From Candidatus Roseilinea mizusawaensis (GTDB lineage: Bacteria; Chloroflexota; Anaerolineae; J036; Brachytrichaceae), in the NCBI GenBank assembly GCA_016841965.1, contig JAEANN010000030.1, positions 62,001 to 126,000 of the forward strand: a DNA stretch of 64,000 nucleotides, read 5' to 3'. Below the pieces are notes generated by a model that saw only the letters and a list, made by a program, of their open reading frames with translations, was not told the DNA's origin and did not search any database. This document shows positions 1 through 64,000 of this stretch, one piece after another (the first letter of the stretch is position 1; each line of letters starts with the position of its first letter). Position numbers and translations under genes: made by a program.

Positions 1-50
1 ACGGCGAGAAAGGCGAGGTTGCATTCACAGCTCAAGGTTTGAGCTTGGCG

Positions 51-2303
51 CTAGGGGGGCAGCGCCGGCCGGTAAAACGGGCCGGCGGCAAAATCATCCC
101 AGTACTGGTTGGAGTCCATCGTCCCGGCCGACCAGATGGCAACTCCCTTTGCGCCGATGCTGCGCGCATAGGCGATGCGGGCATTGATTTCAGCAGATGA
201 GGTGATAGCCGCGCCGATGCCCAGCCATACCTGCCGGCCATTCTGCACGTTCACGTGATCGTCGGCCAGAGTGCGCCACTTGTCGAAGTCGCTGTTGAAC
301 GTGGTTCCATAGATCATGGGCGCTATAGCGTCCAACGCGCCCTCGTTCAACCAGCGGTGCGAGTCCTGATAGTAATCGGCGAACCCTTCTGTGGTAGGGA
401 ATGTGATGGTCGGCGTTTTGCGGTAGGTGAACCAGACCGCTGCCGATACCCGAACCTGTGGCTTGATCGCTTTGACCTCGGTGTAGATGCGCATGACCCA
501 GCGCGACAGGGTGTTGCGTTGCCAATCGGCGTAGGTCAGGGTCGGCGAGAGCGTCAGCGCGGCGCTGTATGCGGCCCGGCTTTCGGGGTCCGGTGAGTAT
601 TGCCGGCCGGGGTAACGCACACGATCCATGTGAATCCCGTCCACGTCATAGCGCGTCACGATATCCTTGATGATGGCCAGATTGTGTTCGTTCACGCGCG
701 CCACGCCGGGGCTGCTCCATAGATATTCGCTGCATGGCACCGGTGCCCCGCCGGTCAGCACAGACATGGGCTGCGGGCCGTTGACGGTGTCGCTGTACAC
801 GCGCCAGGTGGCGCTGTACGTGTAGGGGGCCGGCGGCGGCTGATAGTAGCCCAGCGTCCAGAAGGGGTGCAGCGGCAGTGTGCCGGTCGGCGGGAACCAT
901 TTGCCGCACTCCCAGGTCGAGTACATGTTGACGTAGGCATGCAATTGCAGGCCGCGTGCGTGGGCGGTTTCGATGGCGATGGCCAGCGGGTCCCAGCCGG
1001 GGTCTGTGCCGAGCGTCTGGGTGTTGTTGCTGGTCAGCCGGTAAGACCATGGTTCCAGGCCGGGCGTGTAGTAGGCGTCGCCGGTAGCGCGTGTCTGGAA
1101 CAGCACAATGTTGAAACGCGCGTCGGCAGCTTTGTGAATCAGATATTCGAGCCGGGCGCGGTCGCAGGGCGGCGTGCCGCACCAGTCGAAGCGTGAAATC
1201 CACAGCACGCGCGCCTCGCGCAGAGCCGGCTTCATCACGACCGGCAGAAACGCGCGCGGTGTCACCTGGGCAACGGACAGGCCGCCGGCCTGTAGCCAGC
1301 CTTCGCCCGGCCAGCGCAGCGCGTCCGCTTTGCGCCACACCCAGTTGGTAATTGCCTGCGTGTAGCTCAGCGTCCAACCCTCGACATTGAGCTGCATCGC
1401 AGCGGGGGATCCCCAATGCAGATGAAACCAGTTCGGGTCTTGCCAGGCGTATCCGCATTCAAAGGCAAATGTGCCCGTCTTAAGTGTTCCCAGCGCTTCG
1501 CCCTGCGCAATGACGCGCCCCACGTAGATGTCGGCGTGATCCACCAGATGGGTGTAGAAGAAGTCGTTGACTCTGAATGACACTTGCTGTCCATCGTCAC
1601 GGCAGACGTAATCGACGACGCCGGATGTTGCGGCATACACCTGATTGGGCGCATGGCCGGCCGCTGTGTCGCCGTCGGACAGGAAATCAACGGCCTGCCA
1701 TCCATTGATGACAGATGCAAAGCCGTTGGGATGCACGCCCAGTTCGCCGTACAGCATGCTTGTCCCGGCCTGCCAGGGAAAACGCGCTGCGACTGCCGGC
1801 GCTGCCAGTCTGGTTGCCGATTGTGACAGGCGTTCACGAAGCGAGGCGCTCAGTGCGTCGGGTGGAACTTGAGCCAGCAGATCGTCGAACGCTGCGCTAC
1901 CTTGGACGGCGGCGACCCACGCGCCGCGTGCAGTTTTGCGGGCCAGCGCCAGGCCGAACCATGCGCCGTGATCCTCAATATTCCACGCTGTTGCGCCGGT
2001 GACGCCGGCCAGACCGACAAGCGAGATGATGCACCATTCACCGCCGGCGTCATCCACGTCGCGCATGTCTGTGATGGCGTAATGCGTGGCACGAGGCGAC
2101 CCCGCGGCGCGATCGCTTAGCGCCTGGTTGATGGCCGCTTCGATCTCTGGCGGTGTCTGTAGCGTTCCTGCGATCAACTGCGCCGGCTGCGCGGCAACCG
2201 GTGCGGGCCGGGTAGCGCAAACCACACTGGCGCACGCAATCAGCCAGACGACACCTGCGAGTGTCGCCCCCATGAGCCTTGTGCGTGCGTTCAATTCCGT
2301 CAT
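51..2303 (-). CDS. Secreted GHL10-type glycosidase-like protein with an M23-like N-terminal module
   Basis: This is a 750-residue exported protein. A hydrophobic stretch at residues 11-35 looks like a signal peptide. Residues about 185-310 resemble a LytM/M23 metallopeptidase fold: there is a THL segment and a clear HLHWG motif, but the usual first zinc-ligand motif (HxGxD-like) reads NGWQAVDF, so the His is missing and this module may be inactive. From about residue 355 to the end is a GHL10 (DUF187) TIM barrel, including VDGIHMDRVRYPG, the family's strand with acidic and Arg residues. GHL10 proteins are related to GH13/GH20-type barrels, and substrates are mostly unknown. I infer a role in cell-wall or polysaccharide turnover outside the cell. 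The gene is last on its strand after the RACo gene. Confidence 0.8.
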   Translation of the reverse strand: MTELNARTRLMGATLAGVVWLIACASVVCATRPAPVAAQPAQLIAGTLQTPPEIEAAINQALSDRAAGSPRATHYAITDMRDVDDAGGEWCIISLVGLAGVTGATAWNIEDHGAWFGLALARKTARGAWVAAVQGSAAFDDLLAQVPPDALSASLRERLSQSATRLAAPAVAARFPWQAGTSMLYGELGVHPNGFASVINGWQAVDFLSDGDTAAGHAPNQVYAATSGVVDYVCRDDGQQVSFRVNDFFYTHLVDHADIYVGRVIAQGEALGTLKTGTFAFECGYAWQDPNWFHLHWGSPAAMQLNVEGWTLSYTQAITNWVWRKADALRWPGEGWLQAGGLSVAQVTPRAFLPVVMKPALREARVLWISRFDWCGTPPCDRARLEYLIHKAADARFNIVLFQTRATGDAYYTPGLEPWSYRLTSNNTQTLGTDPGWDPLAIAIETAHARGLQLHAYVNMYSTWECGKWFPPTGTLPLHPFWTLGYYQPPPAPYTYSATWRVYSDTVNGPQPMSVLTGGAPVPCSEYLWSSPGVARVNEHNLAIIKDIVTRYDVDGIHMDRVRYPGRQYSPDPESRAAYSAALTLSPTLTYADWQRNTLSRWVMRIYTEVKAIKPQVRVSAAVWFTYRKTPTITFPTTEGFADYYQDSHRWLNEGALDAIAPMIYGTTFNSDFDKWRTLADDHVNVQNGRQVWLGIGAAITSSAEINARIAYARSIGAKGVAIWSAGTMDSNQYWDDFAAGPFYRPALPP

Positions 2304-2344
2304 AGGTCAGATGCGTGCCGAACCCGACGGGCTTTCGGCGCGAG

Positions 2345-3883
2345 TCAGGATGGGAAGCTCATCTCTTCCACAAACGTATCCATGAAGCGCTGGTCTTCGT
2401 TCAACCCCACGTGGCGCACACGGCTGCGAATGCGCGCATACAACTCGTGCTCGTCCGGCGCAAATAGAGCCATCTTCGCGCCGAGCAGGGCGGTGTTGCC
2501 GGCCGGCTGGATCAGCTCCACGGGGAAGTTTAGCAGGCCGATGCGCTGCGCGCTGGTGCGGTTGATGTAGTTGCCGAATGCCCCGGCCAGATACAGCCGC
2601 GACACATTTTCGGGCCGCTCGCCCAGTTGTTCAAGCAACAGCCGCATGCCGGCGGCAATGGCGCCCTTGGCTAGTTGCAGTTGCCGCACATCTGTTTGTG
2701 ACAGGGTGACCGGTGGCATGATCGTCCAGAATTCGGCCTTGTCCGCGAATCTTCCATTCGCCTTGATGGCGCCCAACTGCAGCCCACACGCCACGGCATC
2801 CACCAGCCCGCTGCCGCAGATGCCGGTTGGATCCACGTTGCCGATCACGCGGCAGACCAGTTTGCCGTTCACAATTTCGACTTCAGAGATGGCGCCGGTG
2901 GCAGCCCGCATGCCCATTGAGATGCGCGCACCTTCGAACGCCGGGCCGGCTGCTGTCGAGGCGCACAGCATACGATTTCTGTTGCCTACCACCATTTCGC
3001 CGTTTGTGCCCAGGTCCACCAGCGCCACCAGTTTTTCGCTCTCGTGCATGCGCGTGGCGATCACGCCGGCCGTGATGTCACTGCCCACGAAACTGCCCAG
3101 ACAAGGCAGGAAGCGAATCGTCGGCAAGCCGCTCAGAAAGTCCCAGCCCAGATCGCGCGCCGCGAATATCTGCAAGCCGTCGTTCACCGGCTCGAAGGGA
3201 TAATGGGACAATGGCTCGATGTCGATGCCGCAGAACAGGTGGTGCATGACTGTGTTGCCCACGAGGGTCACGTCGCGAATCTGCGCCGCATCCACGCCGG
3301 CTGCGTACACCACGTCGCGAATGAGCTTGCCAATCTGTTCGCGGATTAGTTTCTCCAGCACGGCTTGTCCGCCGTCGGCTACTGCGAAGCCAACCCGACT
3401 CATCACATCGGCGCCGTGCCGGGCCTGTGCGTTCAGCGCTGTGCGCACGGCCAGCACAGCGCTCGTGCTCAGGTCCAGCAGTTGCGCCACCAGTGTCGTC
3501 GTGCCGAGATCAACTGCTATCCCATACCCTTCGCGCGGCGTGAAGGTGAATGCTGCAGTGTCTGCCAGGATTGCGGCGTCCCATTGTCGCAACTCGATTG
3601 TCAGGTCGTCGTCCAGTGTGAGCTGACAAGCCAGACGCCAGCCGGCCTCGATCTCGGCGGGTTTGAGCAGGTTGCGCTGGGCGTCGTTCAACCCAGCGCC
3701 CCCTGCGATGATGCGCACCTTGCAGCCGCGACACCGGCCATGCCCGCCGCAGGGGAATTCCACGCCCTGTTCGAACAACAGATCGCGCAGCGGCGCGCCG
3801 GCGGGAACTGTCAACTGAACATTGGTGGGCTTGAGCGTGATGGTGTGCGTCTCTAGGCGAGCCGGATTATCCGCCACAGTCAT
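2345..3883 (-). CDS. RACo-like reductive activator of corrinoid proteins ([2Fe-2S] + ASKHA ATPase)
   Basis: Counted from the ATG at 3883 the protein has 512 residues. The N-terminus is a plant-type [2Fe-2S] ferredoxin domain with Cys45, Cys51, Cys54 and Cys86 (CGGHGRCRGC then RLAC). The rest is an ASKHA-type ATPase (DUF4445 family): GYGIAVDLGTTT is phosphate loop 1, VALVDLGTNGE phosphate loop 2, and LAGAFGNYINRTSA lies near the end. Proteins of this build (RACo, RamA) use ATP to reduce Co(II) corrinoid in methyltransferase proteins back to Co(I). A TTG at 3913 would add ten residues, but those codons lie in a dispersed intergenic repeat, so I prefer ATG 3883. The gene follows the DUF1638 gene in the same direction. 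No corrinoid protein or methyltransferase partner is encoded in the window. Confidence 0.85.
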   Translation of the reverse strand: MTVADNPARLETHTITLKPTNVQLTVPAGAPLRDLLFEQGVEFPCGGHGRCRGCKVRIIAGGAGLNDAQRNLLKPAEIEAGWRLACQLTLDDDLTIELRQWDAAILADTAAFTFTPREGYGIAVDLGTTTLVAQLLDLSTSAVLAVRTALNAQARHGADVMSRVGFAVADGGQAVLEKLIREQIGKLIRDVVYAAGVDAAQIRDVTLVGNTVMHHLFCGIDIEPLSHYPFEPVNDGLQIFAARDLGWDFLSGLPTIRFLPCLGSFVGSDITAGVIATRMHESEKLVALVDLGTNGEMVVGNRNRMLCASTAAGPAFEGARISMGMRAATGAISEVEIVNGKLVCRVIGNVDPTGICGSGLVDAVACGLQLGAIKANGRFADKAEFWTIMPPVTLSQTDVRQLQLAKGAIAAGMRLLLEQLGERPENVSRLYLAGAFGNYINRTSAQRIGLLNFPVELIQPAGNTALLGAKMALFAPDEHELYARIRSRVRHVGLNEDQRFMDTFVEEMSFPS

Positions 3884-3911
3884 CTCTGTGCTCTTTGTTT
3901 CTTCGTGGTTC
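3884..3911. repeat. Copy of a dispersed A-rich intergenic repeat (CCACRAAGAAAC type)
   Basis: On the minus strand this gap reads GAACCACGAAGAAAC followed by AAAGAGCACAGAG. It closely matches both arms of the inverted repeat at 8525-8596. It separates the DUF1638 stop codon from the start of the RACo-like gene. Confidence 0.6.
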
Positions 3912-4656
3912 AAACCTTCTCCGCTGCGACGATGCTGTCGCCGTCCACGCGCGCGATGACGCGATGCCCCGGCTGCGTCACCAGCATCTCATTCTCGTTC
4001 CACACGCCATCCACCAGCCGCTGAATCAGCGACATGTCGCCTTGGACTTTCTCGAACTTCCAGCCTTTTTGTGCGGCCAGTTTGCGCGCGTGCGCCTCGA
4101 AGCGGTCATCCGGCTCGATGCCCATGTGGATGTAGGTGTACTGGCCGTAGTTGTGCAGCGTATCGACCAGTGTCTCCCACAGATATTTGGCGTTGTCCTC
4201 GCCGTACTTCTCCACCATCTCCTCGTAGTTCATGTCCATGCCGGTCTTGCGCTGGATGGACAACTGACTGAGTTCGCCGGCGTCCTGCCCGCGCTCGATC
4301 CATCCTGAGGTGAGGAAGTACACGCCGGGATTGTTGTTGAAGTAGTCGATGTAGCGCTGCTTGCTGCCCATGAACAGGGTAATGCAATCATGGGCGCGCG
4401 GCAGCACGATGGGAATCGAGCGGGCCGTGAGGTGCACCAGGCCGTTGTTGCACAGGGCGTACCCCAGGACGATCGCGTCGTATTTCGACTCGTCCACCTT
4501 GTTCACCGCTGCCTGGATGCGCTGCACCATATTCGGGTTGCCGATGTCGTGCAGACCCTTGGGCAAGAACTCGATGTCGATGAAGTTGGGCGAGCGCGCC
4601 ACAGCGTAGCACATCTCGCGGTAGAAGATTTCGCAGGTGATTAGCTTCAGCCGCAA
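3910..4656 (-). CDS. DUF1638 family protein
   Basis: The protein has 248 residues from the TTG at 4656. I chose TTG because GGAGG lies six bases upstream. The ATG at 4683 and the longer ORF to 4851 lack a comparable site, and their extra N-terminus reads like non-coding sequence. The conserved part begins LKLITCEIFYREMC and continues with YALCNNGL, a Cys-containing motif, and PRAHDCITLFMGS, typical of DUF1638. The family has no established activity. From general knowledge it is often encoded beside corrinoid methyltransferase or RACo genes, which fits the RACo-like gene immediately downstream. I infer a role in corrinoid-dependent methyl transfer, perhaps metal or corrinoid handling through the conserved Cys residues. 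Confidence 0.75.
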   Translation of the reverse strand: MRLKLITCEIFYREMCYAVARSPNFIDIEFLPKGLHDIGNPNMVQRIQAAVNKVDESKYDAIVLGYALCNNGLVHLTARSIPIVLPRAHDCITLFMGSKQRYIDYFNNNPGVYFLTSGWIERGQDAGELSQLSIQRKTGMDMNYEEMVEKYGEDNAKYLWETLVDTLHNYGQYTYIHMGIEPDDRFEAHARKLAAQKGWKFEKVQGDMSLIQRLVDGVWNENEMLVTQPGHRVIARVDGDSIVAAEKV

Positions 4657-4809
4657 CCCAAACCTCCATGTACAAGGCTGCATTGTGGGGCAGGCCGGCG
4701 ATTCATGCAAGCCAGCAGAAACAAATCCCTCTGGCCTGCACCAATCCGTTATCTGTCCTAAAATAGATTCGTATGCAACCGCGACGTATGATGGAGCGAT
4801 CTGCCTGAC

Positions 4810-6606
4810 ATGGCGGCCCGGAACGAAACCCTGCCGGCCACTGCCGCGCAACCCGACGCCCCTAACACCTGGCGCAACCTGCGGCGTTGCTACGGTTATC
4901 TGCGACCGTACTGGAAGGCGACCCTGGTTGCCTATTTGGCAACGCTGGGCATGAACGCCCTGAGTGTGATCAATCCGCAGCTAATCCGCAGCGCTATCGA
5001 CGAAGGCGTAGGCCGCAACGACATCTCCACGCTGGCGTGGTCTGTGGCGGCGCTGCTGATCCTGACGCTGGTCAAGGGTGTGTTCACATTTCTGCAGGGC
5101 CGGTGGAGCGAAGTGGCCTCGCAGAACGTCGCCTATGACCTGCGCGCCGATATCCAGCGCAAGCTCACCCTGCTTTCCTTCTCGTTTCACGATCAGTCGG
5201 AGGCCGGCGACTTGTTGTCGCGCGCAATCCAGGACGTAGACCGCATCCGCTTCCTCACCGGCCGCGCCACCCTGCGCATTGCGGAGAGTGTTGTCCTGCT
5301 GATCGGCACGGCTGCAATTCTGTTCTGGATGAATCCGCAGCTTGCGCTGCTGGCGATTGCCACGACGCCGCTGCTGGCCTGGCGCTCTTTGTCGTTCGGT
5401 CGCCGCATCCGGCCGCTCTCGCTGGCCATTCAACGCCAACTGGGTGTACTGACCACGCGCCTCGAGCAAAATCTGCGCGGGGCCAGGGTGGTGAAGTCGT
5501 TTGCCCAGGAGCCGGCCGAGATCGAGCGCTTCGACCGCGAGAATGAGCGCTGGTTCGAGATGTCGGCGCAATCTGCCCGGCTCACCTCAGTCAACGGCCC
5601 GCTGCTCAACCTCATCGCCAACATCGGAACGATCTTCATCCTGTGGTACGGTGGCCGGCTGGTCATCGAGCAGCAACTCAGCATCGGCGAGCTGGTGGCG
5701 TTCATGACCTATATGGCGCAACTGGTCGGGCCGGTGCGGCTGCTCGGCCAGATCATACCGGCTGTAGCGCAGGCCGGCGCTGCTGCCGAACGCATCTTCG
5801 ACATTCTGGACGCAGCGCCCGATGTTCATGATGCGCCCGATGCGGTGGCGCTGCCGCCGGTCACTGGCCATGTGCGCTTCGAGTGCGTGTCGTTCGCCTA
5901 TGGCCGGCATCAAATCTTCAAGGACATCACGTTCGAGGCCAAGCCGGGCCAGATCATCGCGCTGCTTGGGCGCACCGGCTCTGGCAAGACCACGATTGTC
6001 AACCTGGTGCCGCGCTTCTTCGACCCCACTTCGGGGCGCGTGACCATTGACGGGTATGACATCCGCTCGGTCACGCTGGCGTCTCTGCGCGCGCAGATCG
6101 GCATCGTGTTGCAGGAGACTACCCTTTTCGCCACCACGATCCGCGAGAACATCGCGTTTGGCCGGCCCGGCGCCACCGACGAAGACGTGATCGCAGCAGC
6201 CCGCGCCGCCCAGGCGCACGACTTCATCATGCAGACTCCCCAGGGCTATGACACCTACGTCGGTGAGCGCGGCGTGACGTTGTCCGGCGGCCAAAAGCAG
6301 CGCATCGCCATTGCGCGAGCCTTGCTTACCGACCCACGCATCCTGATTTTGGACGATGCCACGTCCAGCGTCGACGCCGAGACGGAGCAATTGATCCAGC
6401 GCGCGCTGGAACGCCTGATGGTGGGTCGCACCACATTCGTCATTGCGCATCGGCTGAGCACTGTGCGCATGGCCAACCTGATTCTGGTGCTGGATAAGGG
6501 GCGCATTGTGGCGCGCGGCACGCACGAGGAGCTGTTGAAAACGTCGGACCTGTACGCTGACATCTATCATCGCCAACTCAAGCCGCGCGATCACGCCTCG
6601 CCCTGA
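4810..6606 (+). CDS. ABC exporter half-transporter, subunit with the degenerate ATP site
   Basis: This is a 598-residue fused permease-ATPase of type IV ABC exporter architecture. Six membrane helices occupy about residues 35-330, and the nucleotide-binding domain lies at about 355-595. Walker A is GRTGSGKTT, the signature is LSGGQ, and Walker B is ILILDDATSS: an Asp stands where the catalytic Glu should be. The downstream gene carries the complementary changes (normal Glu but LSIGQ signature), the hallmark of heterodimeric exporters such as TM287/288 and BmrCD. The substrate is unknown; this group exports drugs, lipids or peptides. It is separated from its partner by 77 bp made of octamer repeats. 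Confidence 0.93.
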   Translation: MAARNETLPATAAQPDAPNTWRNLRRCYGYLRPYWKATLVAYLATLGMNALSVINPQLIRSAIDEGVGRNDISTLAWSVAALLILTLVKGVFTFLQGRWSEVASQNVAYDLRADIQRKLTLLSFSFHDQSEAGDLLSRAIQDVDRIRFLTGRATLRIAESVVLLIGTAAILFWMNPQLALLAIATTPLLAWRSLSFGRRIRPLSLAIQRQLGVLTTRLEQNLRGARVVKSFAQEPAEIERFDRENERWFEMSAQSARLTSVNGPLLNLIANIGTIFILWYGGRLVIEQQLSIGELVAFMTYMAQLVGPVRLLGQIIPAVAQAGAAAERIFDILDAAPDVHDAPDAVALPPVTGHVRFECVSFAYGRHQIFKDITFEAKPGQIIALLGRTGSGKTTIVNLVPRFFDPTSGRVTIDGYDIRSVTLASLRAQIGIVLQETTLFATTIRENIAFGRPGATDEDVIAAARAAQAHDFIMQTPQGYDTYVGERGVTLSGGQKQRIAIARALLTDPRILILDDATSSVDAETEQLIQRALERLMVGRTTFVIAHRLSTVRMANLILVLDKGRIVARGTHEELLKTSDLYADIYHRQLKPRDHASP

Positions 6607-6615
6607 ACCCAATCG

Positions 6616-6679
6616 TCAATCGCTCAATCACTCAATTACTCAATCACTCAATCGCTTAATCGCTTAATCGCTTAATCCT
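6616..6679. repeat. Tandem array of eight 8-bp units
   Basis: Eight consecutive octamers follow each other without interruption: TCAATCGC, TCAATCAC, TCAATTAC, TCAATCAC, TCAATCGC, TTAATCGC, TTAATCGC, TTAATCCT. The array fills almost all of the gap between the two exporter genes and is AT-rich compared with its surroundings. Confidence 0.9.
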
Positions 6680-6683
6680 CACC

Positions 6684-8507
6684 ATGGGTCTCGCATTTGG
6701 CAGTTCGGGCGCCGGGTTTGGCCCGCGCGGAGCAATTGAGTCTTTCGGAGCCGAGAACGCCGGCGCTGCGTACAATCCGCGCGTGGTTGTCCGGCTGTTG
6801 GCCTACCTCAGGCCATACCGCCGGCACATGGCGCTGGCCTTCGTTGCCATGTTGGCCAGTTCTGCGTTGGCACTGTTGACACCCTATCTCATCAAGCTGA
6901 CCATCGACGAGTACATCGCAGTCGGCAACCTTGAAGGACTGACATGGATTGCGTTCGCAACGGCGCTGGCGTTTGTGGGGTCTTTCATTGCCACCGCCGG
7001 CCAGCAATATCTGCTCTCGTGGGTTGGGCAGCGCGTGCTGGGCAACCTGCGCGCGGCGCTGTTCCGCCATCTTCAGGCCTTGCCGCTCGGCTACCATGAC
7101 ACGCACATCGTTGGTGTAACGGTGTCGCGTGTGATCAACGATGTGGCCGTGATCAACGAGTTGATGTCGCAGGGTGTGGTGACGCTGGTCGGCGATCTAT
7201 TGCTGCTGGGCGGCATTGTGGTGGTCATGCTGTCGATGAGCTGGCAACTGGCGCTGCTGACGTTTGTGGTGTTGCCGCTGATGGTGCTGGTGACGTGGTG
7301 GTTCTCGCGGCAGGCCAAACGGGCCTTCCGTGAGACGCGCTCGCGCGTCGCAGCCGTGGTGGGCGATCTTGCGGAGGACATCGCCGGCATGCGTGTTATC
7401 CAGGCCTTTGCGCAGGAAGGCGCCACGCATCAGCGCTTCGACCGAGTCAATGTGGCCAACCGCGAAGCGCACATCAACGCCATGTCGCTGTCGTTCATCT
7501 TCCTGCCGTCCATCGATTTTCTCAGCATGCTGGCAACGTGCATCGTGCTATTCTTTGGCGGGCTATGGGTGACGCAGGGGCAGGTCACGCTGGGTGTCAT
7601 GGTGGCGTTCATGTCCTACGTGACGCGCTTCTTCCAGCCGATTCAGGAATTGAGCCGGCTGTACACCACCCTGCAATCGGCTATGGCCGGCGGCGAAAAG
7701 GTGCTTGATTTACTCGACACCGAGCCAACTGTGAAGGACAAGCCCGGCGCGCCAGATATGCCGCCCATCCGCGGCGAGGTGCGATTCGATCATGTGTCGT
7801 TCCGCTACCGGCCCGATGCGCCACTCGTGCTGCGCGATGTCGATCTGACCATTCAGGCCGGCCAGACGGTCGCGCTGGTTGGTCCCACCGGCGCCGGCAA
7901 GACTTCCATCGCCAACCTGATTGCGCGCTTCTACGACGTGAGCGAAGGCGTGGTGCGCATCGACGGCGTGGATGTGCGCGACGTGACGCAACGCTCGCTG
8001 CGCCGGCAATTCGGGCTGGTGCCGCAGGATCCGTTTCTTTTCTCCGGCGCGATTGCGGATAACATTCGTTTTGGCCGGCCCGATGCCACCGATGAGGAGA
8101 TCCGCCGCGCGGCGAAACAGGCGAACGCCGATGTGTTCATCGACGCCATGCCGGACGGATATCAGACACGCATTCTGGAGGGCGGGGTCAACCTCTCGAT
8201 TGGGCAGCGCCAGTTGATCTGTATCGCGCGCGCGGTGCTGGCCGATCCGCGCATTCTGATCCTCGACGAGGCGACCGCCAACGTGGACACCATGACCGAA
8301 GCCCTCATTCAGGAGGCGCTGGAGCGTCTGCTTGAAGGTCGCACGGCCATCGTCATCGCCCACCGGCTCAGCACCATTCGCAATGCCGATATGATCTGCG
8401 TGATCGCGGATGGACGCATTGTTGAGCGCGGCCGGCATGATGAACTGCTGCAGGCCGGCGGGTTGTACCGAATGCTCTATGAGCGGCAGTTCGTGACGGC
8501 CGATTGA
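6684..8507 (+). CDS. ABC exporter half-transporter, catalytically intact ATPase subunit
   Basis: This is a 607-residue permease-ATPase fusion and partner of the preceding gene. Membrane helices lie at about residues 45-350 and the ATPase domain at about 370-605. Walker A is GPTGAGKTS and Walker B is ILILDEATAN with the catalytic Glu, while the ABC signature is LSIGQ instead of LSGGQ. In a heterodimer this altered signature would face the Asp-containing Walker B of the partner, leaving one degenerate and one consensus ATP site. This NBD pattern, not just adjacency, argues that the two proteins work as one exporter. The ATG at 6684 follows directly after the octamer array, with no strong ribosome-binding site visible. 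Confidence 0.93.
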   Translation: MGLAFGSSGAGFGPRGAIESFGAENAGAAYNPRVVVRLLAYLRPYRRHMALAFVAMLASSALALLTPYLIKLTIDEYIAVGNLEGLTWIAFATALAFVGSFIATAGQQYLLSWVGQRVLGNLRAALFRHLQALPLGYHDTHIVGVTVSRVINDVAVINELMSQGVVTLVGDLLLLGGIVVVMLSMSWQLALLTFVVLPLMVLVTWWFSRQAKRAFRETRSRVAAVVGDLAEDIAGMRVIQAFAQEGATHQRFDRVNVANREAHINAMSLSFIFLPSIDFLSMLATCIVLFFGGLWVTQGQVTLGVMVAFMSYVTRFFQPIQELSRLYTTLQSAMAGGEKVLDLLDTEPTVKDKPGAPDMPPIRGEVRFDHVSFRYRPDAPLVLRDVDLTIQAGQTVALVGPTGAGKTSIANLIARFYDVSEGVVRIDGVDVRDVTQRSLRRQFGLVPQDPFLFSGAIADNIRFGRPDATDEEIRRAAKQANADVFIDAMPDGYQTRILEGGVNLSIGQRQLICIARAVLADPRILILDEATANVDTMTEALIQEALERLLEGRTAIVIAHRLSTIRNADMICVIADGRIVERGRHDELLQAGGLYRMLYERQFVTAD

Positions 8508-8524
8508 GATTGACGGGCGAATTC

Positions 8525-8596
8525 ACCACAAAGAAACGAAGATCACAAAGAGGGAGACAGGCAGGTTTGCCTTCGTGTGCTTTGTTTCTTTGTGGT
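8525..8596. repeat. Inverted pair of a dispersed repeat between convergent genes
   Basis: ACCACAAAGAAAC at 8525-8537 is mirrored exactly by GTTTCTTTGTGGT at 8584-8596, giving 13-bp perfect arms around a 46-bp middle. A third related copy lies at 3884-3911. It sits between the convergent ends of the exporter operon and cobU, so it could fold and help end transcription from both sides, though there is no U-tract. Confidence 0.75.
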
Positions 8597-8616
8597 TCGC
8601 ATCCTCCGTGCCTGCG

Positions 8617-9174
8617 TTACTTCAAGCGCAGGGGCAAGCCGGCGGCGACGAAATAGACTTCATCGGCGAACTCTGCGACGCGCTGGTTGGCCCGGCCCAG
8701 CGCATCACGGTATGCCCGTGCGTAAGCGTTCTCCGGCACAACGCTCAGCCCCACTTCGTTGCTCACCACGATCCAGTCGCGGCCACTAGCGCGATATGCG
8801 TCTAGCAGCGCATCTGCCGTGTCAACCGCGCGATCCTCCACCTGGTCGGGAATCGTCTCGGACATGAACAACGCGCCGCTGATGAGCATGGACAGGCAAT
8901 CCAATAACACCATGTTGAGGTTGGGGTCATGCAGCGCGCGCAGAATGTCTGTGGCAGGGTCATCGCCGGCCACAAGCGTGCGCCACGCGGCGGGTCGCTG
9001 GGCGCGATGCCGTGCAATGCGCGCTTGCATCTCGGCGTCTGCGGCGACTTCGGGCGTCTCACGCAGGGTGGCCACGTACAGCACGGCATCACCGGCGCGG
9101 GTGATGGCAAGCGACTGCGCCAGCCGGCTCTTGCCGCTGCGCGCGCCGCCCAGGATAAAGGTCAGGCTGGACAT
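8617..9174 (-). CDS. cobU: Adenosylcobinamide kinase / adenosylcobinamide-phosphate guanylyltransferase
   Basis: The 185-residue protein matches the CobU/CobP family in length and layout. The P-loop GGARSGKS is at residues 9-16, and the C-terminal family signature NEVGLSVVPE is followed by YRDALGRANQ. CobU phosphorylates adenosylcobinamide and then transfers GMP to give adenosylcobinamide-GDP, the substrate of CobS, which is encoded at 12419-13186. Its start overlaps the end of the upstream CbiR-like gene by 13 bp, so the two are almost certainly co-transcribed. Together they would hydrolyse a scavenged cobamide and re-activate the released cobinamide. Confidence 0.95.
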   Translation of the reverse strand: MSSLTFILGGARSGKSRLAQSLAITRAGDAVLYVATLRETPEVAADAEMQARIARHRAQRPAAWRTLVAGDDPATDILRALHDPNLNMVLLDCLSMLISGALFMSETIPDQVEDRAVDTADALLDAYRASGRDWIVVSNEVGLSVVPENAYARAYRDALGRANQRVAEFADEVYFVAAGLPLRLK

Positions 9175-9980
9175 GATAAGACGCGATTGTACGATTCGAG
9201 CAGCGCCTCGCGGCTAGCAAAGAAGTCTGCCTCGCCAAACACCTCCAGCGTGAGCGTGCCGCGAAAGCCGGCCAGCGCGCGGATTACTGCGTCGAGTTGT
9301 GCCGGCGCCATGCGCGCCAGGCTGAGGTGGTCTTCGCGCCGGTCACCGGGGCCGTCGGCGCACCCGTGCAGGTGAACCACGCGCACGCGATCCGGCCCGC
9401 CATAGTCTTTAAGGTTGTTAAACTGCTTGCCCTGTTTCCACAGGTGGCCGATGTCGAGCGCTCGACTGATGGGCAGGGCGGCATAGATCGGCTCCAGATG
9501 CGCCGGATCGTAGTTCTCCAGGTTCTCCAGCGCCAGCAGTTCAGGCGACGCTACCCAGTGCAGGGCGGTTTCCACAGTGCGCATAGCCTGGTCGCGCCAG
9601 CCCGGCCGGCCCACGTCTGTCCCATCGAGATGAAACACGTAAGCGAATGGATCGAGCAGGCGCGTGATCTGGATGACTCGCTTGGCTATGCGCAATGACG
9701 GATGCAAGCCGTCCGTCTTGGGGTCGTGCCGCAGGTCGAGCGGCAGATGCACGGTGAAAGTGATGCCTGTCGCAGCGGCAATGCCGGCCATTGTTTCAAC
9801 AGTGGCCTGGTCGGGAAAGTTGCTCGGCCCGTTCTCTACCTCGAACAGCACCAGTTCGATGTCGTCCACCATCTGCTGTGTGGCCAGCCGTTCGACGTTG
9901 GTCAGCAGGTCTGCCTCGTACACGTACGATGTGCTGCCGAGTCGAAAGGGGGCGCCGATATGTGAAAGACATGTTGGCAT
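9162..9980 (-). CDS. CbiR-like cobamide-remodelling hydrolase (AP endonuclease 2/sugar isomerase fold)
   Basis: The protein has 272 residues from the ATG at 9980. It is a TIM barrel of the xylose isomerase/AP endonuclease 2 superfamily with likely metal and substrate strands at HIGAPFRLGSTSYVY, TVHLPLDLRHD, YVFHLDGTD, LALENLENYDP, ALDIGHLW and VVHLHGCADG. The RLGSTSYVY opening, the repeated His residues and overlap with cobU match CbiR, which cleaves cobamides to cobinamide phosphate so that the lower ligand can be replaced. The name is inferred from pattern and context. The longer ORF to 10223 adds a poor N-terminus upstream of the predicted transcription start, so I reject it. Alternative: an uncharacterised sugar isomerase/epimerase. 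Confidence 0.75.
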   Translation of the reverse strand: MPTCLSHIGAPFRLGSTSYVYEADLLTNVERLATQQMVDDIELVLFEVENGPSNFPDQATVETMAGIAAATGITFTVHLPLDLRHDPKTDGLHPSLRIAKRVIQITRLLDPFAYVFHLDGTDVGRPGWRDQAMRTVETALHWVASPELLALENLENYDPAHLEPIYAALPISRALDIGHLWKQGKQFNNLKDYGGPDRVRVVHLHGCADGPGDRREDHLSLARMAPAQLDAVIRALAGFRGTLTLEVFGEADFFASREALLESYNRVLSCPA

Positions 9981-9988
9981 GGGCGGCA

Positions 9989-10017
9989 CTATAATCTTAA
10001 GAACAGTCGCCTGCCAA
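9989..10017 (-). promoter_or_regulatory. Sigma70-type promoter for cbiR-cobU, probably leaderless
   Basis: On the minus strand TTGGCA (10012-10017) and TATAGT (9989-9994) are 17 bp apart. Transcription would begin near 9982, at or next to the ATG at 9980, so the mRNA would have almost no leader. No Shine-Dalgarno sequence precedes that ATG. Confidence 0.6.
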
Positions 10018-10161
10018 AAACTGATGCCGGAATAGCAGGTGAACCATGTGAGTGTCATGCTATTGTCTGGGCAGTGGACAAGGCAGATGGCAGTTCGCTC
10101 TCGCGCTGCGTCGCGTCCTCGCGGCGGCAGGGGACAAAGCCGATGAGCAAGGCGAAGGCCG

Positions 10162-10596
10162 CTATTGCCTGCGCCTGCGCGCACGCCGAGGCGGTTCCGA
10201 ACTGGGTGGGTAGTGTTGAGCATACTGCCGGTTGCGCGCTTCGTTCAGGGCGCTGGTTACGGGAACGCCAGCGCGCAGCAGCAGATATTCTGCCCAGCGC
10301 ACCTGACGGCGCTTGACGCAGAAGTACAAATCTTCACCGGCAATGCCACGATCCCACACCCGCACGCCGTGGCGCCGCAACAGCCGCTCGATATCGATGC
10401 CGCGCCAGGGCGAGTGACGCGAGACCCGAATGGTCGGGGCATTGTAGGCGGTGAGACAGGCCACGAACTCCGACAAGATGCCGGCTACCCCATTGCGGCG
10501 ATGAGCGCCGGCCCAGTCAGCGTTAAGGAAGGTGGACGCAACGCCTTCGATGCGGTCGATCAGGTCGAAATACGCCGGTAGATCGAATAGATTCAT
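10162..10596 (-). CDS. Hypothetical protein behind an SOS-like palindrome
   Basis: This is a 144-residue soluble protein of unknown family, read from the ATG at 10596 (the ORF could extend to 10638, but that part lies over the promoter). The sequence looks coding: FDLPAYFDLIDRIEGV at the start, a central HSPWRGIDIERLLRRHG, then VWDRGIAGEDLYFCV and RRQVRWAEYLLLRAGVPVT. It ends in a basic tail rich in Arg. The middle part (RHGVRVWDR, AEYLLLRAGVPV) loosely resembles short proteins that pair with phage or mobile-element functions, but I do not recognise the family. A promoter and a perfect GAAC-N4-GTTC palindrome lie directly upstream, which suggests DNA-damage control. Confidence 0.7.
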   Translation of the reverse strand: MNLFDLPAYFDLIDRIEGVASTFLNADWAGAHRRNGVAGILSEFVACLTAYNAPTIRVSRHSPWRGIDIERLLRRHGVRVWDRGIAGEDLYFCVKRRQVRWAEYLLLRAGVPVTSALNEARNRQYAQHYPPSSEPPRRARRRRQ

Positions 10597-10611
10597 CACA
10601 GGTTTGCTGCT

Positions 10612-10655
10612 TAGAACTTTTGTTCTATTGTAGCGCATGTCAGACGCCGGGTAAA
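10612..10655 (-). promoter_or_regulatory. Promoter with SOS (LexA/DinR-type) operator
   Basis: On the minus strand TTTACC (10650-10655), a 17-bp spacer and TACAAT (10627-10632) form a promoter. Overlapping and just downstream of the -10 box is the palindrome TAGAAC-TTTT-GTTCTA (10612-10627). The GAAC-N4-GTTC core is the Gram-positive LexA (DinR) box. A repressor bound here would block transcription of the 144-residue gene. The divergent gene at 10702 could share the region. Confidence 0.55.
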
Positions 10656-10701
10656 GTGATGAATATGCGCCCGCGCAACTGGACAGGGGGGCAGAGTCAG
10701 A

Positions 10702-11073
10702 GTGAGACAGGTGACATTAATTGGGCTGATCGTGCTTTTTTATGCCACCATCGTGCGCGTCCAGGAGTGGTTGACCGACAACGGCAGCGCGCTGGATATG
10801 ACCTCGTTTTTGGCCGGTATTGGTGTGACCGTTTTATTCGGCCTGATCTGGTTCAAGATCAATCACTGGTACGGCACGCTATCGAGCATGTCCAAACCGC
10901 AGTCGGTCAGCATGCAGACCCAACAGACGCCGGCGCGGGTCACCATAGGCTCGATTGCAGCGTTTTTCAAGCTGATTGTGTTTTTGTCGCTCATGGTGTT
11001 GCTTGCCGCCGTGCTGCTCCAGGATGAGTTTGGCGATTTGCTCCGTCAACTGTCCGAGGTCTCCCTGCGCTAA
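10702..11073 (+). CDS. Small two-helix membrane protein, hypothetical
   Basis: The 123-residue protein starts at a GTG (10702) inside an AG-rich stretch that may serve as ribosome-binding site. There is a short N-terminal hydrophobic helix (residues 4-20), a second at about 34-52 (FLAGIGVTVLFGLIWF) and a third hydrophobic segment near the C-terminus (about 87-106, FFKLIVFLSLMVLLAAVLL). Between them is a polar loop rich in Ser, Thr and Gln. I recognise no domain. It precedes the SPFH gene by about 200 bp on the same strand, so a shared membrane role is possible but unproven. Confidence 0.65.
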   Translation: MRQVTLIGLIVLFYATIVRVQEWLTDNGSALDMTSFLAGIGVTVLFGLIWFKINHWYGTLSSMSKPQSVSMQTQQTPARVTIGSIAAFFKLIVFLSLMVLLAAVLLQDEFGDLLRQLSEVSLR

Positions 11074-11270
11074 GGTGGATTGCTCCTTGCGCGGGAATGA
11101 GGTTTTCTGGCAGTTGCGACATGCAATTGCCCCAGGGCTGCGATACCTGCCCCAATTGCCATTTCCACTCACCCGTGGTACATTGCCGGCGTTTTCAGCA
11201 CACGTGTGGCGCAAGCGTCGCGCGCGTTCACTGCTGATCGTGTCAATTGCAGTTGCCAGGAGAATTAAGA

Positions 11271-12374
11271 ATGAGACCACAGTTGAAACCCGTCGTGTCA
11301 CGAAATGTTCCCGCCCTTCTGATTGTCGCCGGCGTCCTCGTCGTTGCCTTGGGCTTGTTCCTCATGAACACTCGGCTCTTCTACTTCATGGAGCGCGTCG
11401 AGCAACAGGAAGTGGGTGTGCGCTTCCGCGAGGGCCGCATCTATGAAATCGTCGGGCCGGGCATCTACTCGGACATCGGCCTGTACGTCGATCTCAAGCG
11501 CGTGTCCAGCACCGCCATTCCCTTCACGGTTCAGGACGATGAGATTATCACCAAGGACAAGCAGCGCTTGGGCCTGATTGTCAATGGCGACATCTTCCGG
11601 CCCAATCTAGAACAGGCCGAATTGCTGAAGTCGTTGTGGGCGCAATACAGCAGCATTTTTCTTGATGACGAGGTGGCGCGCCTGCGCGTGGAGGGGCTGG
11701 CCCGTCAGTCGATGAAAGTGTGCATTGGCGAGCGCACCTTCGACGATAACGTGATCGGCACGGCGCGCGATGTGCTGCGCGAGTGCATCGACACAGAGTT
11801 GAGCCGGCTGGCGCTGAATTACGGCCTGCAAATTAACAATGTCGTTGTCCCGAACATTGTGTTGTCGTCTGAGGTGCAGTCGGTGTTGGATGCTATCACC
11901 AAGAGCCGTCTGGACACCGAGAAGGCTGCGCAGGACAAGCTGAAAGCAGAAGCCGAAGCGCTGGCCGAGCAAGCCCGCCAGCGCGGCGAGGTTGCTGTAG
12001 CGCAGAGCCGCATTCAGGAGGAGACCAAGCAGCAGACCGTGCTCGCGCAACTGAATCAGGAAAAGCTGGCTGCGCAGCGCGCGGTCATCGAAGCGCAGAA
12101 GGCCAACGATCTTTTCTCGGCGCAGCAGGATTTGGCCATTGCCCAGGCGCAGGCCAAAGCGGCAGCCGAGAAGGCCAAGGCCGATCTGGCGCTGGAAATG
12201 GCCAAAGCCGCGATGTACGCTGCGTACCCCACCTATTTGCAATTGCAGATTGCACAGGCCAATGCCAGCGCCCTGACAGCGACGGATAAGATTATCTTTA
12301 CGCCGGAGGGCGCCACACCGACAATCGTGTTGCCCGGCCCCGGCATCGTGCCCACAGTGAACACCACGCCTTGA
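11271..12374 (+). CDS. SPFH/Band 7 (prohibitin-like) membrane protein
   Basis: The protein has 367 residues from the ATG at 11271, which follows an AGGAG site by eight bases. An N-terminal transmembrane helix (about residues 13-33) precedes the SPFH domain, beginning around EQQEVGVRFREGRIYEIVGPG and covering about residues 40-210. After this comes a long Ala/Glu/Gln/Lys-rich coiled coil (about 215-315, many EAEALAEQARQ-like heptads) and a short Pro/Thr tail. SPFH proteins form membrane-bound oligomeric cages or scaffolds that regulate proteases or organise lipids. No NfeD-type protease partner is next to it, so the client is unknown. Confidence 0.88.
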   Translation: MRPQLKPVVSRNVPALLIVAGVLVVALGLFLMNTRLFYFMERVEQQEVGVRFREGRIYEIVGPGIYSDIGLYVDLKRVSSTAIPFTVQDDEIITKDKQRLGLIVNGDIFRPNLEQAELLKSLWAQYSSIFLDDEVARLRVEGLARQSMKVCIGERTFDDNVIGTARDVLRECIDTELSRLALNYGLQINNVVVPNIVLSSEVQSVLDAITKSRLDTEKAAQDKLKAEAEALAEQARQRGEVAVAQSRIQEETKQQTVLAQLNQEKLAAQRAVIEAQKANDLFSAQQDLAIAQAQAKAAAEKAKADLALEMAKAAMYAAYPTYLQLQIAQANASALTATDKIIFTPEGATPTIVLPGPGIVPTVNTTP

Positions 12375-12418
12375 GTGCGCCGGCGCAGCCGCTGAGCCGG
12401 TGAGACGCGCAGCGCGTG

Positions 12419-13186
12419 CTATTGCGTCCCCGGCAGCATGGCCAGCGTCAGCAGACACACCAGTTCGGCCAGTTCGCACAGTGCGCCGTACACATCGCCG
12501 GTCAATCCGCCGCCCAGCCGGCCGGCTGCCCAGCGCCCGATGAACACCAGCGCGCCGAGCGCCGCGCCCAGCGCGATCATCGCCGGCCGGCCCAGTGCTA
12601 CGACCACGATCACGGCGGTGAGGGTCGCTGCGATGATCTGGGGCCGGCCCAGCCCGACGCGCATGGAAGCGCCCATGCCGCCGGGCCGCGCGTTTGGAAA
12701 GGCATAGACTGCCAGGGCCATCGTCCAGCGTCCGATCACCGGCGCCGCGATCAACCAGGCCGGCGCGATGCTGCCCAGCGCAGCCCATTTGCCCAGCAGC
12801 AACAGCGCAACGCCGGCCACTGCCCACGAGCCGGCGCGCGGATCCTTCATGATCTGCAGACGCCGCTCCGGCGTCGTGGTTGCCAGCAGCCCATCACAAG
12901 AATCGGCGAAACCATCGAGATGCAGCCCGCCGGTCAGCCCGACCCACGCGGCCAGCGTGATAAAGCGCCTCACGTCTGGTGGCAGGAACGTCATCGACGC
13001 CAGGCCGGCCAGCACCACGCCGATTGCCAGTCCCACCAGTGGGAACCAGGCAAAGATGCGCCCTGGCTTTTCGCTGCTGAACCAGCGCGACGGCAGCACG
13101 GTGAGAAAAGCGAATGCGCTGGCCGCGTCCCTCAGCGCGCCGACGAGGCCCGCCTGCGCTCGGCCCGAGCTGTTTGTCTGCGCCAT
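12419..13186 (-). CDS. cobS: Adenosylcobinamide-GDP ribazoletransferase (cobalamin synthase)
   Basis: This 255-residue polytopic membrane protein carries the CobS signature DGFADSCDGLLATTT followed by IMKDPRAGSWA, where the Asp residues bind magnesium. CobS joins adenosylcobinamide-GDP with alpha-ribazole (5'-phosphate) to make the complete cobamide in the inner membrane. It lies seven bases downstream of cobT on the same strand and ends 45 bp from the convergent SPFH gene. The substrate would come from CobU (8617-9174), which is in a separate transcription unit, so the nucleotide-loop pathway is split in this genome region. Confidence 0.95.
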   Translation of the reverse strand: MAQTNSSGRAQAGLVGALRDAASAFAFLTVLPSRWFSSEKPGRIFAWFPLVGLAIGVVLAGLASMTFLPPDVRRFITLAAWVGLTGGLHLDGFADSCDGLLATTTPERRLQIMKDPRAGSWAVAGVALLLLGKWAALGSIAPAWLIAAPVIGRWTMALAVYAFPNARPGGMGASMRVGLGRPQIIAATLTAVIVVVALGRPAMIALGAALGALVFIGRWAAGRLGGGLTGDVYGALCELAELVCLLTLAMLPGTQ

Positions 13187-13193
13187 GCGTGCG

Positions 13194-14255
13194 CTATGCT
13201 TCTTTGTTCGAGACGCCGGCCTCGGCGAAGGTGGCCATCTCGTCCAGCACCTTGCACGCCGCCTGGCAGATGGAGATGCCCAGCGCCGCGCCGGTGCCCT
13301 CGCCCAACCGCAAGTCCAGGTCGAGCAAGGGCTGCAACCTTAAATAGTCGAAGATGGCGCGGTGGCCGATCTCGACTGAACGATGCGCGGCAATCATGTA
13401 GTCGCGCGCAGCAGGGGCGAGGCTGGCTGCAATCAGCGCCGCCGCGCCGGAGATGAAGCCATCCACCACGACCGGCGTGCGCGCCGCTGCTGCGCCGAGC
13501 ATGACGCCGGCCAGCCCGCCAATCTCGAACCCGCCGACTTTGCTCAGCACATCCAGACCGTCTGCGGGGTTGGGTTGATGAAGCGCCAGGGCTGCCTCGA
13601 TCACGGCCACTTTGCGCGACAGGCCGGCATCGTCCACGCCGCTGCCACGGCCGGTCACCTCGCGCACGGGCCGGCCGGTGAAGATGGCTGTGATGGCGCT
13701 GGAGGGGGTCGTGTTGCCGATGCCCATCTCGCCGGTTCCCAGAATGTCGCAGCCGCGCGCGATGGCGGCTTGTGCGATGCGGATGCCGGCCTCGATGGAT
13801 TGGCGGGCCTGTTCGCGCGTCATGGCCGGCTCGACCGAAAAGTCGCGCGTGCCATAGCCGATCTTGTTCACGATCAGATCGTCGTTGGGCGGGAGATCGA
13901 CCGCGACGCCGAGATCGGCCACGATGACTTCTGCGCCGATATGCCGGGCCAGCACGTTGATGCCTGCGCCGCCGCGCAGGAAGTTCAACACCATCTGGGC
14001 GGTTACTTCGATCGGAAACGCGCTGACGCCCTTGCGGGCGATTCCGTGGTCGGCGGCGAGTGTGACGATGGCAGGCCGGCGCAGGGTGGGGCGGGGCTGG
14101 CCGGTGATTCCGGCGATCTGAATGGACAGCGCCTCCAGCCGGCCCAGACTGCCAGGCGGCTTGGTCAGCTCATTTTGCCGGGACCGGGCCGCTTGCATGG
14201 CTGGCTCATCGAGCGGTTGAACCGAGCGGATGGTGTTCTCAAGGTGTGTTGTCAT
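13194..14255 (-). CDS. cobT: Nicotinate-nucleotide:dimethylbenzimidazole phosphoribosyltransferase
   Basis: The protein has 353 residues, the usual CobT length. Family motifs are KPPGSLGRLE near the N-terminus, LAADHGIARKG, GTGEMGIGNTTPSS in the centre, and LRLGEGTGAAL near the C-terminus, which holds the catalytic Glu. CobT attaches the lower-ligand base to ribose phosphate from nicotinate mononucleotide, giving alpha-ribazole phosphate for CobS. With CbiR-like hydrolysis of imported cobamides, CobT would set which lower ligand the cell installs. The gene is separated from cobO by a 92-bp gap holding a heptamer array. Confidence 0.95.
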   Translation of the reverse strand: MTTHLENTIRSVQPLDEPAMQAARSRQNELTKPPGSLGRLEALSIQIAGITGQPRPTLRRPAIVTLAADHGIARKGVSAFPIEVTAQMVLNFLRGGAGINVLARHIGAEVIVADLGVAVDLPPNDDLIVNKIGYGTRDFSVEPAMTREQARQSIEAGIRIAQAAIARGCDILGTGEMGIGNTTPSSAITAIFTGRPVREVTGRGSGVDDAGLSRKVAVIEAALALHQPNPADGLDVLSKVGGFEIGGLAGVMLGAAAARTPVVVDGFISGAAALIAASLAPAARDYMIAAHRSVEIGHRAIFDYLRLQPLLDLDLRLGEGTGAALGISICQAACKVLDEMATFAEAGVSNKEA

Positions 14256-14285
14256 GTGTGATCCCTATGAAGTTGGTCTGTGCTT

Positions 14286-14327
14286 TCTGTCGTCTGTCGT
14301 CTGTTGTCTGTTGTCTGTTGTCTGATA
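14286..14327. repeat. Tandem array of six 7-bp units
   Basis: The gap between cobO and cobT holds TCTGTCG twice, TCTGTTG three times and a decayed unit TCTGATA. A few more TCTGTCG-like words follow after a short interruption (about 14340). It interrupts an otherwise tight cob operon. Confidence 0.85.
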
Positions 14328-14347
14328 TCTGCCTCCGCCGTCTGTCG

Positions 14348-14905
14348 TCAAAACTCAATGCCCGGCTGCGCCTTGATGCCCTGATCGCGGAGAGGATGTT
14401 TGACCAGCGTCATCTCGGTCACAAGGTCGGCGTAGTCGATAAGTTCGGGCGGCGCGTCGCGGCCGGTGATGATGAGGTGCAGAGAGGCCGGCTTGTTGGC
14501 GCGCAGCCACTCCACGACCGAACGCGCGTTCAGCCAGCCAAAGCTCATCAGATAAGTGAACTCATCGAGCAAGAAGATATCGTATTGCCCGCTAACGATT
14601 TTGGCCTGCGCCACTTCCCAGGCGTGCAGCGCTTTCGCTTGGGTGATGTCGATGTCGCGGCTGGTCCAGGTGAAGCCGTCTCCCATGGGAATGAGTTCGA
14701 TACCGATCTGTTTTGCGGCGCGAATCTCGCCAAAGTTGGCGTTCTCGTGTTTGAAGAATTGCACGCCGGCGACGCGCATGTTGCGGCCCCAGGCGCGTAG
14801 CAACACACCCAGGGCTGCGGTGGTCTTGCCTTTGCCGTGGCCGGTGTTCACGATCACCAAACCTTTTACCGGCTTGGATGCTGACTTGTCATTTGATTTG
14901 TTCAT
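14348..14905 (-). CDS. cobO: Cob(I)alamin adenosyltransferase, CobA/CobO type
   Basis: The protein has 185 residues from the ATG at 14905, whose ATGA overlaps the stop codon of the upstream methyltransferase-like gene. The longer ORF to 14974 runs inside that gene and is rejected. The P-loop [14 protein letters not shown] is near residue 20 and the C-terminus ends [16 protein letters not shown], diagnostic of the CobA/BtuR family. The enzyme transfers the adenosyl group from ATP to Co(I) corrinoid, giving adenosylcobalamin or adenosylcobinamide. It feeds CobU, CobS and adenosylcobalamin-dependent enzymes. The start is translationally coupled to the upstream gene. Confidence 0.95.
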
Positions 14906-15789
14906 GGTTTGAGCAACTCGCTGCACGTTGTTGATGTCAGTTGCGCGATGTGCGCCGGCGTGGTCCCGCAACATCCGCCGACGATGCTTGCGCCGGCTGC
15001 CAGCCAGCTCATGGCGGCCTGGGCGTAGGCTTCAGGTGTCACGCCGTGTGTCATGCTCCAGCCTGCTTCTTCCACATGTCCCGCGTTGGCGTATGCCCCA
15101 AGGCGCACCGGCGCGCTGCCAACTGCGTGGCGCAGGGCAAGCACTGCCTCGAATGTCTGCGCCACGGGGATGCAGTTCACCAACAGTGCTGCGGGTTTTA
15201 CTCTCAGCACAGCCTGGACGGCATCCCGCAGGCTATCCCCGCCTAGCAGATCGTTGCGCGGGTTGAGGGTGAAGCTGATCCATACCGGCAGGCCGGTCGC
15301 AGCAGCAGCGCGCGCCGCGACGGCTGCTTCGCGGGCGGTGTTCATGGTTTCGATAAGCAGTAAGTCGCAGCCGGCGTCGGCGAGATGGCGCGCCAGTTCA
15401 CCATGCTCGGCCTCCAGCTCGGCGTCGTTGGGGACCAGCCAGGGCGAGTAGCAATCTTCGACCGGCGCCATGCTGCCGGCAATCAGCGGATGGGTAGCGG
15501 GGTGCGCTGCGCGGAACTCGGCGACGGCCTGCCGCGCCAGGTCAACGGCCAGCAATGTCAGCTCGCGCGAGCGGCCGGCCAGGCCGGCCTGCGCCAGCGT
15601 GCGGAGATTGGTGCGGAAGGTATTAGCTGTGATAACGTGCGCGCCGGCGCGCAGATAGTCCAGGTGAATCTGCTTGACCACGTCTGGCGCGGCTAGCAAG
15701 GCATTGGCTGACCAGAGTGGCAGGCCGGTATCCATGCTGCGCCTATCCAGTTCTGTGCCCATTGCGCCATCTAGGATCGTGATCGCCAT
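14902..15789 (-). CDS. Homocysteine S-methyltransferase family protein
   Basis: This is a 295-residue single-domain Pfam 'S-methyl_trans' protein. The N-terminus [13 protein letters not shown], the stretch [12 protein letters not shown]-like ([11 protein letters not shown]) and the zinc-binding Cys residues in LLVNCIP and [12 protein letters not shown] are all present. Stand-alone members (MmuM/YagD) methylate homocysteine from S-methylmethionine or S-adenosylmethionine. The same domain also forms the first module of B12-dependent methionine synthase, and the position at the head of a cobalamin operon makes a corrinoid-linked methyl transfer worth considering. The rest of MetH is not seen here. 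The methyl donor cannot be told from sequence. Confidence 0.88.
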
Positions 15790-16117
15790 GTGTCTGTGCT
15801 GATTTCCTGGCCGAAGCGTAGCACAACTTCAGCGCTGGTTAGGCCAGAGGCGATTCGTTCTGTTGAGTCATTGGCCGGTCTGCGCAGCGCAGTCCGGCTG
15901 ATTTGTCAATCTGTGCGCCGCGCCTACAATTAAAAGGGTTGACGTTCAGCGCGCCCCGCGCATTCCCAATTAGCTGTGGCGCACCGCACCCCATCAATCT
16001 ATGAAATGGTCGTTCGTAACTCGCACCAGTCCAGCGCTATGCCTGTCTGGTGAACGTTCCCGGCTCCGCTGGCGGAGTCTGCATGTGACATTGCTACACA
16101 TCTTGAAGGAGTCCTAA
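15790..16117. other. Divergent intergenic region (328 bp) between cob operon and acyl-CoA synthetase
   Basis: It holds a good plus-strand promoter at 15903-15930, an AAGGAG ribosome-binding site just before 16118, and about 180 bases of untranslated leader with a short GC-rich hairpin near 16065-16080. I looked for a cobalamin riboswitch on the minus strand and saw no B12-box-like core. No small ORF is convincing. Confidence 0.5.
15903..15930 (+). promoter_or_regulatory. Sigma70-type promoter of the acyl-CoA synthetase gene
   Basis: TTGTCA at 15903-15908 and TACAAT at 15925-15930 are 16 bp apart. Transcription would start near 15937, leaving a leader of about 180 bases. Confidence 0.6.
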
Positions 16118-18862
16118 ATGGATAGAACAATCTCCCCAGTCGTAGATCCAACCTACGACGTGATTCGCTCCGAATCGCGCGCCCTCGATGCGATTTTTCA
16201 ACCGCGCAACGTGGCGGTGATCGGGGCGACTGAGAATGCCGGCACGGTTGGCCGCACCGTGCTGTGGAATCTGATCAGCAGCCCCTTTGGCGGCACGGTG
16301 TATCCGGTCAATCCAAAGCGGCCCAGCGTGTTGGGCATCAAGGCGTATCCCACCATTCTGGATGTGCCGGACAAAGTCGACCTGGCCGTGATCGTGACGC
16401 CGGCTACTGCGGCTCCCGGCATTATGGCCCAATGCGTCGATGCCGGCGTGAAGGGGGTCATTATCATCTCGGCCGGCTTCAAGGAGATCGGCCCCGCCGG
16501 CGTGGAGCTAGAGCGCCAGGTGCTCGAACATGCCCGGCGTGGCGGTATCCGTCTCATTGGCCCCAACTGCCTCGGCGTGATGAACTGTCACAACGGTCTC
16601 AATGCCACCTTCGCAACCACCATCGCCCGGCCCGGCAATATCGGCTTCATCAGCCAGTCGGGTGCGCTGTGCACGGCCGTGCTCGACTGGTCATTGCGCG
16701 AGAACGTGGGCTTCACCTCGTTTGTGTCGATCGGCTCCATGCTCGATGTGGGGTGGGGCGATCTGATCTATTACCTGGGCGACGACCCACGCACCAATGC
16801 CATCGTGATCTACATGGAGACGATTGGCGATGCACGCGCGTTCATTTCGGCGGCGCGCGAAGTGGCGCTGACCAAGCCCATCATCGTTATCAAGCCAGGA
16901 CGCACCGAAGGCGCGGCCAAAGCGGCGGCCTCGCACACCGGCTCGCTCACCGGCAGCGATGACGTGCTGGAGGCCGCTTTCAAACGCTGCGGCGTGCTGC
17001 GCGTCAACACCATCGCCGAGCTGTTCTACATGTCCGAGGTGCTGGCCAAGCAGCCGCGCCCGCAGGGGCCGCACCTGACTATCGTGACGAACGCCGGCGG
17101 CCCTGGCGTGCTTGCCACCGACGCGCTCATCACCAATGGCGGCGAGTTGACCGAACTGTCAAAGCAGACTTACGAGACGCTGAACACCTTCCTGCCGGCT
17201 GCCTGGAGCCACAACAATCCTGTCGATATCCTGGGCGACGCCTCGCCCGATCGCTATGCCAAGGCGCTTGAGGTGTGCGCCAAAGACCCCAACAGCGATG
17301 GCATGCTGGTCATCTTGACGCCGCAGGCCATGACCGACCCCACCCAGACGGCTGAGGCGCTGAAGCCCTATGCGCAGAAGCTGGGCAAGCCCATCATTGC
17401 AAGCTGGATGGGCGGCTCTGACGTGGCAGCCGGCGAGGCGATCCTCAATCGCGCCAATATCCCCACGTTTGCTTATCCAGACACGGCGGCTCGCATGTTC
17501 GATTACATGTGGCAGTACACGCGCAACCTGCAAAGCCTGTATGAAACGCCGCGCACACAAATCGACTTGTCCGAGGGCGCGCCGGATCGCGCGCTGGCCG
17601 AGCAGATCATCGCCAAAGTGCGCGACTCTGGCCGCACCATCCTCACCGAGTACGAGTCCAAGACGCTGTTGAAGGCTTATCACATCCCCACGGTCGAGAC
17701 GATTGTGGCCATCACCGAGGCAGACGCTGTGCGGGCTGCCGACATGATCGGTTACCCTGTCGTGCTCAAGCTCAACTCACAGACAATCACGCACAAGACC
17801 GATGTCGGCGGCGTGCAACTGAACTTGCACGACGCCGAAGCGGTGAAGCGCGCCTACAATCTGATCCAGACCTCGGTTGCGCAAAAGGCCGGCGCCGAGC
17901 ACTTCGGTGGTGTGACGGTGCAACCCATGGTCAAACTGGACGGCTATGAGGTTATTCTCGGCAGCAGCATCGATCCGCAGTTTGGCCCGGTGTTGTTGTT
18001 CGGGTCGGGCGGGCAACTGGTCGAGGTGTACAAGGACAGCGCTCTGGCGCTGCCGCCGCTGACCACCACACTGGCCCGGCGCATGATGGAGCAAACCAAG
18101 ATCTTTACGGCGCTCAAGGGGGTTCGCGGCCGTAAGTCAGTCGATCTGCAAGCATTGGAGCGGTTGCTCGTGCAGTTCAGTACACTCGTCGCCGAGCAAG
18201 AGTGGATCCGCGAGATCGACATCAATCCGTTGTTGGCTTCGCCCGATCACCTGGTGGCGCTCGATGCGCGTGTGCTGTTGTATGCCAACGACACGCCGCC
18301 CGAAAAGCGGCACAAGTTGTCCATCCGGCCCTATCCGTCCCAGTACATTAGTTCCGCCAACTGCACCGACGGCCTGCCTTTCATTGTGCGGCCCATTCTG
18401 CCGGAAGACGAGCCGCTCATGGTCAGGTTCCACCAGACGCTGTCCGATCGCAGCGTGTACATGCGATATCTGATGCCGCTTATGCTCACCCAGCGCGTGT
18501 CGCACGAGCGTTTGTCGCGGCTGTGCTTCATCGACTATGACCGCGAGATCGCGCTGGTGGCCGAACATGCGCATCTCAGCACCGGCGAGCGCGAGATCAT
18601 GGCGGTGGGGCGCATCAGCCGGCTGCGCTACTCTAACGACGCCCGTTTCACCATGCTTGTGAGCGATGTGTATCAATGCCGGGGCATCGGCACCGCCCTG
18701 CTCAGCCGCATGATCGACGTGGCCCGCCAGGAGAAGATCAGCCGGCTGATGGGTGTCATCTCGGTCGAAAATCAAGCGATGCAGAGGTTGTGCCGCAAGC
18801 TGGGCTTCTCGCTGTATGAGATGGAAGATAGAAAGCTGATGAAAGCCGAATTGACGCTGTAG
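16118..18862 (+). CDS. ADP-forming acyl/acetyl-CoA synthetase fused to a GNAT acetyltransferase
   Basis: The 914-residue protein has four parts: a CoA-binding Rossmann domain (about 25-125, [14 protein letters not shown]), a succinyl-CoA ligase-like domain (about 150-460, [10 protein letters not shown], and the [11 protein letters not shown] loop with the phosphorylated His), an ATP-grasp domain (about 490-715, [19 protein letters not shown]), and a C-terminal GNAT domain (about 745-914, [19 protein letters not shown]). The first three interconvert acyl-CoA and ADP with acid and ATP. Pat-type fusions of this layout, in which the synthetase part may be inactive, act as protein lysine acetyltransferases. 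Here the catalytic His loop and ATP-grasp motifs look intact, so both activities are plausible. It is monocistronic, between its own promoter and a hairpin. Confidence 0.92.
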
Positions 18863-18891
18863 CGCCGGCGGTTATCGGACGCAGAAACCGA

Positions 18892-18927
18892 TTAGAGGCC
18901 CGGTGTTCTCAGCGCCGGGCCTCTAAG
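18892..18927 (+). terminator. Strong hairpin after the acyl-CoA synthetase gene
   Basis: TTAGAGGCCCGG (18892-18903) pairs perfectly with CCGGGCCTCTAA (18915-18926) across an 11-base loop. The 12-bp stem lies 30 bp after the stop codon. There is no U-tract, so it may be a Rho-independent-like or mRNA-stabilising structure. Confidence 0.65.
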
Positions 18928-19004
18928 TTCCTGGCGTACAATTCACGCCGTCAATTCATGCTGTCACGAGGCTGCTGCTCCTAGCTGAGAAGGAGACACA
19001 GACA

Positions 19005-20270
19005 ATGAAATTGCCAATTCCCTGGCTCCCACGCAAGCGCGGAGATCAAACCGGCGCAAGCGCCGATAGCGCGAATCGTGTCGACCCCTCGCGAGCGGGC
19101 GAGGCCATCGCTGCCAGCCGCGCCGGCCAGGATATCGTGACTGGCAAGTACGTCGAGTTGTGGGCTGACACGGTCATGGCCCATGCGCAAGTCGAACTGC
19201 TGGCCGGCACGCAGAATGTTGTGGTGTTTGGCACGGCAAGCGGAGGCCGGCAAGCTGTTTTGTTTCGCGTGATCAACATCATCAACGCGCGCTTCATGAC
19301 CACGCGCCACGCCGCCGTATATGTCAATCTCACCGATCTGGCTTCCACGACCACCGTGTACAGTTGGACCTCGATCGAGGGGCTGTATCGCGGCCTGGTG
19401 ATGGCGCCGCTGACGTGGGCAAAGACATACTGGCGGCTAAAAACCGATCGTAAGTTGGCGCAGATCGAGGCAGACCTGGAGGAACACGTCGGGGTTCAGG
19501 CTGCCAAGCTCGATCTGATGAAAGTGCGCGCTGACGTCTATGCCTGGATGGACCGGCTCGGCATCCAACATCTTTCGTTGTTTATGGATGATGTATCGGG
19601 CTTGTCGGCGGAGTTGACGCCGGTGTTGCTGCGCATGGCGCTCGACACATTCCCGCGCGGCAGTCGGGTGACGCTTAAGCTCGGCGGCAGCAAAGAATCG
19701 TTCAAGCTGCAAGAGCGCAGCAAGAAAGATGGTGTTGTGGGTCTGCAACTCAACCATGACGTGCTCATTGGCTTTGATCTGGAAGAGCTGCTGCATGCCC
19801 GGCCCATCGCGCCCGAAACCACACAGCCGCCGGCGCAGTCCGAGGCCGGCGCAGCACAGGCGCACGACGCCGGGGCACAGGAATCGCGCGATGTCCCTGA
19901 GGAACCGGCCCCGGTGATCGACCCGCGCCAGGTGTTTTTGGCCAAGTGCGTTCATAGGATTGTGCCGGCGATTGGTGCCCAGTTGGGCTTGGAAACTGCG
20001 CCACAGTGGGAGAAGCTCTTTGGCGTGCGCAATGGCTGGTTCGATGTGTTTGAGCTGGCCGGTTTCGATGTGCAACTGGTCGGCGAGGCGATGGAGCAGT
20101 TACTGCGCGAGGGCGCGTGTTTCGATCGCGCCAGGGTTGAACAAGCCATCGCAGAGGTGAAAGCTCTGCGTGCTGGCAAGTTCTCGCTGCCCGAGCGCAG
20201 AGCGCAGCAACCCATCGATCCCTCAACGGTGAAGTTCAAGTGGGTGGGCGAAGTGAGCGATGCGGACTGA
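19005..20270 (+). CDS. P-loop ATPase-like protein with degenerate Walker A (partner of the next gene)
   Basis: The protein has 421 residues, with start ATG 19005 behind AGAAGGAGA. An ATPase-like core spans about residues 48-260. The loop FGTASGGRQ (residues 75-83) sits where a Walker A would be but lacks the GK[ST] end. A Walker B-like strand LSLFMDD occurs at 190-196, and SRVTLKL follows at 220-226. The next gene has the same order with an intact Walker A and SRVTLKF after Walker B, so the two are distant paralogues. A Pro/Ala/Glu-rich linker (about 270-310) leads to a C-terminal helical domain (about 312-400) that could be winged helix. Function unknown; I infer a regulatory or structural subunit of an ATPase pair. 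Confidence 0.75.
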   Translation: MKLPIPWLPRKRGDQTGASADSANRVDPSRAGEAIAASRAGQDIVTGKYVELWADTVMAHAQVELLAGTQNVVVFGTASGGRQAVLFRVINIINARFMTTRHAAVYVNLTDLASTTTVYSWTSIEGLYRGLVMAPLTWAKTYWRLKTDRKLAQIEADLEEHVGVQAAKLDLMKVRADVYAWMDRLGIQHLSLFMDDVSGLSAELTPVLLRMALDTFPRGSRVTLKLGGSKESFKLQERSKKDGVVGLQLNHDVLIGFDLEELLHARPIAPETTQPPAQSEAGAAQAHDAGAQESRDVPEEPAPVIDPRQVFLAKCVHRIVPAIGAQLGLETAPQWEKLFGVRNGWFDVFELAGFDVQLVGEAMEQLLREGACFDRARVEQAIAEVKALRAGKFSLPERRAQQPIDPSTVKFKWVGEVSDAD

Positions 20271-20313
20271 ACAACGACGATGCGCGCCGAGGATTGGGCG
20301 ATGAGATTGGCCT

Positions 20314-22008
20314 ATGAGAACTGAACCAGCACAGTCTGTTTCAGCCGTTCCGGGTGATAGCCACGTGCTGGGCAATCAGCAGGCGCAGCGTCTGGTCGCC
20401 TATGCTGATCCGTGGACAACGCCCCCGGAAGCGTTCTATGACATTTACGATCTATTGCCCCGCATGATTGACCCCAAGCAGCACTTGCAGATCGAGGGCC
20501 GGCGAGGCACTGGCAAAACCGTGTTGATGGTGAACTCGTACCTGCGTGTGCGCGAGCGCTTCGAAGCGATGCGCGGGTCTCCGCCGTACACCGTGGGAAT
20601 CTACGTGGACTTGTCGCAGGATGTTGGCGCGCCGCGCGAAAACATGCCGGTGGTGCGTGGCTATATGCTATTCCGCCAGATTCTGCAACTCATCCTGACT
20701 GTCACTTCCCGGCCAGGGAACCGGCGCGACCGGCGCTTTTGGGGACTGCAAGACTATCTCGAAGAGCGGCCGCAATGGTTCCGCCGACTGTGGGGTAAAT
20801 GGCGGCTCGATCGTTACCGCGCCATCGTCGAGCGGCTCGGCGATGACATGTACAGCCATCCCGTCTTTCAGCAAATCCTGAAGGCGCAGCGCGGTTTGTA
20901 TGCCCCGGCCCCCAAACTCAAGGCCCTCGCGCAGCATGCGCCCCGCGTAGCGGCTTCGGCCATGCCCCGTCGCGCCGCCGGCCCGGTGCAGTTGCCGCAA
21001 TCATTCCGCCAGACTCGTATGTTGCCCAGTCTGGTGTTCGAGAAGCGACTGGTGGATCTCTATCGCCATTTTGGCCACAAGTTGCTTGACGCGCTGGATC
21101 CATTGCTCGATGCCATGCAGGTCAAGAATCTGGTCTTGTTCATCGATGAATGGAGTGGGCCATCGATTGGCTCGGACACGCAACCCTATTTGTTTGAGCA
21201 ACTGGCCAACACCTTCACGCCCGACAGCCGGGTTACGTTGAAATTCGCCACGGTGCCGGGCGCAACACGCCTGGCTTTCGACAGCAGCACCACGCGCGTC
21301 ACGCCAATCTATTTGGATCATCTGGCCTCGTTTCAGCCAAACTGGATGCGCAACCGGCTGATTCGCATGTTGATTCTCAACCTCAGCGCCAGCATTGGGC
21401 CTGATTTTCCGCTGTCGCGCTACCAGAACGAGGTCGAAGAGAAGGCCGGCTACCCCACCTTTGCGCGCGATGTCTTCCAGAATGAGGAGGCGCTGGATGA
21501 GCTGGTGCAGGCCAGTGAGAGCCTGCCGCGCCAGATGTTGTTGCTGTTCATGTCCGCAGTGCAATTGCAAAGCATCTATGGGGCGCGCAGGCGCTTGTCG
21601 GCGGCCGTCATCCGCATGGCGGCGCGCCAACTCTTCACCACCCAGTTTGAGGTGACGATCAACCACGACCGGGTGGTCAGCGAGGTCTTTGCAGCCATGC
21701 TGCAAGCCGGCGCGCGCGTGCTCGATGTCGAGCGACTGCCGGTGTTCTACGAAGCCCTGGATTGGCTGGTCAATGAGGGCGTTATCTTCCGCTGCGGATC
21801 AAGTGGACAGACCACCGGCGACGAGGCTTTTATCCGCTATAAACTGAGCTACCCCGCCGAGGTGTACCGTCTGGCGCAGGGGCAAGGCGCAGTCGGGCCG
21901 GCGTGGTTTGAGCGGATGCGCGTGGAGCCGGTGATGAATTGCGACCAAATGGCCGACCCGCCCAAGGTGTATCTGTCTGCACTGGCCGCGAACCTGTTCG
22001 AGGCGTGA
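20314..22008 (+). CDS. STAND/ORC-CDC6-like P-loop ATPase with intact Walker motifs
   Basis: The protein has 564 residues. Walker A is EGRRGTGKT (61-69) and Walker B is NLVLFIDEW (272-280). A sensor-like SRVTLKFATV follows, then a lid-type helical region and a likely winged-helix segment near the C-terminus (about 455-545, LDWLVNEGVIFRC). An insertion of roughly 140 residues between Walker A and B is rich in Arg and Trp (WFRRLWGKWRLDRYRAIVE). The layout recalls ORC/CDC6-like and Sll1717-type ATPases, which occur in regulation or defence contexts. It starts 43 bp after its degenerate paralogue on the same strand. No nuclease, protease, TIR or membrane effector is adjacent, so the output of the pair is unknown. 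Confidence 0.8.
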   Translation: MRTEPAQSVSAVPGDSHVLGNQQAQRLVAYADPWTTPPEAFYDIYDLLPRMIDPKQHLQIEGRRGTGKTVLMVNSYLRVRERFEAMRGSPPYTVGIYVDLSQDVGAPRENMPVVRGYMLFRQILQLILTVTSRPGNRRDRRFWGLQDYLEERPQWFRRLWGKWRLDRYRAIVERLGDDMYSHPVFQQILKAQRGLYAPAPKLKALAQHAPRVAASAMPRRAAGPVQLPQSFRQTRMLPSLVFEKRLVDLYRHFGHKLLDALDPLLDAMQVKNLVLFIDEWSGPSIGSDTQPYLFEQLANTFTPDSRVTLKFATVPGATRLAFDSSTTRVTPIYLDHLASFQPNWMRNRLIRMLILNLSASIGPDFPLSRYQNEVEEKAGYPTFARDVFQNEEALDELVQASESLPRQMLLLFMSAVQLQSIYGARRRLSAAVIRMAARQLFTTQFEVTINHDRVVSEVFAAMLQAGARVLDVERLPVFYEALDWLVNEGVIFRCGSSGQTTGDEAFIRYKLSYPAEVYRLAQGQGAVGPAWFERMRVEPVMNCDQMADPPKVYLSALAANLFEA

Positions 22009-22028
22009 ACAGGTTGAGCACAAAGAAA

Positions 22029-22056
22029 GAACCGCCGGCTCTCGTGCCGGCGGTTC
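22029..22056 (-). terminator. Intrinsic terminator of tRNA-fMet (also after the ATPase gene)
   Basis: GAACCGCCGG (22029-22038) and CCGGCGGTTC (22047-22056) form a perfect 10-bp stem with an 8-base loop. On the minus strand the stem is followed by TTTCTTTG, a U-rich tract, so it ends the tRNA transcript. It can also fold in RNA from the plus-strand ATPase operon. Confidence 0.8.
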
Positions 22057-22066
22057 TGTTACTGAG

Positions 22067-22138
22067 TAGCGGGAGTAGGATTCGAACCTACGACCTCCGG
22101 GTTATGAGCCCGACGAGCTGCCACTGCTCCATCCCGCA
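22067..22138 (-). tRNA. Initiator tRNA-fMet (CAT)
   Basis: The 72-nt cloverleaf folds completely: acceptor pairs GCGGGA/TCCCGC, D stem GAGC/GCTC with A11-U24, anticodon CAT (plus-strand 22104-22106), and T arm GTAGG-TTCGAAT-CCTAC. Three G-C pairs (GGG/CCC) stack on the anticodon loop, the main mark of bacterial initiators. Positions 1 and 72 are unpaired, another initiator trait, here U1 and U72 rather than the common C1 and A72. CCA is not encoded. It is flanked by its own promoter and terminator. Confidence 0.95.
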
Positions 22139-22150
22139 TCGACGAACGAG

Positions 22151-22156
22151 AGTATA
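22151..22156 (-). promoter_or_regulatory. -10 box of the tRNA-fMet promoter
   Basis: TATACT on the minus strand lies 13 bp before the mature tRNA 5' end. TTGGCC about 15 bp further upstream is a possible but poorly spaced -35 element. The spacer contains CCACAA-AA-TTGTGG, a small palindrome. Confidence 0.5.
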
Positions 22157-22236
22157 CCACAATTTTGTGGCGGCCAACTCTATCGAAGTTTTCAATCCGT
22201 GCCGGATGCCAGGCGTTGGGTATTGCTTGCGCGTGA

Positions 22237-22265
22237 TTGCCGCGTCGGACGATTGCGCCTACACT
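22237..22265 (+). promoter_or_regulatory. Sigma70-type promoter of the oxidoreductase operon
   Basis: TTGCCG (22237-22242) and TACACT (22260-22265) are 17 bp apart. The start would be near 22272, giving a 26-base leader that contains the AGGAGG ribosome-binding site. Confidence 0.55.
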
Positions 22266-22297
22266 ATGCGCAGAAGCCAATGTCAGGAGGAGCATGA

Positions 22298-23518
22298 ATG
22301 AAGCGTTACGCGCTTGTCGGCGCGAGTAGCCGTGCATTAGGCATGTACGCCCGGCCCATCTATGAACGATTCCGCGATACAGCCCGGTTGGTGGGTATCT
22401 ACGATGTCAACCCAGTGCGGTCGCGCTACATCAGCCGCGCCTGCGGCGATGTGCCGGTGTTCGACAGCTTCGAGGACATGCTGCGCGAGGCCCGCCCAGA
22501 CTGCGTCATTGTGACGACGGTCGACCGCTTCCACCACGAGTACATCATTCGCGCGCTGGAAGCCGGCTGCGACGCCATCACAGAAAAGCCGATGACGGTG
22601 AACGACGCCAATGTGCGCGCGATTCTGGCCGCCGAGAAGCGCACCGGCCGCAAAACGATCGTCACGTTTAATTACCGCTTCGGCCCCTATGTGACGCGCG
22701 TGAAAGAGCTATTGCGCGATGGCGCCATCGGCCGCGTGTTCAGCGTCGATTTCGAGTGGATTCTCGACACACGCCACGGCGCAGACTACTTCCGGCGTTG
22801 GCACCGGCGCAAGGAAAACTCCGGCGGCCTGTTGGTGCACAAGGCCACGCACCATTTCGACATGATCAACTGGTGGCTGGAGGACGAACCGCAAACGGTG
22901 TCTGCCTTTGGCGCTCGCCGGATTTATGGGCCGACGCGACCGCAGCGCGGCGAGCGGTGCAGCACGTGCGAGTATGCCGGCGTGTGCGAATTCTACGTAG
23001 ACTATCGGGCCGACCCGTTCATGAAGGCGTTCTACTTCGATGCTGAGGGTGAGGATGGCTATTTCCGCGACCGCTGCGTGTTTGCCGATGAGATCGACAT
23101 CGAGGACACCATGGCCGCGTCGGTCAAGTACAAGGGCGGCGCGCTGATGAGTTATTCCCTGAACGCCCACACGCCCTATGAAGGCTGGCGCGCTGCGCTG
23201 AATGGCGCCGGCGGACGCATCGAGGTCGAGGAGTATCACAGCGGGCATCGCGCCGGCGAGACCAGCCAGTACATCACCGTGTTCAACCGCAAAGGCGACA
23301 AAGTGATCTACGACATACGCAAAGACACCGGCGCACACGGCGGCGGCGACGAACGATTGCAAGAGCGCCTGTTCAGCGGCCGCACAATTCCCGACCCGCT
23401 TGGGCACATGGCCGATTCATGGGCCGGCGCCATGTCGGTGCTGATCGGTGTCGCGGCGAATCGCTCCATTGCAACCGGCCAGCCTGTTCACATTGCCGAT
23501 TTGCTCTCTGATTCATAG
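22298..23518 (+). CDS. Gfo/Idh/MocA family oxidoreductase
   Basis: This is a 406-residue NAD(P)-dependent sugar or cyclitol dehydrogenase type. The N-terminal Rossmann fold starts ALVGASSRALG, the EKPMTVN motif carries the catalytic-region Lys, and HKATHHFDMINWWL contains the active-site His-Phe-Asp segment. A Cys cluster in the C-terminal half (RCSTCEYAGVC and DRC) suggests a structural metal, as in some MocA-family members. ATG 22298 is seven bases after AGGAGG. The stop is two bases before the next gene, a glycosidase-like protein, so they form an operon. I infer that they process a particular sugar derivative together. Confidence 0.88.
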   Translation: MKRYALVGASSRALGMYARPIYERFRDTARLVGIYDVNPVRSRYISRACGDVPVFDSFEDMLREARPDCVIVTTVDRFHHEYIIRALEAGCDAITEKPMTVNDANVRAILAAEKRTGRKTIVTFNYRFGPYVTRVKELLRDGAIGRVFSVDFEWILDTRHGADYFRRWHRRKENSGGLLVHKATHHFDMINWWLEDEPQTVSAFGARRIYGPTRPQRGERCSTCEYAGVCEFYVDYRADPFMKAFYFDAEGEDGYFRDRCVFADEIDIEDTMAASVKYKGGALMSYSLNAHTPYEGWRAALNGAGGRIEVEEYHSGHRAGETSQYITVFNRKGDKVIYDIRKDTGAHGGGDERLQERLFSGRTIPDPLGHMADSWAGAMSVLIGVAANRSIATGQPVHIADLLSDS

Positions 23519-23520
23519 CC

Positions 23521-25494
23521 ATGACCCGTCCACCGATCTATACTGCCCTGTGCGTACACTGGGATCATCATCCGGTCGATGCCACGCAGCACTACGGCGC
23601 CGGTGTCAGCGCCGATGAGATTCGCCGCTATCTTCAGTTGGTCAGGCCGGATGTGACGCAATATCACACCATCGGATGCAAGGGATATGTGAACTATCCG
23701 TCGGCCATTGCGCCGGTGGTGCCCGGACTAATCGGCGACCCTTTGCAGGTATGGTCAGATGTGTGCGCGCAAGAGGGGGTCACCTTTGGCTGCTACGCGG
23801 CATCGTTTGCCTGTGATTCGCCCGAACCGCATCCGCAGTGGCGCAGTGTAAACCGCGCCGGCGTCATTTCCACGCATGATTACTGCCCCAACAGCCCCTG
23901 GACAGAGGAGTTTTTCATTCCCCTGTTGCTGGAAATCATGGATCGCTACCATCCGGCTCATTTCTGGCTGGACGGTGTGTGGCTGCCCAACCGCGACAAC
24001 CGGTGCTGTTGTGAGTATTGCCGGCGCAAATTCGAGCAGGAATATGGCCGGCCCTTGCCGATGCAACCCTCTCAGCGTGACTGGCTCGACCTCCAGCCCT
24101 TTTACGAGCGATCCCTCGATCATGCTGTCAGCCGCATCGCGCGCGCGATTCGCCAGCGCGACCCTCATATCCTGCTAGCCTGCAATTCGCTGTACTACTT
24201 CAAAGATTTGAGGCCGCCGGCCCACGATATAGATTGGCTCAGTTGGGACGTGTTGAACACGCCCAATCTGCACCAGGCGTCGTTCGAGGCGACGTATCTC
24301 AACACTGCCGGCAAGCCGGCCGACGTGATGATCTATGAGCACGGCATCGTGCGCCTTCAGCCCGGCCTGTTGCGCCGCCCGCGCACCCTTACGCAGCTCC
24401 GGGTCGAAGCCGGCGTGCTGCTGGCGCATGGCTGTCGCGTCAACCTGTGGCACGACCCGCAACCCGATGGCAGTCTGTTGCCGGAGAAGGCTGATATCGG
24501 CCGGGCTGTGGCCGGCTTTGTGCGCGACAGGCAGTCCTGGTGCATTGGCAATGACAGCCTGGCCGAGGTGGCGATTGTGGCAAGCCGGCAAGACCATGCG
24601 CTCGATCCCCGGCGTCAGGACAAAGTGGTGCGCGCAATGCACCAGCTCTTGCAAGAGGCGCATATCCCCTGCGATGTGGTGCGCGAAGACACCCTGTTCA
24701 ATCGACTGGCGCAGTACCAGATGGTTGTCTTGCCTGAGACCGGCCTGATCGAATCAGATACCGCTTCGTGGCTGCATCAATTTGTGACCGATGGTGGAAG
24801 CGTGCTGTTGATTGCCGCGTCCCCTGTTCCTGAAGCTCAACCTTGGCTGGATGCGCTATTCGGCCATGATGCAGCCGTGAAGCCCTTAAAACAGATGATT
24901 CCGGCTCCACAGCGAGAGCGCGTGGTTTGGTGTGATGGCGATGGGCAATGCATACAAGCCCCCTTCGACATCGGTCATCGTCGCGTTGCGTTGCAAGGCG
25001 AATGGCGCAGTCTGGCGCTGTGCCAGACCGACCAAACCCCCTGGGCGGCGACTTTGACAATTGGTGAAGGGAGTGTGCTGGCGATCGCGGGTGAAGCGCT
25101 GACAGATTACGCCGAGACGCACTGGCCGCCCCTGCGAGATGCAGTGGCAACCGTGGTGCGCTTCGGCATCGGCCCTGCGCCGCTGGTGGAATTGCCGGGC
25201 GCGCCGGGCATCGAAGTGGTGATGAACCGCCGTGAATCTGATGTGTACGTGCACCTGGTCAATTTGACGCCGGGCACGTGCTTTGGGGCGCCCGATGCGC
25301 TGTTCTTCGATGATGCGCCGGTTTATCGCGACCTCAAGCTGACAATTCGCCCGCCGCAGATGCCGACACACGTTATTGCCATGCCCGGCGATATGCCCCT
25401 GCGCTTCACGCTGAACGGAGACGTTGTGACAGTGACTGTGCCCGAACTGCGCGACCATGTGGCGTTGCGTCTGATCGGCGCAGCCAGCGCCTGA
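23521..25494 (+). CDS. Glycosidase-like TIM barrel with beta-galactosidase-type (GATase-like) middle domain
   Basis: The 657-residue protein has no signal peptide. Residues about 1-330 look like an alpha-L-fucosidase/GHL-type barrel (YTALCVHWDHHPVD, HFWLDGVWLPNRDN with the candidate acidic residue, and DIDWLSWD). A CCCEYCRRKF segment resembles the small Cys motif seen in this group. Residues about 345-470 resemble the trimerisation/GATase-like domain of family 42 beta-galactosidases (QMVVLPETGLIESDTASWL, VTDGGSVLLIA), and a beta-rich end follows. Directly coupled to the Gfo/Idh gene, it is probably a cytoplasmic glycosidase for a modified sugar. The substrate is not known. Confidence 0.7.
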   Translation: MTRPPIYTALCVHWDHHPVDATQHYGAGVSADEIRRYLQLVRPDVTQYHTIGCKGYVNYPSAIAPVVPGLIGDPLQVWSDVCAQEGVTFGCYAASFACDSPEPHPQWRSVNRAGVISTHDYCPNSPWTEEFFIPLLLEIMDRYHPAHFWLDGVWLPNRDNRCCCEYCRRKFEQEYGRPLPMQPSQRDWLDLQPFYERSLDHAVSRIARAIRQRDPHILLACNSLYYFKDLRPPAHDIDWLSWDVLNTPNLHQASFEATYLNTAGKPADVMIYEHGIVRLQPGLLRRPRTLTQLRVEAGVLLAHGCRVNLWHDPQPDGSLLPEKADIGRAVAGFVRDRQSWCIGNDSLAEVAIVASRQDHALDPRRQDKVVRAMHQLLQEAHIPCDVVREDTLFNRLAQYQMVVLPETGLIESDTASWLHQFVTDGGSVLLIAASPVPEAQPWLDALFGHDAAVKPLKQMIPAPQRERVVWCDGDGQCIQAPFDIGHRRVALQGEWRSLALCQTDQTPWAATLTIGEGSVLAIAGEALTDYAETHWPPLRDAVATVVRFGIGPAPLVELPGAPGIEVVMNRRESDVYVHLVNLTPGTCFGAPDALFFDDAPVYRDLKLTIRPPQMPTHVIAMPGDMPLRFTLNGDVVTVTVPELRDHVALRLIGAASA

Positions 25495-25500
25495 GCTGCC

Positions 25501-26523
25501 ATGCCGGTTCTTGTTGCTCAGATCGCGCCGCAACGTAGCACCCAGTACGCAGCCCTGGCCGATGCCCTGGCGCCGCATGAGTTGCAACTGAGCGCCCTCA
25601 GTCCGCTGCTGGCCGGCATCACGCCGGTGTGCATGGGCGGGCAGGACTATCTGCGGCTCGAACTCACGGCGATGCCGGATGCGCGGCAGATGCAGGAGCT
25701 GGGCGCGCTCGCAATGACCTCGGCCTTTTTTGAACTGCGCAACCAGATCGACGCAGACGATGGGCCGTGGCTCCGGCCTGTCGACACAGGCTTCCAGGCC
25801 GCTTTCCCGACCGATATGGTGATGGCGCGGCGCTATCGCGGCAAGACCAACGAACTGTTCACGCGCTTCCTGTTGAACATCGCGCGCTACAGCAGCGCAT
25901 TTGCCGCCGAACCCTGGCGCGAGTTGCGCGTGTTCGACCCGCTGGCCGGCGGCGGCACCACCTTGTTCTCCGCGCTCGTGCTAGGGGCGCATGTGGCCGG
26001 CGTGGAAAAAGACGCGCAGGATGTGCAGACCACCGCCGCGTTCATCGAGCAATACGCGCGCGAGGAAGGCATTGCCTGCCAGGTCAAAGAGGAACGCCTG
26101 AAGAAAGTGGGCCGGCGTTGGTGGTTCGAGCTGGGAAAAGTCGAGCCGCGCCGATGTCTGCTGACGCTGGGCGACACGCTGCAATCCGCTCAGTTGCTGG
26201 CCGGCTTCAAGAAGCCGCACCTGATTGTGGGCGATTTGCCGTATGGCATCCAGCATCATGGCAAGCTAGAGGCCCTGTTGCGACAGACACTGCCGTTGTG
26301 GACATCGTTGCTGATGCCCGGCGGGGCGATGGCGTTAGCCTGGGATGCGACCCGCTTCCCGCGCGAAGACATGATCGCGCTGGCGCAACAGGCATTGCCG
26401 GCGCAGTGCGTTATCTTAAACGCGCCTCCCTACAACGCACTGATGCATCGCGTCGATCGCGTGATCAAGCGGCGCGATGTGTTGTGTGTGGGGCCGGCTA
26501 CGCCAAAGGGGGCGCAGCCTTGA
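25501..26523 (+). CDS. TRM11-like SAM-dependent RNA/DNA methyltransferase
   Basis: This 340-residue protein has a class I methyltransferase domain in its C-terminal two thirds. Motif I is VFDPLAGGGTTLFSA, the acidic end of strand 2 is GVEKDAQ, and motif IV is VGDLPYGIQ, the (D/N)(L/P)PYG form typical of enzymes that methylate exocyclic amines such as m2G in tRNA (TRM11, Trm14) or N6-adenine. The N-terminal 120 residues lack a clear THUMP domain, so the target is uncertain. It follows the glycosidase-like gene by six bases and probably shares its transcript, with a GC-rich hairpin after its stop. Confidence 0.8.
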   Translation: MPVLVAQIAPQRSTQYAALADALAPHELQLSALSPLLAGITPVCMGGQDYLRLELTAMPDARQMQELGALAMTSAFFELRNQIDADDGPWLRPVDTGFQAAFPTDMVMARRYRGKTNELFTRFLLNIARYSSAFAAEPWRELRVFDPLAGGGTTLFSALVLGAHVAGVEKDAQDVQTTAAFIEQYAREEGIACQVKEERLKKVGRRWWFELGKVEPRRCLLTLGDTLQSAQLLAGFKKPHLIVGDLPYGIQHHGKLEALLRQTLPLWTSLLMPGGAMALAWDATRFPREDMIALAQQALPAQCVILNAPPYNALMHRVDRVIKRRDVLCVGPATPKGAQP

Positions 26524-26525
26524 TA

Positions 26526-26571
26526 AGCCGGCGCTGGCCCTGCGCTGCTGCGCGCAGCCGTGGCGCCGGCT
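26526..26571 (+). terminator. GC-rich hairpin after the methyltransferase gene
   Basis: AGCCGGCGC (26526-26534) and GCGCCGGCT (26563-26571) form a perfect 9-bp outer stem. An inner CTGCGC/GCGCAG pairing is possible. It lies directly after the stop codon and lacks a U-tract. Confidence 0.5.
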
Positions 26572-26846
26572 GACTGCCTTGAAAAACCCTGATCGTCATC
26601 TGTGCGCCGCGCGCAGTGCCATGTATGTGTCTGCTGGTCAGGGGGCAGTTGCCGGCGAACGTCTGGTATGCCGCCGCGCCTGCAAGCCATGCGGCTACAA
26701 TCTCCTCCATCATGCAAGACCTTAAAACTCAGTGGTCAGGTGATCGATGTCGATGCCGGCATCACCGCCCAATTGTCGCCGCCCAGACGGCATATCTGAC
26801 GCCACCCGCGCATCAAACAGAAAAAAGCAAAACAGGAGAACTGGCT
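26572..26846. other. Long untranslated region upstream of the corA transcription unit
   Basis: Together with the hairpin before it, this is a non-coding gap of about 320 bp. TACAAT occurs at 26696-26701 but has no good -35 partner. The plus strand contains several GC-rich self-complementary segments. I could not match it to the M-box magnesium riboswitch, although position before corA makes an RNA control element possible. An ATG-proximal AGGAG site at 26834-26838 belongs to the small ORF that follows. Confidence 0.4.
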
Positions 26847-27089
26847 ATGGTGATCACGACGATGATCCAGGAGTGTATGCAGGTGACGTCATTCATCGAC
26901 GCCCACCAATATGCGATTGACCAATCGCGCCGGCTCGGCGCGCCGGCGGCTGGCGATCGGTTATATGCCTGCAGTGGCCGGCCGTATCTGTTCACATGTG
27001 ACACGCAGGACGACTTGCATCTGGCCGGAATGACCTGCGGCGGTTTTATGCGAATAGGGTTGCGATGCTTGCGTGATGGCATCTGCTGA
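26847..27089 (+). CDS. Small hypothetical ORF directly upstream of corA
   Basis: The 80-residue product begins MVITTMIQECMQ at an ATG eight bases after AGGAG, the best ribosome-binding site in the neighbourhood, and ends nine bases before the corA start. It has five Cys residues (including ACSGRPYLFTC and MTCGGF), no predicted membrane helix and no family I recognise. The strong initiation signal and tight spacing favour real translation. It could be a small protein or a coupling/leader ORF for corA. Its amino-acid composition is less typical than that of the neighbours, so confidence is moderate. Confidence 0.45.
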   Translation: MVITTMIQECMQVTSFIDAHQYAIDQSRRLGAPAAGDRLYACSGRPYLFTCDTQDDLHLAGMTCGGFMRIGLRCLRDGIC

Positions 27090-27098
27090 GGAGAATCC

Positions 27099-28037
27099 AT
27101 GATCGCCGTCTACACTAAACGCGCGTCCGAAGCAACGCTTGAGAAGGCTCTGGAGCCGGCTCCTGGCGCATGGATCAATGTCACCGATCCCGGCGATGCG
27201 GAGATCGAACGTCTGCAACGGGTGTTGGGCGTTCCCCGCGACTTCATCACATACCCGCTCGACTTGAGCGAAACACCGCGCACCGAACGGGAAGGCGGCG
27301 CCACATTAATCGTGTTGCGGGTGCCCTACTATCAGGGCGAGACAGCCGACGTGCCTTATATCACCGTGCCGTTGGGCATTATTTTGACCGATCAATACGT
27401 GGTCACAATATGCCGGGCAGAGACAAATGTCATCGAAGAGATTATTGCCGGCAAGTTACGCGGCTTGTCTACCGTCAAACACAATCGATTCGTGCTCCAG
27501 ATTTTGCTCATCACGGCGCATCGCTTTCTGTCGAATGTGCGCAAGATCAACCGCGCGGTCGATCGGCTCGAAGACCGTTTGAAGCACTCGCTGCAAAACC
27601 GTGAATTGCTGGAAATGCTGAAGTACCAGAAGAGCCTGGTGTACTTCGCCACCGCGCTCAAGGCCAGCGAGTTGATGTTGCGCCATCTACAGCGCAGCCA
27701 GATCTTTGAGAAGTATGAAGAAGACCGCGACCTGCTGGAAGATGTCTTGATCGAAGTGCAACAGGGCATTGAGATGACCAGCATCGCCAGCGGCATTCTG
27801 ACCGGCACCATGGATGCCTATGCTTCAATCATCTCCAATAACCTGAACTCGGTGATGAAGATCATCGCCTCGGTGACCATTGTGCTGAATCTGCCGGTCA
27901 TTGTCTCGAGCTTTTACGGCATGAACGTGGCGTTGCCTTTTCAGGACGCGCCCTGGGCCTTCTGGGCTGTTTTCGGGCTGGCGTCGATCTCAAGCGCGCT
28001 GGCGTTGATCTGGTTGTGGCGGCGAAACTGGCTGTAG
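27099..28037 (+). CDS. CorA family magnesium/divalent cation transporter
   Basis: The 312-residue protein has the CorA layout: a soluble N-terminal alpha/beta domain, a long helical stalk (about 150-240) and two C-terminal membrane helices. The first helix ends in the selectivity motif YGMNV at about residue 273, and the last residues form the second helix and a basic tail (WLWRRNWL). CorA forms pentamers that let Mg2+, Co2+ or Ni2+ enter down the membrane potential. Cobalt uptake would be a useful link with the cobamide genes nearby, but that is speculation. Confidence 0.92.
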   Translation: MIAVYTKRASEATLEKALEPAPGAWINVTDPGDAEIERLQRVLGVPRDFITYPLDLSETPRTEREGGATLIVLRVPYYQGETADVPYITVPLGIILTDQYVVTICRAETNVIEEIIAGKLRGLSTVKHNRFVLQILLITAHRFLSNVRKINRAVDRLEDRLKHSLQNRELLEMLKYQKSLVYFATALKASELMLRHLQRSQIFEKYEEDRDLLEDVLIEVQQGIEMTSIASGILTGTMDAYASIISNNLNSVMKIIASVTIVLNLPVIVSSFYGMNVALPFQDAPWAFWAVFGLASISSALALIWLWRRNWL

Positions 28038-28055
28038 CGGAGCAAACAGGCTGCA

Positions 28056-28061
28056 TATAAT
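28056..28061 (+). promoter_or_regulatory. -10 box upstream of the lipoprotein gene
   Basis: A perfect TATAAT lies 19 bp after the corA stop and 77 bp before the lipoprotein start. A convincing -35 element is not visible, as the upstream 17 bp region overlaps the end of corA. Confidence 0.4.
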
Positions 28062-28137
28062 CGAACCAGCCAGACTGATCCAGAGAGCATAGGCTGAAGG
28101 TGGATCGAGTTACACCATATCCAAAGAGGGACTACAC

Positions 28138-28581
28138 ATGAAACAGCTCGTGGCCGCTGCGATGTTCTTGGTGATGATCGCTTCTGGGTGCGGCGGTGAG
28201 CCGGCCTCAGCACCTGATGATGCCGCAGGTGCTGCGGGTGCCGCGACGCCTGTACGGGCTACAAGTGTGAGTGCCCCGGCCAGGGCTGGCTCTGTTTCGC
28301 CTGGCGCCAGCGGCATCACAGATCCCGCCTTGCTGGGCAAGTGGATCACCGCAGATGGCGGCTCTGGCTACGACTTCAAAGATGATTTCAGCGTTGTCAT
28401 CACACTGGTTGGCAGCGAGATTCAGTCAAGCTACAACATCGTCGAGGGTGGCAACGGACAGGGCAAAGTGGAGATCGCCGAGCAGTCTGGCGTGATTGTG
28501 TGGAGCTATAAGATCGACGGCGCCCGGCTGGATTTGGCCGCCGACGGCGGGCGGGCCAAGAGGCTCAGCAAGACACAATAG
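28138..28581 (+). CDS. Predicted lipoprotein, hypothetical
   Basis: The 147-residue protein has a signal peptide with lipobox IASGC at about residues 15-19, followed by a Pro/Ala/Thr-rich spacer (about 20-60). The folded part, about 60-147, begins DPALLGKWITADGGSGYDF and looks like a small beta-barrel of the lipocalin-like 'lipoprotein, DUF' type, in which a GxW near the start is typical. The cysteine would be lipidated and the domain face outward. A GAGGG ribosome-binding site precedes the ATG. Function unknown; it has its own promoter and terminator. Confidence 0.7.
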   Translation: MKQLVAAAMFLVMIASGCGGEPASAPDDAAGAAGAATPVRATSVSAPARAGSVSPGASGITDPALLGKWITADGGSGYDFKDDFSVVITLVGSEIQSSYNIVEGGNGQGKVEIAEQSGVIVWSYKIDGARLDLAADGGRAKRLSKTQ

Positions 28582-28629
28582 TGGGATGGCCAGGTCTGAC
28601 GCCTACGTTGATGAGGCGCTGCACACACC

Positions 28630-28657
28630 GCCCCGCGCGGGTAGATCCCGGCGGGGC
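28630..28657. terminator. Hairpin between convergent lipoprotein and oppF-type genes
   Basis: GCCCCGC (28630-28636) pairs with GCGGGGC (28651-28657), and inner GGG/CCC pairs extend the stem past a one-sided bulge. Its position between two convergent stops suggests bidirectional termination. Confidence 0.5.
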
Positions 28658-28689
28658 TGTTGATTCGCATAGCCGATCTCTGCGCCGGC

Positions 28690-29703
28690 CTATTTGTAGA
28701 CGAACAGCGAGGACACGTTTTCGTTTTCGAGGCGCGGGAACTCATCGTACAGAAAACAAGACGCCGCGCGGGTCGGCTCCAGCTTGAAAAGTGGCGGCTG
28801 GGATTCGCGGCACCGCTCCATGACGAACGGACAACGCGCAGCAAAGCGGCACCCCTTCGCCGAACCAAAGTCCCCCTCCTTGGCCTGGATGTCGCTCGAT
28901 CCCCAGCGCAGATTGATGTCGGGCCAGGGAATCGAGTCAATTAACAGGCGGGTGTAGGGATGTTTGGGCGACTTGATGACAGTTTCCACATCTCCAGCCT
29001 CCATGATAGCGCCCCGATACAACACCACGATCTGGTCGCTGATGTGATAGGCCGTGGTCAGGTCATGCGTGATGTACAGGATGGAGATGCCGTAATCTTT
29101 CTTCAGCTTCTGCAGGCTCTCCAGAATCGTCGCGCGCAATGAAGCGTCGACCATCGACACCGGTTCGTCCGCCACGAGCAGCTTGGGTTTGAGCAACAGC
29201 GCTCGCGCAACCGAGATGCGCTGGCGTTGGCCGCCCGATAGCTGGTGCGGAAACCGGCCCAGAATTTCTTCCGGGCGCAACCCCACGGCGCTGAGCGATT
29301 CTTCCATCATCTGCCGAGCTTCTTTTTTCGATCGGGCCAGTTTGAACTTGTCGATTGGCACGGTCAGCAGGTGGTCGATGGTGTAGAACGGATTGAACAC
29401 GGCGAACGGGTCCTGAAAGACTGCCTGCACCTCGCGGCGGAATTGCAGGTGCTCTTCTCTGCTCAGTTTGGCGACGTTGCGGCCTTTGTAGAGCACCTCG
29501 CCATGCGTAGGCTCGATGAAGCCGAGCGCCAATAAGCTCATCGTGGTTTTGCCGCTGCCGCTTTCGCCGGCCACGGCGATGATCGAGGGCGTTGTGTCGT
29601 CGATGACCAGCGACATGTTGTCTAGCGCGATCGTTTGTTCGCGCGATAGCAGGCCCTGGCTGTAGATCTTGGATACGTTGCGGAGTTCAAGAAGTGATGC
29701 CAT
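28690..29703 (-). CDS. Oligopeptide-type ABC transporter ATPase, OppF/DppF-like
   Basis: This 337-residue ATPase is the last gene of the uptake operon. Walker A is GESGSGKTT, the signature is LSGGQRQRISVARAL, and Walker B is LLVADEPVSM. The C-terminal extension (about 270-330) carries the Opp-type Cys set GCRFAARCPFVMERC and ASCFLY, which in this family can bind an iron-sulfur cluster. With the OppD-like protein it powers the two permeases. Family 5 uptake systems of this kind carry peptides, but also oligosaccharides or nickel chelates. Confidence 0.93.
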   Translation of the reverse strand: MASLLELRNVSKIYSQGLLSREQTIALDNMSLVIDDTTPSIIAVAGESGSGKTTMSLLALGFIEPTHGEVLYKGRNVAKLSREEHLQFRREVQAVFQDPFAVFNPFYTIDHLLTVPIDKFKLARSKKEARQMMEESLSAVGLRPEEILGRFPHQLSGGQRQRISVARALLLKPKLLVADEPVSMVDASLRATILESLQKLKKDYGISILYITHDLTTAYHISDQIVVLYRGAIMEAGDVETVIKSPKHPYTRLLIDSIPWPDINLRWGSSDIQAKEGDFGSAKGCRFAARCPFVMERCRESQPPLFKLEPTRAASCFLYDEFPRLENENVSSLFVYK

Positions 29704-29750
29704 CTAAGTGTTGATGCTGTTGGTTGCTGGTATTGGTCTCGTGCAAACGG

Positions 29751-30797
29751 TTAAAGACCTATCGCCGGCTGCTGTTGGCGGACGGTCGAATGCGCGCGGT
29801 TGCCGTGCTCGTCGTACAGGTGGCACGAAACGAATCGCCCTGTGGAGGTGACGGCCTTTGGCGGCGGCGCAGACTTGCAGATTTCCATGGCGTGCTCGCA
29901 GCGCGGATGGAAGACGCATCCGCTGGGCAGCCGCAAGAGTGAGGGCGCCAGACCGGGTATGCCCTGGAAGATGCCCTTGTTTTCCAGATTGGGCAGGCTG
30001 CGGATCAAAGCTTGGGCATAGGGATGCAGCGGGTCAGTGAACATCTCGCGCACGGTGCTCAGCTCGACCAGCTTGCCGGCGTACATGACAGCCACGCGAT
30101 TGGTGATTTGGGCCATCAAGCCCATGTCGTGGCCGATCAGGATCACGGCAGCTCGTATCTTTTCTTGCACCCGGCAGATGGTTTCCATCACCTGGCGTTG
30201 TACCACCACATCAAGTGCGCTGGTCGGCTCGTCGGCGATGATCACCTTCGGGCTGAGCAAAATACCGATGGCAATGCACACGCGCTGTTTCATGCCGCCG
30301 CTCAATTCATGCGGATACATGCGGAACACGCTGCGCTTGAGTTCCACAGACTCTAGCGCGCTCTCGGCGCGCTCGATCAGCTCGCGCTCGGATGCGCGCG
30401 GCACGTGTGACCGCATTGCATCGATCATCTGCTTGCCGACGCGCATCACCGGGTTGAGCGAATTCATCGCGCCTTGTGGAATGTAGCTGATCTTGCTCAG
30501 ACGAGCCTGGCGCATCTCCTCTTCATTGAGCTTGAGCAGATCGACGCTGCCCATGTCGGTGTGAATGATCGCGCTGCCGGCCTCGATTCGGCCGGGCGGC
30601 TTGATCATGCGCATCAGCGCCAGCGCCAGGGTGGACTTGCCGCAGCCGGACTCGCCGACCAACCCCAGCCGCTCGCCGGCCATCAGCGTTAGATCTATGC
30701 CATCCACCGCCTTGACCCGGCCTGCATCTGTGTAGTATGTGACTTGCAGATTATTGATTTCGAGCGCAACCTGCTGCGCCCCGTTGGGTGATGTCAT
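29751..30797 (-). CDS. Oligopeptide-type ABC transporter ATPase, OppD/DppD-like
   Basis: The protein has 348 residues from the ATG at 30797, which overlaps the permease stop in an ATGA. The longer ORF to 31193 lies inside the permease gene and is rejected. Walker A is GESGCGKST, the signature is [14 protein letters not shown], and Walker B is [12 protein letters not shown]-terminal Cys cluster, [15 protein letters not shown] and SCHLY, matches the OppD extension with a possible [4Fe-4S] site. It is translationally coupled to the OppC-like permease. Confidence 0.93.
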
Positions 30798-31699
30798 TCC
30801 GACCTCCGCACGCGTGGGTTGGCGATTTCGTCTAGGCCACGATTGATCAGTGATAACGATGCGAAGATCAAGATTAGCGCAAGGCAGGGCCATAACACCC
30901 ACCACCACCACTGATTGAAGATGGCGGAGTGGAATTGCGCCCAGCGAATGGTCATGCCGATGGTTGGCTCGCGGGCCGGGCCGAGGCCCAGCACCTCCAG
31001 GCCGAAGGTGGCGCCGATGGCGCCCATCACCGCGCCTACGAAGCTGGCTGCCAGATAGGGCAGCATGTTCGGCATCAGCTCTTTGAAGATGATCTCCAGG
31101 TTGCTCATGCCGGACAGTTTGGCCACGCTGACAAAGGTGCGCTCTCGCAAGGTCAGCACCTGCGAGCGCACCACACGCGCGGTGCCCATCCACGACAAAA
31201 TGGACGCCACACCGGCCATGGTGAAAATAGTCACTTTGTTTTTGTCCACGATGGTGCTGGCGATGATGATTTGTAGGATGAGCGGCGGGATGGTGATGAG
31301 CACTTCGGTGAGCCAGCGGATGATCGAGTCGATTATGCCGCCATAGTAGCCGGCCAGAAAGCCCAGCACCACCCCTACCACAATGCCGACCGACCCAGCG
31401 ATCAGGCCGACGGTGCCGGTGAGCAGAATGCCGCGCACCATGACCGCCAGCAGGTCGCGTCCATCTTTATCTGTCCCCAGCGGATATTCTGCGCTCGGTG
31501 GTTGGACGGAAGGGGCGGCGAGAGGATAGGCCCGCGTGGAGGTGTCGATCAGCAGCGATCCACCAATGCTAAAAATCAGTAGGAATGCCAGTAGCGCCAG
31601 GCCAACGGCCAAGCTCTTGTTGCGCCGCAGGTAGCGCAGCGCCAGCGTGAGGCGGCCTGGTCGTCTGCCGGCGCCCTGAACAGAAACAGACAATTCCAT
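30794..31699 (-). CDS. ABC transporter permease, OppC/DppC-like
   Basis: The protein has 301 residues from the ATG at 31699 (MELSVSVQG). The ORF upstream to 31792 overlaps the OppB-like gene and is unlikely. The N-terminal helix (about 27-50) precedes the [11 protein letters not shown]-type signature, here [13 protein letters not shown], diagnostic for OppC. Five further helices and the EAA loop (about 210-230, [18 protein letters not shown]) contact the ATPases. It pairs with the OppB-like permease just upstream. Confidence 0.93.
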
Positions 31700-31742
31700 C
31701 GTTCTTTTCCTGATTTGCCTTGTGAGACTCTGCGAGGTGCGC

Positions 31743-32753
31743 TTACTTGCGATCGTAGCGGATGCGCGGGTCGAGCAGGGGATACAGCACATCGACCAGC
31801 ATCATGCTCACGCCCACAGCAATGATGGTAATCATACCAATGCCATAGATGACAAAGAAATCGTTGGCCAGGATCGCGGCATTCAGCAGCGACCCGATGC
31901 CGGGGAATCCGTAGAGGTTCTCTACCAGGATGCCGGCCGACACGATCGATCCAAATGCCAGCGCCAGCGCTGTCACCTGGGGCAGGATGGCGTTGCGCAC
32001 GTAGTACCAGTAGAAGATGCGCCTCTGTCTCAATCCTTTGTGCTCGGCGAAGTTGACGTAGTCTTCACCCTGTACGGTGACACCCATCCCACGCATCCCC
32101 AATGCCCAAAAACCCACCGAGGCCAGAATAAGCGACAGCGCGGGCAGAATGGCATGGCGGGATACATCGAGGATGAAATCTATGCTCAGCTCCGGCCCCA
32201 TAAAGCGGCTGGTCGTGTATGCCCCGCTAAGCGGCAGCAATTTGGCGCGGAACGCAATGAAGTAGATCAGCAGCAGGCCCAGCAGGTACGCCGGCACAGC
32301 CGCTAGCACCATCAGCGGTGTGACCATGCCCTTCACCCAACCCGGACTGCGCGGCCAGCCGGCCAGCGCGCCAATCCCGGTGCCGATCAGAAACGTCAGC
32401 AGCGTGGTGACGCTAAGCAAAATCACCGTCCACGGCAATGCTTGGCTGATCAGTTCTACGACAGTTTTGGGGTAGCGCATCAGTGACACGCCCAGATCGC
32501 CGCGCAGCACGCTGCTCATGTAGTCAAGATACTGTTCCACCAGCGGCTTGTCCAGCCCGAACTTGATTTCAAATGCCTTGATGATGTTTTCCAAGTCTCG
32601 CGGCGCGTAGCCGGTGGAGCGCTGGATCTCGGCAAATCGCTCACGAATGGGGTTGATGCGAGACAGGCGCGGAATGAAGAATAACACGGTGGCGGCAGTC
32701 CAAACGACAAAAATCAGGAATAGAAAACGCCGAACAATGTAACTAATCTTCAC
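31743..32753 (-). CDS. ABC transporter permease, OppB/DppB-like
   Basis: The protein has 336 residues from a GTG at 32753, chosen because of the GGAGG-type site just upstream and because KISYIVRRFLFLIFVVW is the normal OppB opening. The ATG at 32837 would begin in the hairpin region. Six membrane helices follow, with an EAA-like loop near residues 225-245 (EDYVNFAEHKGLRQRRIF). A large periplasmic loop between helices 1 and 2 (IPRLSRINPIRERF) is typical of OppB. It lies 114 bp after the binding-protein gene, separated by a stem-loop. Confidence 0.92.
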   Translation of the reverse strand: MKISYIVRRFLFLIFVVWTAATVLFFIPRLSRINPIRERFAEIQRSTGYAPRDLENIIKAFEIKFGLDKPLVEQYLDYMSSVLRGDLGVSLMRYPKTVVELISQALPWTVILLSVTTLLTFLIGTGIGALAGWPRSPGWVKGMVTPLMVLAAVPAYLLGLLLIYFIAFRAKLLPLSGAYTTSRFMGPELSIDFILDVSRHAILPALSLILASVGFWALGMRGMGVTVQGEDYVNFAEHKGLRQRRIFYWYYVRNAILPQVTALALAFGSIVSAGILVENLYGFPGIGSLLNAAILANDFFVIYGIGMITIIAVGVSMMLVDVLYPLLDPRIRYDRK

Positions 32754-32770
32754 CCTGGAGCCTCCGATAC

Positions 32771-32800
32771 TGCGAAGGCGACCGAATGGCCGCCTTCGCA
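32771..32800 (-). promoter_or_regulatory. Stem-loop between binding-protein and permease genes
   Basis: TGCGAAGGCG and CGCCTTCGCA form a perfect 10-bp stem with a 10-base loop (ACCGAATGGC) and no U-tract. In such operons hairpins at this place often reduce read-through or protect the upstream mRNA, giving more binding protein than permease. Confidence 0.65.
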
Positions 32801-32867
32801 ACAGTATTCCTCTGACATGAAGGCGCCGTGCGTGCATGCTGCGCGCAGCCGGCCTGCATGGCGTCTT

Positions 32868-34700
32868 TTACTGGGCGGCCTTCAGGCCCAGCACCAGCAG
32901 TGGGAAGGTGTGGTGCCAGTAAGCCCCGTTCAGATACGGGTTGTCCTGAGTTGGCCAGTTGACCCAGTAGGTCTGGTTGTATGGAATGCGGTGCAGCCAC
33001 TGGATGACCGGAATGTCGATCATGTCAGTCCAGTAGATGTCGATGGCTTTCAGGAACAGGTCGTTCAGCCTGGGATCGCCGGGAGCGATGCCGCGCATTT
33101 CGTCCACAATGGCATCGAATTGTGGGTTGGCATAGCGCGAGAAGCGGTTGCCACCGGCCGTTGTGCCGATGGGGCTGGCAAATCGGCTGTGATACAGCTC
33201 TAGTGTTGCGTATGGATCGATCACGCTGGCCCCGTGGCCGAATAGATACAGGCCCGGCTTGCCGTCGGCCATGTTCTGGTAAGCGTCGTTGCCAAAGTTG
33301 ATCGAGGCCTCGAAACCGCCCCGGCGCAACATTTCGACCAGCACCGGCGTGATGTCGGCGTGGATTGACTCGAAGCCGTTGATGGTGGCGTTGACGCGCT
33401 CGCCATTCTTGACCCAGAAGCCCTCGGCGTCCTTGGTGAAGCCGGCTTGCTGCATGCGCGCTGCGCTCTGTTCCAGACTGAAATTGCGCACGCCCATCTC
33501 TTCGCCCTTAGCCCGCGCCAGGTCGAGATACTTCTTGAGGGCGGGGTACTCTGGATACGGGAAGATCGTGGTGATCTTGGCGCCGTTGTATACCACTTTG
33601 TCGATGGTGTCGCGGTCGAGGGCCAGGCTCATGGCCCAGCGCACGTTCGGGTCGCTGTACGGCTCCAGCGCCGTGTTGACCCACAGCGAGTTCGGCCACC
33701 AGTCGATGTAGCCCAGCGGCTCGTCTTTGCCGGTGTGCGTGATGATCTTTTCATTTTGCTCGACTGCCGTGCGGATCAGCGACGGGCGCAAGTCAAGGCA
33801 GGCGTCGCATTCGTTGTTCACCACGCGCTGGGCGGCTGTGGTCATGTCGGACAATGGAATCAGAGTCACGCGCTGAATATCGGGCTTTTGCTGGAAACCA
33901 GACTTGAAGCCCCACCAGTCGTCACGGATGTCGAAGATTTTCTGTTGAGCCGTCTGCACGGTGTTGAACATGCCGCTGTGCACGATGTCATCGCCCCCAG
34001 TGTACGCCGTGATGTCATCGATCTTCTCAAACACGTGCTTGGGCACAATCGGAATCCCGGTGTCAAACTTGAAGCTGAGGATTTCAAACTTGAAGCGCGG
34101 ATTGGGCGCCTTGAATTTGATGACGACCGTCTGATCGTCTGGTGCCGTAGTCTCCTGCACGAATTCGTTCACTTGGGCGTGGTAGCTCAGCTTCTCGTTC
34201 GTGGCGAGTGTGTCAAGGGTGAATTTCACGTCCGCCGATGTAATGGGCGTGCCGTCGCTCCACTCAGCGCCCCGGCGCATCGTAATGGTCAGTTCAGTGT
34301 AGTCGTCGTTGTACTTGCTGCTCTCCGCCAGCCAGGGGATTTCTTGATCGGCAAACACCGAGTAGTAGAACAACGGCTCCCAGAGCAGGGCGTTGCCTTC
34401 CTGGTGGGTATACCCGGTGGTCGTCCATGGGTTGGTGACGCCCTGGTTGGTGTATTGGCCGCCGGCGCCGCCGTGGTTCAACACGAGTGTGCGATTGCGC
34501 GGAACTTCTTTGAGGGTAGCAGCCGGGGCTTGGGCCGCAGGTGCTTCCCCTGCTGCTGGCGCGGTAGTCGGCGCTGCTGCTGGCTGCTCTGCCGATGGTG
34601 CGCTAGTTGGCGTGGCTGCCGTGCAGGCGGCTGCAAGTGTGCCGGCGCCGGCGAGCGCGGACAACTGAATCATCTTGCGACGTGTGAGCTTGCTTGACAT
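32868..34700 (-). CDS. Family 5 extracellular solute-binding lipoprotein (Opp/Dpp type)
   Basis: The protein has 610 residues from ATG 34700. The signal peptide contains twin arginines (TRRKMI) and the lipobox LAAAC at Cys26, so export may be by Tat. A linker of about 40 residues rich in Ala, Pro and Thr is a habit of Chloroflexota lipoproteins. The mature domain is a family 5 (PF00496) binding protein: ADVKFTLDTLA and WAMSLALDRD are typical motifs. It captures a peptide or oligosaccharide outside the membrane and delivers it to the permeases encoded downstream. The ligand cannot be predicted. Confidence 0.93.
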   Translation of the reverse strand: MSSKLTRRKMIQLSALAGAGTLAAACTAATPTSAPSAEQPAAAPTTAPAAGEAPAAQAPAATLKEVPRNRTLVLNHGGAGGQYTNQGVTNPWTTTGYTHQEGNALLWEPLFYYSVFADQEIPWLAESSKYNDDYTELTITMRRGAEWSDGTPITSADVKFTLDTLATNEKLSYHAQVNEFVQETTAPDDQTVVIKFKAPNPRFKFEILSFKFDTGIPIVPKHVFEKIDDITAYTGGDDIVHSGMFNTVQTAQQKIFDIRDDWWGFKSGFQQKPDIQRVTLIPLSDMTTAAQRVVNNECDACLDLRPSLIRTAVEQNEKIITHTGKDEPLGYIDWWPNSLWVNTALEPYSDPNVRWAMSLALDRDTIDKVVYNGAKITTIFPYPEYPALKKYLDLARAKGEEMGVRNFSLEQSAARMQQAGFTKDAEGFWVKNGERVNATINGFESIHADITPVLVEMLRRGGFEASINFGNDAYQNMADGKPGLYLFGHGASVIDPYATLELYHSRFASPIGTTAGGNRFSRYANPQFDAIVDEMRGIAPGDPRLNDLFLKAIDIYWTDMIDIPVIQWLHRIPYNQTYWVNWPTQDNPYLNGAYWHHTFPLLVLGLKAAQ

Positions 34701-35402
34701 GGCCCTTAATCTCTCCTCTTTAGCTTGAAATTTCCGAGCCTGACTCCTGAAATCAGGCACTGAAAACATGGGTAGGACAGTCTGCTATCGTCAAGGCGCC
34801 GATTCTAAAGTGTTTTGATACCCAGGGAGCACCTCCTTGCAGTGGATGAAATGTGATGCCGTCCCGACCATATGATCTGGGGGGATGAGTTGGTCAAGCA
34901 ACGGCACCGTACCACGTGTGGTAGGTTAGCACAGTTGGAGCGGGTTGGCAAGTTGACGACGTCCTGCTTTTCTGGGTGTGTGAGCGCGTCCATGCGGCAT
35001 GCTGGCAGCGGCGCGCAGTTAGCGCGCAGTTAGCGCGCAGTTAGCGCGCAGTTAGCGCGCATTGCCTTCAATCGGAGCTGCTTGTGCTGGGGCAAGTCTG
35101 CTTCCGCCATCGTGCCGCGCCGGCTGATTCGCCAGGTGTTGATCTGATGTGCGCTGAAGTTGGCTTGCTACCTCATCGCTTGCCACCTCATCGTGGTGTC
35201 TGCTATGCGTAGGCTTGTACGCGCCGGCCGGCTGACACACGCTGGGCGCGATAGCATCCGGCTCGGCACTCGGATACGAAGAGGCTGCGATGCCCGCGCG
35301 TGCGCGGATACCGGCAGCCGGGTTGCTCACACGTGTCGCAGCACATCACCGCGCCATAGGTCGGGGTTGAGAATGACAAGATGGGGGCGATGGGTCACTG
35401 AA
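34701..35402. other. Non-coding region of about 700 bp upstream of the uptake operon
   Basis: The minus-strand leader of the binding-protein gene (34701-34830) contains GCCTGA/TCAGGC that can pair, and a TAGAAT-like -10 box near 34803-34808. An 11-bp tandem array is at 35011-35060. Two direct copies of CTTGYYACCTCATCG lie at about 35164-35193. Sequence at 35345-35400 resembles a dispersed intergenic repeat. I see no convincing gene on either strand. Confidence 0.5.
35011..35060. repeat. Tandem array of 11-bp GCGCGCAGTTA units
   Basis: Four complete exact copies of GCGCGCAGTTA (35011-35054) are followed by a half copy GCGCGC (35055-35060). With an 11-bp period every unit starts on nearly the same helical face, and each includes the self-complementary GCGCGC. 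Confidence 0.9.
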
Positions 35403-35801
35403 CTAGTTCCACTCATCTTTGTGTTGCTGGTCTCTTTGTGCTTGATGAGTTTGGCGGGGCGTCTTGCGCACGCCCCAGGCGCGCGCCACCGGCACGACAA
35501 ACATGATGCCGCTGTTCCGCGCCTGGAAATCTCCGACGATGTCAATCGCGGCACGTGTGGCGCGTTCGAGCACACTCTCATCATCGATCAATGCAAACAC
35601 GATATGGTTGGGTGTTTGGCTACTGCCCAACATGGCGCGCAACGACACCATGAGGGGCAGGTCGTCGTGCGTGCTGGCATACCTGCCGCCCACTGCGCCG
35701 AGCATGGTCACGCCGGATACGCCGGCTTCCTGCCAGGCGTCGAGTACGGTTGAACAGCGCTCCAGGTCATCCGTCACTAGTGCGAGCAGATTCAGCGACA
35801 T
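35403..35801 (-). CDS. PII-like signal-transduction protein
   Basis: The protein has 132 residues from ATG 35801, with GGGAG just upstream. Its beginning NLLALVTDDLERCSTVLDAW, then AGVSGVTMLGAVGG, matches the first strand-helix-strand of PII-like (ferredoxin-fold) proteins. The middle GRYASTHDDLPLMVSL would be a T-loop-like region, and HIVFALIDDESVLERATRA a later strand and helix. It has no typical PII T-loop Tyr uridylylation site. It overlaps the 3' end... of no other reading frame but sits downstream of, and 35 bp inside, the antiporter gene in the same direction, so the two are co-translated. PII-like proteins often control a neighbouring transporter. Confidence 0.7.
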   Translation of the reverse strand: MSLNLLALVTDDLERCSTVLDAWQEAGVSGVTMLGAVGGRYASTHDDLPLMVSLRAMLGSSQTPNHIVFALIDDESVLERATRAAIDIVGDFQARNSGIMFVVPVARAWGVRKTPRQTHQAQRDQQHKDEWN

Positions 35802-37017
35802 AGGTAATCTCCCTGGGTTCACTTACGCGTCGGGCAAAGGCCCAACGCAACAGGAATGGTGTGACCAGTGTGGTGGCCAGCACCATGATGACGATTGTGA
35901 CGAACACGGTTTCATCGATCAATCCGCGCCTGAGGCCGACTGTTGCGACGATCAGGCCCACCTCGCCGCGCGAGATCATGCCCAGCCCCACGCGACCGGC
36001 TTGCGGCCAGCTCATGCCGCCCAGCCGCGCCCCCAGTCCGCAGCCGATGACTTTCGACACGATGGCGACCAGCACAATCACAAGGGCAAATACGACGCCA
36101 GAGCCGGCCAACGATCGCACATCCGCCTCCAGACCGATGCTCACCAGGAAAAGCGGCACGAAGAAAGCGTAGGAGAGTGTGTGCATGCCCTGCTCGATTT
36201 CCTCGCGGTGGCGTGTGCGCCCGAACATCACGCCGGCCAGAAACGCCCCGGTGATCGCTGCCAGTTGGCCCACCACCTCCGCCGATAGCGCATACAGCAA
36301 CATGACCACAATCGCTAGCGCCACAACGCCCTCGCTGATTCTGAGCCGATGCACCAGATCGGTCAGCCGGGGCAGGATGAACACCCCGATGCCGACTGCT
36401 CCGGCAAAGTAAAGGGCCATCTTTGCGATGACGATGGCAATATCGCCGGCGGCATTGCCGGCGCCGGCGCTGCCCGCGCCGATCGCCAGAAAAATAGACA
36501 GCGCCAGAATCACCAGCACGTCATCGGCGACGGCTGCCCCCAGCAGCGCCAGTCCCTCTTTGCTGCGCAACACATTGAGTTCGAGCAGAGTTTGCGCCGA
36601 GATGCTGACGCTGGTGGCGCTGAGGATCAGGCCGATGAAGATGCTGGGCGACAGGGCGTTGCCGAACAACAGCGCGCTGCCGGCTCCCATGACGATTGGC
36701 GTGACCACCCCCAACGTTCCTGCCAGAATCGCCACCCGGCCCGTCTTGAGCATGTCCTGAATGTCCACTTCCAGGCCGGCCACAAACATCAGGAAAATCA
36801 CCCCGATCTCTGCCAGATCGAGAATCACTTCGTGGCTCAGCGCCGAGTCGAGAACCGGCCACTCAAACAGCCCGATCAGACTGGGACCCAGTGCAAGGCC
36901 GACCAGCAATTGGCCGAGGACAGAGGGCTGTTTCAGCTGCGTAGCAACATAGCCGGCCGCCTTGGTGGCTGCGATCAGGATAGCAAGTTCCAGCAGCAAC
37001 TGCAAAATGGGCGTCAT
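35767..37017 (-). CDS. CPA2-type cation/proton antiporter
   Basis: This 416-residue polytopic protein has about 12 membrane helices. Family features are the N-terminal LKQPSVLGQLLVGLALGPS, LMFVAGLEVD, and the pair of Asp residues in GAAVADDVLVILAL. In the NapA/NhaA branch this double Asp is the ion-binding site of electrogenic Na+/H+ exchange, whereas KefB/KefC have a different residue pair. There is no C-terminal RCK (TrkA-N) domain. The PII-like protein, whose start lies inside this gene's 3' end, may replace it as regulator. It likely exports sodium or potassium in exchange for protons. Confidence 0.9.
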   Translation of the reverse strand: MTPILQLLLELAILIAATKAAGYVATQLKQPSVLGQLLVGLALGPSLIGLFEWPVLDSALSHEVILDLAEIGVIFLMFVAGLEVDIQDMLKTGRVAILAGTLGVVTPIVMGAGSALLFGNALSPSIFIGLILSATSVSISAQTLLELNVLRSKEGLALLGAAVADDVLVILALSIFLAIGAGSAGAGNAAGDIAIVIAKMALYFAGAVGIGVFILPRLTDLVHRLRISEGVVALAIVVMLLYALSAEVVGQLAAITGAFLAGVMFGRTRHREEIEQGMHTLSYAFFVPLFLVSIGLEADVRSLAGSGVVFALVIVLVAIVSKVIGCGLGARLGGMSWPQAGRVGLGMISRGEVGLIVATVGLRRGLIDETVFVTIVIMVLATTLVTPFLLRWAFARRVSEPREITYVAESARTSDG

Positions 37018-37134
37018 TCCGTCAGGTCTCCTCGCGGCAGCACAGCTACGCGGATGTGATGCGCACCGCGCATTCTATGTCTGATCTCAAAACCTGTGAC
37101 GGCGCGTCGGCCTATGCGTACCTCTGCCCGTCAT

Positions 37135-37150
37135 GCCCGCGTATGCGGGC
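37135..37150. repeat. REP-like small palindrome
   Basis: CGTCAT is followed by GCCCGC-GTAT-GCGGGC. This small hairpin with a CGTCATGCCCGC context matches the common type of REP or MITE-like intergenic element whose translation reads 'PAYAGM'. Only one copy is seen in the window. Confidence 0.4.
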
Positions 37151-37228
37151 GCTCGGCTTATCTGCCGATGCGTTCGACAGGCTAAATTGCCGACCGTGGA
37201 TAATGGATGGACGGAGCAGCCTGAGACC

Positions 37229-38038
37229 ATGCAATCGGACCCATACCTCATCAAGCCGGGGGCCAAAGTTGACCTCTCCAAGTTCGACCCTGCAGATACC
37301 GGCCCCTATAACGGACGGAAAGGCGATGCCAGACAGGAACTGGACGAACTGACCGATCGGCTGGAACTCCTGCAAGAATTGATGTATGCCGAGAACAAGC
37401 ACAAGCTGTTGATCATCTTGCAGGGTATGGACACCAGCGGCAAAGACGGTGTGATCCGGCATGTGTTCGAGGGCGTCAACCCGCAGGGGGTGCGCGTGGC
37501 CAACTTCAAAGCGCCCACGCCGCTCGAATTGTCCCGCGACTATTTGTGGCGCGTTCACGCGCACACGCCCGGCAGCGGCGAGATCGTCATCTTCAATCGC
37601 AGCCACTACGAAGATGTGCTGATTGTGCGCGTGCAGGGCCTGGCGCCGCAACCTGTGTGGCGCCGGCGCTACGAGCACATCAACGCCTTTGAGAAAATGC
37701 TGGTCGATGAAGGCGCCACAATCCTGAAGTTCTTTTTGCACATCAGCAAGGACGAGCAAAAGAAACGCCTTCAGGCCCGGCTGGACGACCCGACCAAGCA
37801 GTGGAAGTTCAACGCGGGCGATCTGAAGGAGCGCGCGCGCTGGGGTGACTACATGCGCGCTTACGAGGACGCCTTGAGCAAGACCTCGACCGAATGGGCG
37901 CCGTGGCGGGTGGTGCCATCGGACGTGAAGTGGTACCGTAATCTGCTGATTGCCCGCGTGATCGTCGGCGCGCTCGAAGGGTTCCAGATGACCTATCCAC
38001 AGCCGAAAGAGGATCTGTCGAAGGTCGTGATCGAATGA
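37229..38038 (+). CDS. Polyphosphate kinase 2 family protein
   Basis: The protein has 269 residues from ATG 37229. The ORF could start at 37133, but those residues read like the REP element upstream. The PPK2 core has Walker A GMDTSGKDG, the lid RVHAHTPGSGEIVIFNRSHYEDVL, with the family motif NRSHYEDV, and a final lid region KWYRNLLIARVI. PPK2 enzymes move phosphate between polyphosphate and nucleoside mono- or diphosphates. Which class this is cannot be decided by eye. It is divergent from the antiporter gene and followed by a hairpin. Confidence 0.93.
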   Translation: MQSDPYLIKPGAKVDLSKFDPADTGPYNGRKGDARQELDELTDRLELLQELMYAENKHKLLIILQGMDTSGKDGVIRHVFEGVNPQGVRVANFKAPTPLELSRDYLWRVHAHTPGSGEIVIFNRSHYEDVLIVRVQGLAPQPVWRRRYEHINAFEKMLVDEGATILKFFLHISKDEQKKRLQARLDDPTKQWKFNAGDLKERARWGDYMRAYEDALSKTSTEWAPWRVVPSDVKWYRNLLIARVIVGALEGFQMTYPQPKEDLSKVVIE

Positions 38039-38048
38039 GAAAGCGCGG

Positions 38049-38067
38049 CCGGCGCGCAATGCGCCGG
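38049..38067 (+). terminator. Hairpin after ppk2
   Basis: CCGGCGC (38049-38055) pairs with GCGCCGG (38061-38067) over a 5-base loop ten bases after the stop codon. The sequence TTGTGG follows, a weak U-tract. Confidence 0.5.
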
Positions 38068-38307
38068 TTGTGGCGCGAGAATCCCATGTCTTCTGTCGTG
38101 ACGGGCGGCAATTGATAGCACTGGCGAGCCGTCGACGCGACGCTCAGCCGGGGTAGCGGGTGGGGGCACGCCGACGAGGCGCCGGGCAGGTCTGACGAAT
38201 TCCCTGTCAATCCTTCGTCGGATGACGCTGTGATTATGGCGTGTTACGGTTTGGCTGTCACGCGCGGATCATAGTCAACCCGCATACGTGCTTCCTCGGA
38301 GGTGCAT

Positions 38308-38820
38308 ATGACACAAACACAGCGTTCCAGTCTTGTCGGTGGTCTTTTGCTCATCGGATTGGGTGCGCTTTTGCTCATCTATCAACTTTCGCCTTCAATG
38401 CGCGAGCTGTTGGCGCTGGAGTTCTCATGGCCGCTGCTGGTGGTCGGTGTCGGCGTATTTCTGCTCTTCCTCGGTCTGGTTGTCGGAGCGCCAGGCATGG
38501 CTGTGCCGGCTTGCATCGTGGGCGGCATTGGCGGGCTGTTGTACTGGCAGAATGCCACCGGAAACTGGGAAAGCTGGGCCTATGCCTGGACGCTGATCCC
38601 CGGCTTCGTGGGCGCCGGCGTGATCCTGGCAGGGCTGCTGGGTGGCCGGCTGCTCAAAGGCGTGCGCGACGGACTGGGTCTGGTGTTCATCAGTCTGGTT
38701 GGATTTGCGGTCTTTGGATCGCTGCTGGGCGGGTTCGATGTGCTTGGGCCGTACTGGCCGGTGTTGCTGATCCTGGCCGGCGTCGCCATTCTCATTCGCC
38801 CGCTGTTCCGCAGTCTGTGA
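38308..38820 (+). CDS. LiaI/DUF5668-like membrane protein
   Basis: The protein has 170 residues from ATG 38308, six bases after GGAGG. It contains about five hydrophobic helices; the first pair (GGLLLIGLGALLLIYQL, FSWPLLVVGVGVFLLFLGLVV) and the last (YWPVLLILAGVAILIRPLF) repeat the 'WPLLLI-G' pattern that starts LiaF-like proteins. LiaI-type proteins are small membrane sensors or anchors for envelope stress systems. It is the first gene of a four-gene cassette whose members share this membrane motif. Confidence 0.75.
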   Translation: MTQTQRSSLVGGLLLIGLGALLLIYQLSPSMRELLALEFSWPLLVVGVGVFLLFLGLVVGAPGMAVPACIVGGIGGLLYWQNATGNWESWAYAWTLIPGFVGAGVILAGLLGGRLLKGVRDGLGLVFISLVGFAVFGSLLGGFDVLGPYWPVLLILAGVAILIRPLFRSL

Positions 38821-38884
38821 AATAGAACCCCTCTCGCGGGTTCTTCAACCTGCGCGAGGTGCGGGCACGACGGAGATATAACCC

Positions 38885-39679
38885 ATGAAGCGAAACACAG
38901 TGTTTTGGGGCGCCGTTCTCATTGTGGTCGGTGCGCTGTTGCTGCTCGACAATCTGGATATTCTGCCGTTCTCGGTGTGGGGGCTGTTGTGGCCGTTGCT
39001 GTTGATTGCCGCCGGCGTGTGGGTGTTGCTGGGCGTTTCGCGCGGTGGGCGCGCTGTAGAGACGCAGCAGGTGTCCATACCGCTGGAGGGTGAGCCGACA
39101 GCGCGTGTCAAACTCAGCCATGGCGCCGGCGAGTTGCGGGTGAGTAGTGGCGCGGCGCCGGGTTATCTGCTGTCTGGCACATTCAACGGTGGCGTCGAGT
39201 ATCGTTCGACGCGTGAAGCTGGCCGGCAGATCGTCAGGCTCAAGTCGCCGCCGGTGTTTGTCGCGCCATGGGATATGTTCGGCCGCAATGCCCGCCTGTG
39301 GTCGGTCGAGCTGAACAGCGACATTCCTTTGTCGCTTGAGATCGAGTCGGGCGCGAGCAGCAGCCGCATCGACCTGTCCGGCGTCAGGCTCACCGACCTG
39401 GAGCTTGAATTCGGGGCCAGCTCCGCCGACGTGTCGTTGCCGGCTGGCGCCGGCCACACCCGCGTGAAGATCGAGGCCGGCGCCGCCTCTGTCACGCTGC
39501 GTTTGCCCCAGCAGGCCGAAGCCCGCATCCGATACGAAAGCGGCCTGTCCAGCCTCAATCTTGATCGCGCCCGCTTCGCCCAATCCGCAAACAGTTACCA
39601 AACCGCCGGCTTTGATGCGGCGACTGACCGGCTCGATATCGACATCGAGTCGGGGGTTGGCTCGGTGACCATTCTCTGA
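38885..39679 (+). CDS. LiaF-like protein with C-terminal toastrack domain
   Basis: The protein has 264 residues. Residues 1-50 form two closely spaced membrane helices (WGAVLIVVGALLLLDNLD and WGLLWPLLLIAAGVWVLLG). Residues about 60-264 are a repetitive beta-strand domain, the 'toastrack' (LiaF C-terminal/DUF4097-like) with short strands such as GAGELRVSSG, IESGASSSRID, FGASSADVSL, IEAGAASVTLRL and IESGVGSVTIL. This domain hangs outside the membrane in envelope-stress regulators such as LiaF and VraT. No LiaRS-type kinase or regulator is in the window. Confidence 0.8.
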   Translation: MKRNTVFWGAVLIVVGALLLLDNLDILPFSVWGLLWPLLLIAAGVWVLLGVSRGGRAVETQQVSIPLEGEPTARVKLSHGAGELRVSSGAAPGYLLSGTFNGGVEYRSTREAGRQIVRLKSPPVFVAPWDMFGRNARLWSVELNSDIPLSLEIESGASSSRIDLSGVRLTDLELEFGASSADVSLPAGAGHTRVKIEAGAASVTLRLPQQAEARIRYESGLSSLNLDRARFAQSANSYQTAGFDAATDRLDIDIESGVGSVTIL

Positions 39680-39709
39680 CATCGCGAGGTTTTCACAGGA
39701 GGTTTCCAA

Positions 39710-40366
39710 ATGGCTCGCCTTGACATGCGCATCGTGTGGGGCGCGTTGTTGATTGTGGCTGGGCTGCTTTTTCTGGCCCAGTCGATGGGACTCATTCCCA
39801 GCGCCTGGAGCGCGCTGTGGGCGGTTGTGTTTGGCGTAGCCGGCCTGGCTTTTGTGGCCTGGCTGTTCGTCGATCGCAGGCAGTGGTGGGCGATCATTCC
39901 GGGCATGACTCTGCTCGGACTGGCCGGCATCATCGTCCTATCGATGCTGCCGCGCACAGTGGTGCCTGAGGGCAATGACGGCTGGATTGGCGCCGTTTTC
40001 CTGGGGGCGATTGGCCTGAGCTTTGTGATGGTGTACGTCATGCGACGCGACTTCTGGTGGGCTTTGATTCCCGCCGGCGCATTGATGACGCTGGCGCTTG
40101 TGGTGTTGTCCACGTCCTTCATGAGCGGGCTGGAGTCGGGCGCACTGCTGTTCCTCGGCCTGGGTATCACGTTTGGCATTGTCGCGCTGGTTCCGACGCC
40201 CGACGGCCGCATGACCTGGGCCTGGATTCCGGCCGGCATTCTAGGCGTTATGGGCATTCTTGTTGCCCTGGCCTTGAGTTCGCTGTTGAACTACGTCTGG
40301 CCGATTGCCCTCATCATGGCCGGCATCTACATTCTGATTCGTGGCTTCGTGCTCAGGAAGTCCTGA
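39710..40366 (+). CDS. Multi-helix membrane protein of the LiaI/LiaF-like cassette
   Basis: The 218-residue protein is almost entirely membrane helices, about seven, with short loops. It starts MRIVWGALLIVAGLLFLAQSMG after MARLD and ends YVWPIALIMAGIYILIRG, so both ends again carry the DUF5668/LiaF helix pattern. An AGGAGG site lies before the ATG. A duplication inside the protein is likely (WGALLIVAGLL compared with WPIALIMAGIY). It has no extracellular domain. I infer a structural partner of the two toastrack proteins that flank it. Confidence 0.7.
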   Translation: MARLDMRIVWGALLIVAGLLFLAQSMGLIPSAWSALWAVVFGVAGLAFVAWLFVDRRQWWAIIPGMTLLGLAGIIVLSMLPRTVVPEGNDGWIGAVFLGAIGLSFVMVYVMRRDFWWALIPAGALMTLALVVLSTSFMSGLESGALLFLGLGITFGIVALVPTPDGRMTWAWIPAGILGVMGILVALALSSLLNYVWPIALIMAGIYILIRGFVLRKS

Positions 40367-40394
40367 GGCGGCGTTCGCGCACGGATATTGCTAT

Positions 40395-41483
40395 ATGGAT
40401 TCAAACTCCTCTTTTTACGCATACGGCTCGCGGCGGCGCATCAGCGTTTTCTTCCCACTTCTGCTCATCATAGCCGGCGTTGTGCTGCTTCTGACCAACA
40501 TGAAGCTGGTGGACTGGGACCTCTGGGACGCCATCTTTATCCTCTGGCCGGTCGTGTTCATCGCCGGCGGGCTGGATGGCCTGATTCAGGGCGAAAACCC
40601 GGTCTGGCAGGTCTTCTGGCTGGGCGTCGGCGTGCTGCTTCTGATGGGCAACCTTGGCTACCTGGCATGGTCCAGTTGGGATATCGTGGTGCGCCTGTGG
40701 CCGCTGCTGTTGGTTGCCGCCGGCCTGAGTGTGCTGGCCGGCAAGTCCAACGTCGGCAGGCTGATCAGCGCCGGCATGGTGGTCGCTCTGCTCGGCGGCG
40801 CGCTCCTGCTGCTGAGCCAGGCGCCGCTGCCTGTTGCCACGGTTGAAGGCGATCGCATTAGCCAATCGCTTGACGGCGCCGGCAAATCCGATGTTGATCT
40901 GAACCTGTCCGCCGGCAAGCTGCGCCTCGCCGCCATGCCAGAATCCACCGGCCAGATCGAGGGTGTGCTGCGCCAGCAGGATACGCGCAATGTCGAGCAG
41001 AGCCATTACGTGTCACAGGACACTGCCCACTTTGCGTTGCGCAGCACCGCAGTCGCCATCTGGGTACCTTTTGGACCCAACCGTCATCAGAACGAGTGGG
41101 ATCTGCGGGTCAATCCCGAAGCACCGCTCACACTGAAGGTCTCTCTGGGTGCCGGCGAGATGGATGTGAATCTGACCGACACCGTGGTCGAGCGTGCCCG
41201 CCTCAACATGGGCGCCGGCTCGGTTGTCGTCACGTTGCCTGATGAGGGGCGATTCGAGGCGCAGGTCGAGGGCGGCGTTGGATCAATCACAATTCTCCTT
41301 CCCAGAACGATGGCGGCAAGAGTGCGCACGAACACGGCGCTGGCCGATCTCGACCTTCCATCTGATTTTGTGGAGGATGGCGACGCTTGGCGTTCGTCTA
41401 ACATCACCGGCGCCGATAGTGTCGTTGACCTGACGATCAATCTGGCGATCGGGCGCGCGGTTATCCGCTATCTCGGCGAATGA
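40395..41483 (+). CDS. LiaF-like protein with toastrack domain (second copy)
   Basis: The protein has 362 residues from ATG 40395. Residues about 15-145 contain four membrane helices with two repeats of the LiaF type (FPLLLIIAGVVLLLTNM, LWPVVFIAGGLDG, then VRLWPLLLVAAGLSVLAG). Residues about 160-362 form the beta-rich outer domain (LNLSAGKLRLAAMP, VSLGAGEMDVNL, MGAGSVVVTLP, VEGGVGSITILLP). It ends with a strand pattern equal to the end of the 38885 protein, so the two proteins are paralogues. Together with the first and third genes it forms one operon closed by a strong terminator. Confidence 0.8.
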   Translation: MDSNSSFYAYGSRRRISVFFPLLLIIAGVVLLLTNMKLVDWDLWDAIFILWPVVFIAGGLDGLIQGENPVWQVFWLGVGVLLLMGNLGYLAWSSWDIVVRLWPLLLVAAGLSVLAGKSNVGRLISAGMVVALLGGALLLLSQAPLPVATVEGDRISQSLDGAGKSDVDLNLSAGKLRLAAMPESTGQIEGVLRQQDTRNVEQSHYVSQDTAHFALRSTAVAIWVPFGPNRHQNEWDLRVNPEAPLTLKVSLGAGEMDVNLTDTVVERARLNMGAGSVVVTLPDEGRFEAQVEGGVGSITILLPRTMAARVRTNTALADLDLPSDFVEDGDAWRSSNITGADSVVDLTINLAIGRAVIRYLGE

Positions 41484-41502
41484 TCTGCACCCGGCAATGT
41501 TG

Positions 41503-41541
41503 CACAAAGGCCAGACCTCTTTACGAGGCCTGGCCTTTGTG
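41503..41541 (+). terminator. Intrinsic terminator after the LiaF-like cassette
   Basis: CACAAAGGCCAGACCTC (41503-41519) and GAGGCCTGGCCTTTGTG (41525-41541) form a 17-bp stem with a single G-U pair and a 5-base loop, followed by TTTATG. It is the strongest terminator-like structure in the window. Confidence 0.85.
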
Positions 41542-41558
41542 TTTATGATGCCGTTGCC

Positions 41559-42554
41559 ATGCAAGTCACAGTTCTAGGCGCAACGGGTTTTATCGGCGGG
41601 CAGATTGCCCGCGCGGCTGTCGGGCGCGGCTGGCGTGTTCGAGCGGCGCGGCGCCATCCCGGCGCGGTAGGCGCGATCGGCGACCTTCCGGTGGAATGGG
41701 TCGAGGCCAATCTTGCGGATGACACCTCGCTGGTGCGCGCCATGCGCGAATCCGAGGTGGTGTTTCATGCGGCTGCGTCTTATCCGCAGGATTTCCGCCA
41801 TATTTCCACAGCAGTAGAGCAGGCCGGCCAAGAGATGGAGCGTGTGTTGCGCGCTGCCCGCCAGGCCGGCGTCCGTCGTCTGGTGTACACCAGCAGCCTC
41901 ACGACGCTGGGGCTGGCCGGCGCTGCGCGATCCGGCCAGGGCCGGCCGGCCGACGAAAGCCTGTTCTATACGCCGGGCGCGGTCAAGAGTGCATACTTCG
42001 AGGCCAAGCACGCCATGGAGCAGATCGCCCTGCGCGCCTCGACCGATCTGGCGGCCGGCCTCGACGTGGTGGTGTTGCTGCCCTCGGCTGTGTTCGGCCC
42101 TGGCGATGTCAAGCCCACAACCAGTGTGGTTATCCGTGATGCAGCGCGCGGCCGCTATCCCTTTTACTTCGACGCGGTGATCAACGCCGTCGATGGTCGC
42201 GATGTGGCGCAGACGCATCTCGCAGCCGCCGAACGTGGGCGATCTGGCGAGCGCTACATTGTGGGTGGGCACAATCTGACCCTGCGCCAGTTGCTCGACA
42301 CGGTGGATGCCGTTGTCGGGCGCAGGCAGGCGCGCATCAAGGTGTCACGCCGGCTGGTGCGCGCGTTGATCGGCCTGACCGACCGCCTGCCCTTCACGCA
42401 TGTGCCGGAGAACTTCCGCACGTTTGAGTTCTGGCAGCCGGTGTCAAGCCACAAGGCGCAAACCGAACTTGGTCACGCCATCCGACCCTTTGAGGAAACG
42501 GTGCGTGACACGCTGATGTGGTTTCAGGAGATGTTGACGCCTACTGTGAGTTGA
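41559..42554 (+). CDS. NAD-dependent epimerase/dehydratase (extended SDR)
   Basis: This 331-residue extended short-chain dehydrogenase carries GATGFIGGQIARAAV (NAD-binding glycine motif), the Ser-Tyr-Lys triad region (VYTSSLTTLG, then FYTPGAVKSAYFEAKHAME with a likely catalytic Tyr-Lys pair), and a C-terminal substrate domain. It resembles the hopanoid-associated sugar epimerase (HpnA) and dihydroflavonol-reductase-like groups. No hopanoid gene lies nearby. Its tail overlaps that of the convergent DsbA-like gene by 14 bp. Confidence 0.85.
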   Translation: MQVTVLGATGFIGGQIARAAVGRGWRVRAARRHPGAVGAIGDLPVEWVEANLADDTSLVRAMRESEVVFHAAASYPQDFRHISTAVEQAGQEMERVLRAARQAGVRRLVYTSSLTTLGLAGAARSGQGRPADESLFYTPGAVKSAYFEAKHAMEQIALRASTDLAAGLDVVVLLPSAVFGPGDVKPTTSVVIRDAARGRYPFYFDAVINAVDGRDVAQTHLAAAERGRSGERYIVGGHNLTLRQLLDTVDAVVGRRQARIKVSRRLVRALIGLTDRLPFTHVPENFRTFEFWQPVSSHKAQTELGHAIRPFEETVRDTLMWFQEMLTPTVS

Positions 42555-43380
42555 GCGCCTCGTCGATCGCAGTCTGGAAAGCAATCAGGGGCTGCGCGCC
42601 GACCATGAGCTTGCCGTTGATCAGAAACGAGGGCGTGCCGCGCACACCCACTTTCTGTCCCTCCTGTGCGTCTTGCTGCACGCGGGCCAGCGTCAGGTCT
42701 TCGTTCAGGCACTTGCCGAATGTCTCGGTGTCCAGGTTCAACACGCCGGCGAACTCGATCAGCTTGTCTTTTGTGGCAACGAGCTGTCCGGTGCGCTCGC
42801 GTTCGGCGTATAGATAGTTGTGGTAATCCCAGAAGCGTTGCTGGTCTGCCGCGCACTCGGCGGCCTGCGCAGCGATGGCCGACTCTGGGGTTAAGAAGGG
42901 GAAGTGTTTGAAACTGTACTTCACCTTGCCGGTGTCGATATACTGTTTGGCGAGTTCAGGGAAGATGGTGGTGTGGAACTTCAGGCAATAGGGGCACTGA
43001 TAGTCGCTGTACTCGATGATGGTGACTGTGGCGTTGGGGTTGCCGATCATATTTGGCCCGCGCGGTGTGGCGTTCTTGATGGCCTCCGGGTCGCCGGCCG
43101 GCTCCTCGTTAGCGGCATCTGCGCTGCCTTTCAGCGCCTCTTCGACGCCGGCTTTGGCCGCCTCGCGCACGATGGAGGGGTCGATGCCGCTGGATTCACG
43201 CAACGCTTCTTGTGCGCCTGCCTTTGCGGCTGCCTGAACCGCAGCCAGGTCGGTGCTGGCCGGGCCGATTCTGAGTGACCCGGTGAGTGCCAGCGCGCCG
43301 GCCAGCGCTGCTGCACCAACCAGCGCCCCAATCCCAAACCAGCCCAGCGCTGTGCGGTCTTTTGCCTGTTGCTCGTTCAT
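42541..43380 (-). CDS. DsbA-family thioredoxin-fold disulfide oxidoreductase
   Basis: The 279-residue protein is membrane-anchored. A single N-terminal helix (about residues 13-35) is followed by an Ala-rich helical spacer (about 45-90) with two copies of an AAKAGxxEAL pattern, then the thioredoxin fold. The active site is CPYC, Cys129 and Cys132, inside DYQCPYCLKFH. cis-Pro and C-terminal strands are present (GVRGTPSFLING). Such proteins introduce or isomerise disulfide bonds on the outer face of the membrane. A DsbB/VKOR partner is not in the window. Confidence 0.92.
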   Translation of the reverse strand: MNEQQAKDRTALGWFGIGALVGAAALAGALALTGSLRIGPASTDLAAVQAAAKAGAQEALRESSGIDPSIVREAAKAGVEEALKGSADAANEEPAGDPEAIKNATPRGPNMIGNPNATVTIIEYSDYQCPYCLKFHTTIFPELAKQYIDTGKVKYSFKHFPFLTPESAIAAQAAECAADQQRFWDYHNYLYAERERTGQLVATKDKLIEFAGVLNLDTETFGKCLNEDLTLARVQQDAQEGQKVGVRGTPSFLINGKLMVGAQPLIAFQTAIDEALNSQ

Positions 43381-43383
43381 TGA

Positions 43384-44541
43384 TTACACTCCTGATCCAT
43401 GAGCCAGTTCATGATACAGCCACTCATATTCTCGCACCGATCGTGCCGTATTGTATAGATGCTCGATGGCCTCGCGCGGTTTCCTGTAATGATCGGGGGT
43501 GCTGATCACATCGAGGATAGCCTCGGCCAGCGCCGCGTCGTCGCCAACCGGCACGACCCTGCCCATGCCGGTGGTTTGCACCGGCACGCGCACGCCCGGC
43601 AGGTCGCTGCAAATCGAGGGCGTGCCACACAGCATTGACTCGACTTGCACCAGGCCGAACGACTCGGTTGAGTTCAGGCTGGGTAACACGGTGACATCGC
43701 AATTGGCGTACAGCGCGGCCAGCTCTGCGCCATGCAGCGAGCCGGTGAAGGTCCACAAGGGGCCGAGTGTGTCGAACTCGGGTTGCAGCCGGCGGGCGTA
43801 GGCTTCTTCACCCAGCACGTTGCGGTAGGGGCCGGCGAACAACACCCGCGCCGACGGCAGCTTCTGCCGCACGCGCCGGAGCGCCTTCACCAACACCTCG
43901 ACCCCTTTTTCAGTCGCCAGTCGGGCCACCATGCCGATGATCGGGCGCTCGCGCAGATTCCACTTGGCGGCAAACGCGGCCACGTCTTGTGGCGCCGGCG
44001 CCTGCATCTCGACCGGCGGTGGGATGACTGTCAGCTTGTGCGCGTAGCGCGATAGGAACGGCGAATGGCGCGCATAGTCATCGGTGTATGCAACAAGCCG
44101 GTTGCTGAAGCGCGCGGCGATGTGGTTGGCGGCGCGGATGACGGGGCCGGCCAAACTGTTTAGTGGGCCGCCAGGCAACTGGATGTCGCAGTGGTAGGTC
44201 AGCACAACCGGCTTGCCCAGCCGGCGCGCGTTGATAGCCAGACCGGCCCCATCGAATTGTGGCAGGTGCAGGTGGATGATGTCGTGTTTGCGGATTAGGC
44301 GCCGGGCTGTGTTGCCAAACGAGGGCATGATAACGCCTTTGCTCAGGCGCATCGCCACCGGGGCGCGCACCACCTCGACGCCGTCTTGGCGCTCGATCAG
44401 CGGCAATGCCCGGTCGTATTGCGAAGTCAGCACTGTTACCTGGTGCCCGGCTTGGGCCAACCCTTTGGCCAGCCGTTGCGCGTAGATCGTCAGGCCGCTG
44501 ATGTGGGGGCGGTAATAGGTGAGGACCTGGAGGATGCGCAT
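43384..44541 (-). CDS. Glycosyltransferase family 4
   Basis: The 385-residue protein has a GT-B fold. The N-terminal half begins MRILQVLTYYRPHISGLTIYA, and the C-terminal nucleotide-sugar binding half contains the SLNSTESFGLVQVESMLCG motif, with the Glu-x7-Glu pair of retaining GT4 enzymes. It transfers a sugar from a nucleotide donor to a lipid or glycan acceptor at the membrane. It directly follows the gene for a lipid flippase-like protein, so they may act in the same glycolipid pathway. Four bases separate it from the DsbA-like gene downstream. Confidence 0.92.
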   Translation of the reverse strand: MRILQVLTYYRPHISGLTIYAQRLAKGLAQAGHQVTVLTSQYDRALPLIERQDGVEVVRAPVAMRLSKGVIMPSFGNTARRLIRKHDIIHLHLPQFDGAGLAINARRLGKPVVLTYHCDIQLPGGPLNSLAGPVIRAANHIAARFSNRLVAYTDDYARHSPFLSRYAHKLTVIPPPVEMQAPAPQDVAAFAAKWNLRERPIIGMVARLATEKGVEVLVKALRRVRQKLPSARVLFAGPYRNVLGEEAYARRLQPEFDTLGPLWTFTGSLHGAELAALYANCDVTVLPSLNSTESFGLVQVESMLCGTPSICSDLPGVRVPVQTTGMGRVVPVGDDAALAEAILDVISTPDHYRKPREAIEHLYNTARSVREYEWLYHELAHGSGV

Positions 44542-44565
44542 ATCGGGTATGAGTAGGCCGCGCCT

Positions 44566-45624
44566 TCAATCGGTTGAGCGAACTGCTTCGCCGGCCAGCG
44601 GGCTGTGAGAATGTGCATCGGCAGCCGGTGTGCTGCCGGCAGCGCGCCGGCTGCCAGAGGTGACTTTGCCAAATGTCAGGCCCAGTCGCGTCAGGCTGAA
44701 CAGGCCCAGCAGGATCAGCGCCAGTTGCTGGCCCAGCGACCACACAAAGGCGAAAGCTACGGCAGCGTTCTTGTCTGCTCCAAACGGGATAACTAGCGCC
44801 TCGCGGGCGAGCGGTTGCACCACGCCCAGGCCGCCGGGGGCGGACGGTAGCGCACCGCCCAGATTCGACATCACCATGACCAGGCCAGCTTGATCCAAAG
44901 CCCCCGGCATGAAAGCCCACATGGCGAAATAGGCCACCAGCAGGTTGGTAGCCCACACGCCAACATTCGTCAACAGGACGAGCGCAGCCTTGCGCGGTGT
45001 GTTGATCAGCCGGAAGCCGGCGCACACGTCATGAAAGACGCGGATGATGTGCTCGGCTTTGAGTCTGGGGAAGCGCTGTTCAATACGACCAAACACAGTG
45101 CGCAGCAATCGCTCGACGCGCCCCGATTGCCAGATCATCACGGCCAGCACAACGATCAGCGCGACAATGAACAGGCTACCAGTCAGCGCCACGCGCGAGA
45201 ACGCAGCCGGCATGGGAATGAACTGGGCAAATGCCGCAAACAGCGCCAGCACGCTGCCCAGATCAAGCATGCGCTCGACCACTACGGCCGATAATGCCCG
45301 CGCCATGCTGGCGTGTGTGCGCTCGCCGATTACCCAAGCGCGGGCCAGTTCTCCCAGACGCAAGGGCAATGTAGAGTTCACCATGTAGCCAATCGTCATG
45401 GCGTGGAATGTGATGCCCCATGGTGTGTTGTCCATCAACAAAGACCAGCGCCACACACGCATGAACAGCGTGGCAAACAGAGCAATCACGGCCGGCAGCA
45501 ACCAGATGACCTGCGCCTTAACCAGTTGGGCAAAGAACTCGTCGAAGCGAATGTCGCGCAACGTCAGGTAGAGGCCGGTTGCGCTGATGGCAAAACCCAG
45601 CCACAGTTTCCAGTTTTTCAGCAC
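44566..45624 (-). CDS. Flippase-like/UPF0104 (lysylphosphatidylglycerol synthase TM region) protein
   Basis: The protein has 352 residues from GTG 45624 (KNWKLWLGFAISATG follows Leu). The ATG at 45693 adds an unlikely Arg-rich start that overlaps the upstream gene's end. It has about eight membrane helices of the PF03706 family, with the conserved WSLLMDNTPWGITFHAMTIGYMVNSTLPLRLGE at helix 3 seen as MVNSTLPLRLGELARA. That domain is thought to flip or bind lipid-linked intermediates. Adjacent to a GT4 enzyme it suggests glycolipid assembly. Confidence 0.85.
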   Translation of the reverse strand: MLKNWKLWLGFAISATGLYLTLRDIRFDEFFAQLVKAQVIWLLPAVIALFATLFMRVWRWSLLMDNTPWGITFHAMTIGYMVNSTLPLRLGELARAWVIGERTHASMARALSAVVVERMLDLGSVLALFAAFAQFIPMPAAFSRVALTGSLFIVALIVVLAVMIWQSGRVERLLRTVFGRIEQRFPRLKAEHIIRVFHDVCAGFRLINTPRKAALVLLTNVGVWATNLLVAYFAMWAFMPGALDQAGLVMVMSNLGGALPSAPGGLGVVQPLAREALVIPFGADKNAAVAFAFVWSLGQQLALILLGLFSLTRLGLTFGKVTSGSRRAAGSTPAADAHSHSPLAGEAVRSTD

Positions 45625-45670
45625 AGCGATTGATCCTGGCAGCCTAAGAATGAGGGCAAGGATAGCATCA

Positions 45671-46864
45671 TCACGGCATCTGGTCGCTGGCAATGCGGCG
45701 GCGCGAACGTCGCCGCCCTAGATAGATCGCGGCCATCAGACAAGCCACCCCCGCTATGCCGGCCATGATGACGAGCGGGGTTTGCCTATGCTCTGGCGAG
45801 AGGCTTGCTCCCTGCAGGGGTGCGCTAACGCGCAAGGCTGCGGCGCGATCGCTGAGCGCCGGGGGCAACATCTGGGCGGTGGGCGCGGACACAGTGGCAG
45901 TAGATGTGCCGCCGGCAACGATACCTTCTGCCGGCATTGTCAAGGCAGTGAATACACCAGACGAATCGCAGTGCAGATTCCAATCCCCAGACAGGTCCAT
46001 TGCAGGCCCTCTGCTGTCACGCGCCCGCACCTGCAATGTCTTGGTTGGGCTATGCCCTGCGATTGTGAACGCATAGTACAGCACTTCTGACTCGCGCAGG
46101 ACAGGTGTGTGGAAGCGCAGTCTGTGTGGTGTCAGTTCGGCTCGGCTTGACTCCGACGCTCCGCCGAGGATGCGGCCCGGTTCCTGCACCTGGGCCATGA
46201 TTTGAATATTGGTAGCGACGATGCGCAGGTTGGTGGGAGTGGGACTGGCAGTGGGCGTCGGTTGTGTTGCGCTGATGGGGCGAACGGCGCGCACACCGGC
46301 CACGCTGTCGAACACACATACCTGCACCAGCCAGATCGGCTCAGAGCCTGAAACGACACGCCCGGCGCGGACAATGTACTTGATGCCGGCCGGCAGCGAC
46401 GTCGGTGTGGCCAGAGCGCCGACGGCTGTTGGGGCCGGCCCTGGCCATGAGTCATTGCGCTCAATTACGCCAGATGCGCCGGATGTCGGTGAGACAGGTG
46501 GCGATGATGGGGAGGGCTGGAGAATGGTGGGCGTTATCACTGGGGTGGATGTTGGTGTGGGTGTGGGGGTGCGCGCACGTCGCGGTTGTGGCGTTCGAGT
46601 GGGCATGGCGGTTGGCGGCAATGCTGTGTTGGTTGCAGGTGGCGCCGGCGTATCAACCGGTGGGGCTGATGGATTGATCGGCGGTGGTGGTGGGTTGGTC
46701 GGCTCAGGGGTGGGCGGAATGAACGTGATGATGCTCTCTGTGACCTGCGCCGCCACCCGAAAGCCGGCGTGCTCAACAGAGAACAGTTGCACGGTCAAGA
46801 TCAGGCCGCAGGTGGCAAGTGGTAATAGACACAGTGCCCTGGTGAACCGCTGCATGGCTTTCAT
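45671..46864 (-). CDS. Secreted or anchored protein with Pro/Thr-rich region, hypothetical
   Basis: The protein has 397 residues. A signal peptide (about 1-38) is followed by a low-complexity Pro/Thr/Ala region (about 48-150) with TPTPT-type repeats. The middle (about 165-345) is an unrecognised beta-rich domain (AGIKYIVRAGRVVSGSEPIW). A single helix at about 365-385 and a basic tail (RRRSRRR) anchor it. Proline/threonine-rich spacers are common in exported Chloroflexota proteins. Function unknown; the layout suits a surface-attached protein displayed above the membrane. Confidence 0.65.
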   Translation of the reverse strand: MKAMQRFTRALCLLPLATCGLILTVQLFSVEHAGFRVAAQVTESIITFIPPTPEPTNPPPPPINPSAPPVDTPAPPATNTALPPTAMPTRTPQPRRARTPTPTPTSTPVITPTILQPSPSSPPVSPTSGASGVIERNDSWPGPAPTAVGALATPTSLPAGIKYIVRAGRVVSGSEPIWLVQVCVFDSVAGVRAVRPISATQPTPTASPTPTNLRIVATNIQIMAQVQEPGRILGGASESSRAELTPHRLRFHTPVLRESEVLYYAFTIAGHSPTKTLQVRARDSRGPAMDLSGDWNLHCDSSGVFTALTMPAEGIVAGGTSTATVSAPTAQMLPPALSDRAAALRVSAPLQGASLSPEHRQTPLVIMAGIAGVACLMAAIYLGRRRSRRRIASDQMP

Positions 46865-47014
46865 GGCTGCTGGCGTGGCTGCACGCTACCCCACTGCCAA
46901 GTATAAGCCATGCCATGCAGTCTGAGGCGCCTGCTTGCTCTATAAGCGAACAGCGGCGTCACCAGGACAGGGGTAGCGTCGGGTGAGAAACGGGCGCTTG
47001 CGGGTAGCCGGCTT

Positions 47015-47902
47015 TCACGCCGACAATGTGCGTGCGGCGGTCACGCGGCTGAGCAGTGCATCTAATGCGCCGGGAGGAAGTTGAATCGACCCCAACGCCA
47101 GTTCAGTGTCGCCTAGCGGAGAGTGGAAATCGCTGCCGCCTGTAATGAGCAGATTGTGCTTGCGCGCCAATGCGGCGAACGCCTCGCACTGCTCGCGGGT
47201 ATGCAGCGGGTAGTAGACCTCGATTCCATCCAACCCATGCGCCAGCATGTCCTCGAACACTGCCATCAGGTCGCCTTTATAGAGGGCCGGATGAGCCATG
47301 ACGGCGACCCCGCCGGCGTGGTGGATCAGGTCTACGGCTTGCGCAGGGCTGAGCGCATCGTTGGGCGCGAAGGCCGGCTTGCCCTCGGCCAGGTACTCGT
47401 CGAAGGCCTGTTGTTTGGTCTGGACATGGCCGGCTTCGACCATCGCGGCAGCGATGTGGGGCCGGCCAAGCATGGCATCGCCGGCCAACTCCTTCACCCG
47501 TTCGAACTGAACCGGCTTCCCCAGGCGCTCCAAGTTAGCCAGGATGCGTCTGGCGCGACTTTCCCGGCTTGAACGCAGGCCGGCAATCTGTTGGCGGGTG
47601 GCTTCGTCCGTCGGGCGCACACCATAGCCCAGCACGTGCACTTCGCCCTCGGGCGATAACGAACTGATCTCGATGCCCGGGATGACGGTAACACCCTGTG
47701 CGGCGCCGGCGGCCAGCGCCTCGGCGTGACCGTCGATCGTATCGTGGTCGGTGATGGCGATCACGCGCAAATCTCGCAGACGCGCGACGCGCACCAACTC
47801 AGCCGGCGCGTAGTATCCGTCAGAAGCTGTGGTATGGCAGTGCAGCTCCGCTCGTGTGTGCGATTCAGCGCCCGCCAGGGCAGCAGATGAAACAGAGAGC
47901 AT
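47015..47902 (-). CDS. PHP-domain metal-dependent phosphoesterase
   Basis: The 295-residue protein begins with the PHP signature ELHCHTTASDG. Further metal-binding motifs are VIAITDHDTIDG, IPGIEIS and HVLGYG, with a C-terminal SDFHSP. Single-domain PHP proteins of this length include the 3',5'-nucleotide phosphatase and 5'-3' exoribonuclease group (YciV/RNase AM), which release nucleotides from the ends of short RNAs. The reaction is therefore inferred as phosphoester hydrolysis of nucleotides or RNA 5' ends with two or three metals. Confidence 0.88.
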   Translation of the reverse strand: MLSVSSAALAGAESHTRAELHCHTTASDGYYAPAELVRVARLRDLRVIAITDHDTIDGHAEALAAGAAQGVTVIPGIEISSLSPEGEVHVLGYGVRPTDEATRQQIAGLRSSRESRARRILANLERLGKPVQFERVKELAGDAMLGRPHIAAAMVEAGHVQTKQQAFDEYLAEGKPAFAPNDALSPAQAVDLIHHAGGVAVMAHPALYKGDLMAVFEDMLAHGLDGIEVYYPLHTREQCEAFAALARKHNLLITGGSDFHSPLGDTELALGSIQLPPGALDALLSRVTAARTLSA

Positions 47903-48003
47903 GACGATGTGTGTTCGTGCTGGTGTGGGTCATGTTTTCGGCCCAGGCCTACAAAATACTACCAACAGTGATCTCGCTCGCGGTTGGTTGCTCCGTCATT
48001 CGA

Positions 48004-48327
48004 TTAGCGCTGCTCGCGCGGTTCAACTGCGAATCGCACCGCAGTCCGCTCGGTACCTTCGATGTCCACTTCCGAGAAGGATGGAATCACGACGACGTTG
48101 ATGCCATCGAGAAGCAGATAGCCTCGCGCAATTGCTGCCGCTTTGATGGCCTGGTTCACTGCGCCGGCGCCGATGGCCTGTACTTCTGCCCGCCCGTGCT
48201 CACGAACCACCCCCGCGATAGCTCCGGCTACGGCAGTTGACCGCGAGTTGGCCGACACTTTGATGATCTCTGGCCTGCTGGCCGACTCTTTCTTGTCATT
48301 GCCGTTGACTGCGTTCATCTGATCCAT
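48004..48327 (-). CDS. spoVS: Stage V sporulation protein S family (SpoVS)
   Basis: The protein has 107 residues from ATG 48327, eight bases after GGAG; the longer ORF to 48393 has no such site. The family core is IIKVSANSRSTAVAGAIAG, then IGAGAVNQAIKAAAIARGYL, with a final IPSFSEVDIEGTERTAVRF. SpoVS is a small Alba-like nucleic-acid binding protein, known for late sporulation in Bacillus but also widespread in non-sporulating Deinococcus, Thermus and Chloroflexota. No sporulation genes are in this window, so a general nucleoid or RNA role is likelier here. Confidence 0.93.
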   Translation of the reverse strand: MDQMNAVNGNDKKESASRPEIIKVSANSRSTAVAGAIAGVVREHGRAEVQAIGAGAVNQAIKAAAIARGYLLLDGINVVVIPSFSEVDIEGTERTAVRFAVEPREQR

Positions 48328-48472
48328 TTTCCAACTCCAGTTACAACTCCTGAGCCTACACATCCCAATCTTCTTCATGCGGCTTGAGCGCAATCTGAGA
48401 GGATGGTTAACGAATCATCAAAGGTGTGGTTGCGGCCGGCAATTGATAATCGGGTTGCGCGTGACAAGCGGT

Positions 48473-49270
48473 TTATGGCTCGTTGCGTGGACGATTGGCA
48501 GCCGGACCGGGATTCTTCTTGCGTTCCTCTGCCTCGAGGCGATCCCGGTAGGCCTTGACCCGATCGGCCACCGCTTCGCTGCCTGTCATGACCCACAACA
48601 GCCAGCCCACGAGCACGAAAAGGGGCGGCACAATCAGCAGGCTTAATCCCAACAGCGCAAACACAACGATCAGCAGAATCAATGTGTAGATCGGATTAGC
48701 GCCGGCGACTAAGGCGCCATTCCGCAGCGCCACTTTCCAACTCTTGACTTCCTGTTCCACGTAGAATGGAAAAGCATAAAACTGTATGGCAACCCAAAAT
48801 ATCAGCGCGGCCAGCCATGCGCCTTGTACCCACAACACCCATACTTCGTCGGGGAATTGAAGCGGGTACCACAGAAAGTTGAGCAGAAGTAGCAGCAGCA
48901 CTGTAAATGACAGCAACAGATAGCGCCACCATTTCCAGATATTCTGCCTGAACGCCGCAAAGAAGAATTCCCACGAGAGGGCAAAGCCATTGGCGACGCG
49001 ATTGCAGGCGGCATACAGCGCGGCCCAGCAGCCGGCGAATGGGATGAACGTGGGCACAGCCATTGCCGCAAGCGCCGCAACCATCAACGCCAGTATCGCG
49101 CGCGCGTTTTCCGGCGTACTGACCTCAAGCCCAAAGCTGATGATCAAGTAGGCAATCAGCCCGGCCGGCAATGCGGCAAGAAAAGTCAGTCCGTTCATCA
49201 ACACAAGTAAGAGCATATCTTCCCAGATGCTCTTGACCGTCTTCCACAGCACTCGAAATGCGTTCAGCAT
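48473..49270 (-). CDS. Polytopic membrane protein, DUF624/YesL-like
   Basis: The 265-residue protein has about six membrane helices. It starts with MLNAFRVLWKTVKSIWEDMLLLVLMNGLTFLAALP in the interfacial position typical of YesL-like proteins, and ends with a soluble basic tail (EEERKKNPGPAANRP). YesL family members occur beside carbohydrate-uptake genes and have no known activity. Its neighbour is a GH57-like lipoprotein gene 69 bp upstream on the same strand, which suggests a carbohydrate or envelope role. Confidence 0.7.
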   Translation of the reverse strand: MLNAFRVLWKTVKSIWEDMLLLVLMNGLTFLAALPAGLIAYLIISFGLEVSTPENARAILALMVAALAAMAVPTFIPFAGCWAALYAACNRVANGFALSWEFFFAAFRQNIWKWWRYLLLSFTVLLLLLLNFLWYPLQFPDEVWVLWVQGAWLAALIFWVAIQFYAFPFYVEQEVKSWKVALRNGALVAGANPIYTLILLIVVFALLGLSLLIVPPLFVLVGWLLWVMTGSEAVADRVKAYRDRLEAEERKKNPGPAANRPRNEP

Positions 49271-49339
49271 GCAGACTCAGCGCGCCTGGGCAAGTCCCCG
49301 CAGGACGTGTCAGGCAGAACAGCAGACGTTTAACGACGG

Positions 49340-52300
49340 TTATTCTACAGTAGGGGTCAGCACCGGCACGATGCCGAATTGGTCGGCATCCAGCGCGCCG
49401 GCGTCGCTTGTCTGCGCAGGTGGGTATGTGCCCAGCGCTGTCTCCTGGGTGATGCCTGAACCCGGCGGCACAAAGATGTCGATGATACGGGTGTGATTGG
49501 TGTCTGCTGGCGCGCCACCCAATTGCCACTGCGAGGGAGTCGGCGCAATGTCGCGTACCCGCCGCACGTTGCCCGCCGGGAATGCGTCCTGGCTTAGGAT
49601 AGCTACGGCAAAGGCCCATGTGGCCGGGTCGCCCCCGCCCAAGCCGTCGATCGGCACACGCACAATCACGGCCCCCGGCGGATCGACTGTCAGGGTAGGG
49701 GAGACGCCGTTCAGCACGGTGATCGTGTCGCCGGCCGCCGGCGTCAGCGCCTGCTGATGCCAGCCTTCGATCCACAAAGCGATCTCCCACCCGTGCTCTT
49801 TGGGTAGCGAGGCGTTGCGGCCCTCAAGCAGTTTGCGCCGGCCCGTGCCCTGGCCGGGGTCCTGATCAATATAGATATCGAATGTCTGCAGAGACATGCC
49901 GGTCGGCGCGTTCCACGGATTGGCAATCGGGCTGTACAGGTCGATTTTAAACACCAGATCGCTGCCCTCTTGCGTAATGCGCAACTGTTTGAGATCGAAA
50001 GCGCCGCGCGTGAACACGGCGTCCGTCGGGTATGTGTATTTGCCAAAGCCATAGTCATCGCCGGCAGGGTCTTCCACGCTCAACTCGAACTCGGGTGTGA
50101 TGCGTTGCGGCAGGCTGAGGCTGGCCAGGCTCATCTGCGCGATGCCTGCGCGCGGTGTGCGCGACACGATGCGCTGTCCCAGGTGCGCCACAGCCGCGAA
50201 AGAAACGCTATGGCCGGGGGAGAGCACGCCAATAGCGCGAATGGGTAGTCCCATCTCCACCACCGGCCCGCGCGCAGCCCCGGTTATGGGCATGACCCAT
50301 GACCAGCCCATATTTGCATTCGCTTCGTACAAGCTGCTGGAGGCCGAGCCGTCCGGCCCCAGCGTCCATTCCAACAGGTGCGTGGCGTCGAAGCCGAGCG
50401 CCAGGCGAGTCTCGTTCTCTGCGTTGACACGGGTGAAACGCGAGATGTGCGCTGCGCCGGGCGCCTGAAGATAGATTCCCAGGCGCAGTTCTCCTGGAGC
50501 GTCGGGCCTGCTGACCAATGAAGCGACATCGATGGTTGTATCGATGCGGAAGTACAGGCTGTCTGTGTTCAGGCCAAAATACACGCTTGAAATGGCCGCG
50601 CCGGCGCTCAGGGCGGCATCGCTGGCTGCCAGCAGGCCGGCCCCATCCCACTCGCCCTCTTCTACAAAACCGTTCAACGTAGGCGTGATCAATCCGGTCG
50701 GCGACTGGCCTTGAACCGCCACACGGGGTTGCAACACCGGCACTTTGACGTAGTCCGGCTCGGGCGCTCCCACTGCCCGATACACTTCGGCCAGCAGGTC
50801 GCGGAAGATGCTATCTGAATAGGCGCGATCTTCTTCGGGCCGGTCGCTGCCCAGCGCTTCGAACCAGTCGGCGCTTTGCGCCAGCAACGCCGCTTCATAG
50901 GCTTGGTTGATCGAGGCTGCGTCGGTGACTTTGTTGCCCGACAGGTAACCTTGCAGAAACTCGCGCGCCTGATTGAGGAGATTCCATGCGGCGATATCTT
51001 CGGCATGGCCGGCCCACGCATCGTACGACCCATTCCACGTGCTGGCTGTAATGGAGGCCAGTTGGGGCGCGGCAGGTGTCTGGCTCAGGCGCTCGGGCAC
51101 GGTCACTGTGCGAATCAGCCCGCCCTCGCCTTCGGCAGCAAGTCGCCGGTAGAGCGGGCCAAAGAATGCTTCACCCAATCCGGCGACATCGAGCGCCAGC
51201 GTGACCAGGGGGGGCGCGTCTGTGGCGAACGGCGACAGGCGCTCTCGAATGGCGAGCACATGCTCAACCAGATGTTGCGCTGCCAGTTCAGGTGTTTGCC
51301 GGGCTTCCATTGTCAAGGCGTCCGACAACGCTGTGTCGCCGAACACCACGATGAGCGGCGGGCTTCCGGCGGAGCCGGTGGATAGCAAGTAGGGCTGATA
51401 GAGGGCGCCGGCCTGAACCGGTATGCCGGCTTTGTCACGGCTGAGTAGCATGTCGGGGCGTTCGCCGATCTCGCCTGCCAGCGCGCGTTCGCCGGCGATC
51501 AGCCAGGCAAAGCCGGCATTCTGAATGGTTTGCAAGATGCCCGCAGAGATCGCGCCGCCAGGGGGCCACAATCCCGCTGGCGCGCGTCCAAACATCGACT
51601 CGTGCAGCGCCCTTGCGCGCGCCAACTGTTCGTTGCCGTCTTCAGGATGACCGAACACGGGGCGCTGGGTTGCGGATTTGCTTGCCACAGACTGTTGCAC
51701 GGTAGGATCCATCAGCAGGGGCAGGATTGGATATGCCAGGGGCGATGTGCTGAGTTCTATGCTGCCGCTGTTCTGGAGGTCTCGCAGCGCCGGCAGGATG
51801 CCGTGCAGTGTCGAGGCGACCTGCTCCAGCGTGACTTGTCTGTCCTGCTCGGAAAAGTCGCGGCCTTTGGCAACCAATGCGTCGAGCGGTGGTTGCGCCA
51901 GTTGGCTCGGCGGGAAGGTAGACAGGTGATGCAATACCTGCGCGTCCAGAATATCCTGCTCGCTGAATGCAGTTGCGCCTTGTGCGCGTTTATCCAGCAA
52001 TTCCTGGTAACGCGCCCCCGCTGCGCCGTCGAGAAGCGCGACCGGCGCGCGGCCAAACTCATCCATGATCGTGGCGCGCTCGCGCGGGGTCAGGCCGGCA
52101 ACCTGACGGGTGCTCAATTCCCACATCACATCGCGCGCGCCCGACGCCAGCGCGGTGAGTTGGCGCGCCAGGATGGGAGAAACATTCACGGTGGTGTGAA
52201 CGTCCGGGTGGCGTTGTGCTGCCTGCACAAGCGCGTTGTAGCTGCGCAGCGCGCTCAACCTGATTGTGCTGCGCAGGATGAGGCCGGTGTCTGGGTCGAC

Positions 52301-52483
52301 GCCCTGCAGAGGTTGATGCAACAACCACACCAGATTCAGGTGAATCGGCGCAGGAACCGGCGTGGGCGACGGCGTGACGAGGATTGTGGGGGTGATGGGT
52401 AGCGGCGTCGGTTGTGGACCGGGCGATGCGCACGACGCCAGCACTATGCCCAGCACGACCCACAAGGGCAGAAGCTTTTTCAT
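49340..52483 (-). CDS. GH57-like lipoprotein with glucodextranase-like C-terminal domain
   Basis: The protein has 1047 residues with a lipobox VLASC (Cys18) and a Pro/Thr linker. Residues about 48-520 look like a family 57 glycoside hydrolase barrel (WLLHQPLQ at 53-60 matches the HQP motif). The stretch GLWPPGGAIS (304-313) lies where active members usually have a Glu after WP, so the catalytic residue may be missing. About residues 560-1000 hold DOMON-like beta domains, including VFTRGAFDLKQLRI and DLVFKIDLYSP of the glucodextranase C-terminal family. I infer a surface alpha-glucan binding or degrading protein. Confidence 0.8.
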   Translation of the reverse strand: MKKLLPLWVVLGIVLASCASPGPQPTPLPITPTILVTPSPTPVPAPIHLNLVWLLHQPLQGVDPDTGLILRSTIRLSALRSYNALVQAAQRHPDVHTTVNVSPILARQLTALASGARDVMWELSTRQVAGLTPRERATIMDEFGRAPVALLDGAAGARYQELLDKRAQGATAFSEQDILDAQVLHHLSTFPPSQLAQPPLDALVAKGRDFSEQDRQVTLEQVASTLHGILPALRDLQNSGSIELSTSPLAYPILPLLMDPTVQQSVASKSATQRPVFGHPEDGNEQLARARALHESMFGRAPAGLWPPGGAISAGILQTIQNAGFAWLIAGERALAGEIGERPDMLLSRDKAGIPVQAGALYQPYLLSTGSAGSPPLIVVFGDTALSDALTMEARQTPELAAQHLVEHVLAIRERLSPFATDAPPLVTLALDVAGLGEAFFGPLYRRLAAEGEGGLIRTVTVPERLSQTPAAPQLASITASTWNGSYDAWAGHAEDIAAWNLLNQAREFLQGYLSGNKVTDAASINQAYEAALLAQSADWFEALGSDRPEEDRAYSDSIFRDLLAEVYRAVGAPEPDYVKVPVLQPRVAVQGQSPTGLITPTLNGFVEEGEWDGAGLLAASDAALSAGAAISSVYFGLNTDSLYFRIDTTIDVASLVSRPDAPGELRLGIYLQAPGAAHISRFTRVNAENETRLALGFDATHLLEWTLGPDGSASSSLYEANANMGWSWVMPITGAARGPVVEMGLPIRAIGVLSPGHSVSFAAVAHLGQRIVSRTPRAGIAQMSLASLSLPQRITPEFELSVEDPAGDDYGFGKYTYPTDAVFTRGAFDLKQLRITQEGSDLVFKIDLYSPIANPWNAPTGMSLQTFDIYIDQDPGQGTGRRKLLEGRNASLPKEHGWEIALWIEGWHQQALTPAAGDTITVLNGVSPTLTVDPPGAVIVRVPIDGLGGGDPATWAFAVAILSQDAFPAGNVRRVRDIAPTPSQWQLGGAPADTNHTRIIDIFVPPGSGITQETALGTYPPAQTSDAGALDADQFGIVPVLTPTVE

Positions 52484-52537
52484 TCGGCGGGCAATTGTAG
52501 CGGCAACCTCTCGTGGATTGCGCGAATCTACGGGAGG

Positions 52538-53497
52538 CTATTGAGTGCCAGCTTTCACTTTGATCATCTCAGCGGCGATGGCGACGGCGATTTCTTCTGG
52601 AGTGCGCGCGCCGATGTCAAGGCCAATTGGCGCGTGAATGCGCGCCAACTGCGCCTCGGTGCAGCCGGCTTGCCGCAGCCGTTCGAGCCGCGCGGCATGT
52701 GTCTTGCGGCTGCCCAGCGCGCCGATGTAGCGCGCCGGGCTGTTCAGCGCAATCCTCAGCGCCGGATCGTCCACTTTGGGATCGTGCGTCAGAATGGCGA
52801 AGCACGTGGACGTGTCGATCATGTCGGGTGTCAGCACGCGCTGGGGATAGGCGACTAGCAGGGCATCGGCATGGGCAAACCGCTCTGGCGTCGCGAACAT
52901 CTGACGCGGGTCGATGACGGTCACGTGGTAGCCCAGTGTCTGCGCGATGGTGGTGAGCGCAATCGAGATGTGCGTGCCGCCGATGATGTACAGACGGGCC
53001 GGCGGTTCGATGATGTCGAAGAAGGTGGCGCCGGCCGGTGTGTCGATCAGGCCGGCCTTGTGGCTTAGGGTGTGCGCGTCGGAATCGACAATGATGGTTT
53101 TGGCGCCGGCGTTATCGCCCGCAACGATGGTCTGGATGGCAAAGCGCCGGCGTGCGCGAGCGAGTTGGGCAATTTCGTCGAAGCGGGCGTCCAGTCGTTC
53201 GACAAACACCGCGATCTGCCCGCCGCACATCAGGCCAACGCTCCAGGCTGTTTCGTCGGTGATGCCGAAGTGGAGGTGTTGCGGCCGGCCATTCTCGATC
53301 ACCTCCAGGGCGGCCTCGACCACTGCGCCTTCGACACAGCCGCCGCTGACCGAGCCGGCAATTTCGCCGCGCGCGTTGACGGCCATCTTCGCGCCGGCCG
53401 GGCGTGGCGCCGAACCTGTAACGCTAATGACGGTGGCAAGCGCTACGGCGTCGCCACGCGCGCGCCAGGCTTCAATCGTGTCTAGCAGGTCAAGCAT
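52538..53497 (-). CDS. XdhC family molybdenum-cofactor insertion chaperone
   Basis: The 319-residue protein has the XdhC/CoxI N-terminal part (AGSVSGGCVEGAVV motif with conserved Cys) and a Rossmann C-terminal domain (LYIIGGTHISIALTTIAQ, VIDPRQMF). XdhC proteins bind molybdenum cofactor, protect it during sulfuration and hand it to xanthine dehydrogenase-type enzymes. No molybdoenzyme or moa gene is in the window, so its client must be elsewhere. It is followed by a 70-residue membrane protein gene in the same direction upstream. Confidence 0.9.
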   Translation of the reverse strand: MLDLLDTIEAWRARGDAVALATVISVTGSAPRPAGAKMAVNARGEIAGSVSGGCVEGAVVEAALEVIENGRPQHLHFGITDETAWSVGLMCGGQIAVFVERLDARFDEIAQLARARRRFAIQTIVAGDNAGAKTIIVDSDAHTLSHKAGLIDTPAGATFFDIIEPPARLYIIGGTHISIALTTIAQTLGYHVTVIDPRQMFATPERFAHADALLVAYPQRVLTPDMIDTSTCFAILTHDPKVDDPALRIALNSPARYIGALGSRKTHAARLERLRQAGCTEAQLARIHAPIGLDIGARTPEEIAVAIAAEMIKVKAGTQ

Positions 53498-53506
53498 ATC
53501 TCGGCC

Positions 53507-53719
53507 CTACTTTAGCGCCAGCAGCAGCACGGCCACTGCCAAAATCAGCGTGCTGATGGCGAATATGGCAATCCAGGGCGATTGCTTCTTCTTGGGCAGG
53601 GGCACCATGACCACGCCGCGCTTGAACTCGGCGAATTGCTGCTGTTGGGCGCGCACCTGCAACTTCAGATAGACCATGTAGGCCAACATCAGCCCGATGA
53701 CGATAAGAGCAATTTCCAT
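53507..53719 (-). CDS. Small two-helix membrane protein, hypothetical
   Basis: The 70-residue protein consists of an N-terminal hydrophobic helix (IALIVIGLMLAYMVYL), a polar, Gln-rich middle with basic residues (KRGVVMVPLPKKKQ), and a second helix (IAIFAISTLILAVAVLLLAL). It ends nine bases before the start of the XdhC gene on the same strand, so they may be co-transcribed. I recognise no family. Confidence 0.6.
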   Translation of the reverse strand: MEIALIVIGLMLAYMVYLKLQVRAQQQQFAEFKRGVVMVPLPKKKQSPWIAIFAISTLILAVAVLLLALK

Positions 53720-53786
53720 GACCCGGCCTCATCGGAGCGCAGAACACAGATGACAGAGTACAGAGCACAGATTGCAGAGCGCTGCG

Positions 53787-54497
53787 CTATTCCAGTCGCG
53801 TCACAACCTCGATGCCATTGGTGGCCATATTGAACAGGAAGATAGCGTGCAGCAAGTCGCCGTCGTGCGGCGGGATGCCCAGCTTTTCAGCGACATCCAG
53901 CGGCGTGTGGTAAGTCTGCACGCAATCGGCCGGCAGGATGACGCGCGCGCCGGCCTTCTGGAACTCATTGGCCCTCAGCCGGAGGTGCATGGCAAGCTGA
54001 TATGTGCACAGGTCCGAGCAGTCGCCGGTGACGATGAAGGTGTCCACCTCCGGATGCTGGTCGAGCCATTGATCGAGCCGGCCGTTGACAGACGATGAGA
54101 TCGAGTTCTTTTCGATCACCACAAATGTTTCCGCGAAGGGCAGGGATTTCAACTCTGGGACGGTTTCCGATTCGACGGTTCCGCGGATGCAGTGCGGAGG
54201 GTACTGCCGAAACTCGACCGCGTCTGGCGCGTGGGTGTCTTGAGTGAGGATGAAATGACGCACGCCCAGGCGTTGCGCAGCGCTAAACAGCCGGACGATG
54301 GGGGCCACAATGCCCTGCACGCGCGGGCTTGACAATGGGCCGATGGTGCAGAATCCATTGATGACATCGACGCACAAAACGGCAACGCGCTCCGGCTGTT
54401 GGATGACAGATTGCAGCTTCAGGGCCGGGCGATTGTTCAGCCATCGCTCGACATGCTCCACGAACCCGGCCGAACGCTGCGCAAGAGAGTTGCTCAT
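53787..54497 (-). CDS. Isochorismatase-family cysteine hydrolase, nicotinamidase-like
   Basis: The protein has 236 residues from ATG 54497, chosen for the GAGGTGG site just upstream. The catalytic triad is visible: Asp in VLCVDVINGFC, Lys in FVVIEKNSIS, and Cys in VTGDCSDLCTYQ. Nicotinamidases convert nicotinamide to nicotinic acid in NAD salvage, and the long N-terminal part and overall length are compatible with that, but the family also contains other amidases. A perfect palindrome 59 bp upstream of the start is of the type that binds NAD-responsive repressors, which supports the nicotinamidase idea. Confidence 0.8.
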   Translation of the reverse strand: MSNSLAQRSAGFVEHVERWLNNRPALKLQSVIQQPERVAVLCVDVINGFCTIGPLSSPRVQGIVAPIVRLFSAAQRLGVRHFILTQDTHAPDAVEFRQYPPHCIRGTVESETVPELKSLPFAETFVVIEKNSISSSVNGRLDQWLDQHPEVDTFIVTGDCSDLCTYQLAMHLRLRANEFQKAGARVILPADCVQTYHTPLDVAEKLGIPPHDGDLLHAIFLFNMATNGIEVVTRLE

Positions 54498-54555
54498 TTC
54501 CACCTCACCAGTTTTTATCTGTGCCTGCACTGCCGGCAATCTTATCGCACCGGCC

Positions 54556-54582
54556 CAATTAGTGTAACATTGACACTAATTG
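54556..54582. promoter_or_regulatory. Perfect 10-bp-arm palindrome, candidate NrtR-like operator
   Basis: CAATTAGTGT (54556-54565), a 7-bp centre AACATTG, and ACACTAATTG (54573-54582) form an exact inverted repeat. It lies 59 bp upstream of the nicotinamidase-like start. The core GT-N7-AC agrees with the pattern I recall for NrtR, the NAD-metabolism repressor; this is from memory, not a search. The divergent efflux genes start 200 bp away and could share the control. Confidence 0.6.
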
Positions 54583-54783
54583 TAGCGCAGCCGGCCCGCT
54601 TGTCAAGACTCGCAGCGTTTTTTAAGGATCGATGCGATAATTACGTTGAGCTGATAACCTCGCCCGTGCTTAGCGCAATTCAGGTAGCCGCTCCAGTTCC
54701 GTCTATGTGCGGCGAGCAACTTGTGTCTTTTGGGCGCATCGTTACACTGTGCTTGTTATCACTTACCCGGAGGATCGCTTTAC

Positions 54784-56160
54784 ATGAAGATTTGCAATGC
54801 CTCAATGGCGCTTGTGATCGTTTCGGCGCTTGTTGCTACCGCGTGCAGCGACCAGTCGGCGCAAGTCGAGTTGCCCACGCCAACCCCGTTACCGGCGCCG
54901 GTCATACCGACCAAGCCTACATATGTCGTGCAAAGAGGCGAGGTGGTTCGGCGTGTCACGTTCACCGGCCGAATCGGCCCCGTGCGCGAAGTTGATCTGT
55001 TCTTCCGCGTGAGTGGTCGTGTTCGATCGGTCAACGTCGAGCGCAAAGCAAAAGTCAAGCAGGGTGACATACTGGCCGACCTTGAAAATGCCGAGCTGGA
55101 GCGCCAGTTGCAGCAGTTAGAGTTGGAGCTGGATCGCGCGCGCATCCGGCTCGACCGCGCGCAGAAGTCGGCCGACAGCGTTGCTGCGCGCGCCAAGGTC
55201 GATCTGCAAATCAAGCAACTCGAGTACGCCCGGCTGAAGTCCATGGACATGGAGGCGCGCAAGAAACAGGCCGAGGTGCAGTTGAGACAGGCCGAGATTG
55301 CTGTCGAGGTCGCGCAAGCAGAGTACGACCGCTCGCCGATTGAGGGGCGCAGTGGTTCGTGGCAGGCTATGGCGCTGCAAAATGCCACGCTCAACTATCA
55401 GTTGGCCAAAGCCAACTATGATCTGGTGATGCAGGACATCATCACGAACCACGAGTACAACCTGAAAATCGTCGCACAGCAGGTGGCCGCAGCGCGTCAG
55501 GGCGTTGCCGACGCCGAGACCAGCGTGGACCAGTTACTGGTGAACGATGTGAAGAGCGCCGAGCTGAATGTGGAGTCTCTGCGTGCGCGCATTGCCGACG
55601 CCCAGATTATCGCGCCATTCGATGGCGAGATCATGTCTTTGTCCACGGCGCCCGGTCTGGCTGTGGAAGCCTACAAGCCGGTGATGGTCATTGCCGATCC
55701 AACGCAACTCGAAGTGGTCGCCGACCCCAGCACCAATCTGCTCAAGGATCTTCAGGAGGGACTGCTGGTGGATGTGACGTTTGTGAGTGTGCCGGAGAAA
55801 CCCATGAAAGGCAAGATTCGCCAGTTGCCCTATCCCTATGGCGGCGGTGGCCGAACTGTCCAGGGTGTCGAGGCGCCGAATGCAGACAAGTCGACCCGCA
55901 TCACGCTGGATGAGGAAACCACCGTTGGTGTGCGCTACGAGATGGGCGATTTGGTGCGTGTGAATGTTGTGCTGGAGCGCGTTGCAGATGCTCTCTGGAT
56001 TCCGCCCCAGGCTGTGCGCACATTTGAGGGACGCAAGTTTGTCGTCATCCAGGAAGGTGAGGCGCAGCGCCGTGTCGATGTCAAAGTGGGCATCACGGGC
56101 GAAGATCGCGTCGAAATCCTTGAAGGCCTGCAAGAGGGACAGGTCGTGGTGGCGCCGTGA
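54784..56160 (+). CDS. Membrane fusion/adaptor protein of a MacA type (HlyD family)
   Basis: The protein has 458 residues from ATG 54784, with GGAGG in the leader. The lipobox VATAC puts Cys21 as the lipidated residue. A beta-barrel half starts at about residue 47, a long coiled coil lies at about 100-270 (QLQQLELELDRARIRLDRAQ), and barrel and membrane-proximal domains follow (FDGEIMSLSTAPGLAVE). This is the periplasmic or outer-face adaptor for the FtsX-like permease encoded four bases on (GTGA overlap). In a monoderm it would shape a docking tower for export of a lipoprotein or toxin. Confidence 0.9.
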   Translation: MKICNASMALVIVSALVATACSDQSAQVELPTPTPLPAPVIPTKPTYVVQRGEVVRRVTFTGRIGPVREVDLFFRVSGRVRSVNVERKAKVKQGDILADLENAELERQLQQLELELDRARIRLDRAQKSADSVAARAKVDLQIKQLEYARLKSMDMEARKKQAEVQLRQAEIAVEVAQAEYDRSPIEGRSGSWQAMALQNATLNYQLAKANYDLVMQDIITNHEYNLKIVAQQVAAARQGVADAETSVDQLLVNDVKSAELNVESLRARIADAQIIAPFDGEIMSLSTAPGLAVEAYKPVMVIADPTQLEVVADPSTNLLKDLQEGLLVDVTFVSVPEKPMKGKIRQLPYPYGGGGRTVQGVEAPNADKSTRITLDEETTVGVRYEMGDLVRVNVVLERVADALWIPPQAVRTFEGRKFVVIQEGEAQRRVDVKVGITGEDRVEILEGLQEGQVVVAP

Positions 56161-59063
56161 TTCCGGTTGTTCGCACAGCTCTGTCCACGTTTGTCGTTGC
56201 AACGCGAAGACTATGGTCGACGCGCTGGCTGGCCCTGGCCGGCGCGGTGGGTCTGCTGTCGGTCGTTGCACTGACGTTGAGCATCCCGCTCTACGCCGAT
56301 TCGGTCTATTTTCGCATTCTGAAGACTGAGCTGGCAGCCACTGAGAACGGGTTGCGTCCTCCCTTCGCGTTCATGTTTCGCTATATCGGCTCGTGGCACG
56401 GCCTGCGCGAGTTGGGCGATGTCACGGCAGTCGATGATTTCATGATCAATCAGGCGCCGGCCTACATCGATCTGCACCGCGAATTGTTGGTGCGCTTCTT
56501 CCAAACCGACACGTTCCAGTTGTTTGCCCAGGTAGATGCCGGCTTCTTCAATTCGCGCCAGCCCCTCACCTGGGCCTCGCTTGGCTATGTGAGCGATTTC
56601 GAGGATCATGTTCAGATTCTCGAAGGGACATTGCCCAGAGACTCCACCACTGTGGGAGACCCGGTGGATGTGATCATCAGCCTCAACCTGGCCGAAAAGC
56701 TTGGCTTGCAGGTGGGCGAGCAGTACATCGGCTTTTTCCGCAAAGGCGGCAGCCAGAAAACCGCCGACAAGCAGATCCCCTTGCATATTGCCGGCATCTG
56801 GGTGGCCAAAGATCCTGCCGATCCCTATTGGTTCTATCGGCCGGACTACCTGAGAGAGGTCATGTTGACGACCGAGAACACCTATGCCCATTATCTGTCT
56901 CCTTATCTGGATGGGGAGGTATACCTGGCGTTGTGGTACATGGTGTTCAACGGCGACGCTGTGCGTTCGGAGCAGGTGCAGGAATTGCTGGCGCGCATCA
57001 ACCTGACCATGACCCGCGTGAATTCCTTGATGCCGAATGTGCGGTTGGATGAATCGCCCGTCGACGCGCTGTGGAAATACGAGCAGGCCAACCGGCTGCT
57101 CACCATACAGCTCTTTGCGTTCAGCGCGCCGATTTTGGGGCTGGTGCTTGCTTTTATCACGCTGGTGGCCGGCCTTACTGTGGGCGGCCAGCGCAACGAG
57201 ATCGCCGTGCTGCGAAGCCGGGGCGCGTCGGTGGGTCAGGTGGTCGCCATCTCATTGGTCGAGGCGCTGGTGCTGGCCGGGCTGGCGTTGGCGATCGGCG
57301 CGTTTGCGGGGCAGGGGCTGGCGCAGTTGGTTGGGCAGACGCGCAGCTTCTTGAATTTTACCGGCGGCGGGTCGTTGTCGGTCACTCTGACCGGCGCCAG
57401 TCTGCGCTTTGGCGTGGCGATTGCTCTGCTTGCTGTGCTGGTTACTGTGACGCCGGTGATTGGCGCTGCTCGGCACACCATCATCAGCTACAAACTAGAG
57501 CGCGCCCGCGCGCTGCGTCCTCCGCTTTGGCAGCGCATGTTCCTGGATGTGCTGTTGTTCATTCCTTCGGCCTACGGCACCTATCTGCTCAATCAGCAGG
57601 GCGCCATTGCCGTGCCGGATGTAGTCGGCCTGGGCGGGGCCGATCCGTTCAGCAACCCATTGCTGTTCTTGGTGCCCTCGTTGATGATGGTGTCGCTGGC
57701 GCTGTTTCTTATCCGGCTGTTTCCGTTCTTGTTGCGTGTGTTGTCTTGGCTGCTGAGCCGACTGCCGGGCACATCCTTGTTGCTGGCAATTCGCCAGTTG
57801 GCGCGCTCGCCGGGTTTCTATTCGGCCCCCATGTTGCTGCTGGTGCTCACTCTGGCGCTTGCGACCTACACCGCATCGCTGGCCGCCACGCTCGACCAGC
57901 ATTTGGTCGAGCGCATCCGCTATGAAGTGGGTGGAGACATGCACCTGATCGAGCAACCCCAGAGCACGTCTGTGGGTGGTGCAAGTCTGTTCGGTGGCGT
58001 GGCGCCGGCTGTGGACTCCACTTCCGAGGAGGCTGATGCCGGCCCGCGCTGGTTATTCCTGCCGGTCGACGAGCACCTCAAAATTGAAGGCGTCGAGGGC
58101 GCTGCGCGTATCGGCTGGTTTCCGGCCACCGGCCGCACGGCCACTGGACAGATACAGGGACACTTCCTGGGCATCGACCGCCTCGACTATGGCCGCGTGG
58201 CGTTTTGGCGCTCGGACTTTGCCGCTCAGCCGCTGGGTGCCTTGTTGAACTATCTCGGCATGGACAACAACGGCGTGCTGGTGCCCGAAAGCTTCCTGAC
58301 GCAGCATGCGCTGCAAGTTGGCGATCCGATACGGGTGACGGTGCCGGTCTTTGGCGCAGCAGCCAACATGGACATGAAGATTGTCGGCACGTTCCGACGC
58401 TGGCCGGCATGGTATCCAAACAAAGAGAACGAAGGGCCGCTGTTTGTCGGCAACCTTGAATACTTCTTCGAGCAGGCCGGCGGCCAGATTCCTTACAATG
58501 TGTGGCTGAAAGTGGGCGAGGACGCCGACCCGCACACGATTGTGGCCGATGCCAGCAAGCTTGGTTTCACCATTGTCAGCTTCTCTGATGTGCGCACGCA
58601 GGTGTTGAAAGAGCAAACCCGGCCCGAACGCCAAGGGCTGTTCGGCATTCTGTCGGTCGGCTTCGCCGCTGCCGCGCTGCTGACGGTGCTGGGCTTCTTC
58701 CTGTACGCGGTCTTCTCGTTCCGCCGGCGTCTGATCGAGCTGGGTATGCTGCGCGCGATCGGCCTGAGCACAGTCCAGATGGCTGCCATGCTGGGGTGGG
58801 AGCTGGTGCTGTTGCTGGGCACCGGGGTGCTGGCCGGCACCGTCTTGGGCGTTGCAGCCAGCAACATCTATGTGCCGTTCATGCAGGTCGGCCTCACCCC
58901 AGAGGCCACGGTGCTGCCGTTCCGCGTGCTCATCGCCTGGCCGGCCATTTACAATATCTACGCTTTGTTTGGCCTGTTGTTCGTCCTGGCGCTGCTGGTC
59001 TTGCTGGCCTATCTGACCCGGATGAAGATTTTCCAGGCCGTCAAAATGGGAGAGACGATATGA
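56157..59063 (+). CDS. Large FtsX-like (MacB/LolC-type) ABC permease
   Basis: The 968-residue protein starts at a GTG overlapping the previous stop (GTGA). It has one N-terminal membrane helix (about 22-45), an outer domain to about residue 310, a first FtsX-like helix set (about 316-450), more helices near 470-600, a second outer domain (about 615-830), and a final FtsX-like set (QAAALLTVLGFFLYAVFSF region to VLALLVLLAYL). With two outer domains it is a single-chain permease of the LolCE/MacB class rather than a half-size subunit. It couples ATP hydrolysis to movement of a substrate through the adaptor. Confidence 0.9.
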   Translation: MIPVVRTALSTFVVATRRLWSTRWLALAGAVGLLSVVALTLSIPLYADSVYFRILKTELAATENGLRPPFAFMFRYIGSWHGLRELGDVTAVDDFMINQAPAYIDLHRELLVRFFQTDTFQLFAQVDAGFFNSRQPLTWASLGYVSDFEDHVQILEGTLPRDSTTVGDPVDVIISLNLAEKLGLQVGEQYIGFFRKGGSQKTADKQIPLHIAGIWVAKDPADPYWFYRPDYLREVMLTTENTYAHYLSPYLDGEVYLALWYMVFNGDAVRSEQVQELLARINLTMTRVNSLMPNVRLDESPVDALWKYEQANRLLTIQLFAFSAPILGLVLAFITLVAGLTVGGQRNEIAVLRSRGASVGQVVAISLVEALVLAGLALAIGAFAGQGLAQLVGQTRSFLNFTGGGSLSVTLTGASLRFGVAIALLAVLVTVTPVIGAARHTIISYKLERARALRPPLWQRMFLDVLLFIPSAYGTYLLNQQGAIAVPDVVGLGGADPFSNPLLFLVPSLMMVSLALFLIRLFPFLLRVLSWLLSRLPGTSLLLAIRQLARSPGFYSAPMLLLVLTLALATYTASLAATLDQHLVERIRYEVGGDMHLIEQPQSTSVGGASLFGGVAPAVDSTSEEADAGPRWLFLPVDEHLKIEGVEGAARIGWFPATGRTATGQIQGHFLGIDRLDYGRVAFWRSDFAAQPLGALLNYLGMDNNGVLVPESFLTQHALQVGDPIRVTVPVFGAAANMDMKIVGTFRRWPAWYPNKENEGPLFVGNLEYFFEQAGGQIPYNVWLKVGEDADPHTIVADASKLGFTIVSFSDVRTQVLKEQTRPERQGLFGILSVGFAAAALLTVLGFFLYAVFSFRRRLIELGMLRAIGLSTVQMAAMLGWELVLLLGTGVLAGTVLGVAASNIYVPFMQVGLTPEATVLPFRVLIAWPAIYNIYALFGLLFVLALLVLLAYLTRMKIFQAVKMGETI

Positions 59064-60103
59064 GCGAGCAAAGCGCTCCTGCGATCGTCAACGAGCCGTT
59101 CATCTTGTGTGAGAACCTTGTCAAAATTCACAAGATCGCCGATCTCGAAGTGGTGGCGTTGCAGGGGTTGGACCTGGAGGTCAAAGAAGGCGAGTTGCTG
59201 GGGGTTGTCGGCGCCAGCGGCAGCGGCAAATCGACGCTGCTCAATATTCTTGGCGGTCTCGATCGGCCCAGCGCCGGCCGCGTGCGCGTAGGCAAGCGCG
59301 ACCTGTTGAAGATGTCGCCGCGCGCACTTACCGAGTATCGCCGCAAGGAAGTCGGGTTTGTCTGGCAGCAGGGCGCGCGCAACCTGATTCCATATCTTTC
59401 GGCGCAGGACAATGTCGAGCTGCCGATGATCCTGGCTGGCTATGCCGGCCGCACAGCCCGTCAGCATGCCCGCGATCTGCTCGCCGCCGTCGGGCTTGAC
59501 TCGCGGCGTACCCACTACATGCAGATGCTGTCCGGCGGCGAGCAACAGCGTGTCGCCATCTGCGTGGCGCTGGCGAACTCCCCCTCCGTTGTGCTGGCCG
59601 ACGAGCCAACCGGCGAGCTGGACTCGAACAGTGCGTTGACCGTCTATCAGGCTTTCCGCAACCTGTGCAAGCAAGCCGGCGTCACCACGCTCATTGTCAG
59701 CCACGACCCCAACCTTGCCCGCCACGTTGACCGCGTAGTTGCCATCCGCGACGGCAAGCTGGCCGGCGAGACGGTGCGCAAGGTCATTGCCAAACACCCC
59801 GCCGCGCCGGCCCACGAGCAACACCCCCAACATGAGCATGTCTTCGAGGAGTACGCCGTCCTTGACTCGGCCGGCCGGTTGCAGATTCCAAAAGACCTGC
59901 GCGAGCAATATGGCATCCGCGAGCGCGCCAAGCTCGATCCTGTTGACGATGGTATCCTGGTGCGGCCGGTGGTGCGCGAAGGCGAGGCCGATGTCAATGG
60001 CCAGTTGGCCGACCCAGAAGCGTTGGAAACCCAGCGAGCAATGGCATCGCGCGCTGAACGTCGCGGCCTGCAAAAACTGTTGGCGCGATTTCGCAAGAGG
60101 TAG
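59060..60103 (+). CDS. LolD-type ABC ATPase with C-terminal AbrB-like domain
   Basis: The protein has 347 residues from ATG 59060 (ATGA overlap with the permease stop; the ORF upstream to 58796 is the permease frame's shadow). Residues 1-240 are a standard ATPase: Walker A GASGSGKS (51-58), signature LSGGEQQRVAI, Walker B VVLADEPTGEL. Residues about 262-304 form an AbrB/SpoVT swapped-hairpin domain (VLDSAGRLQIPKDLREQYGI then DDGILVRP). A basic helix ends the protein (ERRGLQKLLARFRKR). Normal LolD-type ATPases end near residue 230. The fusion could bind DNA or dimerise the ATPase; both are inferences. Confidence 0.9.
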   Translation: MSEQSAPAIVNEPFILCENLVKIHKIADLEVVALQGLDLEVKEGELLGVVGASGSGKSTLLNILGGLDRPSAGRVRVGKRDLLKMSPRALTEYRRKEVGFVWQQGARNLIPYLSAQDNVELPMILAGYAGRTARQHARDLLAAVGLDSRRTHYMQMLSGGEQQRVAICVALANSPSVVLADEPTGELDSNSALTVYQAFRNLCKQAGVTTLIVSHDPNLARHVDRVVAIRDGKLAGETVRKVIAKHPAAPAHEQHPQHEHVFEEYAVLDSAGRLQIPKDLREQYGIRERAKLDPVDDGILVRPVVREGEADVNGQLADPEALETQRAMASRAERRGLQKLLARFRKR

Positions 60104-60109
60104 AAGCGT

Positions 60110-60892
60110 ATGGCAGATCCCAACATGACTGACATGGTGGCCCAGACTGTATCGGCGGGCATGGCTGTCCTGCCATCGACGAATGGCAAAGTGGTTGCAG
60201 ACCAAGGGCTGGCGGTCGAAACGGTCGATCTGGTGCGAGCGTACAAAGTAGGCAATAACGACGTGCTGGCTCTGCGTGGCCTGAGCATCCAAGTCAAGGC
60301 CGGCCGCTGGGTTGGCGTCAAAGGTCGCTCTGGCAGCGGCAAGACCACGCTCCTCAACTGCATTGGTGGCCTAGACCATCCCACCGGCGGTGTGGTGCGC
60401 TGCTTCGGGCGCGAGATCACTCGTCTCTCTGATGCCGAGTTGACCAAGTGGCGGCGCCATGAAGTTGGTTTTGTCTTTCAGTCCTTTGCCCTGCTGCCCA
60501 CACTCTCGGCTTTTGAGAATGTTGAGCTGCCATTGCGCATCGCCGGCGCCAAAGATCGCGCGCGCCGTGCCAAATACTGTCTTGATCTGGTTGGCTTAAC
60601 CAAGTGGGCCAAACACCGGCCCTATGAGATGTCGGGTGGCCAGAATCAACGTGTCGCTATCGCCCGTGCACTGGCCAACCGACCCAAACTCATCCTGGCC
60701 GACGAGCCGACCGGTGAGCTGGACACAACTACCAGCCGCGATATTCTGGCCTTGTTGCGCCGCATCGTCGAAACTGAGGGCATCACCATCATCATGACCA
60801 GCCACGACCCAATCGTGCTCGAATACGTGGACGAGGTGCTGGAACTGTCCGACGGCCAGCTCATCAACCGGTGGGAGAATCAGTTTGAATAG
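60110..60892 (+). CDS. LolD/MacB-type ABC ATPase, second subunit of the export system
   Basis: The 260-residue protein starts six bases after the AbrB-fused ATPase, so both are in one operon with adaptor and permease. Walker A is GRSGSGKTT, the signature is MSGGQNQRVAIARAL, and Walker B is LILADEPTGEL. A short N-terminal extension (about 1-35) precedes the domain. A permease with two FtsX sets usually uses two ATPase copies; here two different ones are encoded. Whether they form a heterodimer is inferred. Confidence 0.92.
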   Translation: MADPNMTDMVAQTVSAGMAVLPSTNGKVVADQGLAVETVDLVRAYKVGNNDVLALRGLSIQVKAGRWVGVKGRSGSGKTTLLNCIGGLDHPTGGVVRCFGREITRLSDAELTKWRRHEVGFVFQSFALLPTLSAFENVELPLRIAGAKDRARRAKYCLDLVGLTKWAKHRPYEMSGGQNQRVAIARALANRPKLILADEPTGELDTTTSRDILALLRRIVETEGITIIMTSHDPIVLEYVDEVLELSDGQLINRWENQFE

Positions 60893-61069
60893 AAAGCCTC
60901 ATCGTTCACAGGTGAACCGACCCCGCGCGCGGATTGAAGCCTGCGGGCGGTGCGGCGCACGGGTGCTGCGCATGCTGACGTTGCACGTATAGCATTCGCC
61001 GGCAACGTAAAGCGGCAAGAAAGGGTGGGGGAAGCGGCCCAAAGGAGTGAGGGCGCTTTCGTGGCTGCT

Positions 61070-62143
61070 TCAAGGCAACAACGCTTCGAGCAGCGGCGCG
61101 CGCCACTGCTGCGTTGCGTAGTCGTACACGCCGAAGCCGGCCCGAAACTCCCAGTAGCTCCAGCTCATGCCACGGTGTTCGGCCTGCCGGGCGACGAACG
61201 CAGTCCACAGCGCGCGTGAGTCCATGTCTGCTTTGCCGTACGCCCCAAATTCACCGAGATAGATCGGCCGGCCATTGTCCCTGGCCCATTTGGCAGCCCA
61301 GTCCAGATCGAATGTCACGCTTTGCCGTTCCGAAGTATTGGCGCTCCACTTTCGCCCCAGCCATTTGTCTGCGCCGGCCACCCACTCTGCGCCCTGGTGA
61401 GTGAACTCGAACGGCAGGTAGTAGTGGAATGTCACGATCAGCCGCTGGTCATCGGCCGGCAATTGCAAGTCTTGCAGCCGGCGATGACTCGACCAATCGA
61501 CCGGTGTGACAATCAGCCAGCGCGCCGGATTTGTCTCGCGGATAGCCTGGATGGCTTTTGTCTGCATTCTGTTCCATGTTGCTGCGCCGATGTTGTACGG
61601 TTCATTGGCGATCTCGAAGTACAAGGTGTCGGGATAGCCTGCATAGCGCGCGGCAATCTGCCGCCAGATGGCGAGGAAGCGCGCTTCCTGACCCTGCGCA
61701 TCCTTGAACAGCTCATCGTAGTGATGAATGTTCAGCACCACATTCAGTTCGCGCGACAATGCCTGATCGATGGCCCAATCGATGCGCTTGAGAAACGCCG
61801 GGTCGATGGTGTAGGGTGGCTCGGTCGCCGCGTGGGCAGACCAGCGGGTGGGCAGACGAATGGAATCGAAGCCGGCCTCGGCGATTAGCCGGAAGTCGTT
61901 CTCTTCAAGTGTTACGCCCCATTCGCCTTCGCGGGGCGCTTCCAGCGCGTTGCCGAGGTTGACGCCCCGGCCCAGGCGCGCATTTGCGGCAAACGCATCG
62001 GCAGCCGGCAGCGGCATGGGCTGACGGAGTGAAGCAGTTGGATGGGTCATGGCAGGTGGGGCGGCTGCCGGCGTCACGATTCGACAAGCAGTCAGGTTCA
62101 GGGCTGCCAGCGTCGCAAGCGGTATGGTTCGCAATTGACTCAT
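61070..62143 (-). CDS. Glycoside hydrolase family 5 (cellulase-like) lipoprotein
   Basis: The 357-residue protein has a signal peptide with the lipobox LTAC near residues 17-20. The GH5 barrel starts RLGRGVNLGNALE, followed by GFDSIRLPTRW. The acid/base Glu is in YFEIANEPYN and the nucleophile Glu in PIYLGEFGAYG. Members cleave beta-glucans such as cellulose, or mannan. As a lipoprotein it would work at the cell surface, feeding oligosaccharides to uptake systems such as the one at 28.7-34.7 kb. It is divergent from transketolase. Confidence 0.93.
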   Translation of the reverse strand: MSQLRTIPLATLAALNLTACRIVTPAAAPPAMTHPTASLRQPMPLPAADAFAANARLGRGVNLGNALEAPREGEWGVTLEENDFRLIAEAGFDSIRLPTRWSAHAATEPPYTIDPAFLKRIDWAIDQALSRELNVVLNIHHYDELFKDAQGQEARFLAIWRQIAARYAGYPDTLYFEIANEPYNIGAATWNRMQTKAIQAIRETNPARWLIVTPVDWSSHRRLQDLQLPADDQRLIVTFHYYLPFEFTHQGAEWVAGADKWLGRKWSANTSERQSVTFDLDWAAKWARDNGRPIYLGEFGAYGKADMDSRALWTAFVARQAEHRGMSWSYWEFRAGFGVYDYATQQWRAPLLEALLP

Positions 62144-62225
62144 AGGGTCTCGGTGAAGAATGATACTCCCGTTGATACGATCATATCGCAGACAGAAGGC
62201 GGCTTTTCTGCTACACCATCAAAGC

Positions 62226-62231
62226 TATAAT
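62226..62231 (+). promoter_or_regulatory. -10 box of the transketolase gene
   Basis: A perfect TATAAT lies 118 bp before the transketolase ATG. The -35 region (TTTTCT with 16-bp spacing) is poor. The leader before the start codon is about 110 bases. Confidence 0.45.
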
Positions 62232-62348
62232 CGCCGCTTTGGATGCGCTCAGCAGGCGAATGCCTGTAGCCTCTGGCCGCCCTCAGTCGCTCACGGCCTG
62301 GGCTGCGCGCCATGAACCAGCAAACTGCATCAAAGGAAAACACGCACC

Positions 62349-64000
62349 ATGTCACACCCCCATGCCTACGGCGCGCTCGATTACAAGTGCGCAAACGTTA
62401 TCCGCACGCTCACGCTCGATGCCGTTCAAGCTGCGAATTCCGGTCATCCCGGCATGCCGATGGGTATGGCCGATGTCGCGTATGTGCTCTATGCCCGCTT
62501 CATGCGCTTCGACCCGCAGCAGCCCCATTGGTTCAATCGCGACCGCCTCATCATCTCCGCCGGCCACGGTTCGATGCTGCCCTATTCGATCCTGCATCTG
62601 ACCGGCTATGATCTCTCGCTGGACGAGCTGAAGCGTTTCCGCCAGTGGGGCAGCAAGACCCCCGGCCACCCTGAGAACCACATCACCCCCGGCATCGAAG
62701 TGACCACCGGCCCATTGGGCCAGGGCTGCGGCAACTCGGTCGGTATGGCGCTGGCCGAAGCCTGGCTCGCCGCGCGCTACAACCGCGAGGGCTACCCCCT
62801 CATCGATCATTACACCTACGTGATTTGCAGCGATGGCGACTTGCAAGAAGGCATCAGTCACGAGGCCGCCTCGCTGGCCGGCCACCTTGGCCTGGGCAAG
62901 CTGATCTGGCTGTACGACGACAACAATATCAGCATCGACGGCCCGACATCGCTCTCATACAGCGACGATGTGCCCAAACGCTTTGAAGCCTATGGCTGGC
63001 ATGTGCAGACGGTCGATGGGCACGACATGCCGGCTATCGAATCGGCCATCCGCGCGGCGCAGACCGTCACCGACAAGCCCAGCCTGATCTGCTGTAAGAC
63101 CATCATCGGCCGCGGCATGCCCAATCGTCAGGGCACCAGCAAAGCCCACAGCGACGCCCCCGGCCCTGATGAAGTGCGCGCCGCTAAAATCGCCCTCGGC
63201 GCAGACCCCGACCAGTTCTTTGAGATTCCACCCGATGCGCTGGCAGTCTGGCGCAACATCGGCGCGCGGGCCGCTCAGGCGCGGGTTGCCTGGGATGACC
63301 TGATGGCCCGTTTTGAGCAGGTTGATCCTACCCGCGCCGCGGAGCTGGCTCAATGCATTCAGGGAAAGTTGCCGCCGGGATGGGAGTCTGCTTTGCCGGT
63401 GTTCAGCACTGCCGATAAGCCAGTTGCCACACGAGCAGCCAGCGGGGTTGTGATTAATGCGATCATCGACAAAATCCCGGCGCTGTTGGGCGGCTCAGCC
63501 GACCTCACGCCGTCGAACAACACCATGCCCAAAGACGCTGAGTCTCTGGCCAGAGGCGCCTATGGCGGGCGCTATATCCGCTTTGGCGTGCGCGAACATG
63601 GCATGGGCGCAGCCATGAACGGCATGGCTCTGCACGGCGGAGTCATTCCCTATGGCGGCACATTTCTGGTCTTCAGTGATTACATGCGCCCCTCGATCCG
63701 GCTGGCTGCGCTGAGTGGCGCACACGTCATCTACGTGTTCACCCACGACAGCATCGGTGTCGGCGAAGATGGCCCCACCCATCAGCCGGTGGAGCATCTG
63801 GCTGCCTTGCGCGCTATTCCTGGATTGACGGTCATCCGCCCGGCGGATGCGAACGAGACAGCCTTGGCCTGGAAGGCCGCGCTCGAGCACGACGGGCCGG
63901 TTGCGCTCATATTGACCCGCCAGGCTTTGCCGATCCTCCCGCCAAACGAGGGGGCGTTGCGTGGGGCTTATGTTGTGCGCACAGTCGCCGACCCGGCGGT
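62349..64000 (+). CDS. tkt: Transketolase, 3' end outside the window
   Basis: The reading frame is open from ATG 62349 to the window end, about 550 residues of a usual 660-670. The thiamine diphosphate domain has [11 protein letters not shown] and the cofactor motif [13 protein letters not shown] followed by [11 protein letters not shown]. The second domain contains [24 protein letters not shown] and [15 protein letters not shown], all standard transketolase signatures. The enzyme moves two-carbon units between sugar phosphates in the pentose phosphate pathway. The C-terminal domain is missing only because the window ends. Confidence 0.97.

Follow-up and report, generated by a model that had tools for sequence, protein, structure and literature searches.

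A putative LexA operator at the promoter of an unnamed Chloroflexota gene that is conserved with a divergent membrane-protein gene

A palindrome at the promoter of a gene without a recognised family raises two questions: whether it is an operator for the SOS repressor LexA, and what a protein under such control might do. We addressed both in a 64,000-nucleotide stretch of DNA from Candidatus Roseilinea mizusawaensis (the window; contig JAEANN010000030.1, positions 62,001 to 126,000), part of a 3.86-Mb genome assembled in 59 contigs and 99% complete. The features concerned are the following.

10162 to 10596, minus strand, stop codon included: gene for a 144-residue protein of an unnamed family, putatively LexA-controlled; it has homologues, residues 52–121 are modelled as beta-alpha-beta-beta-alpha, and no family matches it
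10612 to 10627, no strand: putative LexA operator (SOS box) TAGAAC-TTTT-GTTCTA; identical to a 16-mer at recA, with an exact GAACN4GTTC at 38 of 63 family loci
10627 to 10632, minus strand: predicted -10 element TACAAT of the 144-residue gene, sharing the palindrome's end base and belonging to the top-scoring promoter
10650 to 10655, minus strand: predicted -35 element TTTACC of the same top-scoring promoter pair, separated by a 17-bp spacer
10702 to 11073, plus strand: small membrane protein of 123 residues, the conserved partner, identified by conservation, co-occurrence and transmembrane helices

The initial annotation had placed a perfect palindrome with a GAAC-N4-GTTC core at the -10 element of the 144-residue gene, and both points were confirmed: TAGAACTTTTGTTCTA lies exactly at 10612–10627, and TACAAT overlaps it by one end base. 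This is the sole TAGAACN4GTTCTA of the window, where about 0.001 is expected per 64 kb from base composition, or 0.07 per 3.86 Mb. The 12-mer core GAACN4GTTC is weak evidence by itself, since it occurs twice in the window and 18 of 100 shuffles reach the same count; the second occurrence, GAACGCGCGTTC at 14520–14531, falls within a long open frame and most likely arose by chance. From the position of the box, LexA bound to it would be expected to block the promoter of the 144-residue gene.

As the initial annotation had proposed, we scanned the genome for the palindrome ahead of SOS genes. On both strands together there are three TAGAACN4GTTCTA sites, belonging to the 144-residue gene, recA and an FtsK-like gene, and the recA site is the same 16-mer extended by two further paired bases on each side. 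The gene that could have revealed a differing operator, lexA itself (TIGR00498, 153 bits; Pfam LexA_DNA_bind and Peptidase_S24), carries two boxes of the same GAACN4GTTC type, 50 and 72 nt ahead of its start; the gene lies at C20:111719-112345. Sites with this core are also found before uvrB and before genes for an FtsK/SpoIIIE ATPase and a radical-SAM protein. Judged by its sequence and these counterparts, the palindrome at 10612–10627 is an operator of the genome's own GAAC-N4-GTTC SOS regulon.

Less stringent forms of the motif gave a mixed collection of sites. The 12-mer occurs 68 times in the genome against 41 for reversed-pattern controls, a count inflated by one tandem array that holds at least 10 of the 68. 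That array (G000:C36:6485-6640) consists of at least 10 GAACGCnCGTTC palindromes with a 16-bp period, and may be an unrelated repeat. The 14-mer AGAACN4GTTCT occurs seven times against two for the reversed controls; not all seven are established operators, because L005 has its site within a long open frame, that of L001 is some 110 nt ahead of a long frame, and that of L004 stands before a 260-residue frame. The last of these (L004:1558-2340; G000:C20, box at 85206) stands behind TTGACG...AGAACAAATGTTCTATACC and is a candidate SOS gene whose product has no match in Pfam. The FtsK/SpoIIIE-type ATPase gene (L006:1519-2574) has two tandem boxes at 1473 and 1502 (G000:C44, about 52625-52666), which suggests a damage-induced DNA translocase, and the radical-SAM protein (L002:245-1519; G000:C18, box at 2571), with an SOS box at its start and a sub-threshold HhH match, is possibly a DNA-lesion repair enzyme. 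Across 26 genomes, comprising this one and relatives, TAGAACNNNNGTTCT had 86 forward-strand matches against 13 for the control, with zero in two of the 26. The highest number was found in a genome of the same GTDB family (G003; 14 TAGAACN4GTTCT per strand, controls 0 and 4), an excess that points either to an enlarged SOS regulon or to a repeated element bearing the box.

Next to the box, the start of the 144-residue gene at ATG 10596 is supported by its homologues, since the first four share M1 invariantly, and it leaves the box upstream; other possible starts are ATG 10638, which gives a 158-residue frame that would span the box, and a GTG immediately upstream of ATG 10596. A protein search of 28 genomes of the GTDB family found a homologue in four, all with GAACN4GTTC just upstream and with differing N4. 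When 396 genomes of the class were searched with a profile built from those homologues, 56 contained the family; with a 58-sequence profile the number was 57, spread over 39 of 222 genera, and none was detected in G027, a genome of the same genus. The 63 family loci considered below are all places from the 56-genome search, with seven duplicate loci excluded from the counts. Six named relative loci come from two Thermoflexales (Chloroflexota), two ‘Chloroflexi bacterium’ and two uncultured-bacterium genomes. In a draw of 400 genomes from the phylum the family appeared in two, both within the class; its absence elsewhere is provisional, because 9 candidates were scored per genome and the share of the class in the draw is not given.

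The initial annotation had recognised no family for this protein, had called the gene an orphan and had offered a mobile-element function as one option. The first of these was borne out: the window protein matched 0 families in Pfam and NCBIfam at E 1 and had no PHROG match, no family in Pfam, NCBIfam or PHROG was matched by more than two of the 58 members, and comparison of the family profile with PDB sequences gave nothing significant (best E 0.15). Matches of any member at E 0.1 covered 8 Pfam and 7 NCBIfam families, SulA not being among them. Since none recurs in more than two of the 58, we set aside as chance the matches to JetD_C (0.0067), YscJ (0.01) and phrog_18422 (0.0015), each from one member, and to WH4_Lhr (0.016) and phrog_2043 (0.039), each from two. 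DUF2007 (PF09413), suspected from the order of strands and helices, was rejected after hhalign of 58 against 12 sequences gave a probability of 1.2% over 9 columns. The initial annotation missed a divergent membrane-protein gene, described below. The mobile-element option, including prophage cargo, found no support: there was no match in plasmids, one phage (two records) matched only at E 0.5, viral contigs held no relative at the search sensitivity used, and chromosomal neighbours recur across the family loci.

Structure prediction gave a limited view of the protein. The model, built from 7 sequences (pLDDT 70, pTM 0.58), has two N-terminal helices, a beta-alpha-beta-beta-alpha core and a last helix. 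Foldseek found nothing in the PDB at E ≤0.001; its best rows, led by an E of 0.036, were a designed ferredoxin fusion and aspartokinase regulatory domains (E 0.04–0.1). VIA-align placed residues 52–121 on ACT/ferredoxin-like chains with Z up to 7.7, which is in the range of common arrangements, and we claim none of the YebC-type, YdjB, aspartokinase, ACT, AcuB or MzrA chains, all of which fall within Z 7–7.7; that other folds do not appear there carries no weight against them. The likeness to ACT/ferredoxin-like domains such as the aspartokinase regulatory domain, AcuB and MzrA thus lies in the modelled core, while the fold scores are weak (Foldseek E ≥0.036, Z ≤7.7); we describe the core as ACT/ferredoxin-like in the model and draw no function from the fold. 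No transmembrane helix is predicted in 56 of the 58 members, and a test for amphipathic helices at the protein ends gave a weak result (mean z 0.7 for the N-terminal end and 0.8 for the C-terminal end).

We examined conservation of the box in a region from 350 nt before to 30 nt after the aligned start (three of the 63 loci have less than 200 nt upstream); in some distant members ‘upstream’ is reckoned from the aligned start because the alignment is partial. An exact GAACN4GTTC was present at 38 of 63 loci; 94 control palindromes of equal GC content were present at 0.32 loci on average and at 2 at most, and the reversed pattern at 1. When up to one mismatch was allowed the number rose to 48 of 63, with 29 control palindromes averaging 6.6 and never exceeding 14. 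There was no exact box at 25 loci, and 15 lacked even a one-mismatch box. As far as such motif counts go, the box is retained upstream of most members of this class-level family.

The relation of box to promoter recurs as well, in more than one form. Among 37 loci with full flanks, an A precedes GAAC in 36, the three bases before it are mostly A, A, T, and the hexamer ending at that T position is TATAAT, TACAAT or TAAAAT in 11. At some other loci a -35 element of the form TTGACA or TTGCNN precedes the box and a -10 follows it, so that the box occupies the spacer. The best sigma-70 score towards the 144-residue gene was on average 2.9 z units above shuffles (33 loci tested), and in the opposite direction, towards the membrane-protein gene, it was at the level of shuffles (mean z 0.28). 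A LexA-blocked promoter serving both genes is therefore not supported.

This divergent gene is itself conserved. Clustering of neighbours by blastp found a divergent membrane gene at 40 of 63 loci, in clusters of 26 and 14 whose profiles align with each other (probability 89%, E 2e-6), and seven more loci gained with a joint HMM bring the number to 47 of 63; a partner-like frame at L028, seen by eye, scored E 0.5 and is excluded from the 47. An exact box is found at 34 of these 47 loci and missing from the other 13, compared with 4 of the 16 loci without a detected partner. A strong match to the partner (E up to 1e-10) occurs in 47 of 396 class genomes; the 144-residue family is present in 45 of these, in one case (G393) with the partner on a contig other than that of the family genes. 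The Fisher p of 1e-45 for this co-occurrence is an overstatement, because the profile was built from the same loci, which makes the presence of the partner there partly circular, and the genomes are related rather than independent. More informative is that only two of 339 genomes free of the 144-residue family have a strong partner match, and these two (G075 and G267) have neither a 144-residue homologue nor a GAACN4GTTC in the flanks of about 4 kb. Relaxing the threshold to E 1e-3 brings the partner to 53 genomes; the family is present in 46 of them and absent from seven. The weak rows (E 1e-5 to 1e-3), excluded from the 47, come from six genomes: four are frames of more than 300 residues, and the remaining ones are in G382 (a 117-residue frame, no 144-residue family) and G287 (which has the family).

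Two transmembrane helices are predicted in 33 of 45 partner proteins, three in 10 and four in 2. The final two helices are joined by a loop that has a mean net charge of +3.5, with flanks of -0.6 and -0.3, and a conserved motif, Pro-Gln ... Thr-x-x-Thr-Pro. Positively charged loops face the cytosol under the positive-inside rule, and because of its charge the loop is predicted to be cytosolic. An AlphaFold model of the window partner is all helical and of low confidence (pLDDT 72, pTM 0.36). The partner has no recognised family in Pfam, NCBIfam or PDB sequences (best PDB E 0.11); matches to DUF7314 (8e-4, below the cut-off, 1 of 45), CcmC (3e-4, far below the cut-off, 1 of 45) and ssl2009 (6.5e-4, 2 of 45), plus others, were set aside as membrane-helix matches.

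A threonyl-tRNA synthetase gene, recognised by motif, with a Pfam match verifying one example (L063), is near 19 of the 63 family loci. At 15 of the 40 clustered loci it lies 3' of the partner on the same strand, within 140 bp in 14 and at 286 bp in one, and this order (e.g. L038, L063) suggests an old, conserved chromosomal position of the pair. The partner is probably made constitutively, since its direction shows no promoter signal at the box and it directly precedes the synthetase gene at those 15 loci. Downstream of the 144-residue gene no neighbour cluster exceeds 7 of 63 loci, so no operon partner emerged on that side, and no division genes were recognised among the neighbour clusters, few of which are annotated.

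We put the probability that the 144-residue gene is regulated by LexA and forms a conserved pair with the membrane-protein gene at roughly 0.88. Induction of the 144-residue protein by DNA damage is very probable, because its control site is shared with repair genes and kept across a large group of Chloroflexota, and the membrane protein travels with it; given the shared site and the conserved pairing, both proteins seem to belong to an unstudied branch of the response to DNA damage. In the mechanism we propose, RecA-stimulated cleavage of LexA would derepress the 144-residue protein, and this soluble, basic protein would then act at the cytoplasmic membrane together with a partner that is probably made constitutively and is predicted to expose a positively charged loop on the cytosolic side. 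The output would be a lineage-specific DNA-damage checkpoint that holds division, envelope growth or segregation until repair. A two-part Chloroflexota checkpoint of this kind, new to description, in which a LexA-controlled soluble effector docks on a constitutive membrane protein and halts division or envelope growth, is a tentative proposal; to us it is the most plausible guess, since SOS effectors already known from particular lineages (YneA, SosA, SulA) often act in this way.

The charge of the protein could also be read differently. The family has a positive mean net charge (+3.6; +10 for the window protein), and a basic stretch, VKRRQ, is kept in the four closest homologues, as might suit an accessory of DNA repair or recombination that binds DNA or a repair enzyme and whose LexA-type box is that of recA, lexA and uvrB. 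Its membrane neighbour would then be linked for non-functional reasons, which sits badly with class-wide co-occurrence and divergent adjacency, and no repair family was matched repeatedly; we regard this reading as doubtful.

We consider it unlikely that the pair is a damage-triggered module for membrane toxicity or dormancy, with the membrane protein as effector and the 144-residue protein as trigger or antidote. TisB and two-gene defence modules are the working analogues here, and in favour are a small protein of two to three membrane helices beside a soluble partner and a patchy distribution (57 of 396 class genomes, with the family not detected in G027 of the same genus). However, searches of phages, plasmids and viral contigs did not turn up the family, a threonyl-tRNA synthetase gene is often close by, and box and promoter serve the soluble protein and not visibly the membrane one. 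If an antidote were needed, the presence of the membrane gene in G075 and G267, where the 144-residue family is missing, would also be awkward. Finally, it is highly improbable that the palindrome arose by chance or is just a generic inverted repeat: a 12-mer core is frequent enough to arise randomly in 64 kb, but the identical recA 16-mer, the matching lexA boxes and a family-wide excess over control palindromes despite varying N4 contradict this.

How does the preferred reading, LexA control of the 144-residue gene within a conserved pair, compare with known systems? Dehalococcoides, a green non-sulfur bacterium, also uses a GAAC-N4-GTTC operator. The motif is mentioned for Bacillus and Mycobacterium in PMC3323433, which has Chloroflexi (Sphaerobacteraceae, a different lineage) among the multi-chromosome groups considered for extending SOS analysis. 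The system described here resembles a Gram-positive-type LexA regulon in its operator core, in the sites at lexA, recA and uvrB and in the placement of the box at a promoter, and differs in that the target is a protein family without a name or known function. Among the matches listed in a literature search on LexA/SOS in Chloroflexota, Anaerolineae and Dehalococcoides, in which subscription journals are sparsely covered, we found none that deals with this gene or with the SOS regulon of the class. A family so specifically tied to a LexA box offers a concrete entry into the DNA-damage response of these bacteria.

SulA is a damage-induced division inhibitor; several such inhibitors are small membrane proteins, and YneA has a membrane segment and a LysM domain. 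Damage-induced division inhibitors are described for YneA (PMC13396833) and SosA (PMC6851548), and DidA (PMC4211646) is described as one that is SOS-independent. With SulA, YneA, SosA and DidA the 144-residue protein would share its small size, its restriction to a lineage and its production after DNA damage. It has no sequence relation to them that we could find and, in contrast to a membrane inhibitor of the YneA/SosA type, the protein under putative LexA control is itself predicted to lack a transmembrane segment, the membrane protein being a separate, divergent neighbour. Such a soluble-plus-membrane pair would widen the range of SOS effectors, unrelated to one another, that are employed by different lineages.
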